Source: Gulosibacter molinativorax
GTDB lineage: Bacteria; Actinomycetota; Actinomycetes; Actinomycetales; Microbacteriaceae
Length of the DNA: 64,000 nt
Direction: 5' to 3'
Assembly: GCF_003010915.2 (NCBI RefSeq)
Contig: NZ_CP028426.1
Span: 2,480,001-2,544,000 of the forward strand
Below are positions 1 through 64,000 of this stretch, one piece after another (position 1 is the stretch's first letter; each line of letters begins with the position of its first letter). Both the position numbers and the translations under genes were made by a program. The notes beneath the pieces are model-generated. The model was given only the letters and a program-made list of their open reading frames with translations, was not told where the DNA came from and made no database searches.

Positions 1-448
1 GCCCGGTGCCGTGCGTGCCGGTCGAGATCGCGCCAGCGATCGTCGGCGCGGCGACATCGCCCTGGTTCTCGAGCGTCAGCCCATGCTCGGCGAGCAGATC
101 ATGAACCTCGTGCATCCGCGTGCCCGCGCGAAAGGTTGCCACACGCGTTTCCGGGTTCACCGAAACCAGCCCGCGGTAGTCGTCGAAATGCAGGCGCAGG
201 CCCTCGGTGCCTGCGATGTCGTTGAACGAGTGCCCGGAACCGACCGACTTCACCTTGAGTCCAGAGCCTCCGGCACCAACCACGAGCGCGCTCACCGCCG
301 TCTCGCTCGTCGGCCCGGCCGCGAGCTGCGAGGTCTCGGTCACGCCACCCGACCAGTTACGCCACGTATTCCCGCGACGCTTCGGCAGCGAGGTCGCGGG
401 ACGCGTCGGCAGAATCTTGCCGGGTTTGTCGGCCTGTGATTCGGTCAT
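1..448 (-). CDS. FAD-binding oxidoreductase, sugar-1,4-lactone oxidase family, C-terminus cut off by window edge
   Basis: The reverse strand is open from ATG at 448 to the window edge (149 codons), so only the N-terminal part of a VAO/PCMH-type flavin domain is present. Visible motifs are WRNWSGG (residues 29-35), GSGHSFND (70-77), whose His73 aligns with the residue that binds FAD covalently in gulonolactone/arabinonolactone oxidases, and GAISTGTHGTG near 138-148, the pyrophosphate-binding segment. Such enzymes oxidise aldono-lactones or sugar alcohols with O2. It starts 9 nt after the chorismate mutase stop, so they are probably co-transcribed. Family assignment is firm; the substrate is unknown. 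Confidence 0.85.
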   Translation of the reverse strand, partial: MTESQADKPGKILPTRPATSLPKRRGNTWRNWSGGVTETSQLAAGPTSETAVSALVVGAGGSGLKVKSVGSGHSFNDIAGTEGLRLHFDDYRGLVSVNPETRVATFRAGTRMHEVHDLLAEHGLTLENQGDVAAPTIAGAISTGTHGTG

Positions 449-457
449 TGGCTGCGG

Positions 458-808
458 CTACTCCCCTGAGGGCTCGGTTGTGGCTGCGGCACCCTCGGCA
501 ATGCGCCGGTGGTGATGGATGACTTCGGCAATCACGAAGTTAAGGAACTTTTCCGCGAACTCGGGGTCGAGTCGCGACTCATGCGCAAGCTCACGAAGAC
601 GTGCGACCTGACGCTTCTCCCGCTCGGGATCCGACGGCGGCAGGTCGTGCTTCGCTTTGAGCTCGCCGACCTCCTGCGTGTGTCGGAAACGCTCCGCGAG
701 AATGTGAATCATCGCCGCATCCAGGTTGTCGATCGAACCGCGGATCTCGCCCAATTTTTGTAGGGCTTCCTGCTGGTCTTTCGTCGGGGATGCGTGCTGT
801 TGAGTCAT
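458..808 (-). CDS. Chorismate mutase, AroQ type
   Basis: Encodes 116 residues of the all-helical AroQ class, which converts chorismate to prephenate on the way to Phe and Tyr. The N-terminal helix has the pattern IRGSIDNLDAAMIHILAERF, and KAKHDLPPSDPEREKRQVARL carries the conserved Lys and Arg residues of the active site. Length fits the stand-alone actinobacterial enzyme, which usually depends on DAHP synthase for full activity. A TAGAGT hexamer 7 nt upstream of the ATG suggests a leaderless transcript. No Shine-Dalgarno sequence is visible. Confidence 0.9.
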   Translation of the reverse strand: MTQQHASPTKDQQEALQKLGEIRGSIDNLDAAMIHILAERFRHTQEVGELKAKHDLPPSDPEREKRQVARLRELAHESRLDPEFAEKFLNFVIAEVIHHHRRIAEGAAATTEPSGE

Positions 809-815
809 GACTACG

Positions 816-821
816 ACTCTA
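816..821 (-). promoter_or_regulatory. -10 element (TAGAGT) of leaderless chorismate mutase transcript
   Basis: TAGAGT on the minus strand is followed by 7 nt and then the ATG at 808, so transcription would begin at the start codon itself. This matches the spacing seen at pyrE, xthA, chdC, serA and other genes of this window. Confidence 0.6.
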
Positions 822-832
822 TCGAAATTGGC

Positions 833-1546
833 TTAGGCCTCGGGCGCTTCGGCCAGGACTTTCTTGCCCGAAGACATCCCGAGTCGGTTCGCGCCAGCCT
901 CGATCATCGCCATCGCATCCTCGTAAGTGCGCACGCCGCCCGATGCCTTCACACCGAAGTCGGGGCCCACGGTCTTGCGCATGAGCGCGACCGCCGCGAC
1001 GGATGCACCGCCGGCGGCATGGAACCCGGTCGAAGTCTTCACAAAGTCTGCGCCCGCAGCAACGGATGCCTCGCAGGCCTGGACGATTTCCTCGTTCGTG
1101 AGCGCCGCTGACTCGATGATCACCTTGAGCACGGTCGGCGAAGGCACGGCCTGGCGAACCGCGGCGATGTCCTGCTCGACGAGCTCCGGGTGGCCGGCTT
1201 TGAGCATCCCGATGTCGATCACCATGTCGATTTCATTCGCGCCCTCGGCTACCGCACGGGACGCCTCGACCGCCTTGATGCTCGAGTGGTGCTTGCCCGA
1301 CGGGAAGCCCACGACGGTCGCGATTTGCGGCTCGCCCTCGGCGGGTTCGAACGGTTCCGAGTCAGGGTCGAGTCCGGTCCACGCGGCGCCGATCGGCAGC
1401 ATGTTCGGCGAGACGCACACCGCGTACGTGCCGATCTCCTTCGCCTCCCGGTAGAGCGCGGCGACATCATCGTTGGTCGCGTTAGTCGCGAGCAGCGTGT
1501 GGTCGATGTACTTCGCCAGTTCGGCGCGGGTGAGCTTCAGGCTCAT
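833..1546 (-). CDS. deoC: Deoxyribose-phosphate aldolase DeoC
   Basis: Encodes 237 residues of a class I aldolase that splits 2-deoxyribose 5-phosphate into glyceraldehyde 3-phosphate and acetaldehyde in deoxynucleoside salvage. YIDHTLL opens the barrel; VKTSTGF holds the Schiff-base Lys and KASGGVRT the second conserved Lys. The frame is open further upstream, but ATG 1546 is chosen because CAAGGAG lies just before it and homologues begin here. A GNAT gene lies upstream on the same strand with a 133-nt gap. Confidence is high. Confidence 0.95.
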
Positions 1547-1679
1547 TGCGGCTCCTTGAGGGTTTCGGGCTTCGCGGCATGGATGCGCGGCGGCTCGAGA
1601 GCGCCGGTCGCGTGGATGCGCTGGGATAGGAGAATAGTCAACCACGGACCCCTGGTCAGCGGCTTGAAACGCGCTCGGG

Positions 1680-2315
1680 CTACTTCGGAATGCGGGCGAG
1701 CAGGCCCGCCCGCACCCCATCCCATTCCTGCTCAAGGATCGAGAAGACCACGGTGTCGCGGAATGTGCCATCGGCGCGCAGCTTGTGCTCGCGGAGCGTG
1801 CCGTCGTGGTGGGCGCCGAGCTTGCGCATCGCTGCCTGCGAGCGGCTGTTGAGGTTATCCACCTCGAAGACCGCGCGGTGGAAACCGCCGCCGAACACCG
1901 CATCCAGCACGGTGCGCTTGACGTCGGGGTTCAGGCCCGCGCCCCAGGACTCCGGCGCGTATGCCGTATAGCCGAGGTGGACGCTGCGCTGCTTGAGATC
2001 GGCGAGGTACAGCGACGTTGTGCCGACCGCGGCGCCGTCGTCGTTGAGCCGGATGACGTACGTGCGCCCCCGTTCGACGCCGGGCGTGTATCCGAGCAGC
2101 CAGTCCGCGAACGCCTCGTCGGTCGCCGGGAGCCCGGCGGGCCCGCCGCCGAAACCGCCCGCGAACACCTCGGGATGACGCAAGGCCTTTGCGAGCTCGA
2201 GCGCACCCTCCGGGGTCAGCGGCTCGAGCCGTACGTGCCTGCCCTCGAGCACCGTGTCCTCGGCCGGCAGCGTTGCATTGGCGGAGGGCTTCGCCTTGTT
2301 GCTATCGCTCGTCAT
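1680..2315 (-). CDS. GNAT family N-acetyltransferase (RimJ/RimL-like)
   Basis: About 211 residues. [21 protein letters not shown] is the typical opening of RimJ/RimL-type GNATs, and [26 protein letters not shown] includes the strand and loop that bind acetyl-CoA. The region [15 protein letters not shown] is the usual GNAT segment that follows motif B. The start at 2315 is preceded by GGAGGCGGGAG; the open frame continues to 2492, but that part overlaps intergenic repeat DNA and is unlikely to be translated. The acceptor substrate (protein N-terminus, antibiotic or metabolite) is not predictable. Confidence 0.85.
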
Positions 2316-2420
2316 TGCAGCTCCCGCCTCCAGGTACTGGTCGTATAGCCAATCATTGCAGTTCACGCACGCGCTGCCCGTGTCGGTGGCGCTCATCACT
2401 GCAGGTCGCGCACGCGACCC

Positions 2421-2476
2421 TTGCCGGTAGCGCTCATCATTTGCCGCACTTCGGCCATGATGAGCGCTAGCGGCAA
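2421..2476. repeat. Intergenic palindromic repeat, family 3 (TAGCGCT/AGCGCTA hairpin)
   Basis: The left arm TTGCCGGTAGCGCTCATCAT and the right arm ATGATGAGCGCTAGCGGCAA form a near-perfect 20-bp hairpin. The flanks CCCTTGCC and GGCAATGGG recur in two related units at 49787-49846 and 49890-49951. It lies between the thiD/pdxK-type gene (ends 2538) and the GNAT gene, both on the minus strand, where it could act as a terminator or mRNA stabiliser. Confidence 0.75.
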
Positions 2477-2496
2477 TGGGTAGCGTGGGCACACAG

Positions 2497-2529
2497 TTCG
2501 ATACGCCGACTTCGTCGGCTACTCACTGA
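2497..2529. repeat. Interspersed repeat family 1 unit (TTCGATA...CTACTC)
   Basis: Reads TTCGATACGCCGACTTCG followed by TCGGCTACTCACTGAG: a TTCGATA end, a small hairpin and a CTACTC end. It is an inverted-orientation copy of the family found at 7647, 11580, 14593, 21916, 37118 and 41099. Confidence 0.7.
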
Positions 2530-2537
2530 GCGCGCCG

Positions 2538-3335
2538 CTACTCCCCCTGCCAGACCACGTCGAACGGGGTCTGCGCCGAGATCGCGCGGCGGATGCCCGC
2601 AGTCACGAACTCCTTCGCGTTCTCGACGGCGGTGTGCAAGTCCTGGCCCTGCGCGAGGCCCGCGGCGATGCCCGACGCGAGCGAGTCACCCGCACCCGAG
2701 ACGCGGTTCTCACCAATCTTGGGACGCGCGAACTCGACGAGCTCCGAGCCGTCCCACAGCACATCCACCGCCTGGTCGCCCGGCGTGTCGACGCCACCCT
2801 TTACGAGCACCGCCTTCGCGCCGTGGTCGGCGATGCGCTTCGCGGCCTCGCCAAAGTCGGCCACCGAGTCGAGCGACTCGATGCCCGAGAGAATCTGCGC
2901 CTCAATGACATTCGGCGTCAGCACATCTGCCAGCGGCAGCACCTCGGCGCGCAGCGAGTTGTCGATGTCGAGCGCGGCGCCCGGCTCCTGACCCTTGCAG
3001 ATCAGCACCGGGTCGAGCACGATGTTCGGCAGCTTCGCCGCGGTGAGGATGTCGCGAACCGCCTCGATCGTCGGCACGGCTCCGAGCATCCCGATTTTTA
3101 CGGATGCGGGGGTCCAGTCGGCCAGGATCGCCTCGGCCTGGTGGCGAATCACCTCGGCGTCGATCGGCACGAATCGGTGGTTCCAGTCATCCTTCGGGTC
3201 AAACGACACGATGCAGCTGAGCGCCGCGGCACCGTAGACGCCGAGCTCCTGCAGCGTGCGCAGGTCGGCCTGCACGCCCGCGCCGCCGGTTGCTTCCGAA
3301 CCGGCGATGACAAAGGTGACGGGTGGGTTGGTCAT
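2538..3335 (-). CDS. ThiD/PdxK-type pyridoxine or hydroxymethylpyrimidine kinase
   Basis: About 265 residues of the ribokinase-like vitamin kinase family. The N-terminal loop reads IAGSEATGGAGVQADLRT, where ThiD normally has GSDSSGGAGIQAD. The WNH tripeptide followed by RFVPIDAEVI resembles Bacillus PdxK rather than strict ThiD, so a B6-vitamer kinase is the better guess; HMP kinase activity may coexist. SGAGDSLASG near the C-terminus is the anion-hole/catalytic Asp motif. ATG 3335 follows CGAGGA. It lies downstream of ftsH behind a hairpin that probably ends most ftsH transcription. Confidence 0.85.
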   Translation of the reverse strand: MTNPPVTFVIAGSEATGGAGVQADLRTLQELGVYGAAALSCIVSFDPKDDWNHRFVPIDAEVIRHQAEAILADWTPASVKIGMLGAVPTIEAVRDILTAAKLPNIVLDPVLICKGQEPGAALDIDNSLRAEVLPLADVLTPNVIEAQILSGIESLDSVADFGEAAKRIADHGAKAVLVKGGVDTPGDQAVDVLWDGSELVEFARPKIGENRVSGAGDSLASGIAAGLAQGQDLHTAVENAKEFVTAGIRRAISAQTPFDVVWQGE

Positions 3336-3373
3336 GAAAACGTCCTCGTATTGGTGACAGACAGTGCCAAAAC

Positions 3374-3414
3374 GAATCGGTGCGGCGCCGCAAATTGCGA
3401 TGCCGCACCGATTC
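3374..3414 (-). terminator. Hairpin terminator after ftsH
   Basis: GAATCGGTGCGGC and GCCGCACCGATTC are perfect 13-bp arms around a 15-nt loop. Read on the minus strand, it follows the ftsH stop and is trailed by GTTTTGG, a short T-run, before the kinase start at 3335. Confidence 0.75.
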
Positions 3415-3428
3415 ATTAGGAGACAACC

Positions 3429-5504
<2,076 letters not shown>

Positions 5505-5581
5505 GTCGTCCTCCAATGAACGCAGCGATTGAGCCAACCGTTGTTGACCCAATCGCCGCAATAGATTTGCTTGGGCGTGAG

Positions 5582-6190
5582 CTAGTCGGCGATGCCGAGC
5601 TTCTGCTTGAGGTTCTCCTTGCGCTGCTCGAAGTTCTCCTTGCGCTCGGCCCTGCGCTCCTCGCGCGCAATACGATTCGCTTCTTGGCGGCCCTGCTCGT
5701 ATGCATCCTCTGCCGCCTCGAGCTCACCGAGGACCTCTTCCACAGGGCGGCGGTACACGACGCCGCCGAGTTCGGCCACGAGCTCGTTGACGACCCCGAC
5801 CGCGAATTCCTCCACCTCGGCGATGACAACCGTGCCACCATTCGGGATGGACTGGCTCAGCTGGTCGAGGACGGTCTCGCCACGGTCGGCACGGCGAGCG
5901 TCGAAGGCGCCGCCAACGAGCGCGCCGCCGCCCCAGCCAAAGAGCATGCCGATCGGGCCACCGAGCACACCGAGCAGAAGACCGGTGAGGCTCCCTGCCC
6001 ACGTGCCGGTGCCGCCGACCGCATCCTCGCCCTCGGGGATGCTCAGGCGACCTTCCTCGTCACGGTTCACGAGAACGGCGGTGCGGACGTTGACGCGGCC
6101 CTCGAGACCCGCGCCCTTCAGATCGCTGAGCGCCTGGTACGCCTTGCTCTCTTCCGTGAATGAAGCAACGATGATGTTGGTCTCAGTCAT
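5582..6190 (-). CDS. DUF1269 family glycine-zipper protein
   Basis: 202 residues. The N-terminus is a small alpha/beta fold (IIVASFTEESKAYQALSDL), the middle is a Gly-rich hydrophobic stretch with two probable membrane passes (about residues 65-95), and the C-terminus is a long charged helix rich in Glu, Arg and Lys. This matches the DUF1269 family, reported in some bacteria as membrane or stress-associated, with no known function. A clear CGAAGGAG precedes the ATG. It lies upstream of ftsH on the same strand with a 77-nt gap, so joint envelope-stress expression is possible. Confidence 0.75.
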   Translation of the reverse strand: MTETNIIVASFTEESKAYQALSDLKGAGLEGRVNVRTAVLVNRDEEGRLSIPEGEDAVGGTGTWAGSLTGLLLGVLGGPIGMLFGWGGGALVGGAFDARRADRGETVLDQLSQSIPNGGTVVIAEVEEFAVGVVNELVAELGGVVYRRPVEEVLGELEAAEDAYEQGRQEANRIAREERRAERKENFEQRKENLKQKLGIAD

Positions 6191-6357
6191 GTGTGAGGCT
6201 CCTTCGACAAATCGGATGAAAAGCCGCCCTGAGTTCGCGCGACAGTACTAGCTTTGTCGACACCAGTCGTGAAGGCATCGTGCAGTGTGCAGCGAACCTG
6301 ACCCGAGTCGTGGGCAGTTTGCCCCGGCACGCAGCCATCGCAGTTCAGTTCCGTCAC

Positions 6358-6363
6358 TAGGCT
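6358..6363 (+). promoter_or_regulatory. -10 element (TAGGCT) of leaderless PucR-type regulator gene
   Basis: TAGGCT, 6 nt, then the ATG at 6370; no Shine-Dalgarno sequence is present. Confidence 0.55.
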
Positions 6364-6369
6364 GGGCGA

Positions 6370-7650
6370 ATGACGGTTTCTGCCGCAATGACGAAGATGT
6401 TGTCCTCGCTGGATTGGGAGGGCGAGCTCGACGACGCCGAGTTCCTGTCCCCGGCATCGATCGATTCCATTACCGACCGGCTACGCGAGGGCCTCGGTGA
6501 CGGTGCGATTCGCTGGATCCTGGGCACGTCAGAATCCTTTGTCGCGCAATTCGGCATCGAAGTTCAAGATCCGCTCGCGTCCCGCAAAAAATTCGTCCTC
6601 TTTTCGCAGCAACTGCTCGCGAGCATCCTGCTGGGCTTGCTCGAGGGCGAGCCACCGTCCATTAAGGGCATCCACCGCGATCGAGAGATCATCGCGGACT
6701 TTGTGACGCGTGGTACCGACATGCGCGCCATAGGCGATTCGCTGCGCAAGATGCAGCGCGAGATCCTTGTTCGCCTAGTTGAACGCCTCGCCGATATTGG
6801 ACCGGATAGCTCGATCCTCGCCGAAATTGCGGCGGGCGTGACGGGCACGATGGACCTCTGGCTCGAGTGGATGCTGGAAGCCACGTTTGCCGAGCGCGAC
6901 CGGGCCGCGCGAGCTGAGGAGGTGCGAGTTCGCGGTGCCATCGAGGACTTGCTTGCGGGCGGCCCGGTGAACCTCACGGCGACTTCGGAGCTGCTGAGTC
7001 GGCCAATAGACGCATGGCACGTGTGTTGTGCGATCGGGGCCTCGCCCGAGGTGTCCCTCGAGCAGGACTCAATCGATGTAGTGGCCACCGGGTTCGCATC
7101 GGCCCACGGCGACCCTAACCCGCTTCGCTATGTGACGGCGGGCGGCGAGACCTATGTCTGGGCAACCATTTCGCACGAGCCAGGCGACCTGCCAGCCCTT
7201 GACGTCGAGGTTCCCGAACGGATGTCGGTTGGCATCGGTTCCGCGGGCCGAGGCGCCGAGGGTTTCCGTATTTCACGCCGCGAGGCCGCGGATGCATTTC
7301 AGCTGTCCCTGCGCATCCCCGCCACCGAGCCGGTGAAGTACCAGGATGCATCACTCGCGATCCTGCTTTGCCAAGACGAAGAGCGTGCCCGCGTGTTTGT
7401 TCAGGATGAGCTGGGGGAAATCGCCCGCGATACGCCCGAGGCCGCGGAGATGCGCGACACGATGCGCACGTTTTTCGCCATGCGGATGCGCATCGCGCCG
7501 TCAGCCGAAAAGCTGTTCTTGCATCGCAACTCCCTGATCAATCGGCTTGATCGAATTGAGCGGACGCTCGGTCACAGCCTCGCGGAGCGCACGCCCGAGC
7601 TGCAGGCGGCGCTCACCATCGCGGACCTGTACCCCACGGTCGGGGAGTAG
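6370..7650 (+). CDS. PucR-type helix-turn-helix transcriptional regulator
   Basis: 426 residues. The C-terminal 60 residues, with MRIAPSAEKLFLHRNSLINRLDRIE, form the PucR/CdaR HTH_30 domain that normally ends this family. Upstream are an N-terminal helical sensor region and a central GGDEF-like fold segment. Such proteins usually activate genes for purine, sugar-acid or amino-acid use. The stop codon TAG is contributed by a family 1 repeat that starts at the gene's end. The gene stands alone and faces away from ftsH, so the target and ligand are unknown. Confidence 0.8.
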   Translation: MTVSAAMTKMLSSLDWEGELDDAEFLSPASIDSITDRLREGLGDGAIRWILGTSESFVAQFGIEVQDPLASRKKFVLFSQQLLASILLGLLEGEPPSIKGIHRDREIIADFVTRGTDMRAIGDSLRKMQREILVRLVERLADIGPDSSILAEIAAGVTGTMDLWLEWMLEATFAERDRAARAEEVRVRGAIEDLLAGGPVNLTATSELLSRPIDAWHVCCAIGASPEVSLEQDSIDVVATGFASAHGDPNPLRYVTAGGETYVWATISHEPGDLPALDVEVPERMSVGIGSAGRGAEGFRISRREAADAFQLSLRIPATEPVKYQDASLAILLCQDEERARVFVQDELGEIARDTPEAAEMRDTMRTFFAMRMRIAPSAEKLFLHRNSLINRLDRIERTLGHSLAERTPELQAALTIADLYPTVGE

Positions 7651-7712
7651 CGCCAAAGGCGCGTATCGAACTGACCCCGGCCTCGATACGTGGCTTCGCC
7701 ACTACTCGGCCA
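7647..7712. repeat. Interspersed repeat family 1, inverted pair
   Basis: A forward unit (GAGTAGCGCC..GGCGCGTATCGAA, 7647-7673) and an inverted unit (TCGATACG..CACTACTCGG, 7682-7709) face each other, making a long palindrome between two convergent genes, the PucR-type regulator and efeB. The forward unit supplies the stop codon of the former. It could work as a bidirectional terminator. Confidence 0.75.
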
Positions 7713-7746
7713 ACGAATCGCGCCACTACTCGGCCAGCGACAACAC

Positions 7747-9072
7747 CTACGCCTCGAACATGCGCTGGCCGACGTATTCATCCGCGCTCACGCCCGGAGG
7801 CACGAAGAATACGCCGGTGCGGTTCGTCTTCAGGTACTCCACGAAGAGATCATCCCGCGCCATGTTCTTGTGCACCTTGGCGAAGCGCTCGGGCGCGTTC
7901 ACGAACGCAATAAAGAAGAGCCCCGCATCCAGCCGCCCCTGCGCGTCGTTGCCGTCGACGTAGTTATAGCCGCGACGCAGCATCCGAATGCCCCCGTTCT
8001 GATCCGGGTGCACGCGGAACACGTGTGATCGCTCGTCGATCAGCGGCGCGCCGTTCGAGCCCTTCGCCGCAAAGTCGGGCGCCGTGAATTCCGTACCGCC
8101 CGAAAGCGGCGCGCCCTCAACCTTGTCGCGGCCGGTCACGCGCTCCTGCTCGGCCAGCTGCAGGCCATCCCACACCTCGATCGTCATCGCGATGCGCCGC
8201 ACGACCATGTACGTGCCATTCACCGCCCAGGCCGGGCCCTGCGCATCCGAAATCCAGACATGCTCCCCGAGCGGCCCGGGTTGCTCGGCCTTGAGGTTGT
8301 TCGTGCCGTCCTTCAGCCCGAAGAGGTTTCGTGGCGTCGCCTGCGAGGTCGACGTGGACGACGTGCGCCCGAACCCGAGCTGCGACCACCGCAGCCGTGC
8401 CCGACCCATCGCGATTCGCGTGAGGTTGCGGATCGCGTGAACCGCGACCTGCGGGTCGTTCGCGCAGGCCTGGATGCAGAGGTCGCCATCAGAGAGCGCC
8501 GGATCGATGAAGTCATTCACGAGGACCGGAAGTTCGGTGAAGTGATCCGGCAGGATGCTCGCGAGGCCGAACCTGTCTTGGCCATCGGCCGTGATGAACA
8601 GGCTCTTGCCAAAGCCGAACGTAATCGTGAGGCCCGACGCCCCGAGACCGACTGCCTCCCCCGAATCCTCGGGCGGGTAGTACGCGCCACCACCGAACGC
8701 GCCGCCCGGCGCGACCTCGGCGCCGAGCGTGAGCCTGCTCGCCGCGTATGTCCAGTCCTGCAGCAGCTCGATGAGGTCGGCCCGCTGCAGCCCCTCCCGC
8801 ATATCGAAGGCGGCGAAGTGCATTCGGTCCTGCGCCGGCGTGATGATGCCGGCCTGATGGACTCCCCCGAAATCGTAAGTCAGGCCGTCCGACTCACCCA
8901 CGGCCGTCGGAGGCGTCGACGTCGCCTGCTGAACACCGATCGTGCCGAGGGCACCGATCGCGATCCCCGCCGCACCCCCGCCGAGCAGCCCGAAGAGGCC
9001 GCGTCGGGAAAGTCCGCGGCGCTCGCTTTCGCCGGGCTCGGCGGATGCGTCGGGCTCACTACTTCCTTTCAC
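7747..9072 (-). CDS. efeB: EfeB, Tat-exported DyP-type haem peroxidase
   Basis: 441 residues. A twin-arginine signal, SRRGLFGLLGGGAAG, sits near residue 22 and is followed by a hydrophobic helix, so the protein is folded in the cytosol and exported by Tat. FGLKDGTNN carries the GxxDG motif with the catalytic Asp of dye-decolourising peroxidases, and HVFRVHP the candidate proximal haem His. In EfeUOB systems EfeB oxidises or deferrates iron compounds before EfeO/EfeU uptake. The GTG start at 9072 lies 2 nt after the efeO stop, with GGAG inside the efeO end, so translation is probably coupled. Confidence 0.93.
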   Translation of the reverse strand: MKGSSEPDASAEPGESERRGLSRRGLFGLLGGGAAGIAIGALGTIGVQQATSTPPTAVGESDGLTYDFGGVHQAGIITPAQDRMHFAAFDMREGLQRADLIELLQDWTYAASRLTLGAEVAPGGAFGGGAYYPPEDSGEAVGLGASGLTITFGFGKSLFITADGQDRFGLASILPDHFTELPVLVNDFIDPALSDGDLCIQACANDPQVAVHAIRNLTRIAMGRARLRWSQLGFGRTSSTSTSQATPRNLFGLKDGTNNLKAEQPGPLGEHVWISDAQGPAWAVNGTYMVVRRIAMTIEVWDGLQLAEQERVTGRDKVEGAPLSGGTEFTAPDFAAKGSNGAPLIDERSHVFRVHPDQNGGIRMLRRGYNYVDGNDAQGRLDAGLFFIAFVNAPERFAKVHKNMARDDLFVEYLKTNRTGVFFVPPGVSADEYVGQRMFEA

Positions 9073-9074
9073 TG

Positions 9075-10322
9075 CTACTCCAGCACCGTGCCGGTGAGCT
9101 GCGACAATGGCTCGCGGAGGGCATCCACCTGCTCGGTCAGCGCGGTCCGCTGGTCCGCGGTGACGATGTCATAGGAGACGAAGCCCGCGTCGAGATTTCC
9201 GTACTGGTCGAGCCCGGTCTGCATCGCCTCAAATTCCGTACGGATGTCCGAAACGAGCTGCGTGCCCTGCTCGCCCCGGCCTTCGGCGATCGGCGCGACG
9301 AGTTCGAACGCGGCCTGTGCCCCCTGAATATTGCCCTCGAAGTCCCAGAGGTCAGTGTGCGACCACCAGTTTTCCTCACCCGTGATCTTGCCGACCGCGA
9401 CTTCTTCGAGCAGACCAATCGCGCCATTCGATACCGACGCGACCGTGAGCTGCTGATCCGCGGCGAAGCTCTCGCTGTTCACGAGGTCGTTGAGCTTGGC
9501 GACGTCGCTGATGAGCGCCTCACCGACCACCTGCCGCTGCTCGGTGGTGCTCGGTGCCCAGTTTTCCCACGCCGAGGTGCCGTCGGCATTCAACGCGGAC
9601 TTGTCGGGAACCCAGAGGTCTTTCTCCATCCGGTGGAAACCGAGCCACTCGGTGAAGCTGGGGTCATCCGCCTGCAACTGCTCCGCCTCCGCACGGTAGT
9701 CGACCTCGCGATAGTCGATGCGGGCGTCGAGGATCCCCAGCGCATCCGCGATCGGTTCGATGCGCTCGTAGTGGACTCGCGCATCCGCATAGAGTTCACG
9801 CGCCTGGTCGTCGTTGCCGTCCATGTAGGCCGACGCGAACTCGTCCACGAGCGGCACGAGCTGAGACACCTCATCCCTGACGTAATTGGTGTAGTCGACG
9901 ACCACCTGGTCGAACGCGGCCTGGTCCTCCGCGCTGAGCGCCGTCGACTCGCCCGTCACGACGAACTCCGCCTGACCGACGTTCGCGCCGATCATGCCGG
10001 GCTTGCAGGCCGTGAAGTAACTGCCCGGCTGCAACGAAACGGTGAGGTCGGCGGTGGTGCCGGGCGTGATGTTCTCGCGCTCTGCCACGATGCGCAGACC
10101 GTCGTCGCCGAGGAGGTAGAACTCGGTGGCCTTGTCGCCTTCGTTCTTGATCGAGAACGTGACGTTGCCACTCGCGATCGAGTCGGCCGAAACGGTGCAT
10201 GCATCCGCCGTCGAGCTCACCTGCACGGCGTCGCCGGCACCGGCGACGTTCTCAACGCAGCCGGTCAGCGCGAGAGTGGATGAGAGCCCGAGTGCACCGA
10301 GGAGGGCGAGCTTCTTGTTCAT
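9075..10322 (-). CDS. efeO: EfeO, iron-uptake lipoprotein with cupredoxin and M75 domains
   Basis: 415 residues. The signal peptide ends at a lipobox (LALTGC), so the protein is anchored outside the membrane. Residues about 35-130 form a cupredoxin-like domain with an ACKPGM segment. The rest is the helical M75/imelysin-like domain with the iron-binding HxxE motif, here HRME in FTEWLGFHRMEKDLW. It hands ferrous or ferric iron to EfeU. It lies between efeU (50-nt gap) and efeB (2-nt gap). Confidence 0.94.
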   Translation of the reverse strand: MNKKLALLGALGLSSTLALTGCVENVAGAGDAVQVSSTADACTVSADSIASGNVTFSIKNEGDKATEFYLLGDDGLRIVAERENITPGTTADLTVSLQPGSYFTACKPGMIGANVGQAEFVVTGESTALSAEDQAAFDQVVVDYTNYVRDEVSQLVPLVDEFASAYMDGNDDQARELYADARVHYERIEPIADALGILDARIDYREVDYRAEAEQLQADDPSFTEWLGFHRMEKDLWVPDKSALNADGTSAWENWAPSTTEQRQVVGEALISDVAKLNDLVNSESFAADQQLTVASVSNGAIGLLEEVAVGKITGEENWWSHTDLWDFEGNIQGAQAAFELVAPIAEGRGEQGTQLVSDIRTEFEAMQTGLDQYGNLDAGFVSYDIVTADQRTALTEQVDALREPLSQLTGTVLE

Positions 10323-10372
10323 GTACTGCTTTCTGTCGTGCCAAATGGCGGGAGTGTGCTTGTGCCGTTTGG

Positions 10373-11371
10373 CTACGAGGTGATGGGGGCGGCGGATGCT
10401 GCGGGCAGGGCCGGTGCGCTGGTTGCCGCGCCTTCGCTGGCCGCTGCCTGGCGGGCCTTCAAGGCCTTGCGCTCAAGCGCAGCCTTGCGGTTGCGGCGAG
10501 CGAGCCGGATGAACAGCGGCAGTGTGATGCCGATGTACAGAACCCACGCGATCACCTCGAGCCAGGACATCTGCGGGGCGAAACCGATCGTGCCCTTGAG
10601 GAGCGCGGCCAGGAATCCAGATGGTTCGATCACGTTCTGGACGTCGAAGGCCCAGCCGAACGGGAAGGCCTCGAAGCCGACGAGTACGTTGCCCGTGGCC
10701 GGGTCGATGGGCGTGATCGCGCCACCCGAGAAAGGCCCGGGCAGCACGCCGGCCTCCTGGAGGTCATGGATGCCGTAGGCAAGGATGCCGGCGGACATGA
10801 CGATCAGGAACGCGCCCGACCAGGTGAAGAACTTCCCCAGATCGAACTTCAGCATGCCGCGGTAAAGCAGGTAGCCGAGACCGGCAGAGACGAGTAGGCC
10901 GGTGAACGCGCCGACGATCGCGAGGGCGCTGTCGAGCCAGCCGTACAGCATGAGCGTGGTTTCGATACCCTCGCGCGCGGCCGTGACAAACGCGATCCAA
11001 AAGATACTCGCGGCGCCGCCAACGAGCAGCGCGCGGTCGACGTTGCCCTCGACCTCGGCCTTAACTCGGGAACCGGCCGACATCATCCAGAACGCCATGC
11101 CCGTAACGAGCACGACGGCGAGCAGCGACATCGAGCCGCCGATGATCTCCTGTGCCTGGAACGAGAGTCCGTAGCGCCCGAAGGTGAAGAACGCGCCGAG
11201 CGCCAGCGAGAGCACGACGGCCGCGCCGATGCCCAACCAGATTGGTCGGCGCAACTCTCCGCGGCCGAGCTTGCGGATGTACGCGATGAGAAGGCCGACG
11301 ACGAGCGCGACTTCCAGGCCCTCGCGGAGGCCAACCAAGAGTGCTGCAAGGAACATGCGAGCTGAATCCAT
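10373..11371 (-). CDS. efeU: EfeU, FTR1-family iron permease
   Basis: 332 residues with about seven membrane helices. Two REGxE motifs, REGLE in the first helix and REGIE in the fourth, are the iron-translocating signature of the FTR1/OFeT family. The C-terminus is Ala/Lys-rich and cytoplasmic. The start is ambiguous: ATG 11371 has AGGA too close to it, while ATG 11356 gives the homologue-like start MFLAALLVGLREG. The DtxR-type box is about 50 nt upstream. Confidence 0.94.
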   Translation of the reverse strand: MDSARMFLAALLVGLREGLEVALVVGLLIAYIRKLGRGELRRPIWLGIGAAVVLSLALGAFFTFGRYGLSFQAQEIIGGSMSLLAVVLVTGMAFWMMSAGSRVKAEVEGNVDRALLVGGAASIFWIAFVTAAREGIETTLMLYGWLDSALAIVGAFTGLLVSAGLGYLLYRGMLKFDLGKFFTWSGAFLIVMSAGILAYGIHDLQEAGVLPGPFSGGAITPIDPATGNVLVGFEAFPFGWAFDVQNVIEPSGFLAALLKGTIGFAPQMSWLEVIAWVLYIGITLPLFIRLARRNRKAALERKALKARQAAASEGAATSAPALPAASAAPITS

Positions 11372-11419
11372 TCCTGTGATCGCGGCATCTGAACCGCGGG
11401 ATGAGAATCAGCATACACA

Positions 11420-11438
11420 GAGGTAAGGCTTACCTAAA
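11420..11438. promoter_or_regulatory. DtxR/IdeR-type iron box before efeU
   Basis: GAGGTAAGGCTTACCTAAA matches the 19-bp consensus TTAGGTTAGSCTAACCTAA with both half-sites intact. It sits about 50 nt upstream of efeU, where a repressor with iron bound would block transcription of efeUOB. Confidence 0.85.
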
Positions 11439-11541
11439 TCTTTTTTTCGGTGGGATGCGCAACACCACCACGCCTGTTGGCAAACAGACGAACGCGCCGC
11501 CCCGTACATCAATGATGCATCGCGGGCAGCGCGTGTCTAGG

Positions 11542-11560
11542 TTAGGTGAGCCTTGTTCTT
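11542..11560. promoter_or_regulatory. Second, weaker DtxR-like site
   Basis: TTAGGTGAGCCT matches the left and central half of the DtxR consensus, but the right half is degenerate. It lies about 105 bp from the strong box. Confidence 0.4.
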
Positions 11561-11579
11561 TCGCCGCGATACGCGCGAC

Positions 11580-11657
11580 CTCGATACGCGCCTGCGGCGC
11601 TACTCGGCCAGCGGGCCCGTCGGTCACCGAGTAGGCGCGCAGCGCCGTATCGAGGTG
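11580..11657. repeat. Interspersed repeat family 1, inverted pair
   Basis: An inverted unit (CTCGATACGCGCC..GCTACTCGG) is followed after a 20-bp spacer by a forward unit (CCGAGTAGGCGCG..GTATCGAG), giving a long palindrome just downstream of the purA stop. The 296-bp efeU-purA interval holds only this and the DtxR sites. Confidence 0.75.
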
Positions 11658-11667
11658 CGGCTGCGTC

Positions 11668-12957
11668 CTAGTCGCCGAGGAGGTTGTGTCGCTCGATGAT
11701 GTGGTCGCGGGCCGGCCCCGTACCGATCGCCGAGATGCGCGCGCCCGAGAGTTCCTCGACCGCGAGCACGTAGTCCTGCGCGTTCTTCGGCAGGTCCTCG
11801 AACTTCTGGATGCCCGAGATGTCCTCTTCCCAGCCCGGGAATTCCTCGTAGATCGGCTTCGCGTGGTGGATGTCGGACTGCGACATCGGCATCTCGTCGA
11901 AGCGCTGGCCCTCGACGTCGTAGGCGACGCATACCGGAATCGTCTCGAATGTCGAGAGCACGTCGAGCTTCGTCATCACGATGTCGGTGAGGCCGTTGAT
12001 GCGCGACGCGTAGCGGGCAACGACCGAGTCGAACCAGCCGGTGCGGCGCGGGCGGCCGGTGGTCGTGCCGAACTCGCCGCCGCGTTCGCGCAGCTTCTCG
12101 CCGAACTCGTCGTCGAGCTCGGTCGGGAACGGCCCGGAACCGACGCGCGTGATGTACGCCTTCTGGATGCCGACGAGCCGGTCGATCTCGCGCGTCGAAA
12201 TACCCGAACCGGTCGCGACACCCCCGGCGGTGGCCGAGGACGAGGTCACGTACGGATAGGTGCCGTGGTCAATATCGAGCATGGTCGCCTGGCCAGCCTC
12301 GAAGACGACGTTCTTGCCCGCCTCGAGCGCCTGGTGCAGCTCGAGCGCGGTGTCGCCGACCATGGGGCGCACGCGCTCCGCGAACGGCAGCAGGCTGTCC
12401 GCGATCTCGTCGACCGAGAACGCGCGGCGGTTGTACGCCTTCACGAGCAGCTCGTTCTTCTGCACGAGCGCGCCCTCGATCTTCTGGCGCAAGATGCCCT
12501 CATCAAAGAGGTCCTGCATCCGAATACCGACGCGCGACATCTTGTCGGCGTAGGTCGGGCCGATGCCGCGACCGGTCGTGCCGATGCGGCGCTTGCCGAG
12601 GAAGCGCTCGGTCACCTGGTCGAGCGCGCGATTGTACTCGGGGATGATGTGCGCGTTGCCCGAGATCCGCAGCTTCGAGATGTCGATGCCGCGCTCATCG
12701 AGGTGCTCGAGCTCTTCGAAGAGCACGTTGAGGTCCACGACCACGCCGTTGCCGATCACCGGTGTCACGCCGGGCGAGAGGATACCGGACGGCAGCAGGT
12801 GCAGCGCGTACTTCTCGTCGCCAATCACGACGGTGTGGCCGGCATTGTTGCCGCCGTTGAACTTCACCACATAGTCGATCCGGTTTCCGAGCAGGTCGGT
12901 CGCTTTGCCCTTACCCTCGTCGCCCCACTGGGTGCCGATGATCGCAATGCCTGGCAT
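11668..12957 (-). CDS. purA: Adenylosuccinate synthetase PurA
   Basis: 429 residues. It joins IMP and Asp using GTP in AMP synthesis. [11 protein letters not shown] (residues 8-18) is the GTP/IMP loop with the catalytic Asp, and GNNAGHT contains the catalytic His. [12 protein letters not shown] and [13 protein letters not shown] are further signatures, as is [19 protein letters not shown] replaces the EGAQGT of E. coli, a variant I associate with actinobacteria. A strong AAGGAGATGAG precedes the ATG. It stands alone here. Confidence 0.97.
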
Positions 12958-13022
12958 GAACTCATCTCCTTGAGGAATGCATCCTTGATTACTGCGCCGT
13001 CAAAGACGCAAACAGGTCAACT

Positions 13023-13463
13023 CTACTGGGCGACGCCATCCAGCTTCTCGATAGCGGCCTCAGCTTCGGAGTCGGCGTCGCGCAAGAGAGCGGTGAGCCG
13101 CTCGACCTCGTCGTTCTCACCGATCGCCTCGGCGGCCCGGCGCAGCTGCCAGAATGATCGCAGCACGCCCTGGTTCGGCTCGTGCGACCACGGAATCGGC
13201 CCCTGGCCACGCCAGCCTGACTTGCGCAGCGCATCCAACCCGCGGTGATAACCAACTCGGCTGTACGCGTAGGCCTCGAGGATGCGGCCGTCGACGAACT
13301 CGCGCTGCGCCGCCTCGGCCCAGGCGAGGGATGATTTGGGATGCTTCTCGACGATAGCCGCGAGCGCGTGCTTTTCGCGGGGCAGGTGGCTGAGGTCATC
13401 GAGTACTTCGGGCTCTTCGTCGAGCCGCGTCTCGGGGATACCAAGGAGATTATTTGAAGTCAT
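13023..13463 (-). CDS. DUF3151 family protein
   Basis: 146 residues matching the actinobacterial DUF3151 family: LPREKHALAAIVEKHPKSSLAWAEAA and the aromatic segment GYHRGLDALRKSGWRGQGPIPW are its conserved parts. The helical, TPR-like N-terminus suggests protein binding. Function is unknown; the gene is widely kept in Actinobacteria near purA or fructose-bisphosphate aldolase genes, as here. A CATAAT hexamer 6 nt from the ATG could make it leaderless. Confidence 0.8.
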   Translation of the reverse strand: MTSNNLLGIPETRLDEEPEVLDDLSHLPREKHALAAIVEKHPKSSLAWAEAAQREFVDGRILEAYAYSRVGYHRGLDALRKSGWRGQGPIPWSHEPNQGVLRSFWQLRRAAEAIGENDEVERLTALLRDADSEAEAAIEKLDGVAQ

Positions 13464-13506
13464 AGTTTCATTATGGCCAGGAACAGGTTAGGTTTCCTTT
13501 CAGTAC

Positions 13507-13631
13507 ACGTGCTCCGGGGTCGGTGAAAATCCGAACCGGTGGTTAAAGTCCACGACCCGCTGGTTTCGGCTGGCGGTTGATTCGGTGTAATTCCGAAACC
13601 GACGGTCATAGTCCGGATGGGAGGCGCGCGT
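13507..13631 (+). ncRNA. FMN riboswitch (RFN element)
   Basis: The conserved RFN blocks appear in order: CCGGGGTCGGTGAAAATCCG, ACCGGTGGTTAAAGTCC, the GTGTAATTCCGAAACCGAC block and GTCATAGTCCGGATGGGAG. P1 forms between ACGTGC (13507-13512) and GCGCGT (13626-13631). The 100-nt leader that follows contains CTCCTCCGGAG before a weak AGAAAG ribosome site, so translational control is plausible. It controls the flavin transporter genes that follow. Confidence 0.95.
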
Positions 13632-13730
13632 GAGCTGCAGAACATCCGAGTTGGCTGGCCTGTAGCGACAACCACATTCGTGCCTTCCCTTGTCTTACCC
13701 ACCTCCTCCGGAGCTGGAAGCAGAAAGACA

Positions 13731-14594
13731 ATGGCACGAAATTCCCGCACCGACTGGTCGCGCATCCTGGCGCCGGTGCTGCTCGCGATCATCGTGGTCG
13801 CTGTTTGGGAGACCGCGGTGCGAAGCGGCGCCGTGAGCGCAATGTTCCTCCCCGCGCCGAGCGACTTGATCGCACGATTCTGGCTCGAGCTGACGCAAGG
13901 ACCACTCCTCGACCACACTTGGCAGACGCTGATCGCCGCGCTGATGGGCACCGTGCTGGCGACGCTGGTCGCGGTTCCGCTCGGCTATCTCATCGCGCGA
14001 ATCGACTGGGTCGACATGGCCGTGACTCCGTACGTCACCGCATCCCAGGCCATCCCCGCCGTCGCCGTTGCGCCGCTACTTGCCCTGTGGATCGGCTACG
14101 GCCTCACGCCGATCGCGATTCTGTGCGCGGTCGTCGCGTTCTTTCCGATGCTCATCACCACGACGATTGGCGTGCGTGCGCTGCCACAGGATGTGCTCGA
14201 GGCGGCTCGGCTTGACGGTGCGAACACGTGGCAATCGCTCGCGTGGGTCGAGGCGCCGCTTGCGATGCCCAGCGTGCTCGCTGGCATCCGCGCGGGTGTC
14301 GCGCTGTCGGTGACCGGCGCCGTGGTCGGCGAGTTCACGATGGGCGGCAAGGGCCTCGGCATGCTGCTCACGCTGTTTCGGGATGCGAACGACACCGAGG
14401 GGATGTTCGCGACGCTCCTCATGCTCGTGATCCTCGCGGTCGGGATGTTCACGGTGCTGCGGGTGCTCGAGTCGCTCGCGAATCGCCGCCAGCGACGCAC
14501 CTCGAGCGACATGCGTCAGCAGCTGGATGCCGCATCCGAGAACGACCAAGTCATGACGGTGCCGCTGGTCGATGCGGCACCTCTCGATCGTTGA
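13731..14594 (+). CDS. ribX: ABC transporter permease under FMN riboswitch (RibX-like flavin uptake)
   Basis: 287 residues with about six membrane helices and the BPD_transp_1 EAA loop (EAARLDGANTWQSLAWVEAPLAMP). It resembles permeases of the ThiXYZ/SsuC type. The FMN riboswitch immediately upstream and the NMT1-like binding protein downstream match the RibXY riboflavin uptake architecture described in other bacteria. ATG 13731 gives a normal N-terminus; the frame is open to 13617, but that part lies in the riboswitch. No ATPase gene is adjacent. The stop codon TGA is part of a family 1 repeat. Confidence 0.85.
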   Translation: MARNSRTDWSRILAPVLLAIIVVAVWETAVRSGAVSAMFLPAPSDLIARFWLELTQGPLLDHTWQTLIAALMGTVLATLVAVPLGYLIARIDWVDMAVTPYVTASQAIPAVAVAPLLALWIGYGLTPIAILCAVVAFFPMLITTTIGVRALPQDVLEAARLDGANTWQSLAWVEAPLAMPSVLAGIRAGVALSVTGAVVGEFTMGGKGLGMLLTLFRDANDTEGMFATLLMLVILAVGMFTVLRVLESLANRRQRRTSSDMRQQLDAASENDQVMTVPLVDAAPLDR

Positions 14595-14659
14595 GTAGCG
14601 CCGAAGGCGCATATCGAAACCCACGCTTATTGAGTAGCGCCGAAGGCGCGTATCGAAAT
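14593..14659 (+). repeat. Two direct family 1 repeat units between ribX and ribY
   Basis: Two nearly identical copies of TTGAGTAGCGCCGAAGGCGC followed by RTATCGAAA (14591-14617 and 14630-14658). Each contains a GCGCC-GAA-GGCGC hairpin. They sit inside an operon, so they may set the permease to binding-protein expression ratio as REP elements do. Confidence 0.8.
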
Positions 14660-14675
14660 ATCAAAGGAGCCCCAA

Positions 14676-15713
14676 ATGTCCACCAACCGATTCCCCCGCG
14701 CGCTGAAGGCACTCGCGACGACGGCCGTCGCCGCCCTCGCCCTCGTGGGCTGCCAGGCGGGCTCGCCCGGCGCATCCGAAACCACGGGGGCAGCCGGAAC
14801 CGGCGAGCCGCTGACGATCGGCTTGACCTACACCCCGAACATCCAGTTTGCGCCGTTCTATGTAGCGGAGGAGCTCGGCTACTTCGACGAGGCGGGCGTG
14901 AACGTCGAGCTGCGCCACCACGGCGAGAGCGAAGAGCTCTTCGGCGCGCTCAAGACCGGCGACGAGCAGCTCGTGTACGCGGGCGGGGACGAGATCGTGC
15001 AGGGCGTCTCGGGCGGAGTGCCCGTGCAGTCGGTTGCGACGCTCTACAACACGTACCCGGCCGTGCTGATCGTGCCCGCTGACTCGGATATTCAGAGCGC
15101 GGCCGACCTCGCTGGCCACTCGGTTGGCACGCCCGGCCCGTACGGTCAGACGTACTTTGCGCTGCTCGCGATGCTCGAGGGCGCTGGGCTGAGTGAGGCG
15201 GACGTCGACGTGCAGCACATCGGCTTCACGCAGCAGGCCGCGCTGTCGTCCGGCAAGGTGGATGCGGTGATGGGCTTCGCGAATAACGACGCGGTGCAGT
15301 TCGCGGCGCAGGGCATGGATGTGCGGGTCATCGAGGCCGTGGACTCTTCGGCTCCGACGCTGGTCGGGCCGGCTCTGGGTGCCGAAACGAGCGTGATTGC
15401 CGAGCGCGGCTCGGACGTGACCGCGGTGCTCGGCGCTGTGAAGCAGGCGATCGAGTACATCGCGCAGAACCCTGACGAGACGATCGAGATCTCGGCCTCG
15501 TACATCCCGACGATGACGACTCAGGAGCAGAAGGACGCGGCCCTCGCGACGCTCGAGGCGACCATCCCGCTGATGGAGGCCGACGGTGACCTGCCGTTGC
15601 TCACGAACAACCCCGACACGTGGGCCGCGATGACCGAGTTCATGCTCGAGGCCGGAATCATCACCGAGCCCGTTGCCCCCGAGGACGCCTTCACCAACGA
15701 GCTGCTGCCGTAG
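14676..15713 (+). CDS. ribY: Flavin ABC transporter substrate-binding lipoprotein (RibY-like, NMT1 domain)
   Basis: 345 residues. A signal peptide ends at a lipobox (LALVGC), followed by an NMT1/ThiY-type periplasmic domain: PNIQFAPFYVAEELGYFDEAGVNVEL is its hallmark opening. It would bind riboflavin or a related flavin outside the membrane and pass it to the RibX-like permease. AAAGGAG precedes the ATG. Substrate assignment rests on the FMN riboswitch, since ThiY (pyrimidine) proteins have the same fold. An ATPase must come from elsewhere in the genome. Confidence 0.85.
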   Translation: MSTNRFPRALKALATTAVAALALVGCQAGSPGASETTGAAGTGEPLTIGLTYTPNIQFAPFYVAEELGYFDEAGVNVELRHHGESEELFGALKTGDEQLVYAGGDEIVQGVSGGVPVQSVATLYNTYPAVLIVPADSDIQSAADLAGHSVGTPGPYGQTYFALLAMLEGAGLSEADVDVQHIGFTQQAALSSGKVDAVMGFANNDAVQFAAQGMDVRVIEAVDSSAPTLVGPALGAETSVIAERGSDVTAVLGAVKQAIEYIAQNPDETIEISASYIPTMTTQEQKDAALATLEATIPLMEADGDLPLLTNNPDTWAAMTEFMLEAGIITEPVAPEDAFTNELLP

Positions 15714-16066
15714 CGCGCGAGGCGCGGCTTGTTGCGTCGCGCCTAGTGCGGCGCCTTCCCGCATCCCCTCCGCAAATCCGTCACTCGATGTAGTCGAGGA
15801 TGCATCAAATGCATTGAGTGACGGGCCTGCGGGGTGACCCTAAGGGATCCGTCACCCGATGCAGTCCCAGGCCCACCAAGTGCATCCAGCGACGGGCCTG
15901 CCCAGCGACCCCCAGAGATACGTCACTCGACGTTCTTGAGCCGTCTCCGAGTGCATCGAGTGCCGGATTTGTATGGAAGCCAACCGCAGACCCGTCACTC
16001 GATGCAGTCTCCGGCTCACCAAGTGCATCCAGCGACGAGTTTGCTGAGGGGACGGGCGTGCTCCTC
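15714..16066. repeat. Array of four palindromic family 2 repeats (CGTCACTCGATG...CATCGAGTGACG)
   Basis: Four imperfect palindromic units begin near 15778, 15849, 15919 and 15993, each with a CGTCACTCGATG-like left arm and a GTGCATCCAGCGACG-like right arm, spaced about 70 bp. No gene is supported here. The units end just before the first HNH_repeat gene. Unit sequence is variable, arms are inverted, and there are no cas genes, so this is not a CRISPR. Confidence 0.8.
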
Positions 16067-16072
16067 TATGGT
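16067..16072 (+). promoter_or_regulatory. -10 element (TATGGT) of leaderless HNH_repeat gene
   Basis: TATGGT, 7 nt, then ATG 16080. The ATG at 16068 lies inside this hexamer, so 16080 is the more likely start. Confidence 0.5.
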
Positions 16073-16079
16073 GGAACGC

Positions 16080-16751
16080 ATGATGCCGGAATCGGAGCTC
16101 GTCGCCCATCTTCAGACGTGGGCTAGCCAAGCATCCTCGTTTCGGCTGACTGACTACGGAGATTGGGCGCGCGCGAACGAGGCGCCCAGCGCATCCACGC
16201 TAATCCTCCGCTTCGGGAGCTGGAGCGAGGCGATGCGCGCCGCCGGGCTCGAGGACAAGATCACGAGCGTGCGGCAGCAGCGGCGCGTGATCTCGAACGC
16301 GGAGCTGTGGGCGAGCGTGGTCGCGTACCTCCGCGCCGACCGCAAGAGCCATTCGTTCGCCGACCTCAAGGTGTGGATGCAGCAGCAAGAATTGCCGAGC
16401 GCCGCGACGGTGCGGGCACGGCTCGGCAAGTGGTCGGAGGTGCGGGACACCGCCGAGAAAGTGATCGCCTACGCTGACGCCCAATCGCCAACGCCTTGGG
16501 AATTTGCGGACGAGGTGCTCTCGATCGTGCCCGGCGAAGGTCCGCGGCGCGAGCACACCGACGACGCCTGCTATTCGGCCCTCCATCGAGTCGCGACGGT
16601 GCTGGATGGGCCAATCACTGTGGCGCAGTATGACAAGGTTCGTGCCCCTGCCGAACCGAGCTCGGGCGTGCTCATGAAGCGATACGGCAGCTGGTACGAG
16701 TCGCTGCAGTGGGCCGATCTCGGCGACCGCGCGACGTCGGCGCGGGCGTAG
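16080..16751 (+). CDS. HNH_repeat (homing-endonuclease-associated repeat) protein A, no nuclease domain
   Basis: About 223 residues that break into three units of roughly 50-55 residues. Unit 1 ends in LRFGSWSEAMRAAGL, unit 2 in RLGKWSEVRDTA and unit 3 in KRYGSWYESLQWADL. The FGSWxEAxxxAGL ending is the signature of the HNH_repeat family (PF18780), small modules thought to bind DNA beside homing endonucleases. No HNH, GIY or other catalytic motif is present. It is a clear paralogue of the next gene, matching it over the full repeat region, but lacks that gene's N-terminal HTH. GC content is host-like. Function unknown; DNA binding is inferred. Confidence 0.75.
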   Translation: MMPESELVAHLQTWASQASSFRLTDYGDWARANEAPSASTLILRFGSWSEAMRAAGLEDKITSVRQQRRVISNAELWASVVAYLRADRKSHSFADLKVWMQQQELPSAATVRARLGKWSEVRDTAEKVIAYADAQSPTPWEFADEVLSIVPGEGPRREHTDDACYSALHRVATVLDGPITVAQYDKVRAPAEPSSGVLMKRYGSWYESLQWADLGDRATSARA

Positions 16752-16780
16752 TCGCCGCTCTGCAACGGATCTCACGAATA

Positions 16781-16803
16781 TTGTCGGTGGCTGGTGCCAC
16801 TAT
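16781..16803 (+). promoter_or_regulatory. PafBC/RecA-independent damage-type promoter before HNH_repeat gene B
   Basis: TTGTCGGTG, exactly 8 nt, then CACTAT. This fits the mycobacterial RecA-independent (PafBC-dependent) motif TTGTCRGTG-N8-TANNNT except for C instead of T at the first -10 base. A transcript would start near 16810, leaving a leader of about 38 nt with GGAG before ATG 16848. Confidence 0.65.
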
Positions 16804-16847
16804 CCATTCATTGGACGTGAAAGTTATCGACGACGTTGGAGAACCCA

Positions 16848-17888
16848 ATGACCCAAGACAAACCTGTGGAGAGTGGCCTCTTTGAACGGGACAGTCGGAT
16901 CGTTGCTCGCCTGCTGGACGGTCAAAATCTCCAGCAAGTTGGCGAGGAGTTCGGACTTACCCGCGAACGCATCCGACAGATAGCTAAAAAGCGCGGCGTG
17001 GATGTGCTGAAAATTAGAGAATCCAAGAAGAACGGTCAAGCTCGGAAATTTCGAGACCTAAGTTCGGCCGTTGAAAAGTTCTCAATTCAGCATCCGCTAG
17101 CGAGCGTGGATGAGATCGCGTTGAAATTCAACTTGGATCTCGAAACTGCGGAGCGGGCACTCGGGCGTCGAGTGGCCATTCATAGGCCACGCGAGCTCGC
17201 CGTCAGTCGGACGTTCACTGACGACGAAATGCTCGACCATCTCAGAATCTGGGCAAAGTCAGCATCAAATTTCCGCCGAGAGGACTACGAGAACTGGGCG
17301 GAAGATACTGATTTTGTATCACCAGCGACGTTGACTCTTCGATTCGGTAGTTGGGGCGAGTCAATGCGTCGAGCAGGTCTCGGGCACTTGACCGAGAACC
17401 GATCACTTCGGAAAGTTATCTCCGACCTCGAACTCTGGGCTTGCGTAGTTCAATACTTGAAATCAGATCGCGATCGATACTCATTCGGAGATCTCGGTGT
17501 TTGGCTCCGAAAATCCGCCCTGCCAAGCGCAGAACTCGTACGGTCGCGCCTCGGTAAGTGGCTAGACGTGCGCGAAACCGCACTTCGAATCATCGATTAC
17601 GAGAACAACTCAGCACCGGGCACGTGGACATTTGCGGACGAGGTTTTAAGCACTGTCCCCGGTGAGGCAAAGCGACGCGAATTTTCTCCTGAGGAAACCC
17701 GCGCAGCTCTGAGACGGGTGGCTGCGTTAGACCGAGGAAAGATCACCGTGGCGAAATATGATTCGCTGCGGTTAGAAGACGAACCCAGTTCGGGCTTAAT
17801 TATGACTCGAAATGGCGGCAGCTGGCACGATGCACTCGTCGACGCCGGCCTCGGCGACCGTGCGAATCGCCCACGCGACAGGTCGTAG
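16848..17888 (+). CDS. HNH_repeat protein B with N-terminal sigma-4.2-like HTH
   Basis: 346 residues. Residues about 15-50 contain QQVGEEFGLTRERIRQIAKK, nearly identical to the region 4.2 HTH of housekeeping sigma factors, followed by a second helical pair. Then come three HNH_repeat units ending in LRFGSWGESMRRAGL, RLGKWLDVRETAL and GGSWHDALVDAGL, collinear with protein A. No nuclease motif is visible. Base composition is clearly more AT-rich than its neighbours and GGATGC hexamers are scarce, which suggests later acquisition. GGAG precedes ATG 16848. The damage-type promoter upstream suggests induction by DNA damage. A regulator or DNA-binding accessory factor is inferred. Confidence 0.75.
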   Translation: MTQDKPVESGLFERDSRIVARLLDGQNLQQVGEEFGLTRERIRQIAKKRGVDVLKIRESKKNGQARKFRDLSSAVEKFSIQHPLASVDEIALKFNLDLETAERALGRRVAIHRPRELAVSRTFTDDEMLDHLRIWAKSASNFRREDYENWAEDTDFVSPATLTLRFGSWGESMRRAGLGHLTENRSLRKVISDLELWACVVQYLKSDRDRYSFGDLGVWLRKSALPSAELVRSRLGKWLDVRETALRIIDYENNSAPGTWTFADEVLSTVPGEAKRREFSPEETRAALRRVAALDRGKITVAKYDSLRLEDEPSSGLIMTRNGGSWHDALVDAGLGDRANRPRDRS

Positions 17889-17976
17889 CGAATCGGCCGG
17901 ATGACGAATCCATCCCCGCGCATCCGCCTACCCAGCCGCGGTACTACCCTCGAGGGTGGACTTGGAGAGGGAGCGG

Positions 17977-18606
17977 ATGAGCGAAACACACGAGCTATCG
18001 ACGTACGGGGTTGGGCCGTGGGAGGGCGAGTGGCCCGACGATCCGCGATACGATCGCGAACTGCTCGAGCACGGTGACACGCGCAACGTCATCGATCGCT
18101 TCCGCTACTGGACGATGGATGCGATCATCGCCGACCTCGATGAGACGCGGCATCCATTCCACGTCGCGATCGAGAACTGGCAGCACGACATGAACATCGG
18201 CTCGATCGTGCGCTCGGCGAACGCATTCGGCGCGAATACCGTGCATATCGTGGGTCGCAAGCGCTGGAATAAGCGCGGCGCGATGGTCACCGATCGATAC
18301 CAGCACGTCATGCACCACGAGACGGTGGATGCGTTCGTCGAGTGGGCGCGGGGTGCCGGCATGCCGATCATCGCGATCGACAATGTTCCCGGATGCGTGC
18401 CGATCGAGACGACGCCGCTGCCCGAGCGCTGCGTGTTCCTGTTTGGGCAGGAGGGCCCGGGACTCACGAAGGCCGCCGTTGCCGCCGCCGAGCAGGTGAT
18501 TGAGATTACGCAGTTCGGGTCGACGCGCTCGATCAATGCATCCGCTGCCGCCGCCGTGACGATGCACGACTGGGTGCTGCAGCACGTCTACGGCCGCAAG
18601 CCTTAG
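17977..18606 (+). CDS. TrmH/SpoU family RNA 2'-O-ribose methyltransferase
   Basis: 209 residues of the trefoil-knot SPOUT class. NWQHDMNIGSIVRSANAFGANTVHIVG is motif 1 with the catalytic Arg; LFGQEGPGL is motif 2; and GSTRSINASAAAAVTMHDWV motif 3, where the knot binds SAM. The substrate RNA (tRNA or rRNA) cannot be told from sequence alone. ATG 17977 has GAGAGGGAG before it; a GTG at 17956 is in frame but lacks such a site. It lies between the HNH_repeat pair and a family 2 repeat array. Confidence 0.9.
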   Translation: MSETHELSTYGVGPWEGEWPDDPRYDRELLEHGDTRNVIDRFRYWTMDAIIADLDETRHPFHVAIENWQHDMNIGSIVRSANAFGANTVHIVGRKRWNKRGAMVTDRYQHVMHHETVDAFVEWARGAGMPIIAIDNVPGCVPIETTPLPERCVFLFGQEGPGLTKAAVAAAEQVIEITQFGSTRSINASAAAAVTMHDWVLQHVYGRKP

Positions 18607-18622
18607 TCGGGCGTAATACTGA

Positions 18623-18790
18623 ACCGCATCGAGTGACGGATCGCTGGCGGCCGCCCCACAGGCCCGTCACTGGATGCACTTGGAAGCCCCGCGACCGCAT
18701 CGAGCGACGGATCATTGGCCGGCCCTCCCGCAAGCCCGTCGCTGGATGCACTTGGAAGCCTCGCGATTACATCGAGCGACGGATTTGCCG
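18623..18790. repeat. Family 2 palindromic repeat array, about 70-bp period
   Basis: CATCGAGTGACGGATC... and CCGTCACTGGATGCACTTG alternate through two and a half units of about 70 bp, sharing arms with 15778-16040 and 29044-29212. It lies between the convergent trmH-type and DNA methyltransferase genes and may be a bidirectional terminator. Confidence 0.75.
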
Positions 18791-18800
18791 AAGTAGGGAG

Positions 18801-19664
18801 CTAGCCCGCGTAGAACGCGACGTCCGCATCCGCGAAGCGCCGCCGCATCGTCGCGATCGCCTCCGGATTCTGGTCGACCAGCACGAACCGCCGCCCGAGC
18901 GACATCGCCGCGGCACCCGTCGTGCCGCTGCCGCCGAAGAAGTCGAGCACCCAATCCCCCGGCCGGCTGCTCGCCGCGATCACGCGCCGCAAAATCCCGA
19001 GTGGCTTCTGCGTCGGGTACCCCGTCTTCTCGTGCCCGTTCGGCGACACGATCGTGTGCCACCACACATCGGTCGGCAGCTTCCCGCGCGCCACCTTCTC
19101 GGGCGTGACGAGCCCCGGCGCCATGTACGGCTCCCGGTCAACCTCTTCGCTGTCGAAGTGATACCGCCGCGGATCCTTCACGTACACCAGAATCGTGTCG
19201 TGCTTCGACGGCCACCTCGACTTCGAGCGGGCGCCGTAGTCGTACGCCCAGATGATCTCGTTGAGGAAGCACTCGCGCCCGAACAGCGCATCCAGCAGCA
19301 CCTTCGCGTAGTGCACCTCGCGGTAGTCGAGGTGCAGATAGAGCGTTCCGGTCGCATCCAGCAGCCGCCAGGCCTCCTCGAGCCGCGGCTCGAGAAACTC
19401 CCAGTAGTCCTCGAACGCGTCGTCGTACGAGGTGACCACCCCGCGCACAGTCTCGTACGTCTGCCCCTTGAACCCGATCCGCGTGCCCGACTCCGACCGC
19501 ACCGACTTCGTCGTCTGCCGCAGCTGCTTCCGCCCCGTATTGAACGGCGGGTCCAGATAGATCAGCTGAAAGGATGCATCGGGCAGCGATCGCAGGACCG
19601 GCAGGTTATCGCCGTGAATGACCGCATTGGGCCCGTCCGGCGCCCACGAAAACTCGCCCGTCAT
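18801..19664 (-). CDS. Orphan DNA methyltransferase, beta-class N6-adenine/N4-cytosine
   Basis: 287 residues. Catalytic motif IV LDPPFNTG (about residues 37-44) comes before the SAM-binding motif I DFFGGSGTT (about 243-251), the order of beta-class enzymes. TQKPLGILRRVI is motif X. The DPPF form is most often N6-adenine methylation, but N4-cytosine cannot be excluded. No restriction endonuclease, specificity subunit or Vsr gene is next to it, so it is either an orphan epigenetic enzyme or a relic. The target sequence is unknown. Confidence 0.88.
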   Translation of the reverse strand: MTGEFSWAPDGPNAVIHGDNLPVLRSLPDASFQLIYLDPPFNTGRKQLRQTTKSVRSESGTRIGFKGQTYETVRGVVTSYDDAFEDYWEFLEPRLEEAWRLLDATGTLYLHLDYREVHYAKVLLDALFGRECFLNEIIWAYDYGARSKSRWPSKHDTILVYVKDPRRYHFDSEEVDREPYMAPGLVTPEKVARGKLPTDVWWHTIVSPNGHEKTGYPTQKPLGILRRVIAASSRPGDWVLDFFGGSGTTGAAAMSLGRRFVLVDQNPEAIATMRRRFADADVAFYAG

Positions 19665-19673
19665 CCCTGCATC

Positions 19674-20360
19674 CTATGGCTGGAGCGAATCGAATTGTTC
19701 CGCGGAGGTCGCAAAGCAGTAGTACGAGCGGATGCCCGCATCCCACTCGACCTCGTCGGCTGGCCAGCGCACCTGCACCTGCAGGTCCGGGATGCTCGCA
19801 GCGGCATCGAGGTTGATCGCGTCGGGCGACTGGCAGGCAATCATCGCGCGCTCGCGCAGTGCATCCTCGCCGGGCCAGGCTTCACCGTCGAGGACCGATT
19901 CCACGGGCACGATCGCCGTGAGCTGCGCCGTGTGCGACTCGTCGCACGAGATCGGCGCGAAGTCGGACGCCCAGGGCGTCTCGAGCGTCGCGAAACAGTC
20001 CCCCGCTTCGAGCGTCGCGAGGGTGGATGCGGCGGGCTGGGTCGTCGCAGGCACGGCCGAGTTGGGTGCCTCGGCGCGGCCGAAGGGCGACCAGATCCAT
20101 CCGGCGACCCCCGCGGCGAGGACGATTACCGCGCAGATCGCGAGGTTGCGCCCGAGCGGCGAATGGCGTCGCGCATCCTGCCGCCGAGCGGCTTGGCCGT
20201 CGCGCCGCGCTCCAGCCGCAGAGTCCCCCACCTCGCGCAGCGACGCGCCAGCACCAGCACCAGCAGAGCCCCGGCCCTCGCGCCGCGAACTTCGCGTGCC
20301 GTCAGCAGGACCGCGAGCGCCGGACGACTGCCTGTCGGAAGAGGGTTGTGAACCGGCCAC
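19674..20360 (-). CDS. Membrane-anchored septum-formation-like (Septum_form) protein
   Basis: About 228 residues. A long basic, Ser/Arg-rich cytoplasmic tail (1-65), one membrane helix (LAICAVIVLAAGVAGWIW) and an extracellular domain with GDCFATLE, ISCDESHTAQL, IACQSP and YYCFAT. The Cys positions fit the Septum_form domain, which probably forms disulfides. The proposed start is GTG 20360, but the low-complexity tail makes it uncertain. Function in division is only suggested by the family name. It follows pyrE on the minus strand by 44 nt. Confidence 0.6.
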   Translation of the reverse strand: MAGSQPSSDRQSSGARGPADGTRSSRREGRGSAGAGAGASLREVGDSAAGARRDGQAARRQDARRHSPLGRNLAICAVIVLAAGVAGWIWSPFGRAEAPNSAVPATTQPAASTLATLEAGDCFATLETPWASDFAPISCDESHTAQLTAIVPVESVLDGEAWPGEDALRERAMIACQSPDAINLDAAASIPDLQVQVRWPADEVEWDAGIRSYYCFATSAEQFDSLQP

Positions 20361-20404
20361 GCCGTCACCGGCCCGGCCGTCGTGGCGCCCGCGAACGCAT
20401 CCCG

Positions 20405-20959
20405 CTAAACCGCTTCGAGGCCGAGGTCGTCGAGGCCGATCGCGTAGCGGTACGGGTAGCCCGCATCCTCGATGCGCTGGCCGGCGCCGGTCGCGCGGTC
20501 GACGATCGTGCAGACGGCGACGACGTTCGCGCCAACCTTCTCGAGCGCCTCGATCGCGGCGAGCGGCGAGCCACCGGTGGTCGACGTGTCTTCGAGCACG
20601 ACGACCCGCTTGCCGTCGACATCCGGACCCTCGACCTGCTTGCCGCGGCCGTGGTCCTTCGGCTCCTTGCGCACAACGAACGCGTCGATCGCGCGGCCCT
20701 TCGACACCGCGTGGTGCATCACTGCGTTCGCGAGCGGATCCGCACCCATCGTCAGGCCGCCGACGGCGTCGATGTCACCGAACTCGTCCACGAGCTCGAG
20801 CAGCACCTCGCCGATGAGGGGCGCCGCGCGGTGGTCGAGCGAAAGCTTGCGCAGATCGATGTAGTACGAGGCCTTCTTGCCGCTGGTGAGCGTGAAGTCG
20901 CCGTGGAAAACGGCCTCGTCGCTGATGAGCTGGATGAGTTGAGTACGTGCGTCGGTCAC
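20405..20959 (-). CDS. pyrE: Orotate phosphoribosyltransferase PyrE
   Basis: 184 residues. It converts orotate and PRPP to OMP in pyrimidine synthesis. FTLTSGKKASYYIDLRK is the N-terminal signature and VVVLEDTSTTGGSPLAA the PRPP-binding loop. The start is a GTG with a TACGCT -10 hexamer 7 nt upstream, so the message is probably leaderless. It is divergent from xthA with overlapping promoter regions. Confidence 0.95.
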   Translation of the reverse strand: MTDARTQLIQLISDEAVFHGDFTLTSGKKASYYIDLRKLSLDHRAAPLIGEVLLELVDEFGDIDAVGGLTMGADPLANAVMHHAVSKGRAIDAFVVRKEPKDHGRGKQVEGPDVDGKRVVVLEDTSTTGGSPLAAIEALEKVGANVVAVCTIVDRATGAGQRIEDAGYPYRYAIGLDDLGLEAV

Positions 20960-20966
20960 GCCTCCC

Positions 20967-20972
20967 AGCGTA
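20967..20972 (-). promoter_or_regulatory. -10 element (TACGCT) of leaderless pyrE
   Basis: TACGCT on the minus strand, 7 nt, then the GTG start at 20959. The xthA -10 lies only 27 bp away on the other strand, so the two -35 regions must overlap. Confidence 0.6.
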
Positions 20973-20999
20973 GTTGCTCGCGCGACGCGGTGCGCGCGA

Positions 21000-21005
21000 T
21001 ACGGT
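21000..21005 (+). promoter_or_regulatory. -10 element (TACGGT) of leaderless xthA
   Basis: TACGGT, 7 nt, then ATG 21013. No Shine-Dalgarno sequence. Confidence 0.6.
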
Positions 21006-21012
21006 AGACGCC

Positions 21013-21849
21013 ATGCGCATCGCCACCTGGAACGTGAACTCCATCCGCACCCGCAAGGGTCGCGTCATCGACTTCCTCGAGAACAGCGACATCGACGTCC
21101 TCGCGATGCAGGAAATCAAGTGCAAGCCTGAGCAGTTCCCCTACGAGGAGTTCGAGGCTGCGGGCTACGAGGTAATCGCGCACGGGCTCAACCAGTGGAA
21201 CGGCGTCGCGTTCGCCTCCCGCTTGCCAATTGAGGATGCGGTCGAGGGCTTCGACGGGATGCCCGGATTCAGCAAGAAGCCGGTTGAGGGCGACCTGCCC
21301 CTCGAAGCGCGCGCGCTCGGCGTCACGATCGAGGGGATGCGCCTCTGGTCGCTGTACGTCCCCAACGGTCGCGAGCTCGACGACCCGCACTACACCTACA
21401 AGCTCGAGTGGCTGAAGGCGCTCCGCGCGGCGACGCAGGCACGGCGGGATGCGCATCCTGACGAGCCACTCGCGCTCATGGGCGACTTCAACATCGCCCC
21501 GCTCGACATCGACGTCTGGGATCCGGAATTCTTCGTCGGTAAGACCCACACCTCGCAGCTCGAGCGGGATGCGTTCAATGCGTTCCTCGACGACGGGATG
21601 ATCGATGTCACGCGCGAGCTCGGCGTCGAGGGCTACACGTACTGGGATTACACGCAGCTGCGGTTCCCGCGCAACGAGGGGATGCGCATCGACTTCGTGC
21701 TTGGCAACCCCGAGTTCCTGGAGCTGGTCACCGAGGCCGAGATCGCTCGGGATGAGCGCAAGGGCGACGGTCCGAGCGACCACGTTCCGGTCATCGTCGA
21801 GCTCGACACCGAGACCTCGCTCGACGACGACATGCCGATGATCTTCTAG
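21013..21849 (+). CDS. xthA: Exodeoxyribonuclease III (AP endonuclease) XthA
   Basis: 278 residues of the exonuclease III family, which cuts DNA 5' of abasic sites and trims 3' ends in base-excision repair. RIATWNVNSIR (2-12) opens the fold, MQEIKC has the metal-binding Glu, GDFNIAP the Asp-Asn active-site pair, RIDFVLG the second Asp, and GPSDHVPV the catalytic His. ATG 21013 is chosen because it opens the conserved motif and follows a leaderless -10. Confidence 0.95.
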   Translation: MRIATWNVNSIRTRKGRVIDFLENSDIDVLAMQEIKCKPEQFPYEEFEAAGYEVIAHGLNQWNGVAFASRLPIEDAVEGFDGMPGFSKKPVEGDLPLEARALGVTIEGMRLWSLYVPNGRELDDPHYTYKLEWLKALRAATQARRDAHPDEPLALMGDFNIAPLDIDVWDPEFFVGKTHTSQLERDAFNAFLDDGMIDVTRELGVEGYTYWDYTQLRFPRNEGMRIDFVLGNPEFLELVTEAEIARDERKGDGPSDHVPVIVELDTETSLDDDMPMIF

Positions 21850-21884
21850 CCCCAGTTGTCTGGTGGGGGTCCCACTGGCCAATT

Positions 21885-21990
21885 TGGTGGTCGCTGGCTT
21901 TGGTGGTCGCTGGCTGAGTAGCCGCGCAGCGGCGTGTCGAAGCCCGGCGACCTTCCCCCTCGATACGGCCTTCGGCCTACTCGGGGAACG
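21885..21990. repeat. Short direct repeat (TGGTGGTCGCTGGCT) and family 1 inverted pair
   Basis: GGTGGTCGCTGGCT occurs twice (about 21888-21914). A forward family 1 unit (CTGAGTAGCCGCGCAGCGGC.., 21914-21942) and an inverted unit (CTCGATACGGCCTTCGGCCTACTC, 21959-21982) follow. They separate the convergent xthA and serine hydrolase genes. Confidence 0.7.
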
Positions 21991-21996
21991 AAAGCG

Positions 21997-23511
21997 TTAA
22001 GGGCAGTTGATCGTCAGCGCGACGTCGGTGAGCTCGTACGCGAGGTCGAGGCGCGCGTCCTGTGCGTAGTCGGTCGGCGAGATCGTCCAGAGCACGGTCA
22101 CCTGGCGCATGCCGTCGGGACTCGACATCGTGATGCCGCGGTATCCCAGTCCCGAACCGATGTGCCCGTACACGTGGCGCGGGGCGCCGATTTGGACCAG
22201 CTCGCCGAACGCGGAATCGTGCAGGCTCCCGGAACCCGATTCGGGCGCGGCGAAGTCGTAGGTCGGCAGCGGGGTCGCGGTAGCGGATGGGTCAGACTGC
22301 CGCGGTACGGATGCATCCGGCGGCCCCGTTTCACCGGCTTGGGTCGGCGGTGCAGACGCGTCCGGCGGCGCCGTCTCGCCGCCGTGGGTCGGCGCCTCGG
22401 ATGCGCTGGGTGCGTCCGTGTCCAAAGTCGCTCCGGGCTCGTCCCCGGCATCCGCCCCATCGCTTGCCCCGGGTATCCCTGCCTTATTCGCCGAGGACTC
22501 GAGGTACACCGGCTCGGCGTCGGGGCACTGATCGGTCCGCGATTGCACGCCGAGCCCGTAGCCCTCAGGCAGGAGCACGAGCATCTCACCCAAAAGCTCG
22601 GGCGCGATGACCTGGCCGGTCAGGAGCGCGCGCATGAACGTGTTCACGTCCGACACGGTCGAAACGACGCCGCCCGCGCCCGACCAGAGCGACGCATCCT
22701 GTGCCGTGACATCGATCGAGAGCGCGCCCTCCGTGATGTAGCCGTGCGCGGCATTCTCGGGCATCGCGGTGCCGTCCGGCAGCGACGTAGTGGTGAGTTC
22801 GAGCGGCTCGGTGATCCGAATCGCGAGCTCCTCGGCGAGCGTCGAACCCGTGAGCTCCTCGATCAGCATCGTGATCACGATGTAGTTCGTGTTCGAGTAC
22901 TCGAAGCCTGTGCCGGGCTCGAAACTCCACTCCTGGCTCTGCGCGTTCTCGACCAGCTCCGCGTTGGTCACCGGAGTGACAATGCGGGTCGATAGCTGGG
23001 TCGGATCCTCGGGCATGAGCGTCGGCACGTAGTCGGGCAGCCCGGACGAGTGGTTCAGCAACTGCCGCACCGTCACCTCGCGACCGCCGACGACGCCGGG
23101 CAGATAGTCCTCGATCCGGTCGCCGAGCTGCACCCGCCCCTCTTCGACGAGCTGCAGCAGGATGGCCGCGATCATCGGCTTCGAAAGGCTCGCGATCCGA
23201 ACCGGGTCGGTGACGGTCGCGGGCAGCTCGGTCTTTTTTGAGCGGATGCCCTTGGCACCACTCCAGGCATGCTCGCCATCGCGGATCTCGACGAACACGG
23301 CGGGGGCACCCGCATCCACCATCTGCGTCATCAGCGCCTCGATATCGGCGACCTCGAAATCGGCCGTCTCGGTCGGGCGCAGCGGTATCGCCGTGGGCCC
23401 CGGCTGGGGGCCGGATGCGCATCCAGGCAAGCTCGCAAAGATCACGAGCGAGAGCGTTGCACCGATACCCTTGACGGCGGACTTCCACGAAGGACGAAAG
23501 ACAGTTCCCAT
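21997..23511 (-). CDS. Secreted serine hydrolase, class C beta-lactamase/DD-peptidase family
   Basis: 504 residues. A signal peptide with a lipobox-like LPGC end suggests a surface lipoprotein. SLSK (SxxK nucleophile), YSNTN (YxN motif) and HIGSG (the HxG triad motif) define the beta-lactamase-related serine hydrolase fold, which includes DD-carboxypeptidases and esterases. Between the second and third motifs there is an insert of roughly 90 residues rich in Ala, Pro, Thr, Asp and Ser with a repeated GETxPPDAS unit, probably a disordered surface loop. Substrate unknown. Confidence 0.85.
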   Translation of the reverse strand: MGTVFRPSWKSAVKGIGATLSLVIFASLPGCASGPQPGPTAIPLRPTETADFEVADIEALMTQMVDAGAPAVFVEIRDGEHAWSGAKGIRSKKTELPATVTDPVRIASLSKPMIAAILLQLVEEGRVQLGDRIEDYLPGVVGGREVTVRQLLNHSSGLPDYVPTLMPEDPTQLSTRIVTPVTNAELVENAQSQEWSFEPGTGFEYSNTNYIVITMLIEELTGSTLAEELAIRITEPLELTTTSLPDGTAMPENAAHGYITEGALSIDVTAQDASLWSGAGGVVSTVSDVNTFMRALLTGQVIAPELLGEMLVLLPEGYGLGVQSRTDQCPDAEPVYLESSANKAGIPGASDGADAGDEPGATLDTDAPSASEAPTHGGETAPPDASAPPTQAGETGPPDASVPRQSDPSATATPLPTYDFAAPESGSGSLHDSAFGELVQIGAPRHVYGHIGSGLGYRGITMSSPDGMRQVTVLWTISPTDYAQDARLDLAYELTDVALTINCP

Positions 23512-23595
23512 GACGAGGGAATACTGTCACGTGTCGATGAGTTGGAGTTGAACGGAAAGCCGTGCGCTTCCAGAAGCCACCGAAAGGAACAGTTC

Positions 23596-24174
23596 TTGAC
23601 GATCATTGCCCCACGCAACGCGACCACAGCACCCATCGCCGACGTGCTCGAGAATCGCTGGAGCCCGCGCGGCTTCGACTCCTCGCACGAAGTCAGCGAA
23701 GCGGAAATCCGCTCGCTCATCGAGGCTGCCCGCTGGTCGCCATCGGCGTTCAACTCGCAGCCGTGGGGCTTCATCGTCGGCCGTCGTGGCAGCGACAACT
23801 TCAACAAGATCTTCTCCGCGCTCGTCCCTTTCAACCAGGAATGGAACGTGAATGTGTCCGCATTGATCGTCGCGCTCGCACGGGTCGAGATCGACGGTAA
23901 GAAGCTTCCGACTGCGTATTACGACCTCGGCCAGGCAGCCGCTCACCTCACCGTTCAGGCCGAAACGCTCGGCTTGAACGTGCACCAGATGGGTGGGTTC
24001 GACCCCGCCGCGGTCGCCGAGCAGTTCGTGCTGCCCGAGGGCTACGAGCCCTACACCGTGATCGCGGTGGGCCAGCATTCGACCGATGAGTCGATCGACG
24101 ACAAGATCCGCGAGCGCGATGCCGCCCCGCGCGAGCGCAACGACGTCAGCGAGATCCTGCTCAGCTTCGAGTAG
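23596..24174 (+). CDS. Nitroreductase family FMN flavoprotein
   Basis: 192 residues. NRWSPRGFD and ARWSPSAFNSQPWGFIV are the FMN-binding signatures of small nitroreductases. MGGFDPAAV and EGYEPYTVIAVG form the C-terminal FMN contact region. Such dimers reduce nitroaromatics, quinones or enones with NAD(P)H. The start is TTG 23596, chosen because GAAAGGAA lies 7 nt upstream and homologues begin here; no ATG fits. Physiological substrate unknown. Confidence 0.88.
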   Translation: MTIIAPRNATTAPIADVLENRWSPRGFDSSHEVSEAEIRSLIEAARWSPSAFNSQPWGFIVGRRGSDNFNKIFSALVPFNQEWNVNVSALIVALARVEIDGKKLPTAYYDLGQAAAHLTVQAETLGLNVHQMGGFDPAAVAEQFVLPEGYEPYTVIAVGQHSTDESIDDKIRERDAAPRERNDVSEILLSFE

Positions 24175-24183
24175 GGGCGGCCC

Positions 24184-25719
24184 CTACGAGATCAACTTGT
24201 GGCGCGACTTCTCGCACTCTTCCCTTGGGTCGAGCACGCGGGGGTCGCGCCCGGCGATCGCTTCCTTCGCCGCCGCCATTTCGTCGAGGTGAATGGCGCC
24301 CTGCCCGTCCGCCAGGATGAGCTGCTTCTCGTGGCCCTTGCCCGCAATGATCACGATATCGCCCTGGCGGGCACGTTCGATACCGGCCGCGATCGCATCC
24401 CAGCGGTTGTCGATGCGCTCCCACGCGACGCCCGCCTCGTCAAGCGCCGGCGCGACATCCGCGACGACCTCTTCGAAGCTGCCAGCCTTGAGGTCATCCT
24501 CGGTCAGGATGATGTGGTCGGCGCCAGCGGCCGCGACCGTCCCCATCTCACGACGAAGGCGAGGGATGCGGTCCCCAAGCACGCCAAAGACCAGCGTGAT
24601 CGGCGCATCCGACAGCGCTCGGACGGCCTCGAGGCAGGAATGGAGCGCGTCGGTCGTGTGCGCGTAGTCGATAAAGACGTCGAGCCCGTCCTCGTTCAGC
24701 ACGCGCTCGAGCCGTCCCGGCACCGGTTCGGCCTCGCCGAGGCCCTCGGCGATCGTCTCGAGTGCATAGCCCTGCGTCATCGCGGCGGCCGCGGCGAGCA
24801 GCGCGTTGCGCACGTGGTAACCGCCAAGCGCTCGCAGCCGCACGGGCACGGTTCCGCTACTCGTCACGAGGTCAAATGTCGTACCGTCAAGATCAGTCGC
24901 GATGTTTTCCGGTCGTACGTCGACGGCGTCACCAGGGCACCCGACCCGGACGACTCTGGCGCCGGTCGCCTCGATGAGGCCAGCGGCACGGGCACCCCAC
25001 TCTCCGCCCACGTCAACGATCGAGTAACCGGCGGCAGCGTGCTCGAACAGGCGCCGCTTCGCGTCGAAGTACGCCTCCATCGTCCCGTGCAGCTCGAGGT
25101 GGTCCTCGGTGAGGTTCGTGAACATTGCGACATCGAAGGACATCCCGGCAACTCGCTCGAGCTGCAGCGAGTGGGAGGAGACCTCCATGATGACGTCCTC
25201 GGTACCGCCCTCGACTGCCGTTCGCAGGAGGTCGTGCAGGATGGGCGCTTCGGGTGTCGTATTGGGCGTCTCGATGATCTTCCCGTCGAGATCGAATCCG
25301 ATCGTGCCCATCACCCCGACGCGACGCTTCGCGTGCCTGAGGATCGACGAGAGGAAGTAGGCCGTCGAGGTCTTCCCATTCGTGCCGGTGATGCCGTACA
25401 TCCGGAGCTGCTCGTCCGGCTTGCCATTCAAGATCCGTGCCATCAGAGCCAGCGCGATGCGCACATCCGGCACCACGATGTAGGTCACATCCGGCAAAAA
25501 TTCGGCCGGCAACTGTGCACACACAACAACGTTTGTGCCCCGAGCGACTGCATCCGGAACAAATTTCATCCCGTCATGATGAAACCCCGGCACCGCCACG
25601 AAGGCCGTGCCGGGGCCAGCAACACGAGAATCATGCGTCACCGCGGTGACTTCACGAAGCGGATCGAACTGTGCTGTAGCTACGAGCTGCAACTCAGAAG
25701 CAAGAGCGTCAAGCAGCAT
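24184..25719 (-). CDS. murE: MurE-like UDP-MurNAc peptide ligase
   Basis: 511 residues of the Mur ligase family: THDSRVAGPGTAFVAVPG is the MurE N-terminal UMAG domain, GITGTNGKT (109-117) the ATP loop, IMEVSSHSLQLERV the carbamylated Lys-region analogue and IDYAHTTDALHSCLE the C-terminal domain start. MurE adds the third stem-peptide residue. The DNPR motif that reads meso-diaminopimelate is absent; the matching stretch is LTEDDLKAG. AAAGGAACACAGG before ATG 25719 sets the start. The gene is separate from any dcw cluster and ends convergently to the nitroreductase. Confidence 0.82.
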   Translation of the reverse strand: MLLDALASELQLVATAQFDPLREVTAVTHDSRVAGPGTAFVAVPGFHHDGMKFVPDAVARGTNVVVCAQLPAEFLPDVTYIVVPDVRIALALMARILNGKPDEQLRMYGITGTNGKTSTAYFLSSILRHAKRRVGVMGTIGFDLDGKIIETPNTTPEAPILHDLLRTAVEGGTEDVIMEVSSHSLQLERVAGMSFDVAMFTNLTEDHLELHGTMEAYFDAKRRLFEHAAAGYSIVDVGGEWGARAAGLIEATGARVVRVGCPGDAVDVRPENIATDLDGTTFDLVTSSGTVPVRLRALGGYHVRNALLAAAAAMTQGYALETIAEGLGEAEPVPGRLERVLNEDGLDVFIDYAHTTDALHSCLEAVRALSDAPITLVFGVLGDRIPRLRREMGTVAAAGADHIILTEDDLKAGSFEEVVADVAPALDEAGVAWERIDNRWDAIAAGIERARQGDIVIIAGKGHEKQLILADGQGAIHLDEMAAAKEAIAGRDPRVLDPREECEKSRHKLIS

Positions 25720-25812
25720 CCTGTGTTCCTTTGGGCAGTACTGAAAACCAAAAAGTTGTGGGTCCATGACCCACAACTCTTCGGAGGCTAGCACGCTCGG
25801 GGTGCGTTTCGG

Positions 25813-27957
25813 TTACGTTCGGATCACGAGTGAATCACCGTCCGCGGCGACCGAAACCATTACCTTTGCTCCGTCCTGGACCTTGCCCGCAAGGATGGCC
25901 CGCGCGAGCTGGTCATCGATCTCCTTCTGCATGAGGCGACGCAGGGGACGAGCACCGTAGATGGGATCGTACCCCCGCTCTGCGAGCCAGTTGCGCGCAT
26001 CCTCGTCCACCTCAATTTGGATGCGGTGCTCCGCAAGCCTGTGCTCGAGCGTCTCGATGTTGAGGCCGACGATCTTCGCGAGCTGGTCTTGCGACAGCGC
26101 CTCGAAGATGACGATCTCGTCGAGCCGGTTGATGAACTCGGGCTTGAAAGCGCGGCGCACCGCGCCCATTACCTCGGCGTGACGCTCCTCGGTCGTGAGC
26201 TGCGGGTCGATCAAGAACTGCGAGCCCAGGTTCGAGGTGAGGATGAGGATGGTGTTGCGGAAGTCGACCGTGCGACCCTGACCGTCGGTGAGGCGGCCGT
26301 CGTCGAGCACCTGCAGGAGGATGTCGAAGACCTCGGGGTGGGCTTTCTCGACCTCGTCGAACAGGATGACCGAGTAGGGGCGGCGGCGAACCGCTTCGGT
26401 GAGCTGACCGCCCTGCTCGTAGCCGACGTATCCCGGAGGGGCACCGACGAGTCGCGAGACGCTGTGCTTCTCTCCGTACTCCGACATGTCAATGCGCACC
26501 ATCGCCTGCTCGTCGTCGAAGAGCAGGTCCGCGAGCGCCTTGGCGAGCTCAGTCTTACCGACACCGGTCGGCCCGAGGAAGAGGAACGAACCGGTGGGCC
26601 GATTCGGATCCGCGACGCCCGCACGCGAGCGACGAATCGCATCCGACACCGCCTGGACGGCCTCGTCTTGCCCAATCACGCGCTTGTGCAGCTCCGACTC
26701 GAGGTCGAGCAACTTCTCGCGCTCCGACTGCAGCAGCTTGCCAACGGGAATGCCCGTCCACGCGGCGACGACACTTGCGATGTCATCTTCCGTGACGTGG
26801 TCATTCACGAGGCGCTGTTCGCTGCCCTCCTGCGCCTCGGCCTCCGTGAGCTGCTTCTGCAGCTGCGGGATCTCGCCATACAGAACTCGCGAGGCGAGCT
26901 CGAGGTTGCCATCGCGTTGGGCGCGGTCCGCACGGATGCGCGCCTCGTCGAGCTTGGTCTTGAGGTCACCGACCTTGTTCAGGCCACTGCGCTCCGCATC
27001 CCAACGTGCCTGCAACGCATCCAGCTCGACCTGGAGGTCTGCCATTTCCCGGCGGAGCTGCTCGAGTCGCTGCTTCGAAGCCTCGTCGTGTTCCTTCTTC
27101 AGTGCGAGCTCTTCGATCTTCATGCGGTCGATCTGACGCTTGAGGCTGTCGAGCTCGGTCGGCGAGGAGTCGATCTCCATGCGAAGGCGCGACGCTGCCT
27201 CATCCACGAGGTCAATCGCCTTGTCCGGCAGCTGTCGAGCCGTGATGTATCGGTTCGACAGGGTTGCAGCGGCGACGAGCGCGTTATCGCTGATGGCGAC
27301 CTTGTGGTGTGCCTCGTAGCGCTCCTTGAGGCCGCGAAGAATCGCGATGGTGTCCTCGACCGACGGCTCGTCAACGAAGACCTGCTGGAAACGGCGCTCA
27401 AGGGCCGGGTCCTTCTCGATGAACTCGCGGTACTCGTCGAGCGTCGTCGCGCCGATCAGACGCAGCTCACCACGGGCGAGCATCGGCTTGAGCATGTTGG
27501 ATGCGGACACGCTCGACTCGCCACCACCGGCACCCATGAGCGTGTGCAGCTCGTCAATGAACGTGATGACCTGGCCCTCAGATTCGCGGATCTCGTCCAG
27601 GACCGCCTTCATGCGCTCCTCGAAATCACCGCGATACTTGGCACCCGCGAGGATTGCCGAGATGTCGAGCGAAATAAGTTCTTTGCCCTTGAGAGACTCG
27701 GGGACGTCGCCCGCGACGATGCGCTGAGCGAGCCCCTCGGCAACGGCAGTCTTGCCGACACCTGCCTCACCAATAAGGACGGGGTTGTTCTTCGTGCGCC
27801 GAGTGAGCACCTGACTCACGCGGCGAATTTCAGCGTCACGACCGATGACCGGGTCAAGTTTGCCGGTTCGTGCGATGTCGGTGAGGTTGACACCGAAGCG
27901 CTCAAGCGCTGACTGGGATTCTTCATCTTGGGGCTGTGCGCCTTGCATATTAGCCAT
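25813..27957 (-). CDS. clpB: ClpB disaggregase lacking the N-terminal domain
   Basis: 714 residues against about 860 for full-length ClpB. It opens almost directly in NBD1: [24 protein letters not shown], Walker A GEAGVGKT (63-70) and Walker B ITFIDELH. The coiled-coil middle domain (about 260-390) that marks ClpB is intact, and NBD2 has GPTGVGKT and [12 protein letters not shown] with the GYVG pore loop (GAPPGYVG). The missing 140 residues are the substrate-binding N domain, as in the short ClpB isoform. AAAGGAG precedes the ATG. A HAIR element 149 nt upstream implies HspR control. Confidence 0.95.
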
Positions 27958-28105
27958 GTGCTTCTCCTTTCGAGGGGGCTCAAGACAGGCCGTTCGACGG
28001 GCTCACGACGAGCCTCCGCTGCCTGCAGATTAGGGAAAGAGTCCTCGCACAACCTGCGGCATGGGACGCGGGCCACCACCGGGGGTGGGGAGGATGCTTT
28101 CTACA

Positions 28106-28126
28106 CTTGAGTGCAACCGACTCAAG
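28106..28126. promoter_or_regulatory. HAIR element (HspR-binding site)
   Basis: CTTGAGT, 7 nt, ACTCAAG is a perfect HAIR palindrome. It lies upstream of clpB on the minus strand and about 195 bp before the SRPBCC gene on the plus strand. Confidence 0.92.
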
Positions 28127-28238
28127 TTTGCAATTATTCCCTGATCCAGGCGAAATATTTTCTGACGATTCAGCAAGTCCACAGCATCCCGCGAGCAAGG
28201 AAATTGACGGAAATCAAGCCGTTCACTTGTTGTTCACC

Positions 28239-28244
28239 TATAAT
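28239..28244 (+). promoter_or_regulatory. Probable -10 (TATAAT) of the SRPBCC gene
   Basis: A consensus TATAAT about 79 nt before ATG 28323 in an AT-rich stretch. No convincing -35 at 17 bp is seen. The rest of the 365-bp clpB-SRPBCC interval shows only the HAIR site. Confidence 0.5.
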
Positions 28245-28322
28245 TCACTTAGAAGCATCATTGCTTCCGCTTTTCGCGTCCGCGAGAAGCAACCCAGAAA
28301 TGGCCGCAAAGGAGGCGACAAC

Positions 28323-28946
28323 ATGGGTGAAATCAGCGGGAACATTTCCCGAGTAACTGACAACTACACAGTAACGCTCAGCGCCGACTCAGATTTCGAT
28401 CGAAAGACGATTTGGCGCGCAATCACTCAGGAGCAAGCGCTCTCGACGTGGCTTGGACGACCTTCGAAGTCGATCATGACGGGTGAGTCATTCACCCTGA
28501 CCTACCCGAATGATGCTGACTACAGCATCATCGCGCGAGTGCACGATCGCCGAGTACCGAGTTCGCTCGTGCTCAGCTGGAAGTTCAACGAGCTGCCGGA
28601 AAATTTCGTGCGCATCACGCTCAGCAAGCGACCGGAGGGCGGTACCGAAATCCGCCTCGAGGTCACGGGCCTACGCCGCGAAGACACCGCAGCCGCCGCA
28701 GCAACCTGGCACGCCCAGATGGAGTTCCTCCGGAACTACCTCCAGGGCCGCGAGGTAATCGGGCACGCGCTGCGCTTCCGTCGTGACGAGCTCATACCCG
28801 AGTACGAGCAGCAGATGCTCGATGTCGGCGCACCGCGCCGTTCGCGCCGCGAGCTGCTCGACGAGCTGGAGTTCGAGCAGAGCCATGTACCGCCGCAGGA
28901 CAACGAGTTCCGCCGCGTACTGCACACGCACGGACACCTCGCCTAA
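28323..28946 (+). CDS. SRPBCC/AHSA1-type protein
   Basis: 207 residues. DSDFDRKTIWRAITQEQALSTWLG is the start of the START/Bet v 1-like AHSA1 domain, and LSWKFNELPENFVRITLSK a central strand pair. In eukaryotes AHSA1 domains stimulate Hsp90, while bacterial versions bind small ligands. A Glu/Arg-rich C-terminal tail of about 50 residues follows. AAAGGAGG is an excellent ribosome site. It is divergent from clpB across the HAIR element, which hints at a stress link, but it has its own TATAAT. Confidence 0.78.
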   Translation: MGEISGNISRVTDNYTVTLSADSDFDRKTIWRAITQEQALSTWLGRPSKSIMTGESFTLTYPNDADYSIIARVHDRRVPSSLVLSWKFNELPENFVRITLSKRPEGGTEIRLEVTGLRREDTAAAAATWHAQMEFLRNYLQGREVIGHALRFRRDELIPEYEQQMLDVGAPRRSRRELLDELEFEQSHVPPQDNEFRRVLHTHGHLA

Positions 28947-29237
28947 CGCAGCTAGTTACTCCCGGGGCGGGTGGATGACTTCGGTCACCACCCGCCCCGC
29001 GTCGTTTCCGGCCTTTCGGAACTACGGCGACGCGGTACCCGCTGCGTCACCTCGGCAAACCCGTCGTCACCTCCGCAAACCCGTCGCGAAACGCACTCCA
29101 CGGCACCCCGACTACATCGAGTGACGAGCCTGCAATCTCACTCCAGCAAATCCGTCACGAAACGCACAATGCGCCACGTCCGACTGCATTGAGCGACGGA
29201 TTTACCGAAGTGATTCGGCGGCGGGGTTGGTTCGGAG
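28947..29237. repeat. Family 2 palindromic repeats in intergenic DNA
   Basis: Between two convergent genes, 29044-29212 holds units such as GCAAACCCGTCG, CATCGAGTGACGAGCCTGC, GCAAATCCGTCACG and CATTGAGCGACGGATTTACC, matching arms at 15778 and 18623. No reading frame is supported. Confidence 0.7.
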
Positions 29238-29675
29238 CTACGGCGCGACGCGGTAGCCGCTGCGAATCGCCACCCGGTTCCAAGAGTTCATGACGACCGC
29301 GAGCCAGCTCACTGCCGAGACCTGCTCGGGGTTCAGCGAGCCGTTGTCCCAGTCGGTGCGTTCTGGCACGGACAACCGCGTCACTTCCTCCGCCAGCCCG
29401 AGCGCATCCTGCTCCTGCTCGCTGAAGTACTGCGACTCCCACCACGCGGGCAGCACCGCGAGCCGGTCCGCCGTCTCACCGGCGCTGACCGCGTCCCGCG
29501 TGTGCAGGCGACAGCAGAACGCGCAGCCGTTGAGCTGCGAGACACGGATCTTGACGAGCTCGATGAGCTTCTTGTCGAGCCCAGCCGCCGCTGCGGCCTC
29601 CTCCGCCGACTTACTGAGCGCGACGACCTGCTGGTAAACGTCGGGGTGCTGCTTGCTGATATTTACTCGCGACAT
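29238..29675 (-). CDS. AhpD/carboxymuconolactone decarboxylase-like protein
   Basis: 145 residues of the CMD/AhpD helical fold. LIELVKIRVSQLNGCAFCCRLHTRDA is the family core, with a CxxC (Cys-Ala-Phe-Cys) followed by a nearby His as in AhpD alkylhydroperoxidases that recycle peroxiredoxins. CGGAG precedes the ATG. It is not near an ahpC gene, so a general peroxide-reducing or thiol role is inferred. Confidence 0.88.
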   Translation of the reverse strand: MSRVNISKQHPDVYQQVVALSKSAEEAAAAAGLDKKLIELVKIRVSQLNGCAFCCRLHTRDAVSAGETADRLAVLPAWWESQYFSEQEQDALGLAEEVTRLSVPERTDWDNGSLNPEQVSAVSWLAVVMNSWNRVAIRSGYRVAP

Positions 29676-29887
29676 GTGTGAACTCCGTTTCCGTTGCGTA
29701 GATGTGCCCTACCCACGATGAATAATCGGATGCACCACCGACATCGTGGGACCACTGCGTGCCCCAGAAGTAGGTGACTCCTACATGCTGCTCTCGCGCC
29801 CTGCGAGCCGCCTCCGCATCCCTCGCAACAATGGTGGGGACGAGCTCCTCGCGACCTGCCTCGGCAGGAGACTGTGCCATGCCCCGG

Positions 29888-29893
29888 TAGGCT
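29888..29893 (+). promoter_or_regulatory. -10 element (TAGGCT) of yaeQ-like gene
   Basis: TAGGCT, 8 nt, then ATG 29902; no Shine-Dalgarno sequence. Confidence 0.5.
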
Positions 29894-29901
29894 CGAACAC
29901 T

Positions 29902-30444
29902 ATGGCTATTGGCGCAACCATGCACACGTTCGAGGTCGACCTCTCCCTCATCGATCGGGCGGTGTACGAGAGTTTCACCGTGCGAGTGGCGAGGCACCCC
30001 TCTGAGACCGAGGCCTACATGATGACGCGGTTGCTCGCCTACTGCATGGAGTACGAGGAGGGCATTGCGTTCGCCGAGGGTGGGGTCTCTTCAACCGAAG
30101 AACCGGCCGTGCTGGTACGGGACTTGACCGGGCGAATCACGGCGTGGATCGAGATCGGCGCGCCCGACGCGGCCCGACTGCACTTCGGCAGCAAGCTGGC
30201 CGATCGCACCGCCGTCTACACCCATCGGGATCCGGCGAAGCTCTTGGCCTCGTGGTCGGGCAAGACCATCCACCGAGCCTCGGAGATCCCGCTGCGATCC
30301 TTCGACCCCGGCTTCATTGACAGCGCGACCACGGCGATCGAACGTCGCAACACGATGTCAGTCTCGGTCACCGAGGGCCAGCTGTACCTGACCCTCGGCG
30401 ACCTTCACCTCGAGACCCCGGTGCATGAGACACACGTTGCCTAA
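29902..30444 (+). CDS. YaeQ family protein
   Basis: 180 residues, the normal YaeQ length. VRVARHPSETEAYMMTRLLAYCMEYEEG and LTGRITAWIEIGAPDAARLH are conserved YaeQ blocks, and the fold resembles PD-(D/E)XK nucleases without a proven activity. In E. coli yaeQ was linked to RfaH suppression. It is divergent from the AhpD-like gene. Function unknown. Confidence 0.85.
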   Translation: MAIGATMHTFEVDLSLIDRAVYESFTVRVARHPSETEAYMMTRLLAYCMEYEEGIAFAEGGVSSTEEPAVLVRDLTGRITAWIEIGAPDAARLHFGSKLADRTAVYTHRDPAKLLASWSGKTIHRASEIPLRSFDPGFIDSATTAIERRNTMSVSVTEGQLYLTLGDLHLETPVHETHVA

Positions 30445-30528
30445 CCCGCGCTGCTCAGAGCGGAGCCCCATCACGCTCAGGAGACCGAGCCACATCCTGC
30501 GCGAAACAAGTCAGTCCGGCTCAAACCG

Positions 30529-31788
30529 CTACGAGCCCGGGCCCAGCCCGAGATCGCTCACCAGCACCGCCGCGAGCGCCTCCGCGCCGATCTCCGCGTC
30601 CGCATCCTCGACGTGCTCCTCGTGCGCGTGCGACACTCCGGTCGGGTTGCGCACGAACAGCATCGCGGTTGGCACGTGGGAGGCGAGGATGCCCGCGTCG
30701 TGACCGGCGCCTGTGTCGAGTACCGGCGCATCCGGCAGCGTGACCTCGAGCCGCCGACGTAGGCCGGCGTCGAACGACACGGTCGGGCTGAGCGATTCCT
30801 CGCGAACAGACACCGCGCATCCCTGCTCGCGCGCGAGTTCGTCGGCCCGCTGCGAGATCTCGGCGACGACCTGCGCCGTGACCGCGTCGTCGGGATGCCG
30901 CACGTCGAGCCAGACGTCGACGCGCGAGGCGATCACGTTCGTGCCGCCCGGGATGGGCTGCAGCCGGCCAACCGTCGCGCGGGCGCCGTCGTGGGCACGC
31001 GCGACGCTCGGAATCTGGCCGATCAGCGCGCCGGCAGCTACCAGTGGATCACGACGGTCTTGCATCAGCGTCGTGCCAGCGTGATTGCCCTGGCCAGTGA
31101 AGCTGAGTCGCCAGCGGCCGTGTCCGAGAATCGACGAGCCAATCGCCACCGCCTGACCGAGATCGATGAGTCCGCGGCCCTGCTCGACGTGCAGCTCGAC
31201 GAACGCGCCGATCTGCGCGAGCCGCTCGGGGTCCGGACCCATATGCCGAGGGTCGAGCCCGGCGGCGGCAGACTGCTCGGCAAACGTGTTGCCATCCTCA
31301 TCCGTCAGTGCGAGGGCCTTGTCGAGCGAAATGGCGCCGGTCAGGATGCGTGAGCCGAGGCATGCAATCCCGTACCGTGAGCCCTCTTCCTCGGGGAATA
31401 CCGCAATTGCGAGCGCGCGATCCGGCTGCCTGCCCTGGGCCCGCAGCACATCCACCGCAGCGAGCGCCGACGCGACGCCGAGCGGCCCATCGAACGCACC
31501 GCCGCCCGGCACCGAGTCGAGGTGACTGCCCGTCACGACCGCACCCGAGCGGTCGCCGGAGGGCGTGTCCCACCAGGCCCACATGATGCCGTTGCGGTCG
31601 GTCTCCACATCCAGGCCGCGCGCGATCGCCTCTGCGATGAACCAGCTGCGCAGGTCGAGTTCGGCGGTCGAGTAGACCGGACGCGAGTAGCCACCTCGGG
31701 CGCTGTCACGGCCCACATCCGCGATCGCCGACAGAAGCGAGGTGACCCGATCGGTGCGCTGGTTACCTTCGATGAGGTTACTCGTCAT
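30529..31788 (-). CDS. M20 family amidohydrolase (N-carbamoyl amino acid hydrolase/allantoate type)
   Basis: 419 residues. GSHLDSVPGGGAFDGPLGV holds the metal-binding His and Asp, PEEEGSRYG the Glu pair, LHVEQGRGL the second His, and TGAGHDAGILAS with HAHEEHVED the C-terminal metal His. This pattern is that of the hydantoinase/carbamoylase subfamily (AllC, HyuC), which cleaves N-carbamoyl or allantoate bonds with two metal ions. Its ATG overlaps the oxidase stop (TAATG), so the two are translated together. Exact substrate unknown. Confidence 0.88.
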   Translation of the reverse strand: MTSNLIEGNQRTDRVTSLLSAIADVGRDSARGGYSRPVYSTAELDLRSWFIAEAIARGLDVETDRNGIMWAWWDTPSGDRSGAVVTGSHLDSVPGGGAFDGPLGVASALAAVDVLRAQGRQPDRALAIAVFPEEEGSRYGIACLGSRILTGAISLDKALALTDEDGNTFAEQSAAAGLDPRHMGPDPERLAQIGAFVELHVEQGRGLIDLGQAVAIGSSILGHGRWRLSFTGQGNHAGTTLMQDRRDPLVAAGALIGQIPSVARAHDGARATVGRLQPIPGGTNVIASRVDVWLDVRHPDDAVTAQVVAEISQRADELAREQGCAVSVREESLSPTVSFDAGLRRRLEVTLPDAPVLDTGAGHDAGILASHVPTAMLFVRNPTGVSHAHEEHVEDADAEIGAEALAAVLVSDLGLGPGS

Positions 31789-32978
31789 TACACTGCCTCC
31801 CGACCGAACGGCCCTGTGCCGTAGTCCTTGAATTGGTTCTGTGCGACGCGGAACTCCTGCGGCACGGTACCGGTTCCGGTCGCGAGATCGGCGGCAAGCT
31901 CACCGAGCAGTGGGGCGAACTTACCGCCGTGGCCGGAGCACGCCGACACGACGACGACGCCGTCGGCCTCGTCGATCACGAAGTCCTCGTTCTGCGTGTT
32001 CGTGAACAGGCACGTGGTCTCGGCATAGGGCTCGGGCACGACGCCGGGGAGGAACTCTTCCGCGTACGCGATCATCTTCGCGCGCATCTCAGGGCGGATT
32101 CGCCCGTCCTGATCGAGCGCCGAAGGGATGACCGGGCCGCCGTTGAACTGCGCCAGCTTCTGCCCGCGGAACTCGGCGTCACGACCGCCGGGCAACCCGT
32201 AGGTCTCGAACTCGAAGCGCTTGTGGATGAACGTGGGCCAGGAAGGATAAGTGTTGCCGGATGCATCCTGCTCTCGCCAGGGCATGTGAAAGGCCTGTTC
32301 CTGCCGTACCTCGAGTTTCGGGAACGATTCGAGGAAGGCGCTCGGCAACGCCAGATCCTGCAGCAGGTGCGGGAACCAGCCACCGGCCGCAACGATGACC
32401 TTCGCACCAGCGACTCGCTCGCCGGTGGCGGATTTCACCACGAAACCGCCGAACGCGGTGCGCGTGATGCCCGCGACCTCCCAGTTCGTGCGCAGGTCGA
32501 CGCGACCGGTCGCGACCGCGAGGTCGAGCATCGTCTCGACGGTGGTGATCGCATCGAGCACGCCCGAGCCAGGGTGGTAGAGCACCTCGGTATCGAAGTT
32601 GAACTGCGGGAAGCGAGCCCGCGCATCCGCAGCCGCGAGCAGCTCGTGCTCGACCCCGGCCCGTTCGAGCACGCGGGCGAGCAGCTCCGGCTGGCGAACC
32701 GCGCCGAAGTCGATCGCGCCGGTCGGGGTGATGAGGTGCTTCCCCGCAGCCCGCTCGAGCGCATCCCAACCGCTGCGAGCCCGCACGACCAAGTCGGTGT
32801 AGAGCTGCGATGGGTATGCGTAGCGGAAGATCCGCGCGGAGCCGTGCGAGCTGCCCTCGTCGTTGGCGGGCGTTGTACGTTCGACCACGGTGACGTTGTG
32901 GCCCCGCTCGGCCAGCTGCCAGGCGGCGGCCGCGCCAGCGAGTCCGGCTCCGATAACGATGTAGTCCGATAGAGGCAT
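31788..32978 (-). CDS. Monomeric sarcosine oxidase/N-methyltryptophan oxidase-like FAD enzyme
   Basis: 396 residues. IGAGLAGAAAAWQLAERGH (9-27) is the FAD-binding Rossmann motif, and the C-terminal SACSGHGGKFAPLLGELAADL is typical of MSOX/SoxA. CLFTNTQNEDFVID contains the Cys that carries FAD covalently in MSOX. It oxidises N-methyl or secondary amines, releasing H2O2 and formaldehyde. ATG 32978 follows AGAGGAG. Coupling with a carbamoylase-type hydrolase suggests degradation of an N-modified amino acid. Confidence 0.87.
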   Translation of the reverse strand: MPLSDYIVIGAGLAGAAAAWQLAERGHNVTVVERTTPANDEGSSHGSARIFRYAYPSQLYTDLVVRARSGWDALERAAGKHLITPTGAIDFGAVRQPELLARVLERAGVEHELLAAADARARFPQFNFDTEVLYHPGSGVLDAITTVETMLDLAVATGRVDLRTNWEVAGITRTAFGGFVVKSATGERVAGAKVIVAAGGWFPHLLQDLALPSAFLESFPKLEVRQEQAFHMPWREQDASGNTYPSWPTFIHKRFEFETYGLPGGRDAEFRGQKLAQFNGGPVIPSALDQDGRIRPEMRAKMIAYAEEFLPGVVPEPYAETTCLFTNTQNEDFVIDEADGVVVVSACSGHGGKFAPLLGELAADLATGTGTVPQEFRVAQNQFKDYGTGPFGREAV

Positions 32979-33086
32979 GGTGCTACTCCTCTGGAGTGTG
33001 TCGACGATTAATTGCCTTGGTAATGAATAGAACTCCCGAGTGATAGCAAAGTCCAATATAATCTTGGGAAGAATTGTTTTGACTTG

Positions 33087-33103
33087 GCTAATAAATACTT
33101 AGC
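33087..33103. promoter_or_regulatory. Candidate LysR operator (GCTAA-N7-TTAGC)
   Basis: The inverted repeat GCTAA-TAAATAC-TTAGC fits the T-N11-A pattern and sits 25 bp before the lysR-type gene, in the divergent gap of 149 bp that also serves the oxidase operon. Confidence 0.55.
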
Positions 33104-33127
33104 TAATGAACCGAGATTGGATGCGCG

Positions 33128-34009
33128 ATGGAACTTCGGCAGTTGCGATACTTTCTGGCGGTCGCCGAAGAACTCCACTTCGGCCGAGCGGCCGAGCGGC
33201 TCCGGGTGTCTCAGCCGCCGCTTTCGGTCGCGGTGAAGTCGCTCGAGGATGAGCTCGGCGTTTCACTCTTCAACCGCAGTACCCGCAGGGTCACCCTGAC
33301 CCCCGAGGGTGAGCTGCTGCAGCGGCGCGTGACGCCGATCCTCGAGGACCTCGACCAGGTCGCTAGCGAGGTGGCCGACGTTCGAAAGGGCCTGCGCGGG
33401 CTCCTGCGCATCGGTTACGTCAGCTCCGCGAGCTACACGATCCTGCCCCGGGCCGTGCAGCTGTTTCAGGGGCGGCTCCCCCTCATCGATCTCCAGCTCA
33501 ATCCGCTCACGAGTGGTGAGCAGCTTGAGCGGATGCGCGACGGCGGCATCGATCTCGGCATTGTTCGCGACCAGAGCGCCGTGCCGGGCCTGCGCCTGGA
33601 GCCCGTGCTCGAGGAGCGACTCGTCGTCGTGCTCCCGGTCGAGCATCCGCTGAGCCGCTTCGAGACCGTGAAGGTCGAGCAGCTCGAGGGCGAACCCCTC
33701 GTGCTGTTCGCGCACGAACTCATGCCCGGCTACGTGACGCGTATCACCGAGGTGCTGGAGGCCAATGGTGCGATGCCGCGGGTCGTGCAGCGAATCGTGC
33801 ATCAGGAGACGGTGCTCGGGCTGGTCGCTGCGGGAGTAGGGCTTTCGGTGCTGCCCGAGTCGGTCGCACGCATCTCGATGCCTGGCGTTGCCGTGCGACC
33901 GCTTGCCGGGGATCCAATTTCCCGGCTACAGCTAGCCGCGCCCGGAACCCTCGCCCCCGCAGCGCGGGCATTCGCCGAGTGCGTGCGCGACGCGAGCGCG
34001 GCTGTGTAG
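33128..34009 (+). CDS. LysR-type transcriptional regulator
   Basis: 293 residues. The N-terminal winged HTH (MELRQLRYFLAVAEELHFGRAAERL, then VSQPPLSVAVKSLEDELGVSLF) is classical, and the rest is the periplasmic-binding-like effector domain. It is divergent from the oxidase-amidohydrolase operon with a shared operator-like dyad, so it probably controls that operon in response to the operon's substrate. Autorepression is likely. Effector unknown. Confidence 0.92.
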   Translation: MELRQLRYFLAVAEELHFGRAAERLRVSQPPLSVAVKSLEDELGVSLFNRSTRRVTLTPEGELLQRRVTPILEDLDQVASEVADVRKGLRGLLRIGYVSSASYTILPRAVQLFQGRLPLIDLQLNPLTSGEQLERMRDGGIDLGIVRDQSAVPGLRLEPVLEERLVVVLPVEHPLSRFETVKVEQLEGEPLVLFAHELMPGYVTRITEVLEANGAMPRVVQRIVHQETVLGLVAAGVGLSVLPESVARISMPGVAVRPLAGDPISRLQLAAPGTLAPAARAFAECVRDASAAV

Positions 34010-34033
34010 CCGAGCTGCGCCAGTCGGACGTCG

Positions 34034-35524
34034 CTAGGCCTCGCCCTCCGGGCTCTCGTCCTCCGCGCGGTCAGCATCCTGGGCTTCCGGGCTCTCAGCC
34101 CCGAGGATCCGCCGGACCGCGGCCAGCGGAATCGGCAGCCACGTGGGTCGGAACTCCGACTCGTACAGCGTCTCGTAGATCGCCTTGTCGAGTTCGTAGG
34201 CCTCGAGGACGCGACGCTCGTCTTCCTCGCGAATCGCGCGCCCCGGCGTGCCCGAAGTATCACGCTCCGCGACCACCTCGTCGACGTAACCCTCGAGGAA
34301 CGCCTCGCGGGCCGCATCCGCCCAATCGCGGGCGACCTCGTGGCCCGCCTGTAGCGTCAGCGATCCGGCAACGTAATCGAACGAGCGCAATAGCCCCGCG
34401 ACATCGCGCGCGGGAACATCAGGCGCATTCCGCGATTCCAACGGCCGCAGCGGCTCGCCCTCGAAGTCGAGCAACACCCAGCCGCGATCCGGCACGGCAA
34501 GCACCTGGCCCAGGTGGAAGTCGCCGTGGATGCGCTGCAGCGTCGGCCACTTTGCGTCACTCGCGAGCGCATACACTCGCTCGACCTCGGTCGCGTATTC
34601 GCGCAGTTCGGGCACCGCCTCCGCGGCGAGCTCGTAGCGGCGCCACATCTGCTGGGTCGCGAGGTCGATGTCGGCCTGTTCGGGCTCGACGGTCGGCATC
34701 ACACGGCGCAGCGTCGCGTGCACCTCGGCCGTGGCGCGGCCCAAAGCCCGGGCCAGCGGCGTGAAGTCCTCGCCACCCTCGGCTGCGCGCAGTGCCACTC
34801 GCCACGCATCCTCGACCCCCACAAAAAACTCCTGCGCGAACGCGAGGTGGCCGGCGACCTGCTTGCCGTCCGCATCGGGCCACACGGCCGAGACCTGCCC
34901 GAACGTCGGCGGCACATGCAGCGAGCCGGTGGCCGCGAGCGCGGTCTGCAGCGTCACGTCCGGGTTATCGCCCGCATGCAGCGTGCGGAAAAGCTTCACG
35001 ATGAGCGGCACGGCCGCATCCCCGTTTTCGTCCTGCAGCTCGCAAATGATCGACGTGTTCGACTGCTCGCCCGAGAGCACGCGCGAAGTCACGAAGCGGC
35101 CAGCCTTCGCCCCCGGCATCGGCTGGCCATACACGCGCACGCGCGGCACACCATCCGCGCCGACCGCGCCCGAGGCCTCCTTCTCATCCGCGATCAGGCG
35201 AATGAGCGCGTGCGCAAACGCCTGATCGTGTGTTCCGTCGACGAGCGCGGCGCGATCGCCGTGCTCCCGGATCGGCCCGATGAATCCGAGCGCGTCGACC
35301 TGCGCATCCACATCGCGGATCACGAGCGGCACCTGGTACAGCGGCGCGGGCTTCCGCGAGTGGTCGCGCACCAACGCGACCGTGATGAGCCGCAGCGCCG
35401 CGTCCGACTCGACCGGCTCGAGCTCGTAGCTTCCGATGAGCTCGAGCTCCGGGGTCGTCGAGCCGCCGACATACCACCGCTGCCGGGGCATCCATTCGCT
35501 GAGCAGGGTGAGCACATCAGACAT
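34034..35524 (-). CDS. mak: Maltokinase (Mak/Pep2 type)
   Basis: About 496 residues. WMPRQRWYVGG is the N-terminal cap signature of maltokinases, RIHGDFHLGQVL the HGDxHxxQ catalytic loop with the Asp base and WVLLDFEGEP the metal-binding DFEGEP of this aminoglycoside-kinase-like family. It phosphorylates maltose to maltose 1-phosphate in the TreS-Mak-GlgE route of alpha-glucan synthesis. ATG 35524 follows GGAAGG; the open frame upstream is not needed. treS, glgE and glgB are not adjacent. Confidence 0.92.
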   Translation of the reverse strand: MSDVLTLLSEWMPRQRWYVGGSTTPELELIGSYELEPVESDAALRLITVALVRDHSRKPAPLYQVPLVIRDVDAQVDALGFIGPIREHGDRAALVDGTHDQAFAHALIRLIADEKEASGAVGADGVPRVRVYGQPMPGAKAGRFVTSRVLSGEQSNTSIICELQDENGDAAVPLIVKLFRTLHAGDNPDVTLQTALAATGSLHVPPTFGQVSAVWPDADGKQVAGHLAFAQEFFVGVEDAWRVALRAAEGGEDFTPLARALGRATAEVHATLRRVMPTVEPEQADIDLATQQMWRRYELAAEAVPELREYATEVERVYALASDAKWPTLQRIHGDFHLGQVLAVPDRGWVLLDFEGEPLRPLESRNAPDVPARDVAGLLRSFDYVAGSLTLQAGHEVARDWADAAREAFLEGYVDEVVAERDTSGTPGRAIREEDERRVLEAYELDKAIYETLYESEFRPTWLPIPLAAVRRILGAESPEAQDADRAEDESPEGEA

Positions 35525-35671
35525 GCGGTGGCGCCTTCCAATAGCAATCGTGCGGAGAATAGCGGCGGGCACGAGCGGACCGCCGCGACCACATCCAAGG
35601 CTAGTGGCCGCCGCCTGACCGCGCCGTAACCACACCCCGACGCCGAGATTTCCTTAGCGCGTGCACGCGAG

Positions 35672-35677
35672 TAAACT
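35672..35677 (+). promoter_or_regulatory. -10 element (TAAACT) of leaderless Nudix gene
   Basis: TAAACT, 6 nt, then ATG 35684; no Shine-Dalgarno sequence. Confidence 0.55.
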
Positions 35678-35683
35678 TGGCCC

Positions 35684-36202
35684 ATGGCACTCCCACAGGT
35701 GTGCGTCACGTATCTGCTCCGCGAAAGTTCCCGGGGCACTCAGGTTCTACTCGGACGCAAAAAGTACGGGCTGGGCGAGGGAAAACTCGTCGGCCTCGGC
35801 GGGAAGCTGCACCCGGGCGAGCATCCTCGCTACGCAGCGATTCGCGAGATCGAAGAGGAATCGAGCGTCTTCGTCGACCCGAAGGCCCTCCAGCACACGG
35901 GCCTGCTCACCTACATTTTCCCGACGAAGCCCTCGTGGTCGCAGGAATCCTGGGTGTACCTGTGCCGCGACTGGATCGGGCACCCGATCGAGACCGAGGA
36001 ACTCGTGCCCGAGTGGCATCCACTCGATGACGCGCCGCTCGCGCGCATGTGGTCGGATGCGCAGTACTGGCTCCCGCGGGCACTCCAAGGCAATTTCATT
36101 CGCGCGAGCTACATCTTCGGCCACGATCTCGACACCGCCGTCGCGTCCGACGACCCCTCGACCGGCCTGCCCTCGGTGCCGCCGCAGGGCACCCTCGGCT
36201 AG
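35684..36202 (+). CDS. MTH1-like Nudix hydrolase, 8-oxo-dGTP diphosphatase
   Basis: 172 residues. The Nudix box runs from GKLHPGE to REIEEESSV, where the normal EExG has Ser for Gly. VLLGRKKYGLGEGKLVGLGGK is close to human MTH1 (LLGMKKRGFGAG), so removal of oxidised purine nucleotides is the probable role. The C-terminal 25 residues are disordered-looking. The gene is leaderless. Confidence 0.85.
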   Translation: MALPQVCVTYLLRESSRGTQVLLGRKKYGLGEGKLVGLGGKLHPGEHPRYAAIREIEEESSVFVDPKALQHTGLLTYIFPTKPSWSQESWVYLCRDWIGHPIETEELVPEWHPLDDAPLARMWSDAQYWLPRALQGNFIRASYIFGHDLDTAVASDDPSTGLPSVPPQGTLG

Positions 36203-36217
36203 CGCCCGAATTGCCCG

Positions 36218-37402
36218 CTAGCGACGCTCCGAAACCGTCACCGTAAACTTCTCGGTCCGGTTCAGCTGCTGCGTCGGCCCGACGATGTTCTCGAGATGCT
36301 GCCGGTGCTTGAGGTGCGAGTTGAACACCGTGACGAGCAGCCCGCCCGACCGCAGCATCCGCGCGGCACCGCGAAACAGCTCGTTCGCGAGTCCCGGGTC
36401 GACCTGCCGCCCGTCGTGAAACGGCGGATTACACAGCACGAGATCGACGCTCCCAGGCTCGATCCCCGCCCCCGCATTCGCGCGCAGCACCTCGATGCGC
36501 TCGGCGAAGCCGTTCGCTTCGGCTGTCTGCTCGGCGGACGCGCAGGCCCACCAGGATGCGTCGGTCGCGATCACGTTCGCGTCGGCAAAGCTGCGGGCGA
36601 GGACGGCCGCAAGGAGCCCCGTGCCGCAGCCGAGGTCGACGGCGGTGTGGATGCTCGGCTCACCGTCCGAGACGACGTCGGCCAGTGAGACGGTACCCGG
36701 ACGGTCGCCCGGGATCGACTGCAGCAGCACGCGCGTACCGAGGTCGAGCGTCGTGCCCGCGAAGGCACCGCCGCGGGCCGCGACGACGAGGTCGAGCTCC
36801 TCGAGCTGCGCGGTGCGCGGGAAGGCGTTGGCCTCGGTCACCGCATCGGGAATCCGCCCGGTCGCAACGATCGCGCGCGACTTGCGCATCCCACGCGTGC
36901 CCCGCACATCCGCGAAATACTTCCCGAGCACCTCGTTCATCGAGCGCGTAAGGTGCTTCTCCCGGGCGCCCAAGATGACCCGCGCATCCGGCGCCGCCTG
37001 GCGGTGGATGCACTGGGCGAGGTCCTCGAGTTCGGCGAGCGATTTCGGGAGGCGGCCAACAACGAGGGTGACGTCGGTGAAGAGGCTGCCATCGGGGGTT
37101 TCCTCGCGGACCACGCCTTTCGATACGGCCGCCTCCCGCTCGTCGAGTAGCGAAGCGTATCGAGACGCCTCCGGCCCGCGCAAGGAGCCGACCCCGAAGT
37201 CGCTAAAGACCCGCACATCCTGCGCCCCGAGCGCGAACAACGGGGCGACGAATGCGGCCTCGGCATCGTCAATCACCGCGACCGCGCCAGGCACGGCCCC
37301 GGTGTCGAGCGCCTCCGCGAGCACGACATCCACAACGGGATCGTCATGCAGCGCCGTGCCCCCGCGTCCTGCCGATGCTTCGCCGGAGACGGCGTCGCTC
37401 AA
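36218..37402 (-). CDS. RlmG/RsmC-like 23S or 16S rRNA guanine methyltransferase
   Basis: 394 residues. The C-terminal half holds AVDLGCGTGLLAAVLA (SAM motif I) and LCNPPFHDGRQV, the NPPF catalytic motif with the H of RsmC/RlmG. The N-terminal half is the degenerate duplicate domain of this family. Residues about 78-94 (ASRYASLLDEREAAVSKG) are encoded by a family 1 repeat inserted in frame. The ATG overlaps the previous gene by 4 bp (37399-37402). Target guanine unproven. Confidence 0.85.
   Translation of the reverse strand: MSDAVSGEASAGRGGTALHDDPVVDVVLAEALDTGAVPGAVAVIDDAEAAFVAPLFALGAQDVRVFSDFGVGSLRGPEASRYASLLDEREAAVSKGVVREETPDGSLFTDVTLVVGRLPKSLAELEDLAQCIHRQAAPDARVILGAREKHLTRSMNEVLGKYFADVRGTRGMRKSRAIVATGRIPDAVTEANAFPRTAQLEELDLVVAARGGAFAGTTLDLGTRVLLQSIPGDRPGTVSLADVVSDGEPSIHTAVDLGCGTGLLAAVLARSFADANVIATDASWWACASAEQTAEANGFAERIEVLRANAGAGIEPGSVDLVLCNPPFHDGRQVDPGLANELFRGAARMLRSGGLLVTVFNSHLKHRQHLENIVGPTQQLNRTEKFTVTVSERR
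37118..37167. repeat. Family 1 repeat inside a coding region
   Basis: TTTCGATACGGCCGCCTCCC followed by GCTCGTCGAGTAGCGAAGCG and TATCGAGA shows both ends of family 1 within the methyltransferase frame. It keeps the frame open and adds about 16 residues. Confidence 0.75.
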
Positions 37403-37833
37403 GAGACAGTCTCGGGCTCAGCTTCGGGCTCCGCGCCGAGATGGAAGTAGCGCCCCGAGATCTCGCCGATCTTGAACTCGACGAAGACTTCCTTCACGGT
37501 CGGCACGAGCGGATGCAGGTCGAGCTGCGATGCCCGCTCAATTTCTTCGGCCGATTCGAGAACCCGAGCGGTGCAGTGCGCAACAACGCTCCACGCGACG
37601 TCTTCCGTCACGTTGTCTACTTGGAAGAGAATCTCGTCAGCGACAACCGCACCGGCGAGCTTCGTGCCCGGGGCCGTGCGAATCACGATCCGGTGTCCGT
37701 CGCTCCAGTAATTCACGGGGAAAATTTCGGTGATGTCGTGGATGCGCTCCACGAGTCGTCCGAGGGTGTGGCCTCCCAGCAAAGTGCGGGCCCGAGTGTC
37801 GTCCAGAATCTCAACTACCGCGTCTTCAGTCAT
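37399..37833 (-). CDS. Pyridoxamine 5'-phosphate oxidase-like split-barrel protein
   Basis: 144 residues. LLGGHTLGRLVERIHDITEIFPVNYWSDGHRIVIRTAPGTKL is the common opening of Pyridox_ox_2 family flavin or F420 split-barrel proteins. The middle EILFQVDNVTEDVAWSVVAHCTARVL fits as well. FMN binding is likely, reaction unknown. Stop and start overlap with the rRNA methylase gene implies co-translation. Confidence 0.8.
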   Translation of the reverse strand: MTEDAVVEILDDTRARTLLGGHTLGRLVERIHDITEIFPVNYWSDGHRIVIRTAPGTKLAGAVVADEILFQVDNVTEDVAWSVVAHCTARVLESAEEIERASQLDLHPLVPTVKEVFVEFKIGEISGRYFHLGAEPEAEPETVS

Positions 37834-37912
37834 AGCCCTATCGTTTCACGTTCAGATGGAGGAAATCCCCGCCTGACCGCACATTCAGAACCACGTGCCA
37901 GAATCCAGCAGT

Positions 37913-38395
37913 ATGCGAGCGAGCAGTTCATTTCAGATTGATGTATGGGATGCCAACGGCCACACCCCGGATGTTGAGACGGGCGCCCCGCTGGCCGGAT
38001 TCTTTATTCGCCGGACGTTCACTGGGGAGGAAATTACCGGTGCGTCGCAGGTCCTCATGGTGAGCGCCTTCAACAATGACAACGGCTCCGGCACCTACGT
38101 CGCGATCGACGCGTTCGAGGGTGAGATCGCTGGGCGACGCGGCACGCTCAACTTCTGGCACACATCCACCGTCGACCACGGCCGGTTCGTGGCCGAGGAT
38201 GCGCTGCTCAAGATCGTGCCCGCGTCGGGGACGGGCGACCTCCTGGGCGCGCGCGGCACCGGCCGAATCGTGAACCGCGGGGACCTCGAATTGCTCGAGC
38301 TCGAGATCGAGTTCGGTGACGAATCGTCGGAGCAAGACCTCGACGGGGAGGCCGCGATTGGCAAGCTCGAGCCTCCCGCGGAGGGCGCCGAGTAG
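37913..38395 (+). CDS. DUF3224 domain protein
   Basis: 160 residues. FTGEEITGASQVLMVSAFNN, GTYVAIDAFEGEIAGRRGTLNFWHTSTV and TGDLLGARGTGRIV match the allene-oxide-cyclase-like DUF3224 barrel. Function unknown. ATG 37913 is preferred, 8 nt after a CAGAAT hexamer that may be a -10, over GTG 37895. Confidence 0.75.
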   Translation: MRASSSFQIDVWDANGHTPDVETGAPLAGFFIRRTFTGEEITGASQVLMVSAFNNDNGSGTYVAIDAFEGEIAGRRGTLNFWHTSTVDHGRFVAEDALLKIVPASGTGDLLGARGTGRIVNRGDLELLELEIEFGDESSEQDLDGEAAIGKLEPPAEGAE

Positions 38396-38590
38396 GCTGC
38401 TGCCCGTATCGCACGGGTCCCCGAGTCGGCCGCAGGCCCTATCGATGGATGCATAAACTTCACCCGTCGTTAATACAAGGCAATACGATGGCTAGACGTG
38501 CCAAAACGCAACCATGGTTTTGACACTCGAAGCTACACCGGCCCCACGGGGCCAGCCCGGAGCGGAAATCCCGCAAGTTATGGAGTACTC

Positions 38591-39841
38591 GTGAAGATTG
38601 CAATTCTCGGTGGCGACGGATTCTGTGGTTGGCCAACCGCGTTGCACCTCTCGGCCCAGGAACACGACATCGTCATTGTCGATAACCTGTCGCGCCGCCG
38701 CATCGACGAAGAGCTCGGCGCCGAGTCGCTGACGCCGATCGCATCCATTGAGGAGCGCCTCTCAGCCTGGGAGGAAGTCTCGGGCAAGAAGGTCGGCTTT
38801 GCGAACATCGATGTCGCACAGGACTACGACGGCCTGCTGCAGTTCATCATTGACGAGGAACTCGATGCGATCGTGCACTTCGCCGAGCAGCGCGCCGCGC
38901 CGTACTCGATGAAGAACTCGCGCACCAAGCGCTACACGATCGACAACAACGTCAACGCAACGGGCAACGTCCTCACCGCAATTGTCGAGTCGGGTCGCGA
39001 CGTGCACCTCGTGCACCTCGGCACGATGGGCGTCTACGGCTACGGCACCGCTGGCATGAAGATCCCCGAGGGCTACCTCGACATCGAGGTCACGACCGAT
39101 GAGGACGAGGACGGCAACCAGCTCGACGAGCCGACGCGCGCGCAACTGCAGATCCTCTACCCGACAAACCCGGGCTCGGTCTACCACCTCACCAAGGTGC
39201 TCGACCAGAACCTCTTCGCGTACTACGCGAAAAATGACGCGCTGCGCATCACCGACCTTCACCAAGGCATCGTCTGGGGCACCAACACTCGCGAGACCGC
39301 GATGGATGAGCGCCTCATCAACCGCTTCGACTACGACGGCGACTACGGCACGGTTCTCAACCGCTTCCTCATGCAGGCCGCGGTCGGCTACCCGCTCACG
39401 GTGCACGGCACCGGCGGCCAGACCCGCGCGTTCATCCACATCCAGGACACGGTCCGTTGCATCCAGATCGCGCTCGAGAACCCGCCTGCCGCGGGCGAGC
39501 GCGTCAAGATCTTCAACCAGATGACCGAGACGCATCGCGTGCGCGACCTCGCGAACCTGCTCGGCAAGATCGCGGATGCGGAGGTCGAGCTCGTGCCGAA
39601 CCCGCGCAACGAGGCCCCCGAGAACGAGCTGCACGTCAAGAACGACACGTTCCTTGACCTCGGCCTCAACCCTACGAAGCTCGAAGAGGGCCTGCTGCTC
39701 GAGGTGACCGACATCGCGCGCAAGTATGCCGACCGCGCCGACCGCTCGAAGATCCCGGCGACCTCGCTGTGGACCGCGAAGCAGTCCGCCGGCGTGCCCG
39801 CCTCGGTCGCATCCGAGACCGAACCGGCGGCCGCGAACTAG
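38591..39841 (+). CDS. sqdB: UDP-sulfoquinovose synthase SqdB
   Basis: 416 residues of the extended SDR family. GGDGFCGWPTALHL (8-21) is the NAD-binding motif and matches plant SQD1. ESLTPIASIEERL, HFAEQRAAPYSM (with the Thr/Tyr-region signature), TMGVYGYG and YHLTKVLDQNLF (YxxxK) follow in SQD1 order. NQMTE and NPRNEAPENELHVKN near the C-terminus also match. The enzyme makes UDP-sulfoquinovose from UDP-glucose and sulfite. Start GTG 38591 has GGAG 5 nt upstream. Directly followed by sqdX. A TACGAT hexamer at 38484-38489 may be its -10. Confidence 0.93.
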   Translation: MKIAILGGDGFCGWPTALHLSAQEHDIVIVDNLSRRRIDEELGAESLTPIASIEERLSAWEEVSGKKVGFANIDVAQDYDGLLQFIIDEELDAIVHFAEQRAAPYSMKNSRTKRYTIDNNVNATGNVLTAIVESGRDVHLVHLGTMGVYGYGTAGMKIPEGYLDIEVTTDEDEDGNQLDEPTRAQLQILYPTNPGSVYHLTKVLDQNLFAYYAKNDALRITDLHQGIVWGTNTRETAMDERLINRFDYDGDYGTVLNRFLMQAAVGYPLTVHGTGGQTRAFIHIQDTVRCIQIALENPPAAGERVKIFNQMTETHRVRDLANLLGKIADAEVELVPNPRNEAPENELHVKNDTFLDLGLNPTKLEEGLLLEVTDIARKYADRADRSKIPATSLWTAKQSAGVPASVASETEPAAAN

Positions 39842-39845
39842 CGCC

Positions 39846-41087
39846 ATGCGGATCGCGCTCTTCACCGAAGTCTTCCTCCCGAAGATTGATGGGGTGGTGA
39901 CGCGCGTTCTGCGTACCCTCGAGCACCTCGAGGCCCTCGGCCACGAGGTGCTCGTGTTCGCCCCGGGTGACCCGCCCAGCAACTACGCTGGCGCGCGGGT
40001 CATCCGGGTCAACTCGGTGCCGCTCAAGCCCTGGTATCCCGAGCTCAAGATTGGCATGCCGACCCCGAATATCGCGAAGCTGATCGAGGAGTTCGCGCCG
40101 CACGTCGTGCACCTCGTCAACCCGGTGGCGCTCGCCGCCTACGGCGCGCTTTCCGCGGCCCGTCGCGACCTGCCGATGCTCGCATCCTTCCACACCGACA
40201 CCCCGCAGTACGCGGATGCGCTCGGTCTCGGGCCGATCCGGCGCGCGGGAACGGTGTACCTCCGCGAGATTCACAACCTCGCCGAGGTCAACCTCTGCAC
40301 CTCACCGCAGATGGTCGAGCGTGCTGAGGAAATGGGTATCGAGCGCGTCGACCTGTGGCCGAAGGCGATCGACACCGTTACCTACCACCCCGACAAGCGC
40401 GACCCCGAGATGCGCGAGACCCTGACCGACGGGCATCCGGAGCACAAGCTCATGATCTACGTGGGCCGCATGTCGAAAGAGAAGAATCTCCGCGCGCTGC
40501 TGCCGCAGATCCGCAAGTTCCAGGACAGCGGGGTGCGTCTCGCGATGGTCGGCTCCGGCCCGGACCGTGAAGAGCTCGAGCAGGATTTCGCTGACACCAA
40601 CACGGTATTCACCGGCTACATGTCGGGGGATGCGCTGGCCTCGGCCTTCGCGTCGGCCGACGTTTTCGCGTTCCCGTCCACGACCGAGACGCTCGGCTTG
40701 GTTGCGTTGGAGTCGATGGCCTCGCAGGTGCCGGTCGTTGCGGCGCGAGCCGGGGGCATCCCCTTCGCCGTGACCGAGGGACGCAGCGGTTTCCTCTTCG
40801 ACCCCAAGTCCGAGGATGAGTTCACCGAGGGCCTCGAGAAGCTGCTGTTTGACGATGAGCTGCGCATCGCGATGGGTGCCGAGGCTCGCCGCGAGGCCGA
40901 GGAGAGCTCGTGGCGTTCGGCCACCGAGAAGCTCGTTTCCTTTTACGAAGAAGCGATCGACCGTCACTGGGCGCGCGCCCACAGCCTCTCGACGTATTCG
41001 CTGCGGATGCGCTTGTTCGGCAAGCCGATGCCGCGGCCGACCGACCTGCGCGGCAACCTCACGGACGACATCCCCGGGAATCGCTAG
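39846..41087 (+). CDS. sqdX: Sulfoquinovosyltransferase SqdX/SQD2-like GT4
   Basis: 413 residues. ALFTEVFLPKIDGVVTRVLRTL is nearly identical to the start of plant SQD2 and cyanobacterial SqdX. WYPELKIGMP and PHVVHLVNPVAL are also SQD2-specific. GRMSKEKNLRALL and PSTTETLGLVALESMA are the GT4 donor-binding motif. It transfers sulfoquinovose to diacylglycerol, completing SQDG. It lies 4 nt after sqdB. The C-terminal 40 residues with MRLFGKPMPRPTD are extra. The next family 1 repeat follows the stop. Confidence 0.9.
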   Translation: MRIALFTEVFLPKIDGVVTRVLRTLEHLEALGHEVLVFAPGDPPSNYAGARVIRVNSVPLKPWYPELKIGMPTPNIAKLIEEFAPHVVHLVNPVALAAYGALSAARRDLPMLASFHTDTPQYADALGLGPIRRAGTVYLREIHNLAEVNLCTSPQMVERAEEMGIERVDLWPKAIDTVTYHPDKRDPEMRETLTDGHPEHKLMIYVGRMSKEKNLRALLPQIRKFQDSGVRLAMVGSGPDREELEQDFADTNTVFTGYMSGDALASAFASADVFAFPSTTETLGLVALESMASQVPVVAARAGGIPFAVTEGRSGFLFDPKSEDEFTEGLEKLLFDDELRIAMGAEARREAEESSWRSATEKLVSFYEEAIDRHWARAHSLSTYSLRMRLFGKPMPRPTDLRGNLTDDIPGNR

Positions 41088-41098
41088 TTTGTAGCTCC

Positions 41099-41120
41099 TT
41101 GAGTAGCGAAGCCTATCGAA
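41099..41120 (+). repeat. Single family 1 repeat unit after sqdX
   Basis: TTGAGTAGCGAAGCCTATCGAAAG: one degenerate forward unit, 11 nt past the sqdX stop, between convergent genes. Confidence 0.6.
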
Positions 41121-41129
41121 AGGCGCCCC

Positions 41130-41438
41130 CTACCCCGCGCCAATAATCATCCCGAGCACGAGGGCCGCGATGTTCAAGACGGCTCCCGCAACCGCGGTCA
41201 CCTTCCATGGGCCGAGCGTCCCGAGCACTCCGAAGAGGAGTCCGATTACGGACGGAAACGGGACGTAGCCCGCCGCAAGGTGGATATCCCCGAAGATTAG
41301 CCCGACCCCAAGAACGATGAGCGAGATCGCGCCGAGCGCGAGCGAAATCGCCGCGATCGTCGTGAATCCGCCCCGTTGATACCACGGAACGTCGGGATTC
41401 GTTTCGGGCTGAAATTCCGGATTGATTGACTTTGCCAT
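41130..41438 (-). CDS. Small membrane protein, DUF4190-like
   Basis: 102 residues. A short polar N-terminus ending in YQRGG is followed by about three membrane helices (AAISLALGAISLIVLGVGLIF, VIGLLFGVLGTLG, VAGAVLNIAALVLGMIIG). The layout is that of DUF4190-type small actinobacterial proteins. ATG 41438 follows AAGGGGG at 5 nt. Function unknown. Confidence 0.6.
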   Translation of the reverse strand: MAKSINPEFQPETNPDVPWYQRGGFTTIAAISLALGAISLIVLGVGLIFGDIHLAAGYVPFPSVIGLLFGVLGTLGPWKVTAVAGAVLNIAALVLGMIIGAG

Positions 41439-41525
41439 GACCGCCCCCTTGAATCGGTGTTGGTCTTTCCGAGTCTTTAAAGGTAGCACCGGAAGGTTGG
41501 TATCCCCTCAGTGCGGTGGGACTGC

Positions 41526-41936
41526 TTACGCGTTCGCGCCAGCCACAATGAGCCCAATCCCGGCCGCACCAACGCCGATCGTGAGGCTCAGCGCCCCGAG
41601 CCAGATGAGCAACTTCAGCCCGTTGGGTTTCTCGGGGTCGCGACCGATGACGGAGAGGAAGAAGCCAGCAGGCATGAGAATCGCGGCGAACAGCACCCCA
41701 TCGGCAAGGAGCGCGCTCCATTCGGGAGCTCCGCCGAGCTCGACCCAGAGCCGGACGAGCAGCCCAAGGATGACGAGCACTCCGGCGTGCGCGTGCCCAG
41801 CGCGGAAATAGCTCCGCTGCAGTTCGTTCGCTGGCACATTGCCGCCAACCACGCGAAGGAGGAACGTACCGCCGAAGGCGATCGTGATGACGATGAGGAT
41901 GACGATGCCGGTAGAGATGAGCGTGACAGAAGACAT
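41526..41936 (-). CDS. Small four-helix membrane protein of unknown function
   Basis: 136 residues with about four membrane helices. The second contains FRAGHAHAGVLVILGLLVRLW, where two His residues spaced like a metal or haem ligand pair sit in a helix; this is suggestive only. GRDPEKPNG is a cytoplasmic loop. ATG 41936 is preferred over the longer frame to 42068, which runs through a direct-repeat stretch. The TetR gene upstream may control it. Confidence 0.6.
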   Translation of the reverse strand: MSSVTLISTGIVILIVITIAFGGTFLLRVVGGNVPANELQRSYFRAGHAHAGVLVILGLLVRLWVELGGAPEWSALLADGVLFAAILMPAGFFLSVIGRDPEKPNGLKLLIWLGALSLTIGVGAAGIGLIVAGANA

Positions 41937-42007
41937 GATTGGCTCGCTTTCGTTTGGTTCGGATGTTTCGACTGCGATCAGTGGTTTGCTGGATGTGTAC
42001 GGCTCAG

Positions 42008-42080
42008 TGATATGTCTCAGGTGATACGTCTCGGGGCATATCTCTCGGATGGATGCGTCGCTGGGCATACGTCTCAGGTG
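42008..42080. repeat. Four imperfect 14-bp direct repeats (ATACGTCTCAGGTG)
   Basis: GATATGTCTCAGGT, GATACGTCTCGGGG, CATATCTCTCGGAT and CATACGTCTCAGGT occur at about 42008, 42023, 42037 and 42066, between the tetR-type and membrane protein genes. They could be iterated protein sites or repeat decay. Confidence 0.5.
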
Positions 42081-42128
42081 GATGCGCCTCGAGTGTCGGC
42101 CTCTCTGTTCATCGGTCAGTTGGTTGGG

Positions 42129-42746
42129 TCAGTTGGCTGGGCCACCTTGCTCACTCGACCCTGGCGAGCCGTAGAGCATCCGCGCGGCCCGACGGGTGAT
42201 CTCGAGCAAATCGCCATCGGCAACCAGCGCCCCGAGCTGAGAATCCTGCAGGTTGCCGGTGATCCCGAGCGTGGCAATGCCGTGCACGAGGCCCCAGCCC
42301 GCAATCACGGCGGCAGCCGCATCCTCGATCGCGCCGCGCGCGGCCATCGCGTCGACGCCGCCGCGGAGCTCGCCGAACGCCAAGTCCTTCGCGTCGATGA
42401 GCTCGGTGTTCTCGGCATCGAGCAGGGTCGGCGCGAACATGACGGTCATGTGCGCCTTATGTGCGAGCGCAAACTCGACGTACGCGACGCCGACGTCGAG
42501 GAACTCGCCACCCGACTCTCGCGTCTCGATGAGGTGACGGCCGAGCATCCGGAACCCCTCAGCCGCGATCGCGGTGCGGAGCCCCCGCAGGTCACCGAAG
42601 TGGTGCCGCGGCGCCGTGTGGCTGACCCCAATGTCGGCCGCGATCGAGCGCAGGGACAGCGCCTGGACGCCGTCCTGCTCGATCACTTCCAGCGCGCGCC
42701 GAAGCACCGCTGATTTCAGGTCGCCGTGGTGATAGCCGTCGCTCAT
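42129..42746 (-). CDS. TetR/AcrR family regulator
   Basis: 205 residues. The HTH reads YHHGDLKSAVLRRALEVIEQDG and ALSLRSIAADIGVSHTAPRHHFGD, a form of TetR HTH with HTAPRHHF helix 3. The remaining helices form a ligand pocket. A perfect inverted repeat overlaps its -10, implying autorepression. The likely target is the operon downstream with the membrane protein at 41526. Ligand unknown. Confidence 0.88.
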   Translation of the reverse strand: MSDGYHHGDLKSAVLRRALEVIEQDGVQALSLRSIAADIGVSHTAPRHHFGDLRGLRTAIAAEGFRMLGRHLIETRESGGEFLDVGVAYVEFALAHKAHMTVMFAPTLLDAENTELIDAKDLAFGELRGGVDAMAARGAIEDAAAAVIAGWGLVHGIATLGITGNLQDSQLGALVADGDLLEITRRAARMLYGSPGSSEQGGPAN

Positions 42747-42753
42747 GTCAGCT

Positions 42754-42786
42754 ATCTTACCGACGGAAACATTCCAGCGGTAAGAT
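42754..42786. promoter_or_regulatory. TetR operator overlapping leaderless -10
   Basis: ATCTTACCG and CGGTAAGAT are perfect 9-bp arms 15 bp apart with an inner GGAA-ACA-TTCC. TAAGAT (minus strand 42754-42759) is the -10, 7 nt before ATG 42746, so bound repressor would cover the promoter. Confidence 0.75.
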
Positions 42787-42807
42787 TAACCGCATCCTCC
42801 CAGGTGG

Positions 42808-43776
42808 CTAGCGGAGCTCCCGCTCGATGCGCGCGTAGTTTGATGCCGCATCCGCGACCTGCTTCTGGTAATCGTCGGTGTTGTTGTACGAGCGGATGGC
42901 CGGAATCCAGTTATCGGCACCCTCGAGCGTGCCCTGCGCGTTGCAGAGATACAGCGCCGCGGTCATCGCCGCGTCGTCGATGTGGTGCGGGTCTTCGATG
43001 CCATCGCCATTCCCATCGGTGCCCCAGATTTCCCAGGTCGTGGGGATGAACTGCAGCGGCCCCATGGCTCGGTCCCACTCCGTATCGTTATCGAGTCGGC
43101 CCTTGTCGGTATCCTCGATCGCCATCGTGTTGTTCGTGCCGTCGAGGGGAATGCCGTAAATCTTCTGGGACGTTTCGCCATCGGGCTGCACCCCACCCCC
43201 AAACAGTGTGCCGTGGTGGCTCTCGACGTAGCCGATGCCGGCGAGCGTGTTCCAGCCCACGCGACAGCCGTACACGTTTGAGGCCACGAGGTCGGCGCCG
43301 GCGTAGGCTGCGAGCGCGCGCTCGGGGATACCCGTGGCGGCGGACACGTCGGCCAACCACTGTGGGTCGGGCAGACTCGCGATCTCGGTCGACTGCATGG
43401 GCGGGATGCCTCCGGGACCAGCCTCATCGACCGCGACCCCCGCGCCCTCGAGGGCTTGCGCATCCTCGGCTTTGGGGGCTTCGGCGCCGAGAGCTGCCGA
43501 GGGGTTTCCTGTGCCCGGGCCGTACGAGAGCCTACCGATCGAGTGGATGCCCGAAACCAGCGCCCAGGTCGCGGCGATCAGGGCTGCGGTCCCGAGGGTC
43601 GCAGCGATTGCGGTGAAGGCCTGCCTGCGACGCTTTCGCGCCTGCAGTTTTATGGCCGTTGGAGCACGGCGGGAACCCTTCGAGGCAGGTTTACGCGCAG
43701 ACCCGCTCGGCTTGCCAGTCTTACCCGACGTGGCGCGCGTGCGGCTACGCCCAGCAGTGCCCCTGCTGGCGCCCAT
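42808..43776 (-). CDS. Membrane-anchored lytic transglycosylase (SLT domain)
   Basis: About 322 residues. A very basic N-terminus of some 60 residues (SRGTAGRSRTRATSG.., RKRRRQ) and a membrane helix place it at the envelope. WNTLAGIGYVESHHGTL has the catalytic Glu, and AMGPLQFIPTTWEIWG is the SLT signature. It cleaves peptidoglycan to anhydro-MurNAc products. ATG 43776 is preferred over a TTG at 43815. A damage-type promoter element lies about 90 nt upstream. Confidence 0.88.
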   Translation of the reverse strand: MGASRGTAGRSRTRATSGKTGKPSGSARKPASKGSRRAPTAIKLQARKRRRQAFTAIAATLGTAALIAATWALVSGIHSIGRLSYGPGTGNPSAALGAEAPKAEDAQALEGAGVAVDEAGPGGIPPMQSTEIASLPDPQWLADVSAATGIPERALAAYAGADLVASNVYGCRVGWNTLAGIGYVESHHGTLFGGGVQPDGETSQKIYGIPLDGTNNTMAIEDTDKGRLDNDTEWDRAMGPLQFIPTTWEIWGTDGNGDGIEDPHHIDDAAMTAALYLCNAQGTLEGADNWIPAIRSYNNTDDYQKQVADAASNYARIERELR

Positions 43777-43864
43777 GTTTCGGCCCTGCGTTGTCTTCGA
43801 GACGCCGTCCTCCAAACGACTTGCGAGTGTGGTCGATTAGCCAACTGCTCGACCCGAAGTTGGC

Positions 43865-43887
43865 ATCCTAACCTGCGCCTCCGACAG
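43865..43887 (-). promoter_or_regulatory. PafBC-type promoter candidate upstream of lytic transglycosylase
   Basis: On the minus strand: CTGTCGGAG, 8 nt, TAGGAT. It has the same TGTCGGAG core and the same 8-nt spacing as the DUF222 promoters. A near-copy of the first half (GGGCTGTCCGAGG) lies immediately upstream as a 19-bp tandem duplication. Confidence 0.5.
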
Positions 43888-44006
43888 CCCTGCACCTCGG
43901 ACAGCCCATCGCAGCGGAAGGCAGCGGAAGGTTCAGCGCAAACCGACGTCGTGCATCCGCCAGTGTCGCGTGCGGAGCGCGCTCGCAACTGCGTCGATCC
44001 GCCAAC

Positions 44007-44786
44007 CTAGGACTCGCGCGGAACCAGCGGCCCCTTGTGCGTGTCGACGTGGCTCGACTGCGCCACGGGTCGCAGGATGATGAGGTCCTGGTTCACGTGC
44101 GGCGGCTGCTCGAACGTGCCGACGAGCACTCGCGCCACGTCTTCGGGTGTGAGCGGCTCGACATCATCGTAAATACCAAGTCGAGCGGCCGCGTCCACGT
44201 CGCCGCGCATCCGGTTCAGCGTGAACTCCTCGGTGTGCACGAGGCCCGGCGCAAGCTCCATTACGCGGATCGGTTCGCCCGCGAGCTCGAGCCGAAGCAC
44301 CTCGGTGACCGCGTGGGCCGCGGACTTCGCCGCGATATAGCCGCCGCCGTGCTTGTAGACGCCGTGCCCCGCGGTCGACGTGAGATTGAGGATCGATGCC
44401 CAGCCGTCGCGCGTGGCGCCCTCGCGAAGGACCGGCAGCAGCGCCGCCGTGACCGAGCGGAGCCCGATGACGTTGACCTCGAACATCCGCCGCCATTCGT
44501 CGTTGGATGCATCCTCGACACGATCGAGCCCGATCGCACCACCCGCGTTGTTGACGAGCCCGGTGGCGCCGCCCGTCTCGCGGACGGTCTCGGCGAGCTG
44601 CGCAACCTGCGCCTCGTCGGTAATGTCACACACGACCGGAAGGCAGCCCGTCTCCTGCGCGAGTTGCTGCAGGCGATCTTCGCGGCGAGCGACCGCGACG
44701 GTGTCCCACCCGATTTCCGTGAAGCGACGCACGGTGGCGGCGCCAATTCCTGAGCTCGCTCCGGTGACGACTACCCGCTGCGCCAT
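44007..44786 (-). CDS. Short-chain dehydrogenase/reductase
   Basis: 259 residues. VTGASSGIGAAT (7-18) is the TGxxxGxG NAD(P) loop, NNAGG the stabilising motif, and the triad is Ser (STAGHG), Tyr (YIAAKSA) and Lys. RREDR after the second strand suggests NADP preference. Substrate unknown. GAGGAGGAG gives a strong ribosome site. It is downstream of serA, 24 nt away. Confidence 0.88.
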   Translation of the reverse strand: MAQRVVVTGASSGIGAATVRRFTEIGWDTVAVARREDRLQQLAQETGCLPVVCDITDEAQVAQLAETVRETGGATGLVNNAGGAIGLDRVEDASNDEWRRMFEVNVIGLRSVTAALLPVLREGATRDGWASILNLTSTAGHGVYKHGGGYIAAKSAAHAVTEVLRLELAGEPIRVMELAPGLVHTEEFTLNRMRGDVDAAARLGIYDDVEPLTPEDVARVLVGTFEQPPHVNQDLIILRPVAQSSHVDTHKGPLVPRES

Positions 44787-44810
44787 GTGTGCTCCTCCTC
44801 GCGTCGCTTG

Positions 44811-46016
44811 CTAGCGAACCTGGCCGAGCGCGGTGAGGCGACGTGTCGCCTTGAGCGCGCGGATCTCATCCAGCGCGGCCTGCGGCACGCCGTTCGCGCA
44901 GTCGGTCACCACGTAGCCGAGGCTGCCGCGGGTGGTGAGCTGCTGGCCGTCAATGTTGACGCCGTGCTCGCCGAGCACCGAGTTGACGGTGGCGAGGACA
45001 CCGGGGATGTTCTCGTGGAGGTAGAGCAGTCGCGCGCCGTGGTCGATCGGCGAGAGCTGCACCTCGGGGAGGTTGACCGACATGTACGTGGAACCCGAGC
45101 GCACGTAGTCGCGGAACTTACCGGCGACGAAGCGGCCGATGTCTTCCTGCGCTTCGGCGGTCGAGCCACCGATGTGCGGCGTGAGAATCACGTTCGGGAT
45201 GCCCTGCAGCACTGATTCGAACGTGTCGCCCGCACTCTTCGGCTCGACGGGGTAGACGTCGAGGCCCGCGCCCGCGATGTGGCCCGAGACGAGGTTGTCG
45301 CGCAGCGCCTCGAGGTCGACCACGTGGCCGCGCGAGAGGTTGAGGAACAGCGAACGGGGACGCATCATCGCGAAGGTTTCCGCGTTGAAGAGATTGGTGT
45401 TCTCGGGGCGACCGTCCACGTGTACCGAGACCGTCTCCACGGTCGACAGCAGTTCCTCGAGCGAGTCGCAGCGCACGGCGTTGCCGAGCGCGAGGCGGTC
45501 GACGGCGTCGTAAAAGTAGACGCGCATCCCGAGCGATTCGGCGAGCACCGAGAGCTGCGAGCCGATGTTGCCGTAGCCGACGAGCCCGAGCGTGCGGCCG
45601 CGGACCTCGTGCGAGCCCTTCGCAGTCTTATCCCAGAGGCCGTTGTGCATGTTCTTGTTGTGATCGCCCAGGTGGCGAGCGAGGTTGATGATCTCGCCGA
45701 TTGCGAGCTCGACCACCGAGCGGGTATTCGAGTACGGCGCGTTGAAGGCGACGATCGAGTGCTCGGCGGCAGCGTCGAGGTCGATCTGGTTCGTGCCGAT
45801 GCTGAACGCACCGACGGCCTTCAACTCGGGGCGCGCCTCGATCACGCGACGCGTCAACTGAGTCTTCGATCGGATACCAAGCAGGTCGATACCTTCGAGG
45901 GCCTCGATCAGTTCGTTCTCGTCGAGCGCGCCCTTGCGGGTCTCGACCTCAATGCCGGCGGCCTCGAGCAGGCGAGTGGCTTCGGCGTGGATGTTTTCGA
46001 GAAGAAGGGCTTTCAC
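44811..46016 (-). CDS. serA: D-3-phosphoglycerate dehydrogenase SerA, short ACT-containing type
   Basis: About 401 residues. GIRSKTQLT, GAFSIGTNQIDL, LGLVGYGNIGSQL (NAD loop) and LTPHIGGSTAEAQEDIG with the catalytic His match the E. coli-type enzyme. The C-terminal ACT domain (IPGVLATVNSVLGEHGVNI) binds serine for feedback inhibition. The ATG at 46025 overlaps a TAGGAT -10, whereas GTG 46016 is 7 nt downstream, the same leaderless arrangement as pyrE and chdC, and gives VKALLLENIH as N-terminus. It starts serine synthesis. Confidence 0.93.
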   Translation of the reverse strand: MKALLLENIHAEATRLLEAAGIEVETRKGALDENELIEALEGIDLLGIRSKTQLTRRVIEARPELKAVGAFSIGTNQIDLDAAAEHSIVAFNAPYSNTRSVVELAIGEIINLARHLGDHNKNMHNGLWDKTAKGSHEVRGRTLGLVGYGNIGSQLSVLAESLGMRVYFYDAVDRLALGNAVRCDSLEELLSTVETVSVHVDGRPENTNLFNAETFAMMRPRSLFLNLSRGHVVDLEALRDNLVSGHIAGAGLDVYPVEPKSAGDTFESVLQGIPNVILTPHIGGSTAEAQEDIGRFVAGKFRDYVRSGSTYMSVNLPEVQLSPIDHGARLLYLHENIPGVLATVNSVLGEHGVNIDGQQLTTRGSLGYVVTDCANGVPQAALDEIRALKATRRLTALGQVR

Positions 46017-46023
46017 CCGCACC

Positions 46024-46029
46024 ATCCTA
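46024..46029 (-). promoter_or_regulatory. -10 element (TAGGAT) of leaderless serA
   Basis: TAGGAT on the minus strand, 7 nt, then GTG 46016. The upstream ATG includes part of this hexamer, so it cannot be in the transcript. Confidence 0.55.
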
Positions 46030-46278
46030 GTCCCGGTGATCTTCTTCGCGCACGTCTGTGACGTACCACCGCCGACAGCGGACGCGGTGAGTCAAGGTGG
46101 CCGACTCGAATATGCGCGAATCGTTATCCCTCCGCGTTCGCCCCAGCGCACAGTCCCGGTAACTGGCTCGCGGGCTGTTCTCATTCATCCACCGGCTCCA
46201 TACCCTTAAAGAACCGCGATGACGCGTGGCCCAGGATGCAAGCACAGTCGCCTGCCGGGAGAATTCGAGGGCAGGATC

Positions 46279-47241
46279 ATGAAATCGTTTCTACGACCGC
46301 TCGCCTACGGCTTCGCTGTGCTTTTGCTCCTCAGTGGATGCGCGAGCGGCTCTGAGGCAGAGGTCACGACACCAACCTCAACCGGCTCGGCCTCGTCGGA
46401 TGCAGGCACCGCTGACACCTCCGGGTCTGGGAGCGACGACGGTCCAGGCTCTGGCGCGACGCGCGGGCCGACCCCTGGCCCGGAAACTTCGTCGGTCGCA
46501 AGCCTCACCGATTTCATCCGCAACACGGAATGGGTCTTTTCCGAGGACGGCTTGACCAGCAGCATTCTGGTCGACATCAACAATGGCGCAGGAACTGGTG
46601 CCGATGGTCAGGTGTACACCGTTGGCGTGCCGGTGATCGGGGATGCCAATGGCGACGACGTCCCGGACGTCGCGATACCGCTCAGAGAAGAGGCGCAAGG
46701 CAAGTTCCGCGAGCTCTGGTACGTCTGGCTCGGCGTCGATGCGGGAGGCAATGTCACGGCGGAACAGGTCCCATTCCCGATCGGGGTTACGAGCACGTGC
46801 GGCCACGTCGTGAATTCAGTCACGGCCACTAACGCTGGATTCACGGTGGATGAGAATCTCCGGTTGATCCACGACCTCGCGCGGGACTGCATCCACATCG
46901 GCAAGGGTCACCAAGTTCGCGAGATCGCAGTAACGCAACTTGATGGCACCTGGTTCCCGCTCCAGGTTGCCCCGAGCGCGGCATGGGGCGGGTTCTGCCC
47001 ACCGTCGCTTTGGGGCGACGCCGAGGCGATCACGAGCGGGACGACGCTCCTGTCGGCACCTGCCTCATCCGCTCCCGTATCGGTGCGCCCTGATGACCAG
47101 ATCGCACTATTCCCCGTCGCCCAGGGCACTGAGTTTGCCAGCATGGGATATGAGATCGTCGCGTACCGAGGAGACCAGACGGGCGAACTCGGAACGGCCG
47201 ACACAACCCCGCTGCTGAACTGCGCGTTTCTCGCGGACTAG
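46279..47241 (+). CDS. Lipoprotein of unknown function
   Basis: 320 residues. A signal peptide ends at LLLLSGC (lipobox), followed by a Ser/Thr/Gly/Asp-rich linker to about residue 75. The globular part has IGDANGDDVPDVAIPL, an FG-GAP or EF-hand-like calcium loop, and Cys residues that could pair. No family is recognised. ATG 46279 is preceded by GAGGGCAGG. It is divergent from serA. Confidence 0.7.
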   Translation: MKSFLRPLAYGFAVLLLLSGCASGSEAEVTTPTSTGSASSDAGTADTSGSGSDDGPGSGATRGPTPGPETSSVASLTDFIRNTEWVFSEDGLTSSILVDINNGAGTGADGQVYTVGVPVIGDANGDDVPDVAIPLREEAQGKFRELWYVWLGVDAGGNVTAEQVPFPIGVTSTCGHVVNSVTATNAGFTVDENLRLIHDLARDCIHIGKGHQVREIAVTQLDGTWFPLQVAPSAAWGGFCPPSLWGDAEAITSGTTLLSAPASSAPVSVRPDDQIALFPVAQGTEFASMGYEIVAYRGDQTGELGTADTTPLLNCAFLAD

Positions 47242-47369
47242 CCCTGGATGATCCAGCCGCCAATGCACAGCAATTCGCGACACCAGTCTCACGAGCTTCA
47301 GAAGCGGGTTGCAGCCGGTCGGGTGGTTGGTTTCCAAGAACGCCACGAACACCTCTCCAAGGAGCCACC

Positions 47370-48698
47370 ATGACCGTCTTCGCCAATGGACTCAAAGCAA
47401 TCGAACTCACCGACCGCGAGCGAACTGCGCTGGCTGACCTCGCACAGTTCCCCTTCTTCGACGCCCTTCTTGGTCGCCGTTCGCGACGTTTTCCGGTGGG
47501 CGGCCACATCCCCGCTGGCCCGCTTGCGTTCAAGAGCAATAAGGAGCCCAGATCCCTCACCGATCTCCAGCGCGCCTTGGTGCTTGCGACGATGAGTGGG
47601 CAGACTGGCTGGCACTTTGCAATTACGCATCACCCGGGCTATGCCCCACACCTTCCCAACTACAGCGGTTCGGCGATCGGCCGCACCTTTCCTTCCGCGG
47701 CGGGGTTCCACACCACCGACTTTTTCTTCACTGACGACTCCGGTATCTACTTCTTGTCAACGAGGGATGCGGTCCTCGACACCCAGCTCGGGTCCGAGGG
47801 ATTGCCCTGTAACGACGAACTCGAGCGGGCTCTCAACGCACTCCTTGCGCGAGTCGTCAGGGTAAGCGACGAGCGGCTTTACCTGCCGCGCGAGCAGCCC
47901 TACTTTGAGGGCCACAACACCTGGATCGCAAATTGGCCCGGGACGCTACTTGTCATTCCGGTTGCCGATCTTGCGCAGCAGACGCTCCTCAACATCGCCT
48001 TCTTTGGCCAGAACGGATACGCGCTCTACGACGACCTCAACGGACGAGAAATTCCCGGCCTTGAGCGGTTCGCGGGTCGCTTGGAACATGCGGCCGAGCC
48101 ACAACCGATCTCGTTCGTCGACCAGTATTCACTTGCCGAAGCGAGTGCCGAGCTGATGACCTCGAGCTATGCGGGTCACCTGGCGCTCGGCGCGATCGGG
48201 CTCGGAGGCTGGAGCGTCGACGGGCTCGACCGACTCTCCGTGCTGGGCGCATCGGGGAACCCCGACGTGCCCGGGCTTGGGTTCAGTTATGACGAGGATG
48301 CTCGATGGTCGATGCCGAATCCCACCGGTCTCGACGGCGTATTCGAATCATTCACCCGGCAGCATTACGGATCGATGCGAGCAGTGGTAGAGGCCCTGGT
48401 CGAGCGCAAGTTTGGGGCGGGCGGCCCGTTCAACTCGGGCACGCCCGGTGCGTGGCGCGACTCGCGAGGGATTCGTGGCTCTGCGGCACCATTCGACGAA
48501 GAAATGATCGACCTGCTGACCCTGCAGCTCGAGTACATCGACTCGTCGTTCGGGAAGTTCCCTGCGGCCGTGCCCTCGGTGTGGATAATGAACTACCTGC
48601 AGGCTCAGCACCTAGACACTGACTTCTACGACGCCCTGTTCACACCGGGCGCGTACCTGTCGACTCACGCCAATGAGCAAGCTCGGTGGGGAAGCTAG
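47370..48698 (+). CDS. Conserved-looking protein of unknown function, possibly nitroreductase-like
   Basis: 442 residues, cytosolic by appearance. The opening ALLGRRSRRFPVGGHIPAGPL and the following SLTDLQRALVLA recall the RRSxRxF and LTxxxL segments of nitroreductases, but the rest gives no clear match, so this is weak. Aromatic-rich motifs include TGWHFAITHHPGYAPHLPNY and NTWIANWPGTLLVIP. AAGGAG precedes the ATG. It lies alone with a 128-nt gap after the lipoprotein gene and could be co-transcribed with it. Confidence 0.6.
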   Translation: MTVFANGLKAIELTDRERTALADLAQFPFFDALLGRRSRRFPVGGHIPAGPLAFKSNKEPRSLTDLQRALVLATMSGQTGWHFAITHHPGYAPHLPNYSGSAIGRTFPSAAGFHTTDFFFTDDSGIYFLSTRDAVLDTQLGSEGLPCNDELERALNALLARVVRVSDERLYLPREQPYFEGHNTWIANWPGTLLVIPVADLAQQTLLNIAFFGQNGYALYDDLNGREIPGLERFAGRLEHAAEPQPISFVDQYSLAEASAELMTSSYAGHLALGAIGLGGWSVDGLDRLSVLGASGNPDVPGLGFSYDEDARWSMPNPTGLDGVFESFTRQHYGSMRAVVEALVERKFGAGGPFNSGTPGAWRDSRGIRGSAAPFDEEMIDLLTLQLEYIDSSFGKFPAAVPSVWIMNYLQAQHLDTDFYDALFTPGAYLSTHANEQARWGS

Positions 48699-48719
48699 CT
48701 CCTCCGAGCAGGGTTCGGA

Positions 48720-48842
48720 CTAGCCCTGTCGGCCCTTGAAGCGCGGGGTCTTTTTGTTGATCACGTAGACGCGGCCACGGCGGCGCACGACCTGCGCACC
48801 TGGCTGATTCTTGAGCGACTTGAGCGATGCACGAACTTTCAC
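48720..48842 (-). CDS. rpmJ: Zinc-independent ribosomal protein L36 (rpmJ paralogue)
   Basis: 40 residues: [39 protein letters not shown]. This is L36 type B without the four zinc-binding Cys/His of the standard protein. AGGAGGTTACC precedes the GTG start. Such C-minus copies replace the zinc protein in the ribosome under zinc starvation, freeing zinc. The Zur-type box just upstream agrees. Too short for ordinary ORF finding, but the match is clear. Confidence 0.93.
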
Positions 48843-48855
48843 GGTAACCTCCTAA

Positions 48856-48870
48856 TGATAACGATTATCG
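48856..48870. promoter_or_regulatory. Zur box between rpmJ and COG0523 genes
   Basis: On the minus strand CGATAATCGTTATCA: arms GATAA and TTATC around TCG, close to the bacterial Zur consensus TGATAATNATTATCA. It overlaps the promoter of rpmJ and is 40 bp before the divergent COG0523 remnant. Confidence 0.8.
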
Positions 48871-48909
48871 CTTACTAGATTACACCGAGAATTTTGGAGG
48901 CGTTCAGCC

Positions 48910-49772
48910 GTGAATAGCAGTGCAGTCGATCTCGTGGCCGTGGTCGGGTCGTGTGCCTGCGGGAGGTGCTGTGCGTCGTCGACGCGAGCCACCTCATCCA
49001 GGACTTGCTGCGCGACGACTACCGGCCCGTAGCGCCCATCCGCCGCAAACCGCAGGAGTACATGGCACGCGCCATGCTCACCGCGACGCAGATCGAGTAC
49101 GCCTCGACCGTGTGCTTCGTGAACTGGGAGTCGCTGTCGACCCCTGACTTGTCCACGATGATGGCGCTTGTCAGCCACCTCGCGCCGACCGCGCGCCTGC
49201 GCCTCTACGGCGTCGACACGGGGCAGGCCCTCGTCCAGATTTCGGATGCGCGTTATTCGCCTGAACAGGATCGACCTGGCTGGGTGCGGCTGCTGAATGG
49301 CGAGCTTGAGCCGCACATGACCGACGAGCGGGTGAGCGCATTCCATTACGAGCGCGTCGGCGCGTTCCATCCCGGTCGGTTGCAGGTGGTGTTGGATGAG
49401 CGGGTCGAGCGAGGCGAGTTCGGCCAGGTGCTGCGCTCGAGCGGCTTTTGCAGCTTCGCGACGCGACCGGAGCGGCTCGCCCGCTGGAGTCACGTGGGCG
49501 CAATGATTGACTTCGACCCGATCGTGTCGGATGTCGCAGCGCTGGATGCGCAGAACGTTTCGACCACACGCGACGGCACGGACGACCTGGATTTCTTCGC
49601 ATCCGGCCAGGACCTCGCGTTCTTCGGCCTCGACTTCGAGCACGAAGCGCTCGCTGCCGCGCTCGATACGGCGTTGCTCACGGATGCCGAGTTCACGGCC
49701 GGACCTAACGCGTGGCGGCAATTCCCCGACCCGTACCCCGAGTGGCACGTCGAGACCCACGAGCGCGAGTAG
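48910..49772 (+). pseudogene. COG0523/CobW-like zinc chaperone gene, apparently damaged in its N-terminal half
   Basis: A GTG at 48910 opens VNSSAVDLVAVVGSCACGR, the expected N-terminus of a zinc-regulated CobW-type protein, but this frame stops early. From 48951 the next frame reads LREVLCVVDASHLIQDLLRDDY and on to the CobW C-terminal domain with HYERVGAFHPGRLQVVL, VLRSSGFCSFATRPERLARWS. The two pieces join out of frame and the expected segment of some 60-80 residues between them is missing, so a deletion is likely. If the 48951 GTG is used, a 273-residue fragment could be made. The Zur box upstream is intact. Confidence 0.75.
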
Positions 49773-49786
49773 CACCGCCCCGCCAC

Positions 49787-49951
49787 CCTTGCTCGTAGCG
49801 CTAGCCCTTGTCCGTACACGGCGATGGGTAAGCGCTACCTGCAATGGGCGTCGGCGGGAACTCTGCACGCCTGAGGGCGGCGCACAACTGCCCTTGCTCA
49901 TAGCGCTAGCCCTTGCCCGTACTCGAGCACGGGCAAGGTCTAGCGGCAATG
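49787..49951. repeat. Two family 3 palindromic repeats
   Basis: Unit A (49787-49846) and unit B (49890-49951) share CCCTTGCTCRTAGCGCTAGC at the left and GGCAATGG or GCAATGGG at the right. Unit B also has a 10-bp stem CCTTGCCCGT/ACGGGCAAGG. They are related to 2421-2476. They lie between the convergent COG0523 remnant and hemH. Confidence 0.75.
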
Positions 49952-49994
49952 GCTGCGCGTGGTTACGGCTGCGCGGTGTTAGACATGCGCCGGG

Positions 49995-51245
49995 TTACGG
50001 CTGGAGGCCAGCGACAGCCGGCCGGAACCCGAGTCGCGCGTTCTCGCAGCATCCGGCGCGACACACGTCGTACCAGGGGCCGAGCTCGGTTCGTGCGGGT
50101 CGCTCGTCCTTCGGCGTGCCATTCACACGCTCGAGGATGAGGTCGACAAGCCCCGAGACATAGGCCGGGTGGACGCCCGGGGTGGGGGTGCGACGGAAGG
50201 CGAGGTTCGCATCCGCCGCCGAGGTCTTGGCCTCGTTGTCGAGATCCCACAGGACTTCCATGTGGTCGGACACGAAGCCGACCGGCACGACGACGACCGC
50301 GCGGCGACCCTTCGCAGGGAGCCCCTCGATGACGTCGTTGATGTCCGGCTCGAGCCAGGGCTGGCTCGGCGGGCCCGAACGCGACTGGAAAACGAGCTGC
50401 CAGTTGAGCTGCTCGAGCCCGTCGCCGCGCTCCTCGAGCTGAGCCAGCGCATCCTGCACCACGACCTCGCTCACCGCGAGGTGCTGCGCGAAGTACGCGC
50501 CGCCCTCACCGAACCCGCGGGATTCGGGGCCAGAGCGGTTCGCGTCATCGGTCGGCACGGAGTGGGTCGTGAAGAGCACCTCGACGTCGCTGCCGAGCTC
50601 GAGACTCGGGTCTTCGCGCTTGAGGTCGTCGAGTGCCTCGACGAGGCCGTCCACGAACGGACTGACGAAGCCGGGGTGGTCGAAGAACTGGCGGACCTTA
50701 TCGATCTGTACCTCGCCCTGGAGATCGAGGTCCTCGAGGAGGTCCGCGAAGTCCTCGCGGTACTGGCGGCAGGATGAATACGAGGAGTACGCGCTCGTCG
50801 AGAGCGCGATGATCTTCTTCGCGCCGTTTTCGTGCGCCTCGCGCACCGCGTCGTTCATGTACGGCAGCCAGTTGCGGTTACCCCAGTACACGGGCAGGTT
50901 CACGCCACGCTTTTCGAGCTCGGCTTCGAGGGCCGACTTGAGGGCAAGGTTCTGCTCGTTGATCGGGCTTTTCCCGCCGTTTTTGCGGTAGTGCACGGCG
51001 ACTTCTTCGAGCCGCTCATCCGGGATCCCGCGACCGCCCGTGACGTTCCGCAGGAACGGAATCACATCATCCTGGCCGTTCGGTCCGCCGAAGGACGCGA
51101 GCAGGATCGCGTCATAGTCCACGGCCTCCGAAACCCAAGGAGCGCCGTCGCAAGCCGCCGAGGTCGCGGCCGAAACAACCGCGCCGGGGGCGAGCGGAGC
51201 ATCCTTCGCGGGAGCTGGCTTGCGACCGATATTCTCGGCAGCCAC
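49995..51245 (-). CDS. hemH: Coproporphyrin III ferrochelatase CpfC (HemH)
   Basis: 416 residues. YDAILLASFGGPNGQDDV, HSVPTDDANRSG with the active-site His, and VVVVPVGFVSDHMEVLWDLD are ferrochelatase signatures. The C-terminal WYDVCRAGCCENARLG has Cys residues typical of the [2Fe-2S] cluster in actinobacterial enzymes. It inserts Fe2+ into coproporphyrin III. The GTG start overlaps the chdC stop (TAGTG), so the two are coupled. The first 40 residues are a low-complexity extension. Confidence 0.95.
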   Translation of the reverse strand: MAAENIGRKPAPAKDAPLAPGAVVSAATSAACDGAPWVSEAVDYDAILLASFGGPNGQDDVIPFLRNVTGGRGIPDERLEEVAVHYRKNGGKSPINEQNLALKSALEAELEKRGVNLPVYWGNRNWLPYMNDAVREAHENGAKKIIALSTSAYSSYSSCRQYREDFADLLEDLDLQGEVQIDKVRQFFDHPGFVSPFVDGLVEALDDLKREDPSLELGSDVEVLFTTHSVPTDDANRSGPESRGFGEGGAYFAQHLAVSEVVVQDALAQLEERGDGLEQLNWQLVFQSRSGPPSQPWLEPDINDVIEGLPAKGRRAVVVVPVGFVSDHMEVLWDLDNEAKTSAADANLAFRRTPTPGVHPAYVSGLVDLILERVNGTPKDERPARTELGPWYDVCRAGCCENARLGFRPAVAGLQP

Positions 51246-51970
51246 TAGTCGACCGGGACGTAGCGGAGGGCCACAGGCACCTCGGCTTCGGGGATGCGGC
51301 GGCCGGTGTAGAACGGCAGTTCTTCGCGCACGTGACGGCGGGCCTCGGTGTAGCGAAGGTCGCGCATCATGTCGAGGATGTTGATGAGGTCATCGTCCTC
51401 AAACGAGAGCATCCACTCGTAGTCGCTGATGCCAAAGGCGGCGATCGTGTTTGCCAGGACCGACTTGAATGCAGCGCCTCGCATGCCGTGGTCGCGCAGC
51501 ATGACCGAGCGCTCTTCCTCGGGAAGCAGGTACCACTCGAACGAGCGCACGAACGGGTAGATCGTGATCCACTTCTTCGGCTCGTGGCCGAGCATGTAGG
51601 CGGGCGCGTGGCGCGGGTTAAATTCGGCATCGGCGTGCACGCCGGTGACCTGCCAGACCAGCTCGAGCGACTCGAACAGCGTGGTCGAGCGGATGTTGCG
51701 GATCGCGGTCTGGATCGCCTCGACGTCTGCGCCGTGCGTCCAGACGAGGATGTCACCGTCGTGGCGGAAGCCGTTGAGGTCGTAGATGCCGCGGAGCGTC
51801 ACGCCCGAGGGTTCGAGCTTTGCGGTCACTGCCTCGAGCTGGGCAACTGCGGCGTCAAGATCTGCGGGCGCTGCTGTGCCGGGAAGGCGACGAAATACCG
51901 AATAATTTGCGTACTGCGCGAGCTGGCTGGGCGCCTGGGCCTCAGCAGCTTCTCCATGAGGATTCGACAT
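51245..51970 (-). CDS. chdC: Coproheme decarboxylase ChdC (HemQ)
   Basis: About 241 residues of the chlorite-dismutase-like family. YANYSVFRRLPG, LVWTHGADVEAIQTAIRNIRST, KKWITIYPFVRSFEWYLLPEEERSVMLRDHG (with the catalytic Tyr and proximal-loop region) and FEDDDLINILDMMRDLR are its markers. It converts coproheme to haem b, the last step of the Gram-positive pathway. ATG 51970 is 7 nt after a TAAGAT -10; the in-frame ATG 51979 lies in that hexamer. Forms an operon with hemH. Confidence 0.94.
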   Translation of the reverse strand: MSNPHGEAAEAQAPSQLAQYANYSVFRRLPGTAAPADLDAAVAQLEAVTAKLEPSGVTLRGIYDLNGFRHDGDILVWTHGADVEAIQTAIRNIRSTTLFESLELVWQVTGVHADAEFNPRHAPAYMLGHEPKKWITIYPFVRSFEWYLLPEEERSVMLRDHGMRGAAFKSVLANTIAAFGISDYEWMLSFEDDDLINILDMMRDLRYTEARRHVREELPFYTGRRIPEAEVPVALRYVPVD

Positions 51971-51977
51971 GCATTCC

Positions 51978-51983
51978 ATCTTA
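51978..51983 (-). promoter_or_regulatory. -10 element (TAAGAT) of leaderless chdC
   Basis: TAAGAT, 7 nt, then ATG 51970 on the minus strand. Confidence 0.6.
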
Positions 51984-52057
51984 GGACTGCCTCCGACACT
52001 TACCTGACTTCAACTATCGGGGAGGTGTGCGGGGGCAGTGTGCGGGAGGGGTGGTTG

Positions 52058-52112
52058 TGGTTGCGGCTGCGCGGTGAGGCTGCGGCTGCGGCTGCGGCTG
52101 CGCGGTGAGGAT
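52058..52112. repeat. GCGGCT hexamer tandem repeat
   Basis: GGCTGC repeated about four times (52078-52102), flanked by two copies of GCGCGGTGAGG. Low-complexity, between chdC and the damage promoters. Confidence 0.6.
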
Positions 52113-52204
52113 GCGGGTGTCGGTATGGATGCGGTTATGGCTAGGGCAACGGTTTTGGATGCACGGTGTTGCGCCTGTTCGCCGAAGGCCATCGGGCATC
52201 GGAA

Positions 52205-52227
52205 ATGTCGGAGGCTCCATTTACCTT
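52205..52227 (+). promoter_or_regulatory. Damage-type promoter copy 1 upstream of DUF222 HNH gene
   Basis: ATGTCGGAG, 8 nt, TACCTT: fits TTGTCRGTG-N8-TANNNT in spacing, the TGTCGG core and the -10. Confidence 0.65.
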
Positions 52228-52251
52228 GGTTTCGTTGGCCGAGGACAGGAA

Positions 52252-52274
52252 ATGTCGGAGGCTCGACATACCTT
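52252..52274 (+). promoter_or_regulatory. Damage-type promoter copy 2
   Basis: ATGTCGGAG, 8 nt (GCTCGACA), TACCTT. Confidence 0.65.
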
Positions 52275-52383
52275 GAAGTCATCGGCTCAGGTCGATGCAC
52301 TCGCTTTCGAGACACCGTCGGATGCTGTCGATTTCAAGTCACCGCGTCGCGCTATTTCAACCGAAACCGGCTCCAACACAAGA

Positions 52384-52406
52384 ATGTCGGAGGCTCAACA
52401 TAGATT
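52384..52406 (+). promoter_or_regulatory. Damage-type promoter copy 3
   Basis: ATGTCGGAG, 8 nt (GCTCAACA), TAGATT, followed by GAACTC as in copy 4. Confidence 0.65.
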
Positions 52407-52516
52407 GAACTCCATACCCGGAACCGTTCGACTCTGACCCGAGACATCCACATTCTGCCCCGCTCCAAGTCAGTCATTTCGATCCCCCGCAGCTGAGACC
52501 GCCTCCGCCCCAAGAA

Positions 52517-52539
52517 TGTCGGAGGCTCGACATAGATTG
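52517..52539 (+). promoter_or_regulatory. Damage-type promoter copy 4, closest to the DUF222 HNH gene
   Basis: ATGTCGGAG, 8 nt (GCTCGACA), TAGATT. A transcript starting near 52546 would have a leader of about 57 nt with GGAGGTGA before ATG 52603. The 633-bp gap from chdC to this gene holds these four elements and the GC hexamer repeat, no other gene. Confidence 0.7.
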
Positions 52540-52602
52540 AACTCGTCGGCCAACGCTGGTCGACCTAACGCCCGCGATTCGTTAGTTGGAGGTGACATCC
52601 TC

Positions 52603-54438
52603 ATGACCGCAATCGACTCTTCCGCTGCAGATGGCAGCACGCGTGACACCCTCGCTGCGATTGTCGGCGAGGCAGAGGCAGGCACCGGCGCTGACGCAGG
52701 TGCGGGCGAGATCCGGCCCACACCGATCGAGCTGCACCCCACGGTGCCAGCGACGGCACCACGGCCTCGGCGCCGTCGCTACTCCCGCGAGATCGCTCGT
52801 ATTCGCGGCGCTCGAGCCGGCGAGGGAAGCATCGGCGGGCAGGATGCAGCTCCGGCTGAAGCAGCGGACGCGGTGGTGGCGGCAGAGAATGCCGCAGCAG
52901 AAGATGCGGCCGCCGCTGCGAATGCGGCAGGCGCGGCAGATACGGCAGGCGCGGCGGGTGCGGCAGGCGCGGCAGGCGGGGCAGATACGGCAGGCGCGGC
53001 GGATGCGGCGCGGGCGCGGAAGCGCGAGAAGTCCCGGACCAGGGCTCCTGGTGGGAGCCGCGCCGGGAAGTCGCCTCGCGCCAACACCGGCCGCAAGACA
53101 GCGGCCGACGAGCTCGGCACACCCGAGCTGAAGGCAGCGCTGACGTCGTTCGGCGAGGCGTACTGCGCGCGAGGCGCGGGTGAGGCTGCGATGATCCGCG
53201 CGCTGGCCACGGCGCACGACATCGCGCAGCGCCGCGCGGAGGCAACCCTCGCGGAGTCGGGGCGAGGCGAGGCAGACAGCGACGAGCAGGTCTTCTCGTG
53301 GCACTTCACCTCGGTGCTGGGCGAATTCGCGTTCGCCACGCACGACTCGGATCAGTCACTGCGGGCCCGCGGCTACGACGCGTCGGTGCTCGTGGGCCGG
53401 TTCCCCGGCTGGGTCACGGCCATCGAGCGTGGCCAGGTCGACACGCGCCACTCCCGCGAGATGCTGAAACACTCGCGTCACCTCGGCGACAAGTACCTCG
53501 CCGAGTACGGGGCCGTGGTGCTCGAGTTCGCCGAGCGCCACACCCCCGGTGAGACCGGGACCTTCGCGGAGGAAGCCGCGAGCACCATCGCGGCGGAGGA
53601 ATTCGAAGCGGAGCACGCCCGGGCTCGGCGGAGGCGAAGCGTCACCGTCAGCCATGACGGGCTCGGCATGGCGGTGCTGAACGCCTACCTGCCGAGCGAG
53701 CTGGCCTCGCCGATCGCGCAGCTGATCGACAAGGGAGCGCGAGAGGTCATCGCGCTTGACAAGGAAGCGCAGGCCGAGCACCGCCAGGCCATGCGCGACG
53801 CGCGGGCCAGAGGTGCCGTGGAGCCGCCCGAGTTCGAGGCGGACACCCGCTCGATCAGTGAGATTCGAGCGGACGTCTTCGCCCAGACGCTGCTCTGCAG
53901 CACTCCGGGCGAGTCGCGGGTGAAGGCAGTGGTGAGCGTCACCGTTCCCGCACTTTCGCTCCTCGAGGGCCGGAAGAACGGGACGGCGCCAGCGCTGCTG
54001 GACGGGATACGCCCGATGGGGTTCGAGGAGGCCCGGCAGCTCGCCGGGGAGGCGACCTCGTTCCAGCGGGTTCTGACGGACCCCGCCACCGGGCACGTAT
54101 CGTGCGTCGACACGTACGAGCCGAGTAAGTCACTACGGCGGTTCCTTCAGGTCCGGGACCGCACCTGCGCGTTCCCGGGCTGCATCCGCCCGGCGGTGCA
54201 GTGCGACGCCGACCACACGCATCCATTCAGCGAGGGTGGCGAGACGCACGACGGAAACATGGCCCACCTGTGTCGAGGCCACCACGTGCAGAAGCACGAA
54301 AAGCCCTGGACGGTCACCAATCTCGGAGGCGGCGTCCTCCAGTGGGTAACTCCGCTCGGTCAGGTCGTAACCGCGGAGCCGCGCGGGTACGGCCCACGGT
54401 TTGTGCCGAAGGTCGAGGATGATCCGCCGCCGTTCTAG
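52603..54438 (+). CDS. DUF222 (13E12 family) HNH endonuclease
   Basis: 611 residues. The first 150 are low complexity: an acidic, Ala-rich stretch with GAA/TAG repeats and a basic Arg/Lys block. Residues about 170-480 form the helical DUF222 domain. The HNH motif (about 520-565) reads CAFPGCIRPAVQCDADHTHPF with GGETHDGNMAHLCRGHHVQKH, including the two Cys and the His-Asn-His residues, so nuclease activity is plausible. ATG 52603 follows GGAGGTGA; the in-frame ATG at 52518 lies inside promoter copy 4. In M. tuberculosis, 13E12 genes are among those induced by DNA damage. Confidence 0.9.
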   Translation: MTAIDSSAADGSTRDTLAAIVGEAEAGTGADAGAGEIRPTPIELHPTVPATAPRPRRRRYSREIARIRGARAGEGSIGGQDAAPAEAADAVVAAENAAAEDAAAAANAAGAADTAGAAGAAGAAGGADTAGAADAARARKREKSRTRAPGGSRAGKSPRANTGRKTAADELGTPELKAALTSFGEAYCARGAGEAAMIRALATAHDIAQRRAEATLAESGRGEADSDEQVFSWHFTSVLGEFAFATHDSDQSLRARGYDASVLVGRFPGWVTAIERGQVDTRHSREMLKHSRHLGDKYLAEYGAVVLEFAERHTPGETGTFAEEAASTIAAEEFEAEHARARRRRSVTVSHDGLGMAVLNAYLPSELASPIAQLIDKGAREVIALDKEAQAEHRQAMRDARARGAVEPPEFEADTRSISEIRADVFAQTLLCSTPGESRVKAVVSVTVPALSLLEGRKNGTAPALLDGIRPMGFEEARQLAGEATSFQRVLTDPATGHVSCVDTYEPSKSLRRFLQVRDRTCAFPGCIRPAVQCDADHTHPFSEGGETHDGNMAHLCRGHHVQKHEKPWTVTNLGGGVLQWVTPLGQVVTAEPRGYGPRFVPKVEDDPPPF

Positions 54439-54563
54439 CGGCCGCGCCAGTTTCGCCGGCGCGCGGCCGACACAGTAGGCGAGAGCGAGCATCCAGAGAC
54501 GGATTGCTCGCTACTCGTCGTTGGCAGGGCGGTAATGGAGCAACCCAGGCCAACGCTACAGGA

Positions 54564-54603
54564 ACACAGCCACACAGCCACACAGCCACACAGCCACACA
54601 GCC
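54564..54603 (+). repeat. Microsatellite: five copies of ACACAGCC
   Basis: Five perfect 8-bp units, ending about 78 bp before the GMC oxidoreductase start. Such tracts can change copy number by slippage. Confidence 0.9.
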
Positions 54604-54681
54604 AACTTATAGACACTGTCGATAACGTGCCTCGCGTGCCCACAAGTCCAGGCACCGATCACCTTCACCGAGGAGCGATTC

Positions 54682-56292
54682 ATGACTGTTTACGGAGCCG
54701 ACTACGTCATCGTCGGGTCGGGTGCGGCGGGTTCAGTGCTCGCTTATCGTCTGTCGGAAAATCCACACGTGCGCGTCGTCGTGCTCGAGTCGGGCGGCAA
54801 TGACCGCGCACCCGTGCACCGCATCCCGAAGGGCTTCTTCTTCACGATGCACAACGACAAGTACTCGAAATACTTCCCGACAAAGCCATTCGGCCCACAC
54901 AACACCACCGAGCAGTGGTGGCGCGGCCACATCGTTGGCGGATCGACGACAACAAACGGTCTCGTGTGGAACCGAGGCTGGAAGCAGGACTACGACTCGC
55001 TCGAAGCCGCAGGTAATCCAGGGTGGAACTGGCAGGGCTTCCTCAAGGCATTCCGCGAAATCGAGGACTTCGAGCCGGGTGCCAACGAGCTCCACGGCGG
55101 CAGCGGGCGCGAGCGCGTCCAGGTCGCGAAGCCTCGCGACGAGACCACCGACCTCTTCATCGACTCGACCTCGGTCGTCGGTGCACACCGCGTCGACGAC
55201 ATCAACGGCTCCGACGACCCGCGCGCGGGCTACGGACAGTACGCAACCCGTCGCGGCATCCGCGTCTCGGCAGCGGATGCGTACCTGCATCCGGCGCTGA
55301 AGCGCCCCAACGTGCGGATGCTCACGCACGCCACGGTCAACAACGTCACCTTCTCGGGTAAGCGCGCAACGGGGGTCGCCTTCGAGCACAGGGGTGAACG
55401 ACACGAGGTACGCGCCAAGCTCGAGGTGATCGTCGCGGGTGGCACGCTCGACAGCCCGCTGCTGCTCGAGCGCTCCGGCATCGGTCGCGGTGATGTCCTC
55501 GCGGCGGCCGGCGTTCAGCAGCTCGTCGAGAGCCCCAACGTCGGCGAGCGCCTCCAGGAACACCGCGGCGCGACGCTGATGTACCAGATCAAGGACCTGC
55601 CGAGCTTCAACACGCAGCTCTCGAGCCCACCGCGATATCTCGCCACGGGCGCCAAGTACCTCGCAACGCGAACCGGTGTCATCTCGCAGGGTTCCGCCTC
55701 GGGCATGGTGTTCTTCAAGGTTGACCCCGCCTCCGACCGTCCCGACGCGATCGGCTATTTCAACCCAATCTCTACCAAGACCTCGCAGCTTGCGGGCAGC
55801 GGTCTCGCGGTCGCGGACGAACCCGGCGTCATGCTCGGCCTCTACCCGCTTCGCCCGACGAGCCGCGGCAGCATCCACATCACCGGGCCAAATGCCGAGG
55901 ACGGCGGCATCGTCAACCCGCAGTTCCTCACCTCCGACTACGACCGCAAGATCGTGTCGCAGCTGGTGCTCAAGGGACGCGAGATCTTCGAGCGCGGTGC
56001 AATCTCTAATTACATCGTCCACGAGACGGCACCTGGCACCGAGGTCACCGATGAGGAAAGCGCGCTGCGCAACTCGCTCGAGGCCGGCACCAACGGCTAT
56101 CACCCGCTGTCGACCTGCGCGATGGGCCCGAACGATGACGACGTCGTTGACGCCGACCTGCGGGTTCGAGGCGTCGATGCACTGCGTGTCGTTGATGCAT
56201 CGGTGTTTGTCGACCAGCCCTCCGGCAATACGTCAGCACCCGTGCAGGCGCTCGCCTGGCAGGCGGCGGAACGGATCGCGGCGGCGCACTAG
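54682..56292 (+). CDS. GMC family FAD oxidoreductase (choline dehydrogenase-like)
   Basis: 536 residues. VIVGSGAAGSVLAYRLSE (9-26) is the FAD loop, GGSTTTNGLVWNRG the second GMC signature (ordinarily GGSSxxNxMxYxRG) and YHPLSTCAMGP contains the catalytic His, with NTSAPVQALAWQAAERI at the end. GMC enzymes oxidise alcohols, choline or sugars. GAGGAG precedes the ATG. Twelve nt before a TetR gene. Substrate unknown; no betaine genes nearby. Confidence 0.9.
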   Translation: MTVYGADYVIVGSGAAGSVLAYRLSENPHVRVVVLESGGNDRAPVHRIPKGFFFTMHNDKYSKYFPTKPFGPHNTTEQWWRGHIVGGSTTTNGLVWNRGWKQDYDSLEAAGNPGWNWQGFLKAFREIEDFEPGANELHGGSGRERVQVAKPRDETTDLFIDSTSVVGAHRVDDINGSDDPRAGYGQYATRRGIRVSAADAYLHPALKRPNVRMLTHATVNNVTFSGKRATGVAFEHRGERHEVRAKLEVIVAGGTLDSPLLLERSGIGRGDVLAAAGVQQLVESPNVGERLQEHRGATLMYQIKDLPSFNTQLSSPPRYLATGAKYLATRTGVISQGSASGMVFFKVDPASDRPDAIGYFNPISTKTSQLAGSGLAVADEPGVMLGLYPLRPTSRGSIHITGPNAEDGGIVNPQFLTSDYDRKIVSQLVLKGREIFERGAISNYIVHETAPGTEVTDEESALRNSLEAGTNGYHPLSTCAMGPNDDDVVDADLRVRGVDALRVVDASVFVDQPSGNTSAPVQALAWQAAERIAAAH

Positions 56293-56295
56293 GCT
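56290..56295 (+). promoter_or_regulatory. -10 element (TAGGCT) of TetR gene
   Basis: TAGGCT overlaps the GMC gene stop and is followed by 8 nt and ATG 56304. Confidence 0.45.
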
Positions 56296-56303
56296 CGCAC
56301 GAT

Positions 56304-56921
56304 ATGAGTACTCCATCCGGGGCGCTTTCCGAGCGCCGAGTCACCCTCGCCGACACCAACGATCCGCGAGCGATCGCGACGCGGCAAGCGCTGCTGGATG
56401 CATTCATCCAGCAGGTGACGTCGAGGACAACAGGATGCTCGGTCACGGCGATCTCGAAGGCGGCGGGGGTCGCGCGCAGTACGTTTTACACGCACTTCGC
56501 AACCGTCGACGAGCTCGCGGCCGCGGCGGTGGGGGCAGCCCTCACCGCCGCGGTGCCGGACGACACTGAGCGCCGCTCGACGCACGAACTCGACCGCGCC
56601 ACGATCACGGAGCTCGGCGTGCGCGAGCTGGTCTCGGCGACCCAGGCCACGCGAGGGCTCATCCTGGGCGCGATCGCCAACAGCTCCCGAAACGCCCTAC
56701 AACCACTGCTCGTCACGCGCGTCGCCGATGCGGTGCGGCAGGTGCTTTTCACCGAGCATCCAGAGTCCGCACCGGTCGACGCAGAGCTACAAGCGAACTA
56801 CATCGCGGCGGGCACGGTCCAGGTGCTCCTCGACTGGGTCGAGCGCGGCGTCCCAGACGTCGAGCGCCTCATCGAGCAGATTACATACCTACTTCCCGAG
56901 TGGATGAAGCAAGAATCGTAG
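56304..56921 (+). CDS. TetR family regulator
   Basis: 205 residues. CSVTAISKAAGVARSTFYTHFATVDELAAAA is the TetR HTH with the STFYTHF recognition helix. The remainder is the ligand domain. It directly follows the GMC oxidoreductase gene and probably regulates it, though it has its own -10. Ligand unknown. Confidence 0.85.
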   Translation: MSTPSGALSERRVTLADTNDPRAIATRQALLDAFIQQVTSRTTGCSVTAISKAAGVARSTFYTHFATVDELAAAAVGAALTAAVPDDTERRSTHELDRATITELGVRELVSATQATRGLILGAIANSSRNALQPLLVTRVADAVRQVLFTEHPESAPVDAELQANYIAAGTVQVLLDWVERGVPDVERLIEQITYLLPEWMKQES

Positions 56922-56928
56922 TGCACGC

Positions 56929-57252
56929 CTACCCCGCCAGCGCGAAGTACACCACCGAATAGCTCGCAACACCGCCGACGAGACTCACCAGCACATTGCT
57001 GCGCCAGAGATGCAGCAACACCGTCACGAGAATTCCCACGACAGGTGCGACCCACTCAGTCCCTGCGAAGGACATATCGCGCACGGTATACGCCGTCAAG
57101 ATCACCATCACGCCGACCGGCAGCAACGCGCCGATGTCCCGGACGAGCTCGTTATCGCTGAGCCAGCGCCGCAAAACCAAAGGCGCCGCGCGCAGGGCGA
57201 ACGTGATCGCCCAGATCACCACCAACAACAGTACCGAGTGCCAGACGTTCAT
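56929..57252 (-). CDS. azlD: AzlD branched-chain amino acid exporter subunit
   Basis: 107 residues with four membrane helices, in the AzlD family (ITFALRAAPLVLRRWL, VGVMVILTAYTV). It forms a two-part LIV-E exporter with AzlC. ATG overlaps the azlC stop by 4 bp (57249-57252). Together they export leucine, isoleucine or analogues such as 4-azaleucine. Confidence 0.9.
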   Translation of the reverse strand: MNVWHSVLLLVVIWAITFALRAAPLVLRRWLSDNELVRDIGALLPVGVMVILTAYTVRDMSFAGTEWVAPVVGILVTVLLHLWRSNVLVSLVGGVASYSVVYFALAG

Positions 57253-57953
57253 GCCGCCGCCCGCTTCCGGCGCACGAGCACCATCGCGACCACGAGCACG
57301 AAGTAGGCCGAAAGGCCAACGAGCAGCATCGCATCCTTCGCAAAGATGATCGCCAGAACGCCGATGATCGCGGAGACCCCGAAGAGCCCCCACTCGCGGC
57401 TCGCCTTCGCGGCGTTGATCGCGAGAATTGCGAAGAGCGCGGTCATCGCAAAGCCCATGAACGACAGGTCGAACGGCAACACGCTCGCGAAGAGCGCACC
57501 GACGGTGCTGCCGGTGATCCAGTAAAAGTGGCTCGACAGCGAGATGGCGAGGATGCGCGGCCCAGTCAGGTGCTCGCGCCCGATCCCAGCGCACACGGCA
57601 TAGACCTCGTCAGTCAGCGCGTGGATGCAGTAAAACCGGGCGAGCGGATTCCTCACACGCTCGAGCGGCACGCTCAAGCCGTAAAAGATGTGCCGGGAGT
57701 TCACAAACAGCGTGGTCGTTGCGGCCTGGGATACTGGGGCGCCGCCGACGAGCATCCCCGCCGCGAGGAACTCCATCGAACCGGCGTAAATGATGATCGC
57801 CGTGATCGTGACCCACCACCACGGCAGGCCGATCGACACCGCGAACAGCCCGTATGACACCCCGAGCGGCAGGTACCCGAGCGCGACCGGAACCGTGTCG
57901 CGCAGCCCCTGCTTGAAGTCACCGGGTGACTCGACGGGGACGGACTCGCTCAT
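57249..57953 (-). CDS. azlC: AzlC branched-chain amino acid exporter subunit
   Basis: About 234 residues. QGLRDTVPVALGYLPLGVSYGLFAVSIGLP is the AzlC opening and ALTDEVYA the central motif. Six or so membrane helices. The start is between 57953 and 57962 (MSG before MSES); ribosome-site evidence is weak for both. Operon with azlD. Confidence 0.9.
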   Translation of the reverse strand: MSESVPVESPGDFKQGLRDTVPVALGYLPLGVSYGLFAVSIGLPWWWVTITAIIIYAGSMEFLAAGMLVGGAPVSQAATTTLFVNSRHIFYGLSVPLERVRNPLARFYCIHALTDEVYAVCAGIGREHLTGPRILAISLSSHFYWITGSTVGALFASVLPFDLSFMGFAMTALFAILAINAAKASREWGLFGVSAIIGVLAIIFAKDAMLLVGLSAYFVLVVAMVLVRRKRAAA

Positions 57954-58032
57954 GCCTGACATTCTGCCCCAGATCAGGCACCTAGCCGAACCCGCGAGCG
58001 CGCCGGCTCCGCGCATCCACAGATCACGGCGC

Positions 58033-58038
58033 TAGCCT
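58033..58038 (+). promoter_or_regulatory. -10 element (TAGCCT) of leaderless amidase gene
   Basis: TAGCCT, 6 nt, then GTG 58045; no Shine-Dalgarno sequence. Confidence 0.5.
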
Positions 58039-58044
58039 GAGGCG

Positions 58045-59343
58045 GTGGCACTCGCTACCCCGGCGGAAGGAACCGAAGTGACGGCTGATCAGCAAGAAGC
58101 AAGCGACAGCAACGGAATTTGGCTCGAGCGCGGGCTCGCCGCACCGCCAGAAGTCGGCGAACCCGTCGGCACGCCCTTCACGCTCGGCGTCAAGGCAAAC
58201 ATCTCGGTGAACGGCTACCGCCTCAGCGCCGGCTCCCCCGTCCTCGGCACCAAGCCAGCCGAATACGACGCGCCGGTCGTCGCGACCCTCCGCCAGTACG
58301 GCGCCGAAGTCGTCGGCACCACCAACATGCACGAGCTCGCGTTCGGCATCACCTCGAACAACGCGCACTTCGGCGCGGTGCTGAACCCCCGCGATCCCTC
58401 GCGCGTCGCGGGCGGCTCGAGCGGCGGCAGCGCTGCCGCGGTCGCGTCCGGCGAGGTGGATGCGGCGCTCGGCACCGACACGGGCGGCTCGATTTCGATT
58501 CCCGCATCCCTCTGCGGCGTCGTCGGCTTCCGCCCCACGACCGGTCGCTGGCCGACCGCGGGCACGGTCTCCCTCTCCTGGACGCGCGACACCATCGGCT
58601 CGCACACCCGCGATGTCGCCACCGCGATCCAGTTCGACCGCTGGATCACGGGTATCCACGGCATCGACCATCTCGCAGACGACGAGACCCCGCGCCTCGG
58701 CCTGCCCGCCGGTCTTTGGGCCGATCTCGATCAAGCCACGAGGGATGCGACAGACCGCGCGATCGAGCGCATCGCATCCGTCGCCGAGGTGGTCGAGGTC
58801 GACCCGAGCGACCTGCTGCAGCAGCTCGACGTCGCGGCGATGCCGATCGTGTTGTGGGAATCGCACCGCACACTCGCCGCAGCGGCGGCGGATGCGCTGG
58901 CTCTCGCCCCCGAGGACGCGTTCGCGAGGCTCGTCGAGGGAACCGCGAGTGAGGATGTCCGCCACATCCTGAGCATGGTGCTCGCCGACCCGATCGGCGC
59001 GACGACCTACGCCGAGAGCATCCACCTCGTCACCGATGCGCGCGAAAAGTACCTCGCCGCGCAGAAGACCGCGATGCTCGACGGCTGGCTGTTCCCCTCG
59101 ACCGCGTTGCCCGCGCCGCTACTCGAGGAGAGCCACGAGATCACGCACCTCGGCACGACGTACTCGACGTTCAACCTGCTCACGCGCAACACCGAGCAGG
59201 GCACGCTCCTTGGAGCACCGATGGTGACCGTGCCCGTGCCGGTCGAGGACGCGCTGCCGGTTGGGCTCACGATCCAGGGCCACCGGGGCCGGGACCGGCG
59301 CACGCTCGGCATCGCGGCGCGGCTCGAGGATGCGCTGGGCTAG
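58045..59343 (+). CDS. Amidase-signature hydrolase (AtzF/GatA-like)
   Basis: 432 residues. GGSSGGSAAAVASG is the amidase-signature loop with the cis-Ser; TDTGGSISIPASLCGVVGFRPT contains the nucleophile Ser, and VKANI carries the catalytic Lys (VKDNI is usual). It hydrolyses an amide such as allophanate or a side-chain amide. Stand-alone, with no gatB or urea carboxylase next to it. It ends 3 nt from the convergent ABC ATPase gene. Confidence 0.87.
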   Translation: MALATPAEGTEVTADQQEASDSNGIWLERGLAAPPEVGEPVGTPFTLGVKANISVNGYRLSAGSPVLGTKPAEYDAPVVATLRQYGAEVVGTTNMHELAFGITSNNAHFGAVLNPRDPSRVAGGSSGGSAAAVASGEVDAALGTDTGGSISIPASLCGVVGFRPTTGRWPTAGTVSLSWTRDTIGSHTRDVATAIQFDRWITGIHGIDHLADDETPRLGLPAGLWADLDQATRDATDRAIERIASVAEVVEVDPSDLLQQLDVAAMPIVLWESHRTLAAAAADALALAPEDAFARLVEGTASEDVRHILSMVLADPIGATTYAESIHLVTDAREKYLAAQKTAMLDGWLFPSTALPAPLLEESHEITHLGTTYSTFNLLTRNTEQGTLLGAPMVTVPVPVEDALPVGLTIQGHRGRDRRTLGIAARLEDALG

Positions 59344-59346
59344 CAG

Positions 59347-60168
59347 CTAGTCGCGCTCCTCGTTCAGCGCCGCATCCAGCTCCTCGACGAGCTCCTCGAG
59401 TTCCTCACCGCCTGCCATCAGGTAGGTGAGCTCGTCGAGCGAGATTTCCGACTTCTGGAAGTAGCCGATGCTCTGGCCGCGCTTGAGCAGCAGGAAGCGA
59501 TCCCCGACGGGGTAGGCGTGGCTGGGATTGTGCGAAATGAAGATGACGCCGATCCCGCGCTCGCGCGCCTGCACGATGTAGCGCAGCACGATCGCCGACT
59601 GCTTGACGCCGAGCGCCGCCGTCGGTTCGTCGAGGATGAGCACCTTCGCGCCGAAGTACACCGCGCGGGCGATCGCGACGCACTGCCGCTCGCCGCCCGA
59701 GAGCGTGCCGATCGGCTGGTCGACGTCGCGCAGGTCGATGCCCATGCTGAGCATCTCGCGCTTGGTCGTCTCCTTCATGAACTCGATGTCGAGCCGCTTG
59801 AACGGCCCCGCGCCCTTCGTCGCCTCCGAGCCGAGGAAGAAGTTGCGCCACACCGGCATGAGCGGTGCGACCGCGAGGTCCTGATACACCGTGGCGATGC
59901 CGCGCTCCAATGCCTCGCGCGGGGAGCCAAACTGCACCTCTTCACCCTCGACGAGGTACTCTCCCTCGGTGTTCTGGTGCAGGCCGGAGATGATCTTGAT
60001 CAGGGTCGACTTGCCCGCGCCGTTGTCGCCGAGCACGCACGTGACCTCGCCCGCGGAGACCTCGAGGCTCACGTCCTTCAGCGCGATCACGTTGCCGTAG
60101 CGCTTGCCCGCGTGGCGCAGCTCGACAAGGGGCGCGCGCTCGGTCAAGGCTTCTGCCGACTCGCTCAT
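59347..60168 (-). CDS. Sugar ABC transporter ATPase, FrcA-like
   Basis: 273 residues with one ATPase domain: GDNGAGKST (Walker A), [15 protein letters not shown] (signature), [10 protein letters not shown] (Walker B) and VIFISHN (H-loop). The single-domain form fits FrcA of fructose-type carriers, unlike the double RbsA. It ends in a very acidic tail. ATG 60168 overlaps the permease stop by 4 bp (60165-60168). Confidence 0.9.
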
Positions 60169-61226
60169 ACCTTGTCCCCCCGTCCTGCCCGGCGCTGCAG
60201 CCAGAAGTTGAGCACGGTCGCGCCCAGCAGCATCGCGCCGAGGAAGAACTTGAGCCAGTCCGGATTCCACTGCGCGTACACGACGCCCTTGAGCGCCATG
60301 CCGTAGATCAGCGCGCCGATCGCCGCGCCAATCGCGCTGCCCCGACCACCTGACATCAGGCAGCCACCGACCACCGCGGCGATAATGTAGAGGAACTCGT
60401 TGCCGACGCCCTCGCCCGACTGCACCGTGCGGAACGCGAACAGCTGGTGCATCCCGAGCAGCCATGCGCAGAAGCTCACGCCCATGTAGAGGCCGATCTT
60501 GGTGCGCACAACGGGCACGCCGACCGCGCGCGCGGCATCCGGGGCGCCACCGGATGCGAAGATCCAGTTCCCGGCGCGGGTGCGATTCAGGATCCAGGTC
60601 GCGATGAGCACGAGCAGGATCCAATAGAAGACGGTGATCTTGACGTTGACGCCGAAGATCGGGATTTCGGACGCGAATACTGCCGCAGCCGAAGCAAACC
60701 CGGTGCCCGGCGCGATAGACGGCGTCGCAACACCACCGGTGATGAGGCGCGTGACGCCCAGGTTGATGCCGGTGAGCATGAAGAAGGTCGCGAGCGTGAC
60801 GATGAAGCTCGTGAGCTTCGTCTTCGTGAGCAGCCAGCCGTTCAGCAGCCCCAGCGCGAGCGACACGATGAGGGATGCGATGACGCCCACCCAGACGTTC
60901 GACCCAAACCAGTAGATCGTGAGCGCGCCCGTGAGCCCGGCCGTCGTGACGGCGACGCCCGCCGAGAGGTCGACCTCCCCACCAATCATGAGCAGCGAGA
61001 CACCGACCGCCATGATGCCGACGGTGGATGCGCCGTAGAGCGTCGTCGCGATCGACTCCGGCTGGGTGAACTGCGGCGCGACGATCGAGAAGAGCACCGC
61101 GATGACGAGCGCGGCCGCAATTGCCCCCGCCTCGGGCTTCGTGAAGAGCCGCCCGAAGAAGGAGGTGGTCGCGATGCGCTCGTCGGCGGGTTTCGCGTTC
61201 TGGGAAGTGCTGGCTGGGGCCGTCAT
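60165..61226 (-). CDS. Sugar ABC transporter permease, FrcC/RbsC-like
   Basis: 353 residues with about ten membrane helices (BPD_transp_2). [29 protein letters not shown] and [24 protein letters not shown] are the RbsC/FrcC signatures. It sits between the binding protein and ATPase genes. Substrate, a mono- or disaccharide or cyclitol, is not predictable. Confidence 0.92.
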
Positions 61227-61251
61227 ATTTCCTGTCTGGTCGCTGGCGCGC

Positions 61252-62259
61252 TTAGCGAGTGCCGTTGTCCACGTACTCGCTCAGGGTGTCCGCCTGATCC
61301 GGCGTGACGATCGACGGGCCGGTGAGCACCGGCAGCCCGCCGCCGAGCACGTTCCCGTTCGTCTGGTACAGCCACACCGCATCCATCGCCTCGTAGCCCT
61401 GGAGGTACGGTTGCTGGTCGACGGCAAACTGCAGGTCGCCGTTCTGCAGGCCTGCGACGACGTCGGCGTTCAGGTCGAAGGTCGCAAGCTTCGCGCCCGA
61501 GCCGGCCTCCTCGATCGAGGTCAGTGCGATCGCGGCCTGCGGGGCGCCGAGGGTCAGGATGTAATCGATGGATGCGTCGGCCTGCAGCTTCGCGGCGATG
61601 GTCGACTGCACGTTGGTAGGGTCCGCGGCATTTACGTAGACGATTTCCATTTTGCCGTCGAGCGTCTCGTCGACGCCCTGGCAGCGCGACTCGTGGCCCA
61701 CGTTGCCCTGCTCGTGAATCACGCAGATCACGTTCTGCGCGCCCAGTTCGTTGAACTGGTCACCAGCCGCCTGGCCCGAGACGAGCTCATCCTGGCCGAA
61801 GTGCGCAAGCACGCCCATCGCCTCCCAGGCCTCCTGGCCCGAGTTGATGCTGAATACCGGGATGCCCGCCGCCACGGCCTTTTCGACCGACGCGGTCATC
61901 GCCTCGGGCTTCGCGAGGGTCACGATGATGCCGTCGACGCCCTGGTCGATCGCCTGCTCAACGAGCTGCGACTGCTTCGCGCCGTCCGGGTCCGAGCTGT
62001 AGAGCAGCTCGATGCCGTCCTTGGCCGCCGCTGCCTCTGCGCCCTTGCGGACGATGTCCCAGAAAGTATCGCCGGGGGTCGAGTGAGTGATCATCGCAAC
62101 GGTCATCGTCTTCTCGACATTCGCGCCGGCGCCGGAACCGGCGGTCTCGCGGTTCTCACCCGTCACGCCCGCCGGGCCACCACATGCCGCCAACAGCAGC
62201 GCCGCAGATGCCGCGATTGCGGCGAGGCCGAAACGCTTCAGGCCACGAAGACTCTTCAC
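61252..62259 (-). CDS. Sugar-binding lipoprotein, FrcB/RbsB-like
   Basis: About 335 residues. Signal peptide with lipobox (LLLAAC), then a Peripla_BP_4 domain (VAMITHSTPGDTFWDIVRKGAEAAAAKDG, QAIDQGVDGIIVTLAKPEAM). It delivers a sugar to the FrcC/FrcA-like proteins. GTG 62259 gives a normal-length signal peptide and follows GGAGTTGAG; ATG 62286 is the alternative. Substrate unknown. Confidence 0.9.
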   Translation of the reverse strand: MKSLRGLKRFGLAAIAASAALLLAACGGPAGVTGENRETAGSGAGANVEKTMTVAMITHSTPGDTFWDIVRKGAEAAAAKDGIELLYSSDPDGAKQSQLVEQAIDQGVDGIIVTLAKPEAMTASVEKAVAAGIPVFSINSGQEAWEAMGVLAHFGQDELVSGQAAGDQFNELGAQNVICVIHEQGNVGHESRCQGVDETLDGKMEIVYVNAADPTNVQSTIAAKLQADASIDYILTLGAPQAAIALTSIEEAGSGAKLATFDLNADVVAGLQNGDLQFAVDQQPYLQGYEAMDAVWLYQTNGNVLGGGLPVLTGPSIVTPDQADTLSEYVDNGTR

Positions 62260-62434
62260 TATGTACTCAACTCCACTGTGCTTCATAGGCGTGCCGCCGA
62301 GGCGCGGATCTACGGGCACGCCAAATGGGCCCACTCACGCTCGACGCAATTGACCGCCAGCGTAGTCCGAACCCGGGCCCCATATTTTGAACCGTTCCAA
62401 ACGCGAGGGCAGGCCCGAAACCAGCAAACGCGGC

Positions 62435-63658
62435 CTACTTGGCGTCGAGCCGCACCACAAGCAGCCGGTCGTCTTCCGGCCCCGGACTCCCGCGCCCGTC
62501 GGTGTTGTTGGTGAGGCTGACGAGGGTCCCGTCGGTGCCGATCGTCGCGTCTCGCATTCGCGCATCCACCCCGTCGGGCGCGAACGCGACCGGATCTCCC
62601 ACGACCGCGCCACCGGAGGTGTCGACGAGCCAGAGCTGCTGCCCGCGCAGCGTGGCGAGGAACAGTGTGTCCCCCTTGGCCGCGAGGCCGCTCGGGCTCG
62701 CCTCGGCCGGGGCCCACTGGATGCTCGGGTCGACGAAGCGGTCGTCCCCGGCGATGCCCTCTACCGTGGGCCACCCGTAGTTTCCGCCCGGCTCGATCCG
62801 ATTAAGCTCATCCCACGTGTTCTGGCCGAACTCGCTGGCCCACATCACCCCGTCGGAGGTCCACGCGAAGCCCTGCACGTTGCGGTGGCCGAGGCTGTAG
62901 ACCGCGTTGCCGAAGGGGTTGTCGGGCGCCGGGTTCCCCTCGGCGTCGACGCGCAGGATCTTGCCGCCGAGGCTCTCCGGGTTCTGCGGGTTATCGCGCT
63001 GCTGGGCATCGCCCGTCGAGATATACAGGTAGCCGTCAGGGCCGAAGTGGATGCGCCCGCCGTTGTGGGTGTCGGCGCGCGGGATGCCGGTGAGGATGGG
63101 CTCGGATGCGCCCAGCGCAAGGTCTTGTGGGCCGGTGCCGTCGAGCCGCATGCGCACGACCCGGTTGTCCTCGGATGCGCCGTGATACGCGTAGAGGTAG
63201 GTCGCGTCGCCTTCGTCGAGCAGCGCGAGGCCGTGCATCCCCGACTCCCCGCCCGATTCGACGCCCTCGACCTGCCCGATCGTGGTCTGCGTGCCGTCGG
63301 ACGCGACGTGGACGATCGCCCCGTCGTCCCGCTGCGAGACGAGGTAGCCGTCGTTGAAGGGGATGACCGACCAGGGCGCGTCGAGGCCGGTCGCGAGGGG
63401 GGATGCGGTGGGGTCGGCGGGCACCCAAAGGCCCGTCGCGCCCGACCCGTTGACGGACGCTCCGGGCGCCGTGGAATCTGGCGTGGCCGGCGTTGGGGTC
63501 GGCGTGGCTGTTGTCTCCGGCCGCGTGGCTGTCGAACCAGTCGTGTTCACTACGACGGAGTCTGAGCCGTCCCCGGAACCCTGCCCGGCGCATCCTGAGA
63601 CCGCGAGCGCGAGCGCACTCGCCACCGCCACCATCCGGACCGCTCGCCGCGCGCTCAT
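62435..63658 (-). CDS. PQQ-type sugar dehydrogenase lipoprotein (GSDH beta-propeller)
   Basis: 407 residues. Signal peptide with lipobox (AVSGC), a Thr/Pro linker to about residue 70, then a six-bladed beta-propeller with APWSVIPFNDGYLVSQR, GMHGLALLDEG, THNGGRIHFGPDGYLYISTGD and YSLGHRNVQGFAW, the glucose/sorbosone dehydrogenase signature. It oxidises sugars outside the cell if PQQ is available, or has lost that role. It lies 175 nt upstream of the Frc-like operon. Confidence 0.88.
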   Translation of the reverse strand: MSARRAVRMVAVASALALAVSGCAGQGSGDGSDSVVVNTTGSTATRPETTATPTPTPATPDSTAPGASVNGSGATGLWVPADPTASPLATGLDAPWSVIPFNDGYLVSQRDDGAIVHVASDGTQTTIGQVEGVESGGESGMHGLALLDEGDATYLYAYHGASEDNRVVRMRLDGTGPQDLALGASEPILTGIPRADTHNGGRIHFGPDGYLYISTGDAQQRDNPQNPESLGGKILRVDAEGNPAPDNPFGNAVYSLGHRNVQGFAWTSDGVMWASEFGQNTWDELNRIEPGGNYGWPTVEGIAGDDRFVDPSIQWAPAEASPSGLAAKGDTLFLATLRGQQLWLVDTSGGAVVGDPVAFAPDGVDARMRDATIGTDGTLVSLTNNTDGRGSPGPEDDRLLVVRLDAK

Positions 63659-63759
63659 GCCTCAAGGATGCGCGAGACACCTCCGGATTCCCGCAACCGA
63701 GGTGTGGTGGGTACCACGACACAGCAACGAACCACGTGACACGCACCCGGCAGGCGCGA

Positions 63760-64000
63760 CTACTCCTCGATCTCGCCGCCAATCGAGCGCAGGTGCTGGC
63801 GGAAGGTCAAGCCGTCCCGATGTCGCGACTCGAGAAAATCGGTGAAGCGAAGCTGTTGGCGCAGGCTCTTGCCAACGCGCATTTGTGCTGCCTGACGGCG
63901 CTCCGTCTCCCGGATGCCCTCGGCGACATCGGCAATCTCGATCGCGCGGTCGAGAGGAAGAAATAATGCGCCATCATCGTCGGCGAGGACAAAGTCCGCG
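63760..64000 (-). CDS. RraA family protein, N-terminus cut off by window edge
   Basis: The last 80 codons of a minus-strand gene: ADFVLADDDGALFLPLDRAIEIADVAEGI, then ERRQAAQMRVGKSLRQQL. This fits the C-terminus of the RraA/4-hydroxy-4-methyl-2-oxoglutarate aldolase family, where DxDGVVxxP contributes to the metal site. Two roles are known in the family, aldolase and RNase E inhibitor. The gene begins outside the window. Confidence 0.72.
   Translation of the reverse strand, partial: ADFVLADDDGALFLPLDRAIEIADVAEGIRETERRQAAQMRVGKSLRQQLRFTDFLESRHRDGLTFRQHLRSIGGEIEE

Follow-up and report, generated by a model that had tools for sequence, protein, structure and literature searches.

Two tandem HNH_repeat genes of Gulosibacter, one fused to a sigma-4.2-like helix-turn-helix behind a candidate PafBC-type promoter

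In mycobacteria, PafBC is known to be activated by DNA damage. Its motif (also RecA-NDp) is given in excerpts of two papers, as tTGTCRgtg-8nt-TAnnnT (PMC5656591) and alternatively as TGTCGG-10N-TA-3N-T (PMC8151990). Among open-licence PMC papers, the phrase ‘homing endonuclease associated repeat’ was not found and HNH_repeat or PF18780 occurs in a single paper, as a table row; for homing endonucleases together with helix-turn-helix, HNH or NUMOD, the titles and opening lines of abstracts among the papers listed from the same collection mention no fusion of the kind described below.

Here, we describe two adjacent genes, A and B, in a 64-kb stretch of the Gulosibacter molinativorax genome (the window), with the following features.

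16080-16751, plus strand: gene A, 223 aa, with three HNH_repeat (PF18780) modules at about aa 4-54, 73-133 and 161-211
16781-16803, plus strand: candidate promoter of gene B, PafBC (RecA-NDp) type, TTGTCGGTG-N8-CACTAT
16838-16841, plus strand: GGAG, the likely ribosome-binding site of gene B as judged from the sequence, 6 nt before the ATG at 16848
16848-17888, plus strand: gene B, 346 aa, with a first helix-turn-helix (HTH1), a second HTH-like pair and three HNH_repeat modules
16899-16991, plus strand: Sigma70_r4 match at aa 18-48 of gene B; its recognition helix reads TRERIRQI
Gene B, aa 8-48, 53-81 and 87-112: predicted sigma-4.2-like HTH1, long helix and second HTH-like helix pair
Gene B, aa 125-175, 193-253 and 281-332: HNH_repeat modules

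Both reading frames are intact and lie in tandem on one strand, and the two products are paralogues, as the preliminary description of this locus had proposed: over 222 columns, A aligns with residues 123-343 of B at an identity of 51%. Each exceeds the curated Pfam cut-off of 26 bits for PF18780, A at E 1.2e-16 (61.2 bits, three stretches) and B at E 3.1e-7 (31.1 bits, two stretches), the third module of B being drawn from its AlphaFold model and the alignment with A, with no Pfam stretch of its own. The modules were also said to come without a nuclease, and no nuclease family was matched in A or B up to E 10 in Pfam or E 1 in NCBIfam; neither product shows the HNH or other nuclease domain that marks an HNH homing endonuclease. 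Gene A carries no HTH, and the sigma-4.2-like HTH claimed for B is borne out by Sigma70_r4 (PF04545) at aa 18-48 (E 8.5e-7, 28.8 bits, above the curated cut-off); HTH_28, PanZ and F-box_5 match B below cut-off. A and B thus both resemble PF18780 proteins, but B differs in its fusion to this HTH, in its place behind a PafBC-type promoter and in that no nuclease family is detected.

The AlphaFold2 model of B is all-helical (pLDDT 80.8, pTM 0.32), with good local confidence and unsure domain packing, and each of its three modules consists of about four helices. The model of A has the same three modules (pLDDT 83.8, pTM 0.44), so that three repeats in each protein, as originally read from the letters, agree with the predicted folds. 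At E <= 0.001, fold searches gave no match in the PDB for A or B and none in BFVD for B, and a profile of the repeat part reached a best E of 0.11 against PDB sequences. Both proteins match phrog_22655, a phage family without an assigned function.

The candidate promoter, TTGTCGGTGGCTGGTGCCACTAT (16781-16803), ends 44 nt before the ATG of gene B and departs from the consensus in the excerpt of PMC5656591 at one position, the first T of the -10 (CACTAT). Searched in the genome, TGTCRGTG-N9-ANNNT, a loosened pattern picked so as to include the gene B site, gave 30 matches against three for the reversed pattern, and TTGTCRGTG-N9-ANNNT gave four against none in the control. The strict consensus with up to two mismatches gave 268 matches against 161 in the control, so only near matches are informative. 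Behind 21 of the 30 loosened-pattern sites, including that of B, an ORF of 80 aa or more, some of these ORFs being doubtful, starts within 160 bp downstream; the other nine have none. Ten of the 21 ORFs were scanned with Pfam and nine matched at 1e-6, the families including ClpX, RecA, UvrD helicase, DEAD/ResIII helicase, N6 methylase, DUF222, DUF4357 and LuxS. Among five of these ORFs put to NCBIfam, ClpX, RecA and RadA scored above cut-off and PcrA below it, the last for a fragment cut by the end of the locus; the ResIII helicase behind such a motif had no NCBIfam match at 1e-60.

Related motifs precede recA, clpX, radA and a uvrD/pcrA-type gene in the host genome, and the 11-mer TGTCGGTGGCT is common to the gene B and recA sites. 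The clgR-like gene before recA, named from our own reading of the ORF, has a site one mismatch from the excerpted consensus. The DUF222 and DUF4357 genes behind PafBC-type motifs (loci L119 and L131, C1 1251875 and 2307131) are candidate members of a damage regulon. The genome also holds two tandem WYL-domain ORFs (open frames of 345 and 352 aa; three WYL matches in all), for which the names PafB and PafC are suggested by the tandem arrangement. From the motif, its company in the genome and these ORFs, the promoter proposed for gene B is a good PafBC candidate with an imperfect -10, and the earlier assignment stands on sequence grounds. The site thus resembles those of the PafBC regulon to within one mismatch of the excerpted motif, but its -10 reads CACTAT and the product of B is no known repair protein. 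No PafBC motif was found upstream of A in any of the three genomes that have it, or upstream of any of four distant relatives that were checked, and a scan of 15600-18700 revealed neither a terminator-like site nor a promoter of the sigma-70 type for A.

Gene B is AT-richer than its neighbour, as had been noted (GC 0.549 and GC3 0.562, against 0.668 and 0.830 in A), and overlaps the 1041-bp stretch with the lowest GC in the window, which starts at 16801. Acquisition of B had also been argued from a scarcity of the GGATGC hexamer. That sign was rejected as not significant, with two hexamers in B and three in A, and with two or fewer in 19% of the window's 1041-bp stretches. A tree of nine rows, midpoint-rooted and with P0002 on a long branch, places B outside the A clade with support of 93/93, just below the starred level, and in 92% of 200 bootstrap trees. 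This moderately supported position speaks against a recent origin of B by duplication of the resident gene A. P0002, from a 2.4-kb contig, is 48% identical to B and its sole full-length relative among 12 hits (7995 candidates scored). Taken together, the lowest-GC kilobase and the branching outside the A clade indicate that B was most likely acquired, not copied from A; acquisition is thus probable, with a direction of transfer that we infer.

The two genes had been presented as a paired system. Among 11 genomes of the genus, A occurs in three and B in one, the window's own, where alone the pair is found; A stands by itself in two more, and matches other than A and B in the genus search were sigma-factor-type HTHs. 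A conserved two-gene system is not supported. The orthologues of A, 78% identical in G. chungangensis and 64% in Gulosibacter sp. 10, are both named ‘homing endonuclease associated repeat-containing protein’ by NCBI. Beyond the genus, where the pair might have been met in other Microbacteriaceae, a search of 398 family genomes with B at E 1e-5 gave nothing save a distant 343-aa protein in G248, a member of another genus, and two peptide patterns from the repeat part matched only two Gulosibacter records in a collection of 84,980 species.

The G248 protein, 29% identical over residues 13-134 of B, resembles it in having Sigma70_r4 and HNH_repeat both above cut-off, in similar length and in coming from the same family, but differs in a defence-type neighbourhood and in having no PafBC motif. 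A profile of HTH plus HNH_repeat gave matches at 1e-7 in 286 of 396 phylum genomes, most of the matches listed covering the HTH part alone (sigma-factor type); among those listed, and apart from the window's genome, one match alone spanned both parts, a 298-aa protein of this layout in G498, from another family of the phylum. Repeat-part-only matches among those listed came from G702, G740 and G573, with HNH_repeat above the Pfam cut-off in the latter two and below it, at 21.8 bits, in the mechanically read ORF of G702. In all, both families scored above cut-off in five of ten Pfam-scanned proteins (L088, G498, G248, P0002 and P0012). In P0003 the HTH is present with HNH_repeat below cut-off, and precomputed Pfam labels give P0023 an HNH_repeat with a LexA DNA-binding domain. 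The 428-aa proteins P0003-P0011 have a sigma-4-like HTH mid-protein, with a weak HNH_repeat in P0003, and their N-terminal stretch resembles, by eye, the C-terminal domain of RNA polymerase alpha.

Protein searches with B found no homologue in phage and plasmid collections at E 1e-3, and viral scans with the 428-aa P0010 and with the A/B repeat alignment gave no confirmed match. The pattern TRER[IV]RQI led to at least 23 confirmed viral loci, the translations of which were all read; L088 (IMGVR_UViG_3300015371_000306) and L090 (IMGVR_UViG_3300035148_000219), the two that were scanned with Pfam, also carry HNH_repeat. By ORF reading, L088 adjoins capsid-type genes and L090 adjoins helicase-, thyX- and dCTP-deaminase-like genes. 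Like B, both have an N-terminal sigma-4-like HTH followed by HNH_repeat modules and no nuclease family, and in L088 a further HTH-type match scores below cut-off; they differ in being only 25-26% identical to B in the matched parts, in having two and one Pfam repeat stretches, respectively, in having no upstream PafBC motif and, for L090, in a Sigma70_r4 score of 22.5 bits, under the cut-off of 24.1. A search with residues 125-275 of L088 returned two hits among 843 candidates, L088 itself and P0023. As read from translations, four other viral loci (L093, L096, L098 and L100) seem to fuse a TRERVRQI-type HTH to GIY-YIG-like and HNH-like parts. With G248, G498 and two viral contigs sharing it, the layout of HTH plus HNH_repeat with no nuclease recurs and is not unique to the B locus.

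The surroundings of the two genes include the following features.

13506-13632, plus strand: FMN riboswitch (Rfam RF00050, 103 bits), followed by genes for an ABC permease and a substrate-binding protein
15776-16060 and 18623-18784, on both sides of A and B: palindromic repeats in 71/72-bp units, a dispersed REP-like family
18804-19664, minus strand: CcrM-like adenine methylase gene, beside a trmH-like gene

The palindromes reported on both sides of the genes are indeed there, but they are not specific to the locus. For the exact arm CGTCRCTSGATGCA, the genome yields 24 matches and the control none, five of the 24 at A and B and 19 at ten other places by our own grouping, and a role as operators particular to the pair was rejected on that count. 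The riboswitch, the only Rfam match in 12500-20500, suggests that the ABC genes probably encode a transporter of riboflavin or a precursor. The order from substrate-binding protein gene to trmH-like gene is kept in the window and in all ten other genus genomes, and A occupies the intergenic slot between them in three of the 11. In two relatives A comes straight after the gene of this transporter, at a distance of about 10 to 30 bp; in the window the repeat array intervenes.

Several explanations of these genes were weighed. B, and A earlier, may be decayed or accessory parts of a homing-type mobile element, specificity halves of HNH homing systems whose nuclease was lost or never present, carried as near-neutral passengers. 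The naming of PF18780 for homing endonucleases, the stand-alone genes of similar layout in viral contigs and the AT-richness and narrow distribution of B would all fit. We nevertheless regard this as rather unlikely, as both frames are intact, A keeps 64-83% identity across six relatives and one slot in all three genomes in which it has been located, the HTH is much better kept than the remainder between B and P0002, and B has a promoter-like site of its own. An HTH plus HNH_repeat protein could instead be the regulatory or recognition subunit of a DNA methylase system for modification or defence. The G248 gene lies directly upstream, on the same strand, of a match (E 0) to the PADLOC defence methylase model HmaB, a term that occurs in PMC8565338, with helicase genes nearby, and the three of 11 genomes that have A are also those in which the CcrM-like gene adjoins the trmH-like gene. 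But this argument stands on the one G248 locus, the Gulosibacter methylase lies on the opposite strand with trmH between, an 80% homologue of it sits elsewhere in G005, a genome without A, and neither A nor B matches any PADLOC family at E 0.01. A methylase partnership thus appears improbable, and the suggestion that these proteins police DNA finds no backing outside the single G248 neighbourhood.

The likeness of HTH1 to region 4 of primary sigma factors suggests yet another role, in which B after damage would bind -35-like TTGAC or TTGTC elements, perhaps its own TTGTC, and repress or retune promoters. Residues 22-72 are 46% identical (E 5.7e-4) to a stretch of the host SigA-type factor; nine of the 13 -35-contact positions checked are kept, while the RFG stretch, with two core-binding positions by our own mapping, is a gap in B. 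B differs from a sigma factor in that gap and in its matches to sigma regions: only Sigma70_r4 was matched in Pfam, with no region 2 beside it. Against such mimicry, HTHs of the TRER[IV]RQI type occur widely in viral proteins of diverse kinds, so the motif alone leaves the target unfixed, and the gap is placed differently in two sigma alignments, with DNA contact only predicted. We think this quite improbable. Its fuller form, a damage-induced mimic that lacks the RFG docking stretch and whose site is lengthened by the three HNH_repeat modules, is a long shot; B would then sit on TTGAC/TTGTC promoters, the PafBC element before its own gene possibly among them, resetting or damping transcription.

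The explanation we favour, though it could as easily fail as hold, is that B is a nuclease-free, sequence-specific DNA-binding protein drawn from a phage or mobile pool of HTH plus HNH_repeat proteins and placed behind a PafBC-type damage promoter. It builds on the observed domains, the lack of a detected nuclease family, the motif and its company, the moderately supported separation of A and B in the tree and the unconserved pair; from there, DNA binding, induction and mode of action are proposed for B as follows. DNA damage would activate PafBC in this host, as we infer, and RNA polymerase with PafBC would start near 16810, so that B accumulates. The N-terminal HTH would read a short DNA motif, and the three HNH_repeat modules, as small helical DNA-binding units, would extend the site. 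B may then work by occupancy and without cutting, as a transcription regulator or roadblock or as a site shield. Gene A, a paralogue with no HTH, keeps to one slot behind the ABC-transporter gene and belongs to no conserved unit with B.

HNH_repeat modules are named in databases and have hardly been studied, and B offers a ready test case for autonomous DNA binding by them. If the sigma-4 mimicry were true, B would be a host regulator assembled from phage homing-type parts. If B is induced and binds DNA, it would show how bacteria beyond the mycobacteria recruit parts of phage or homing type for their response to damage.
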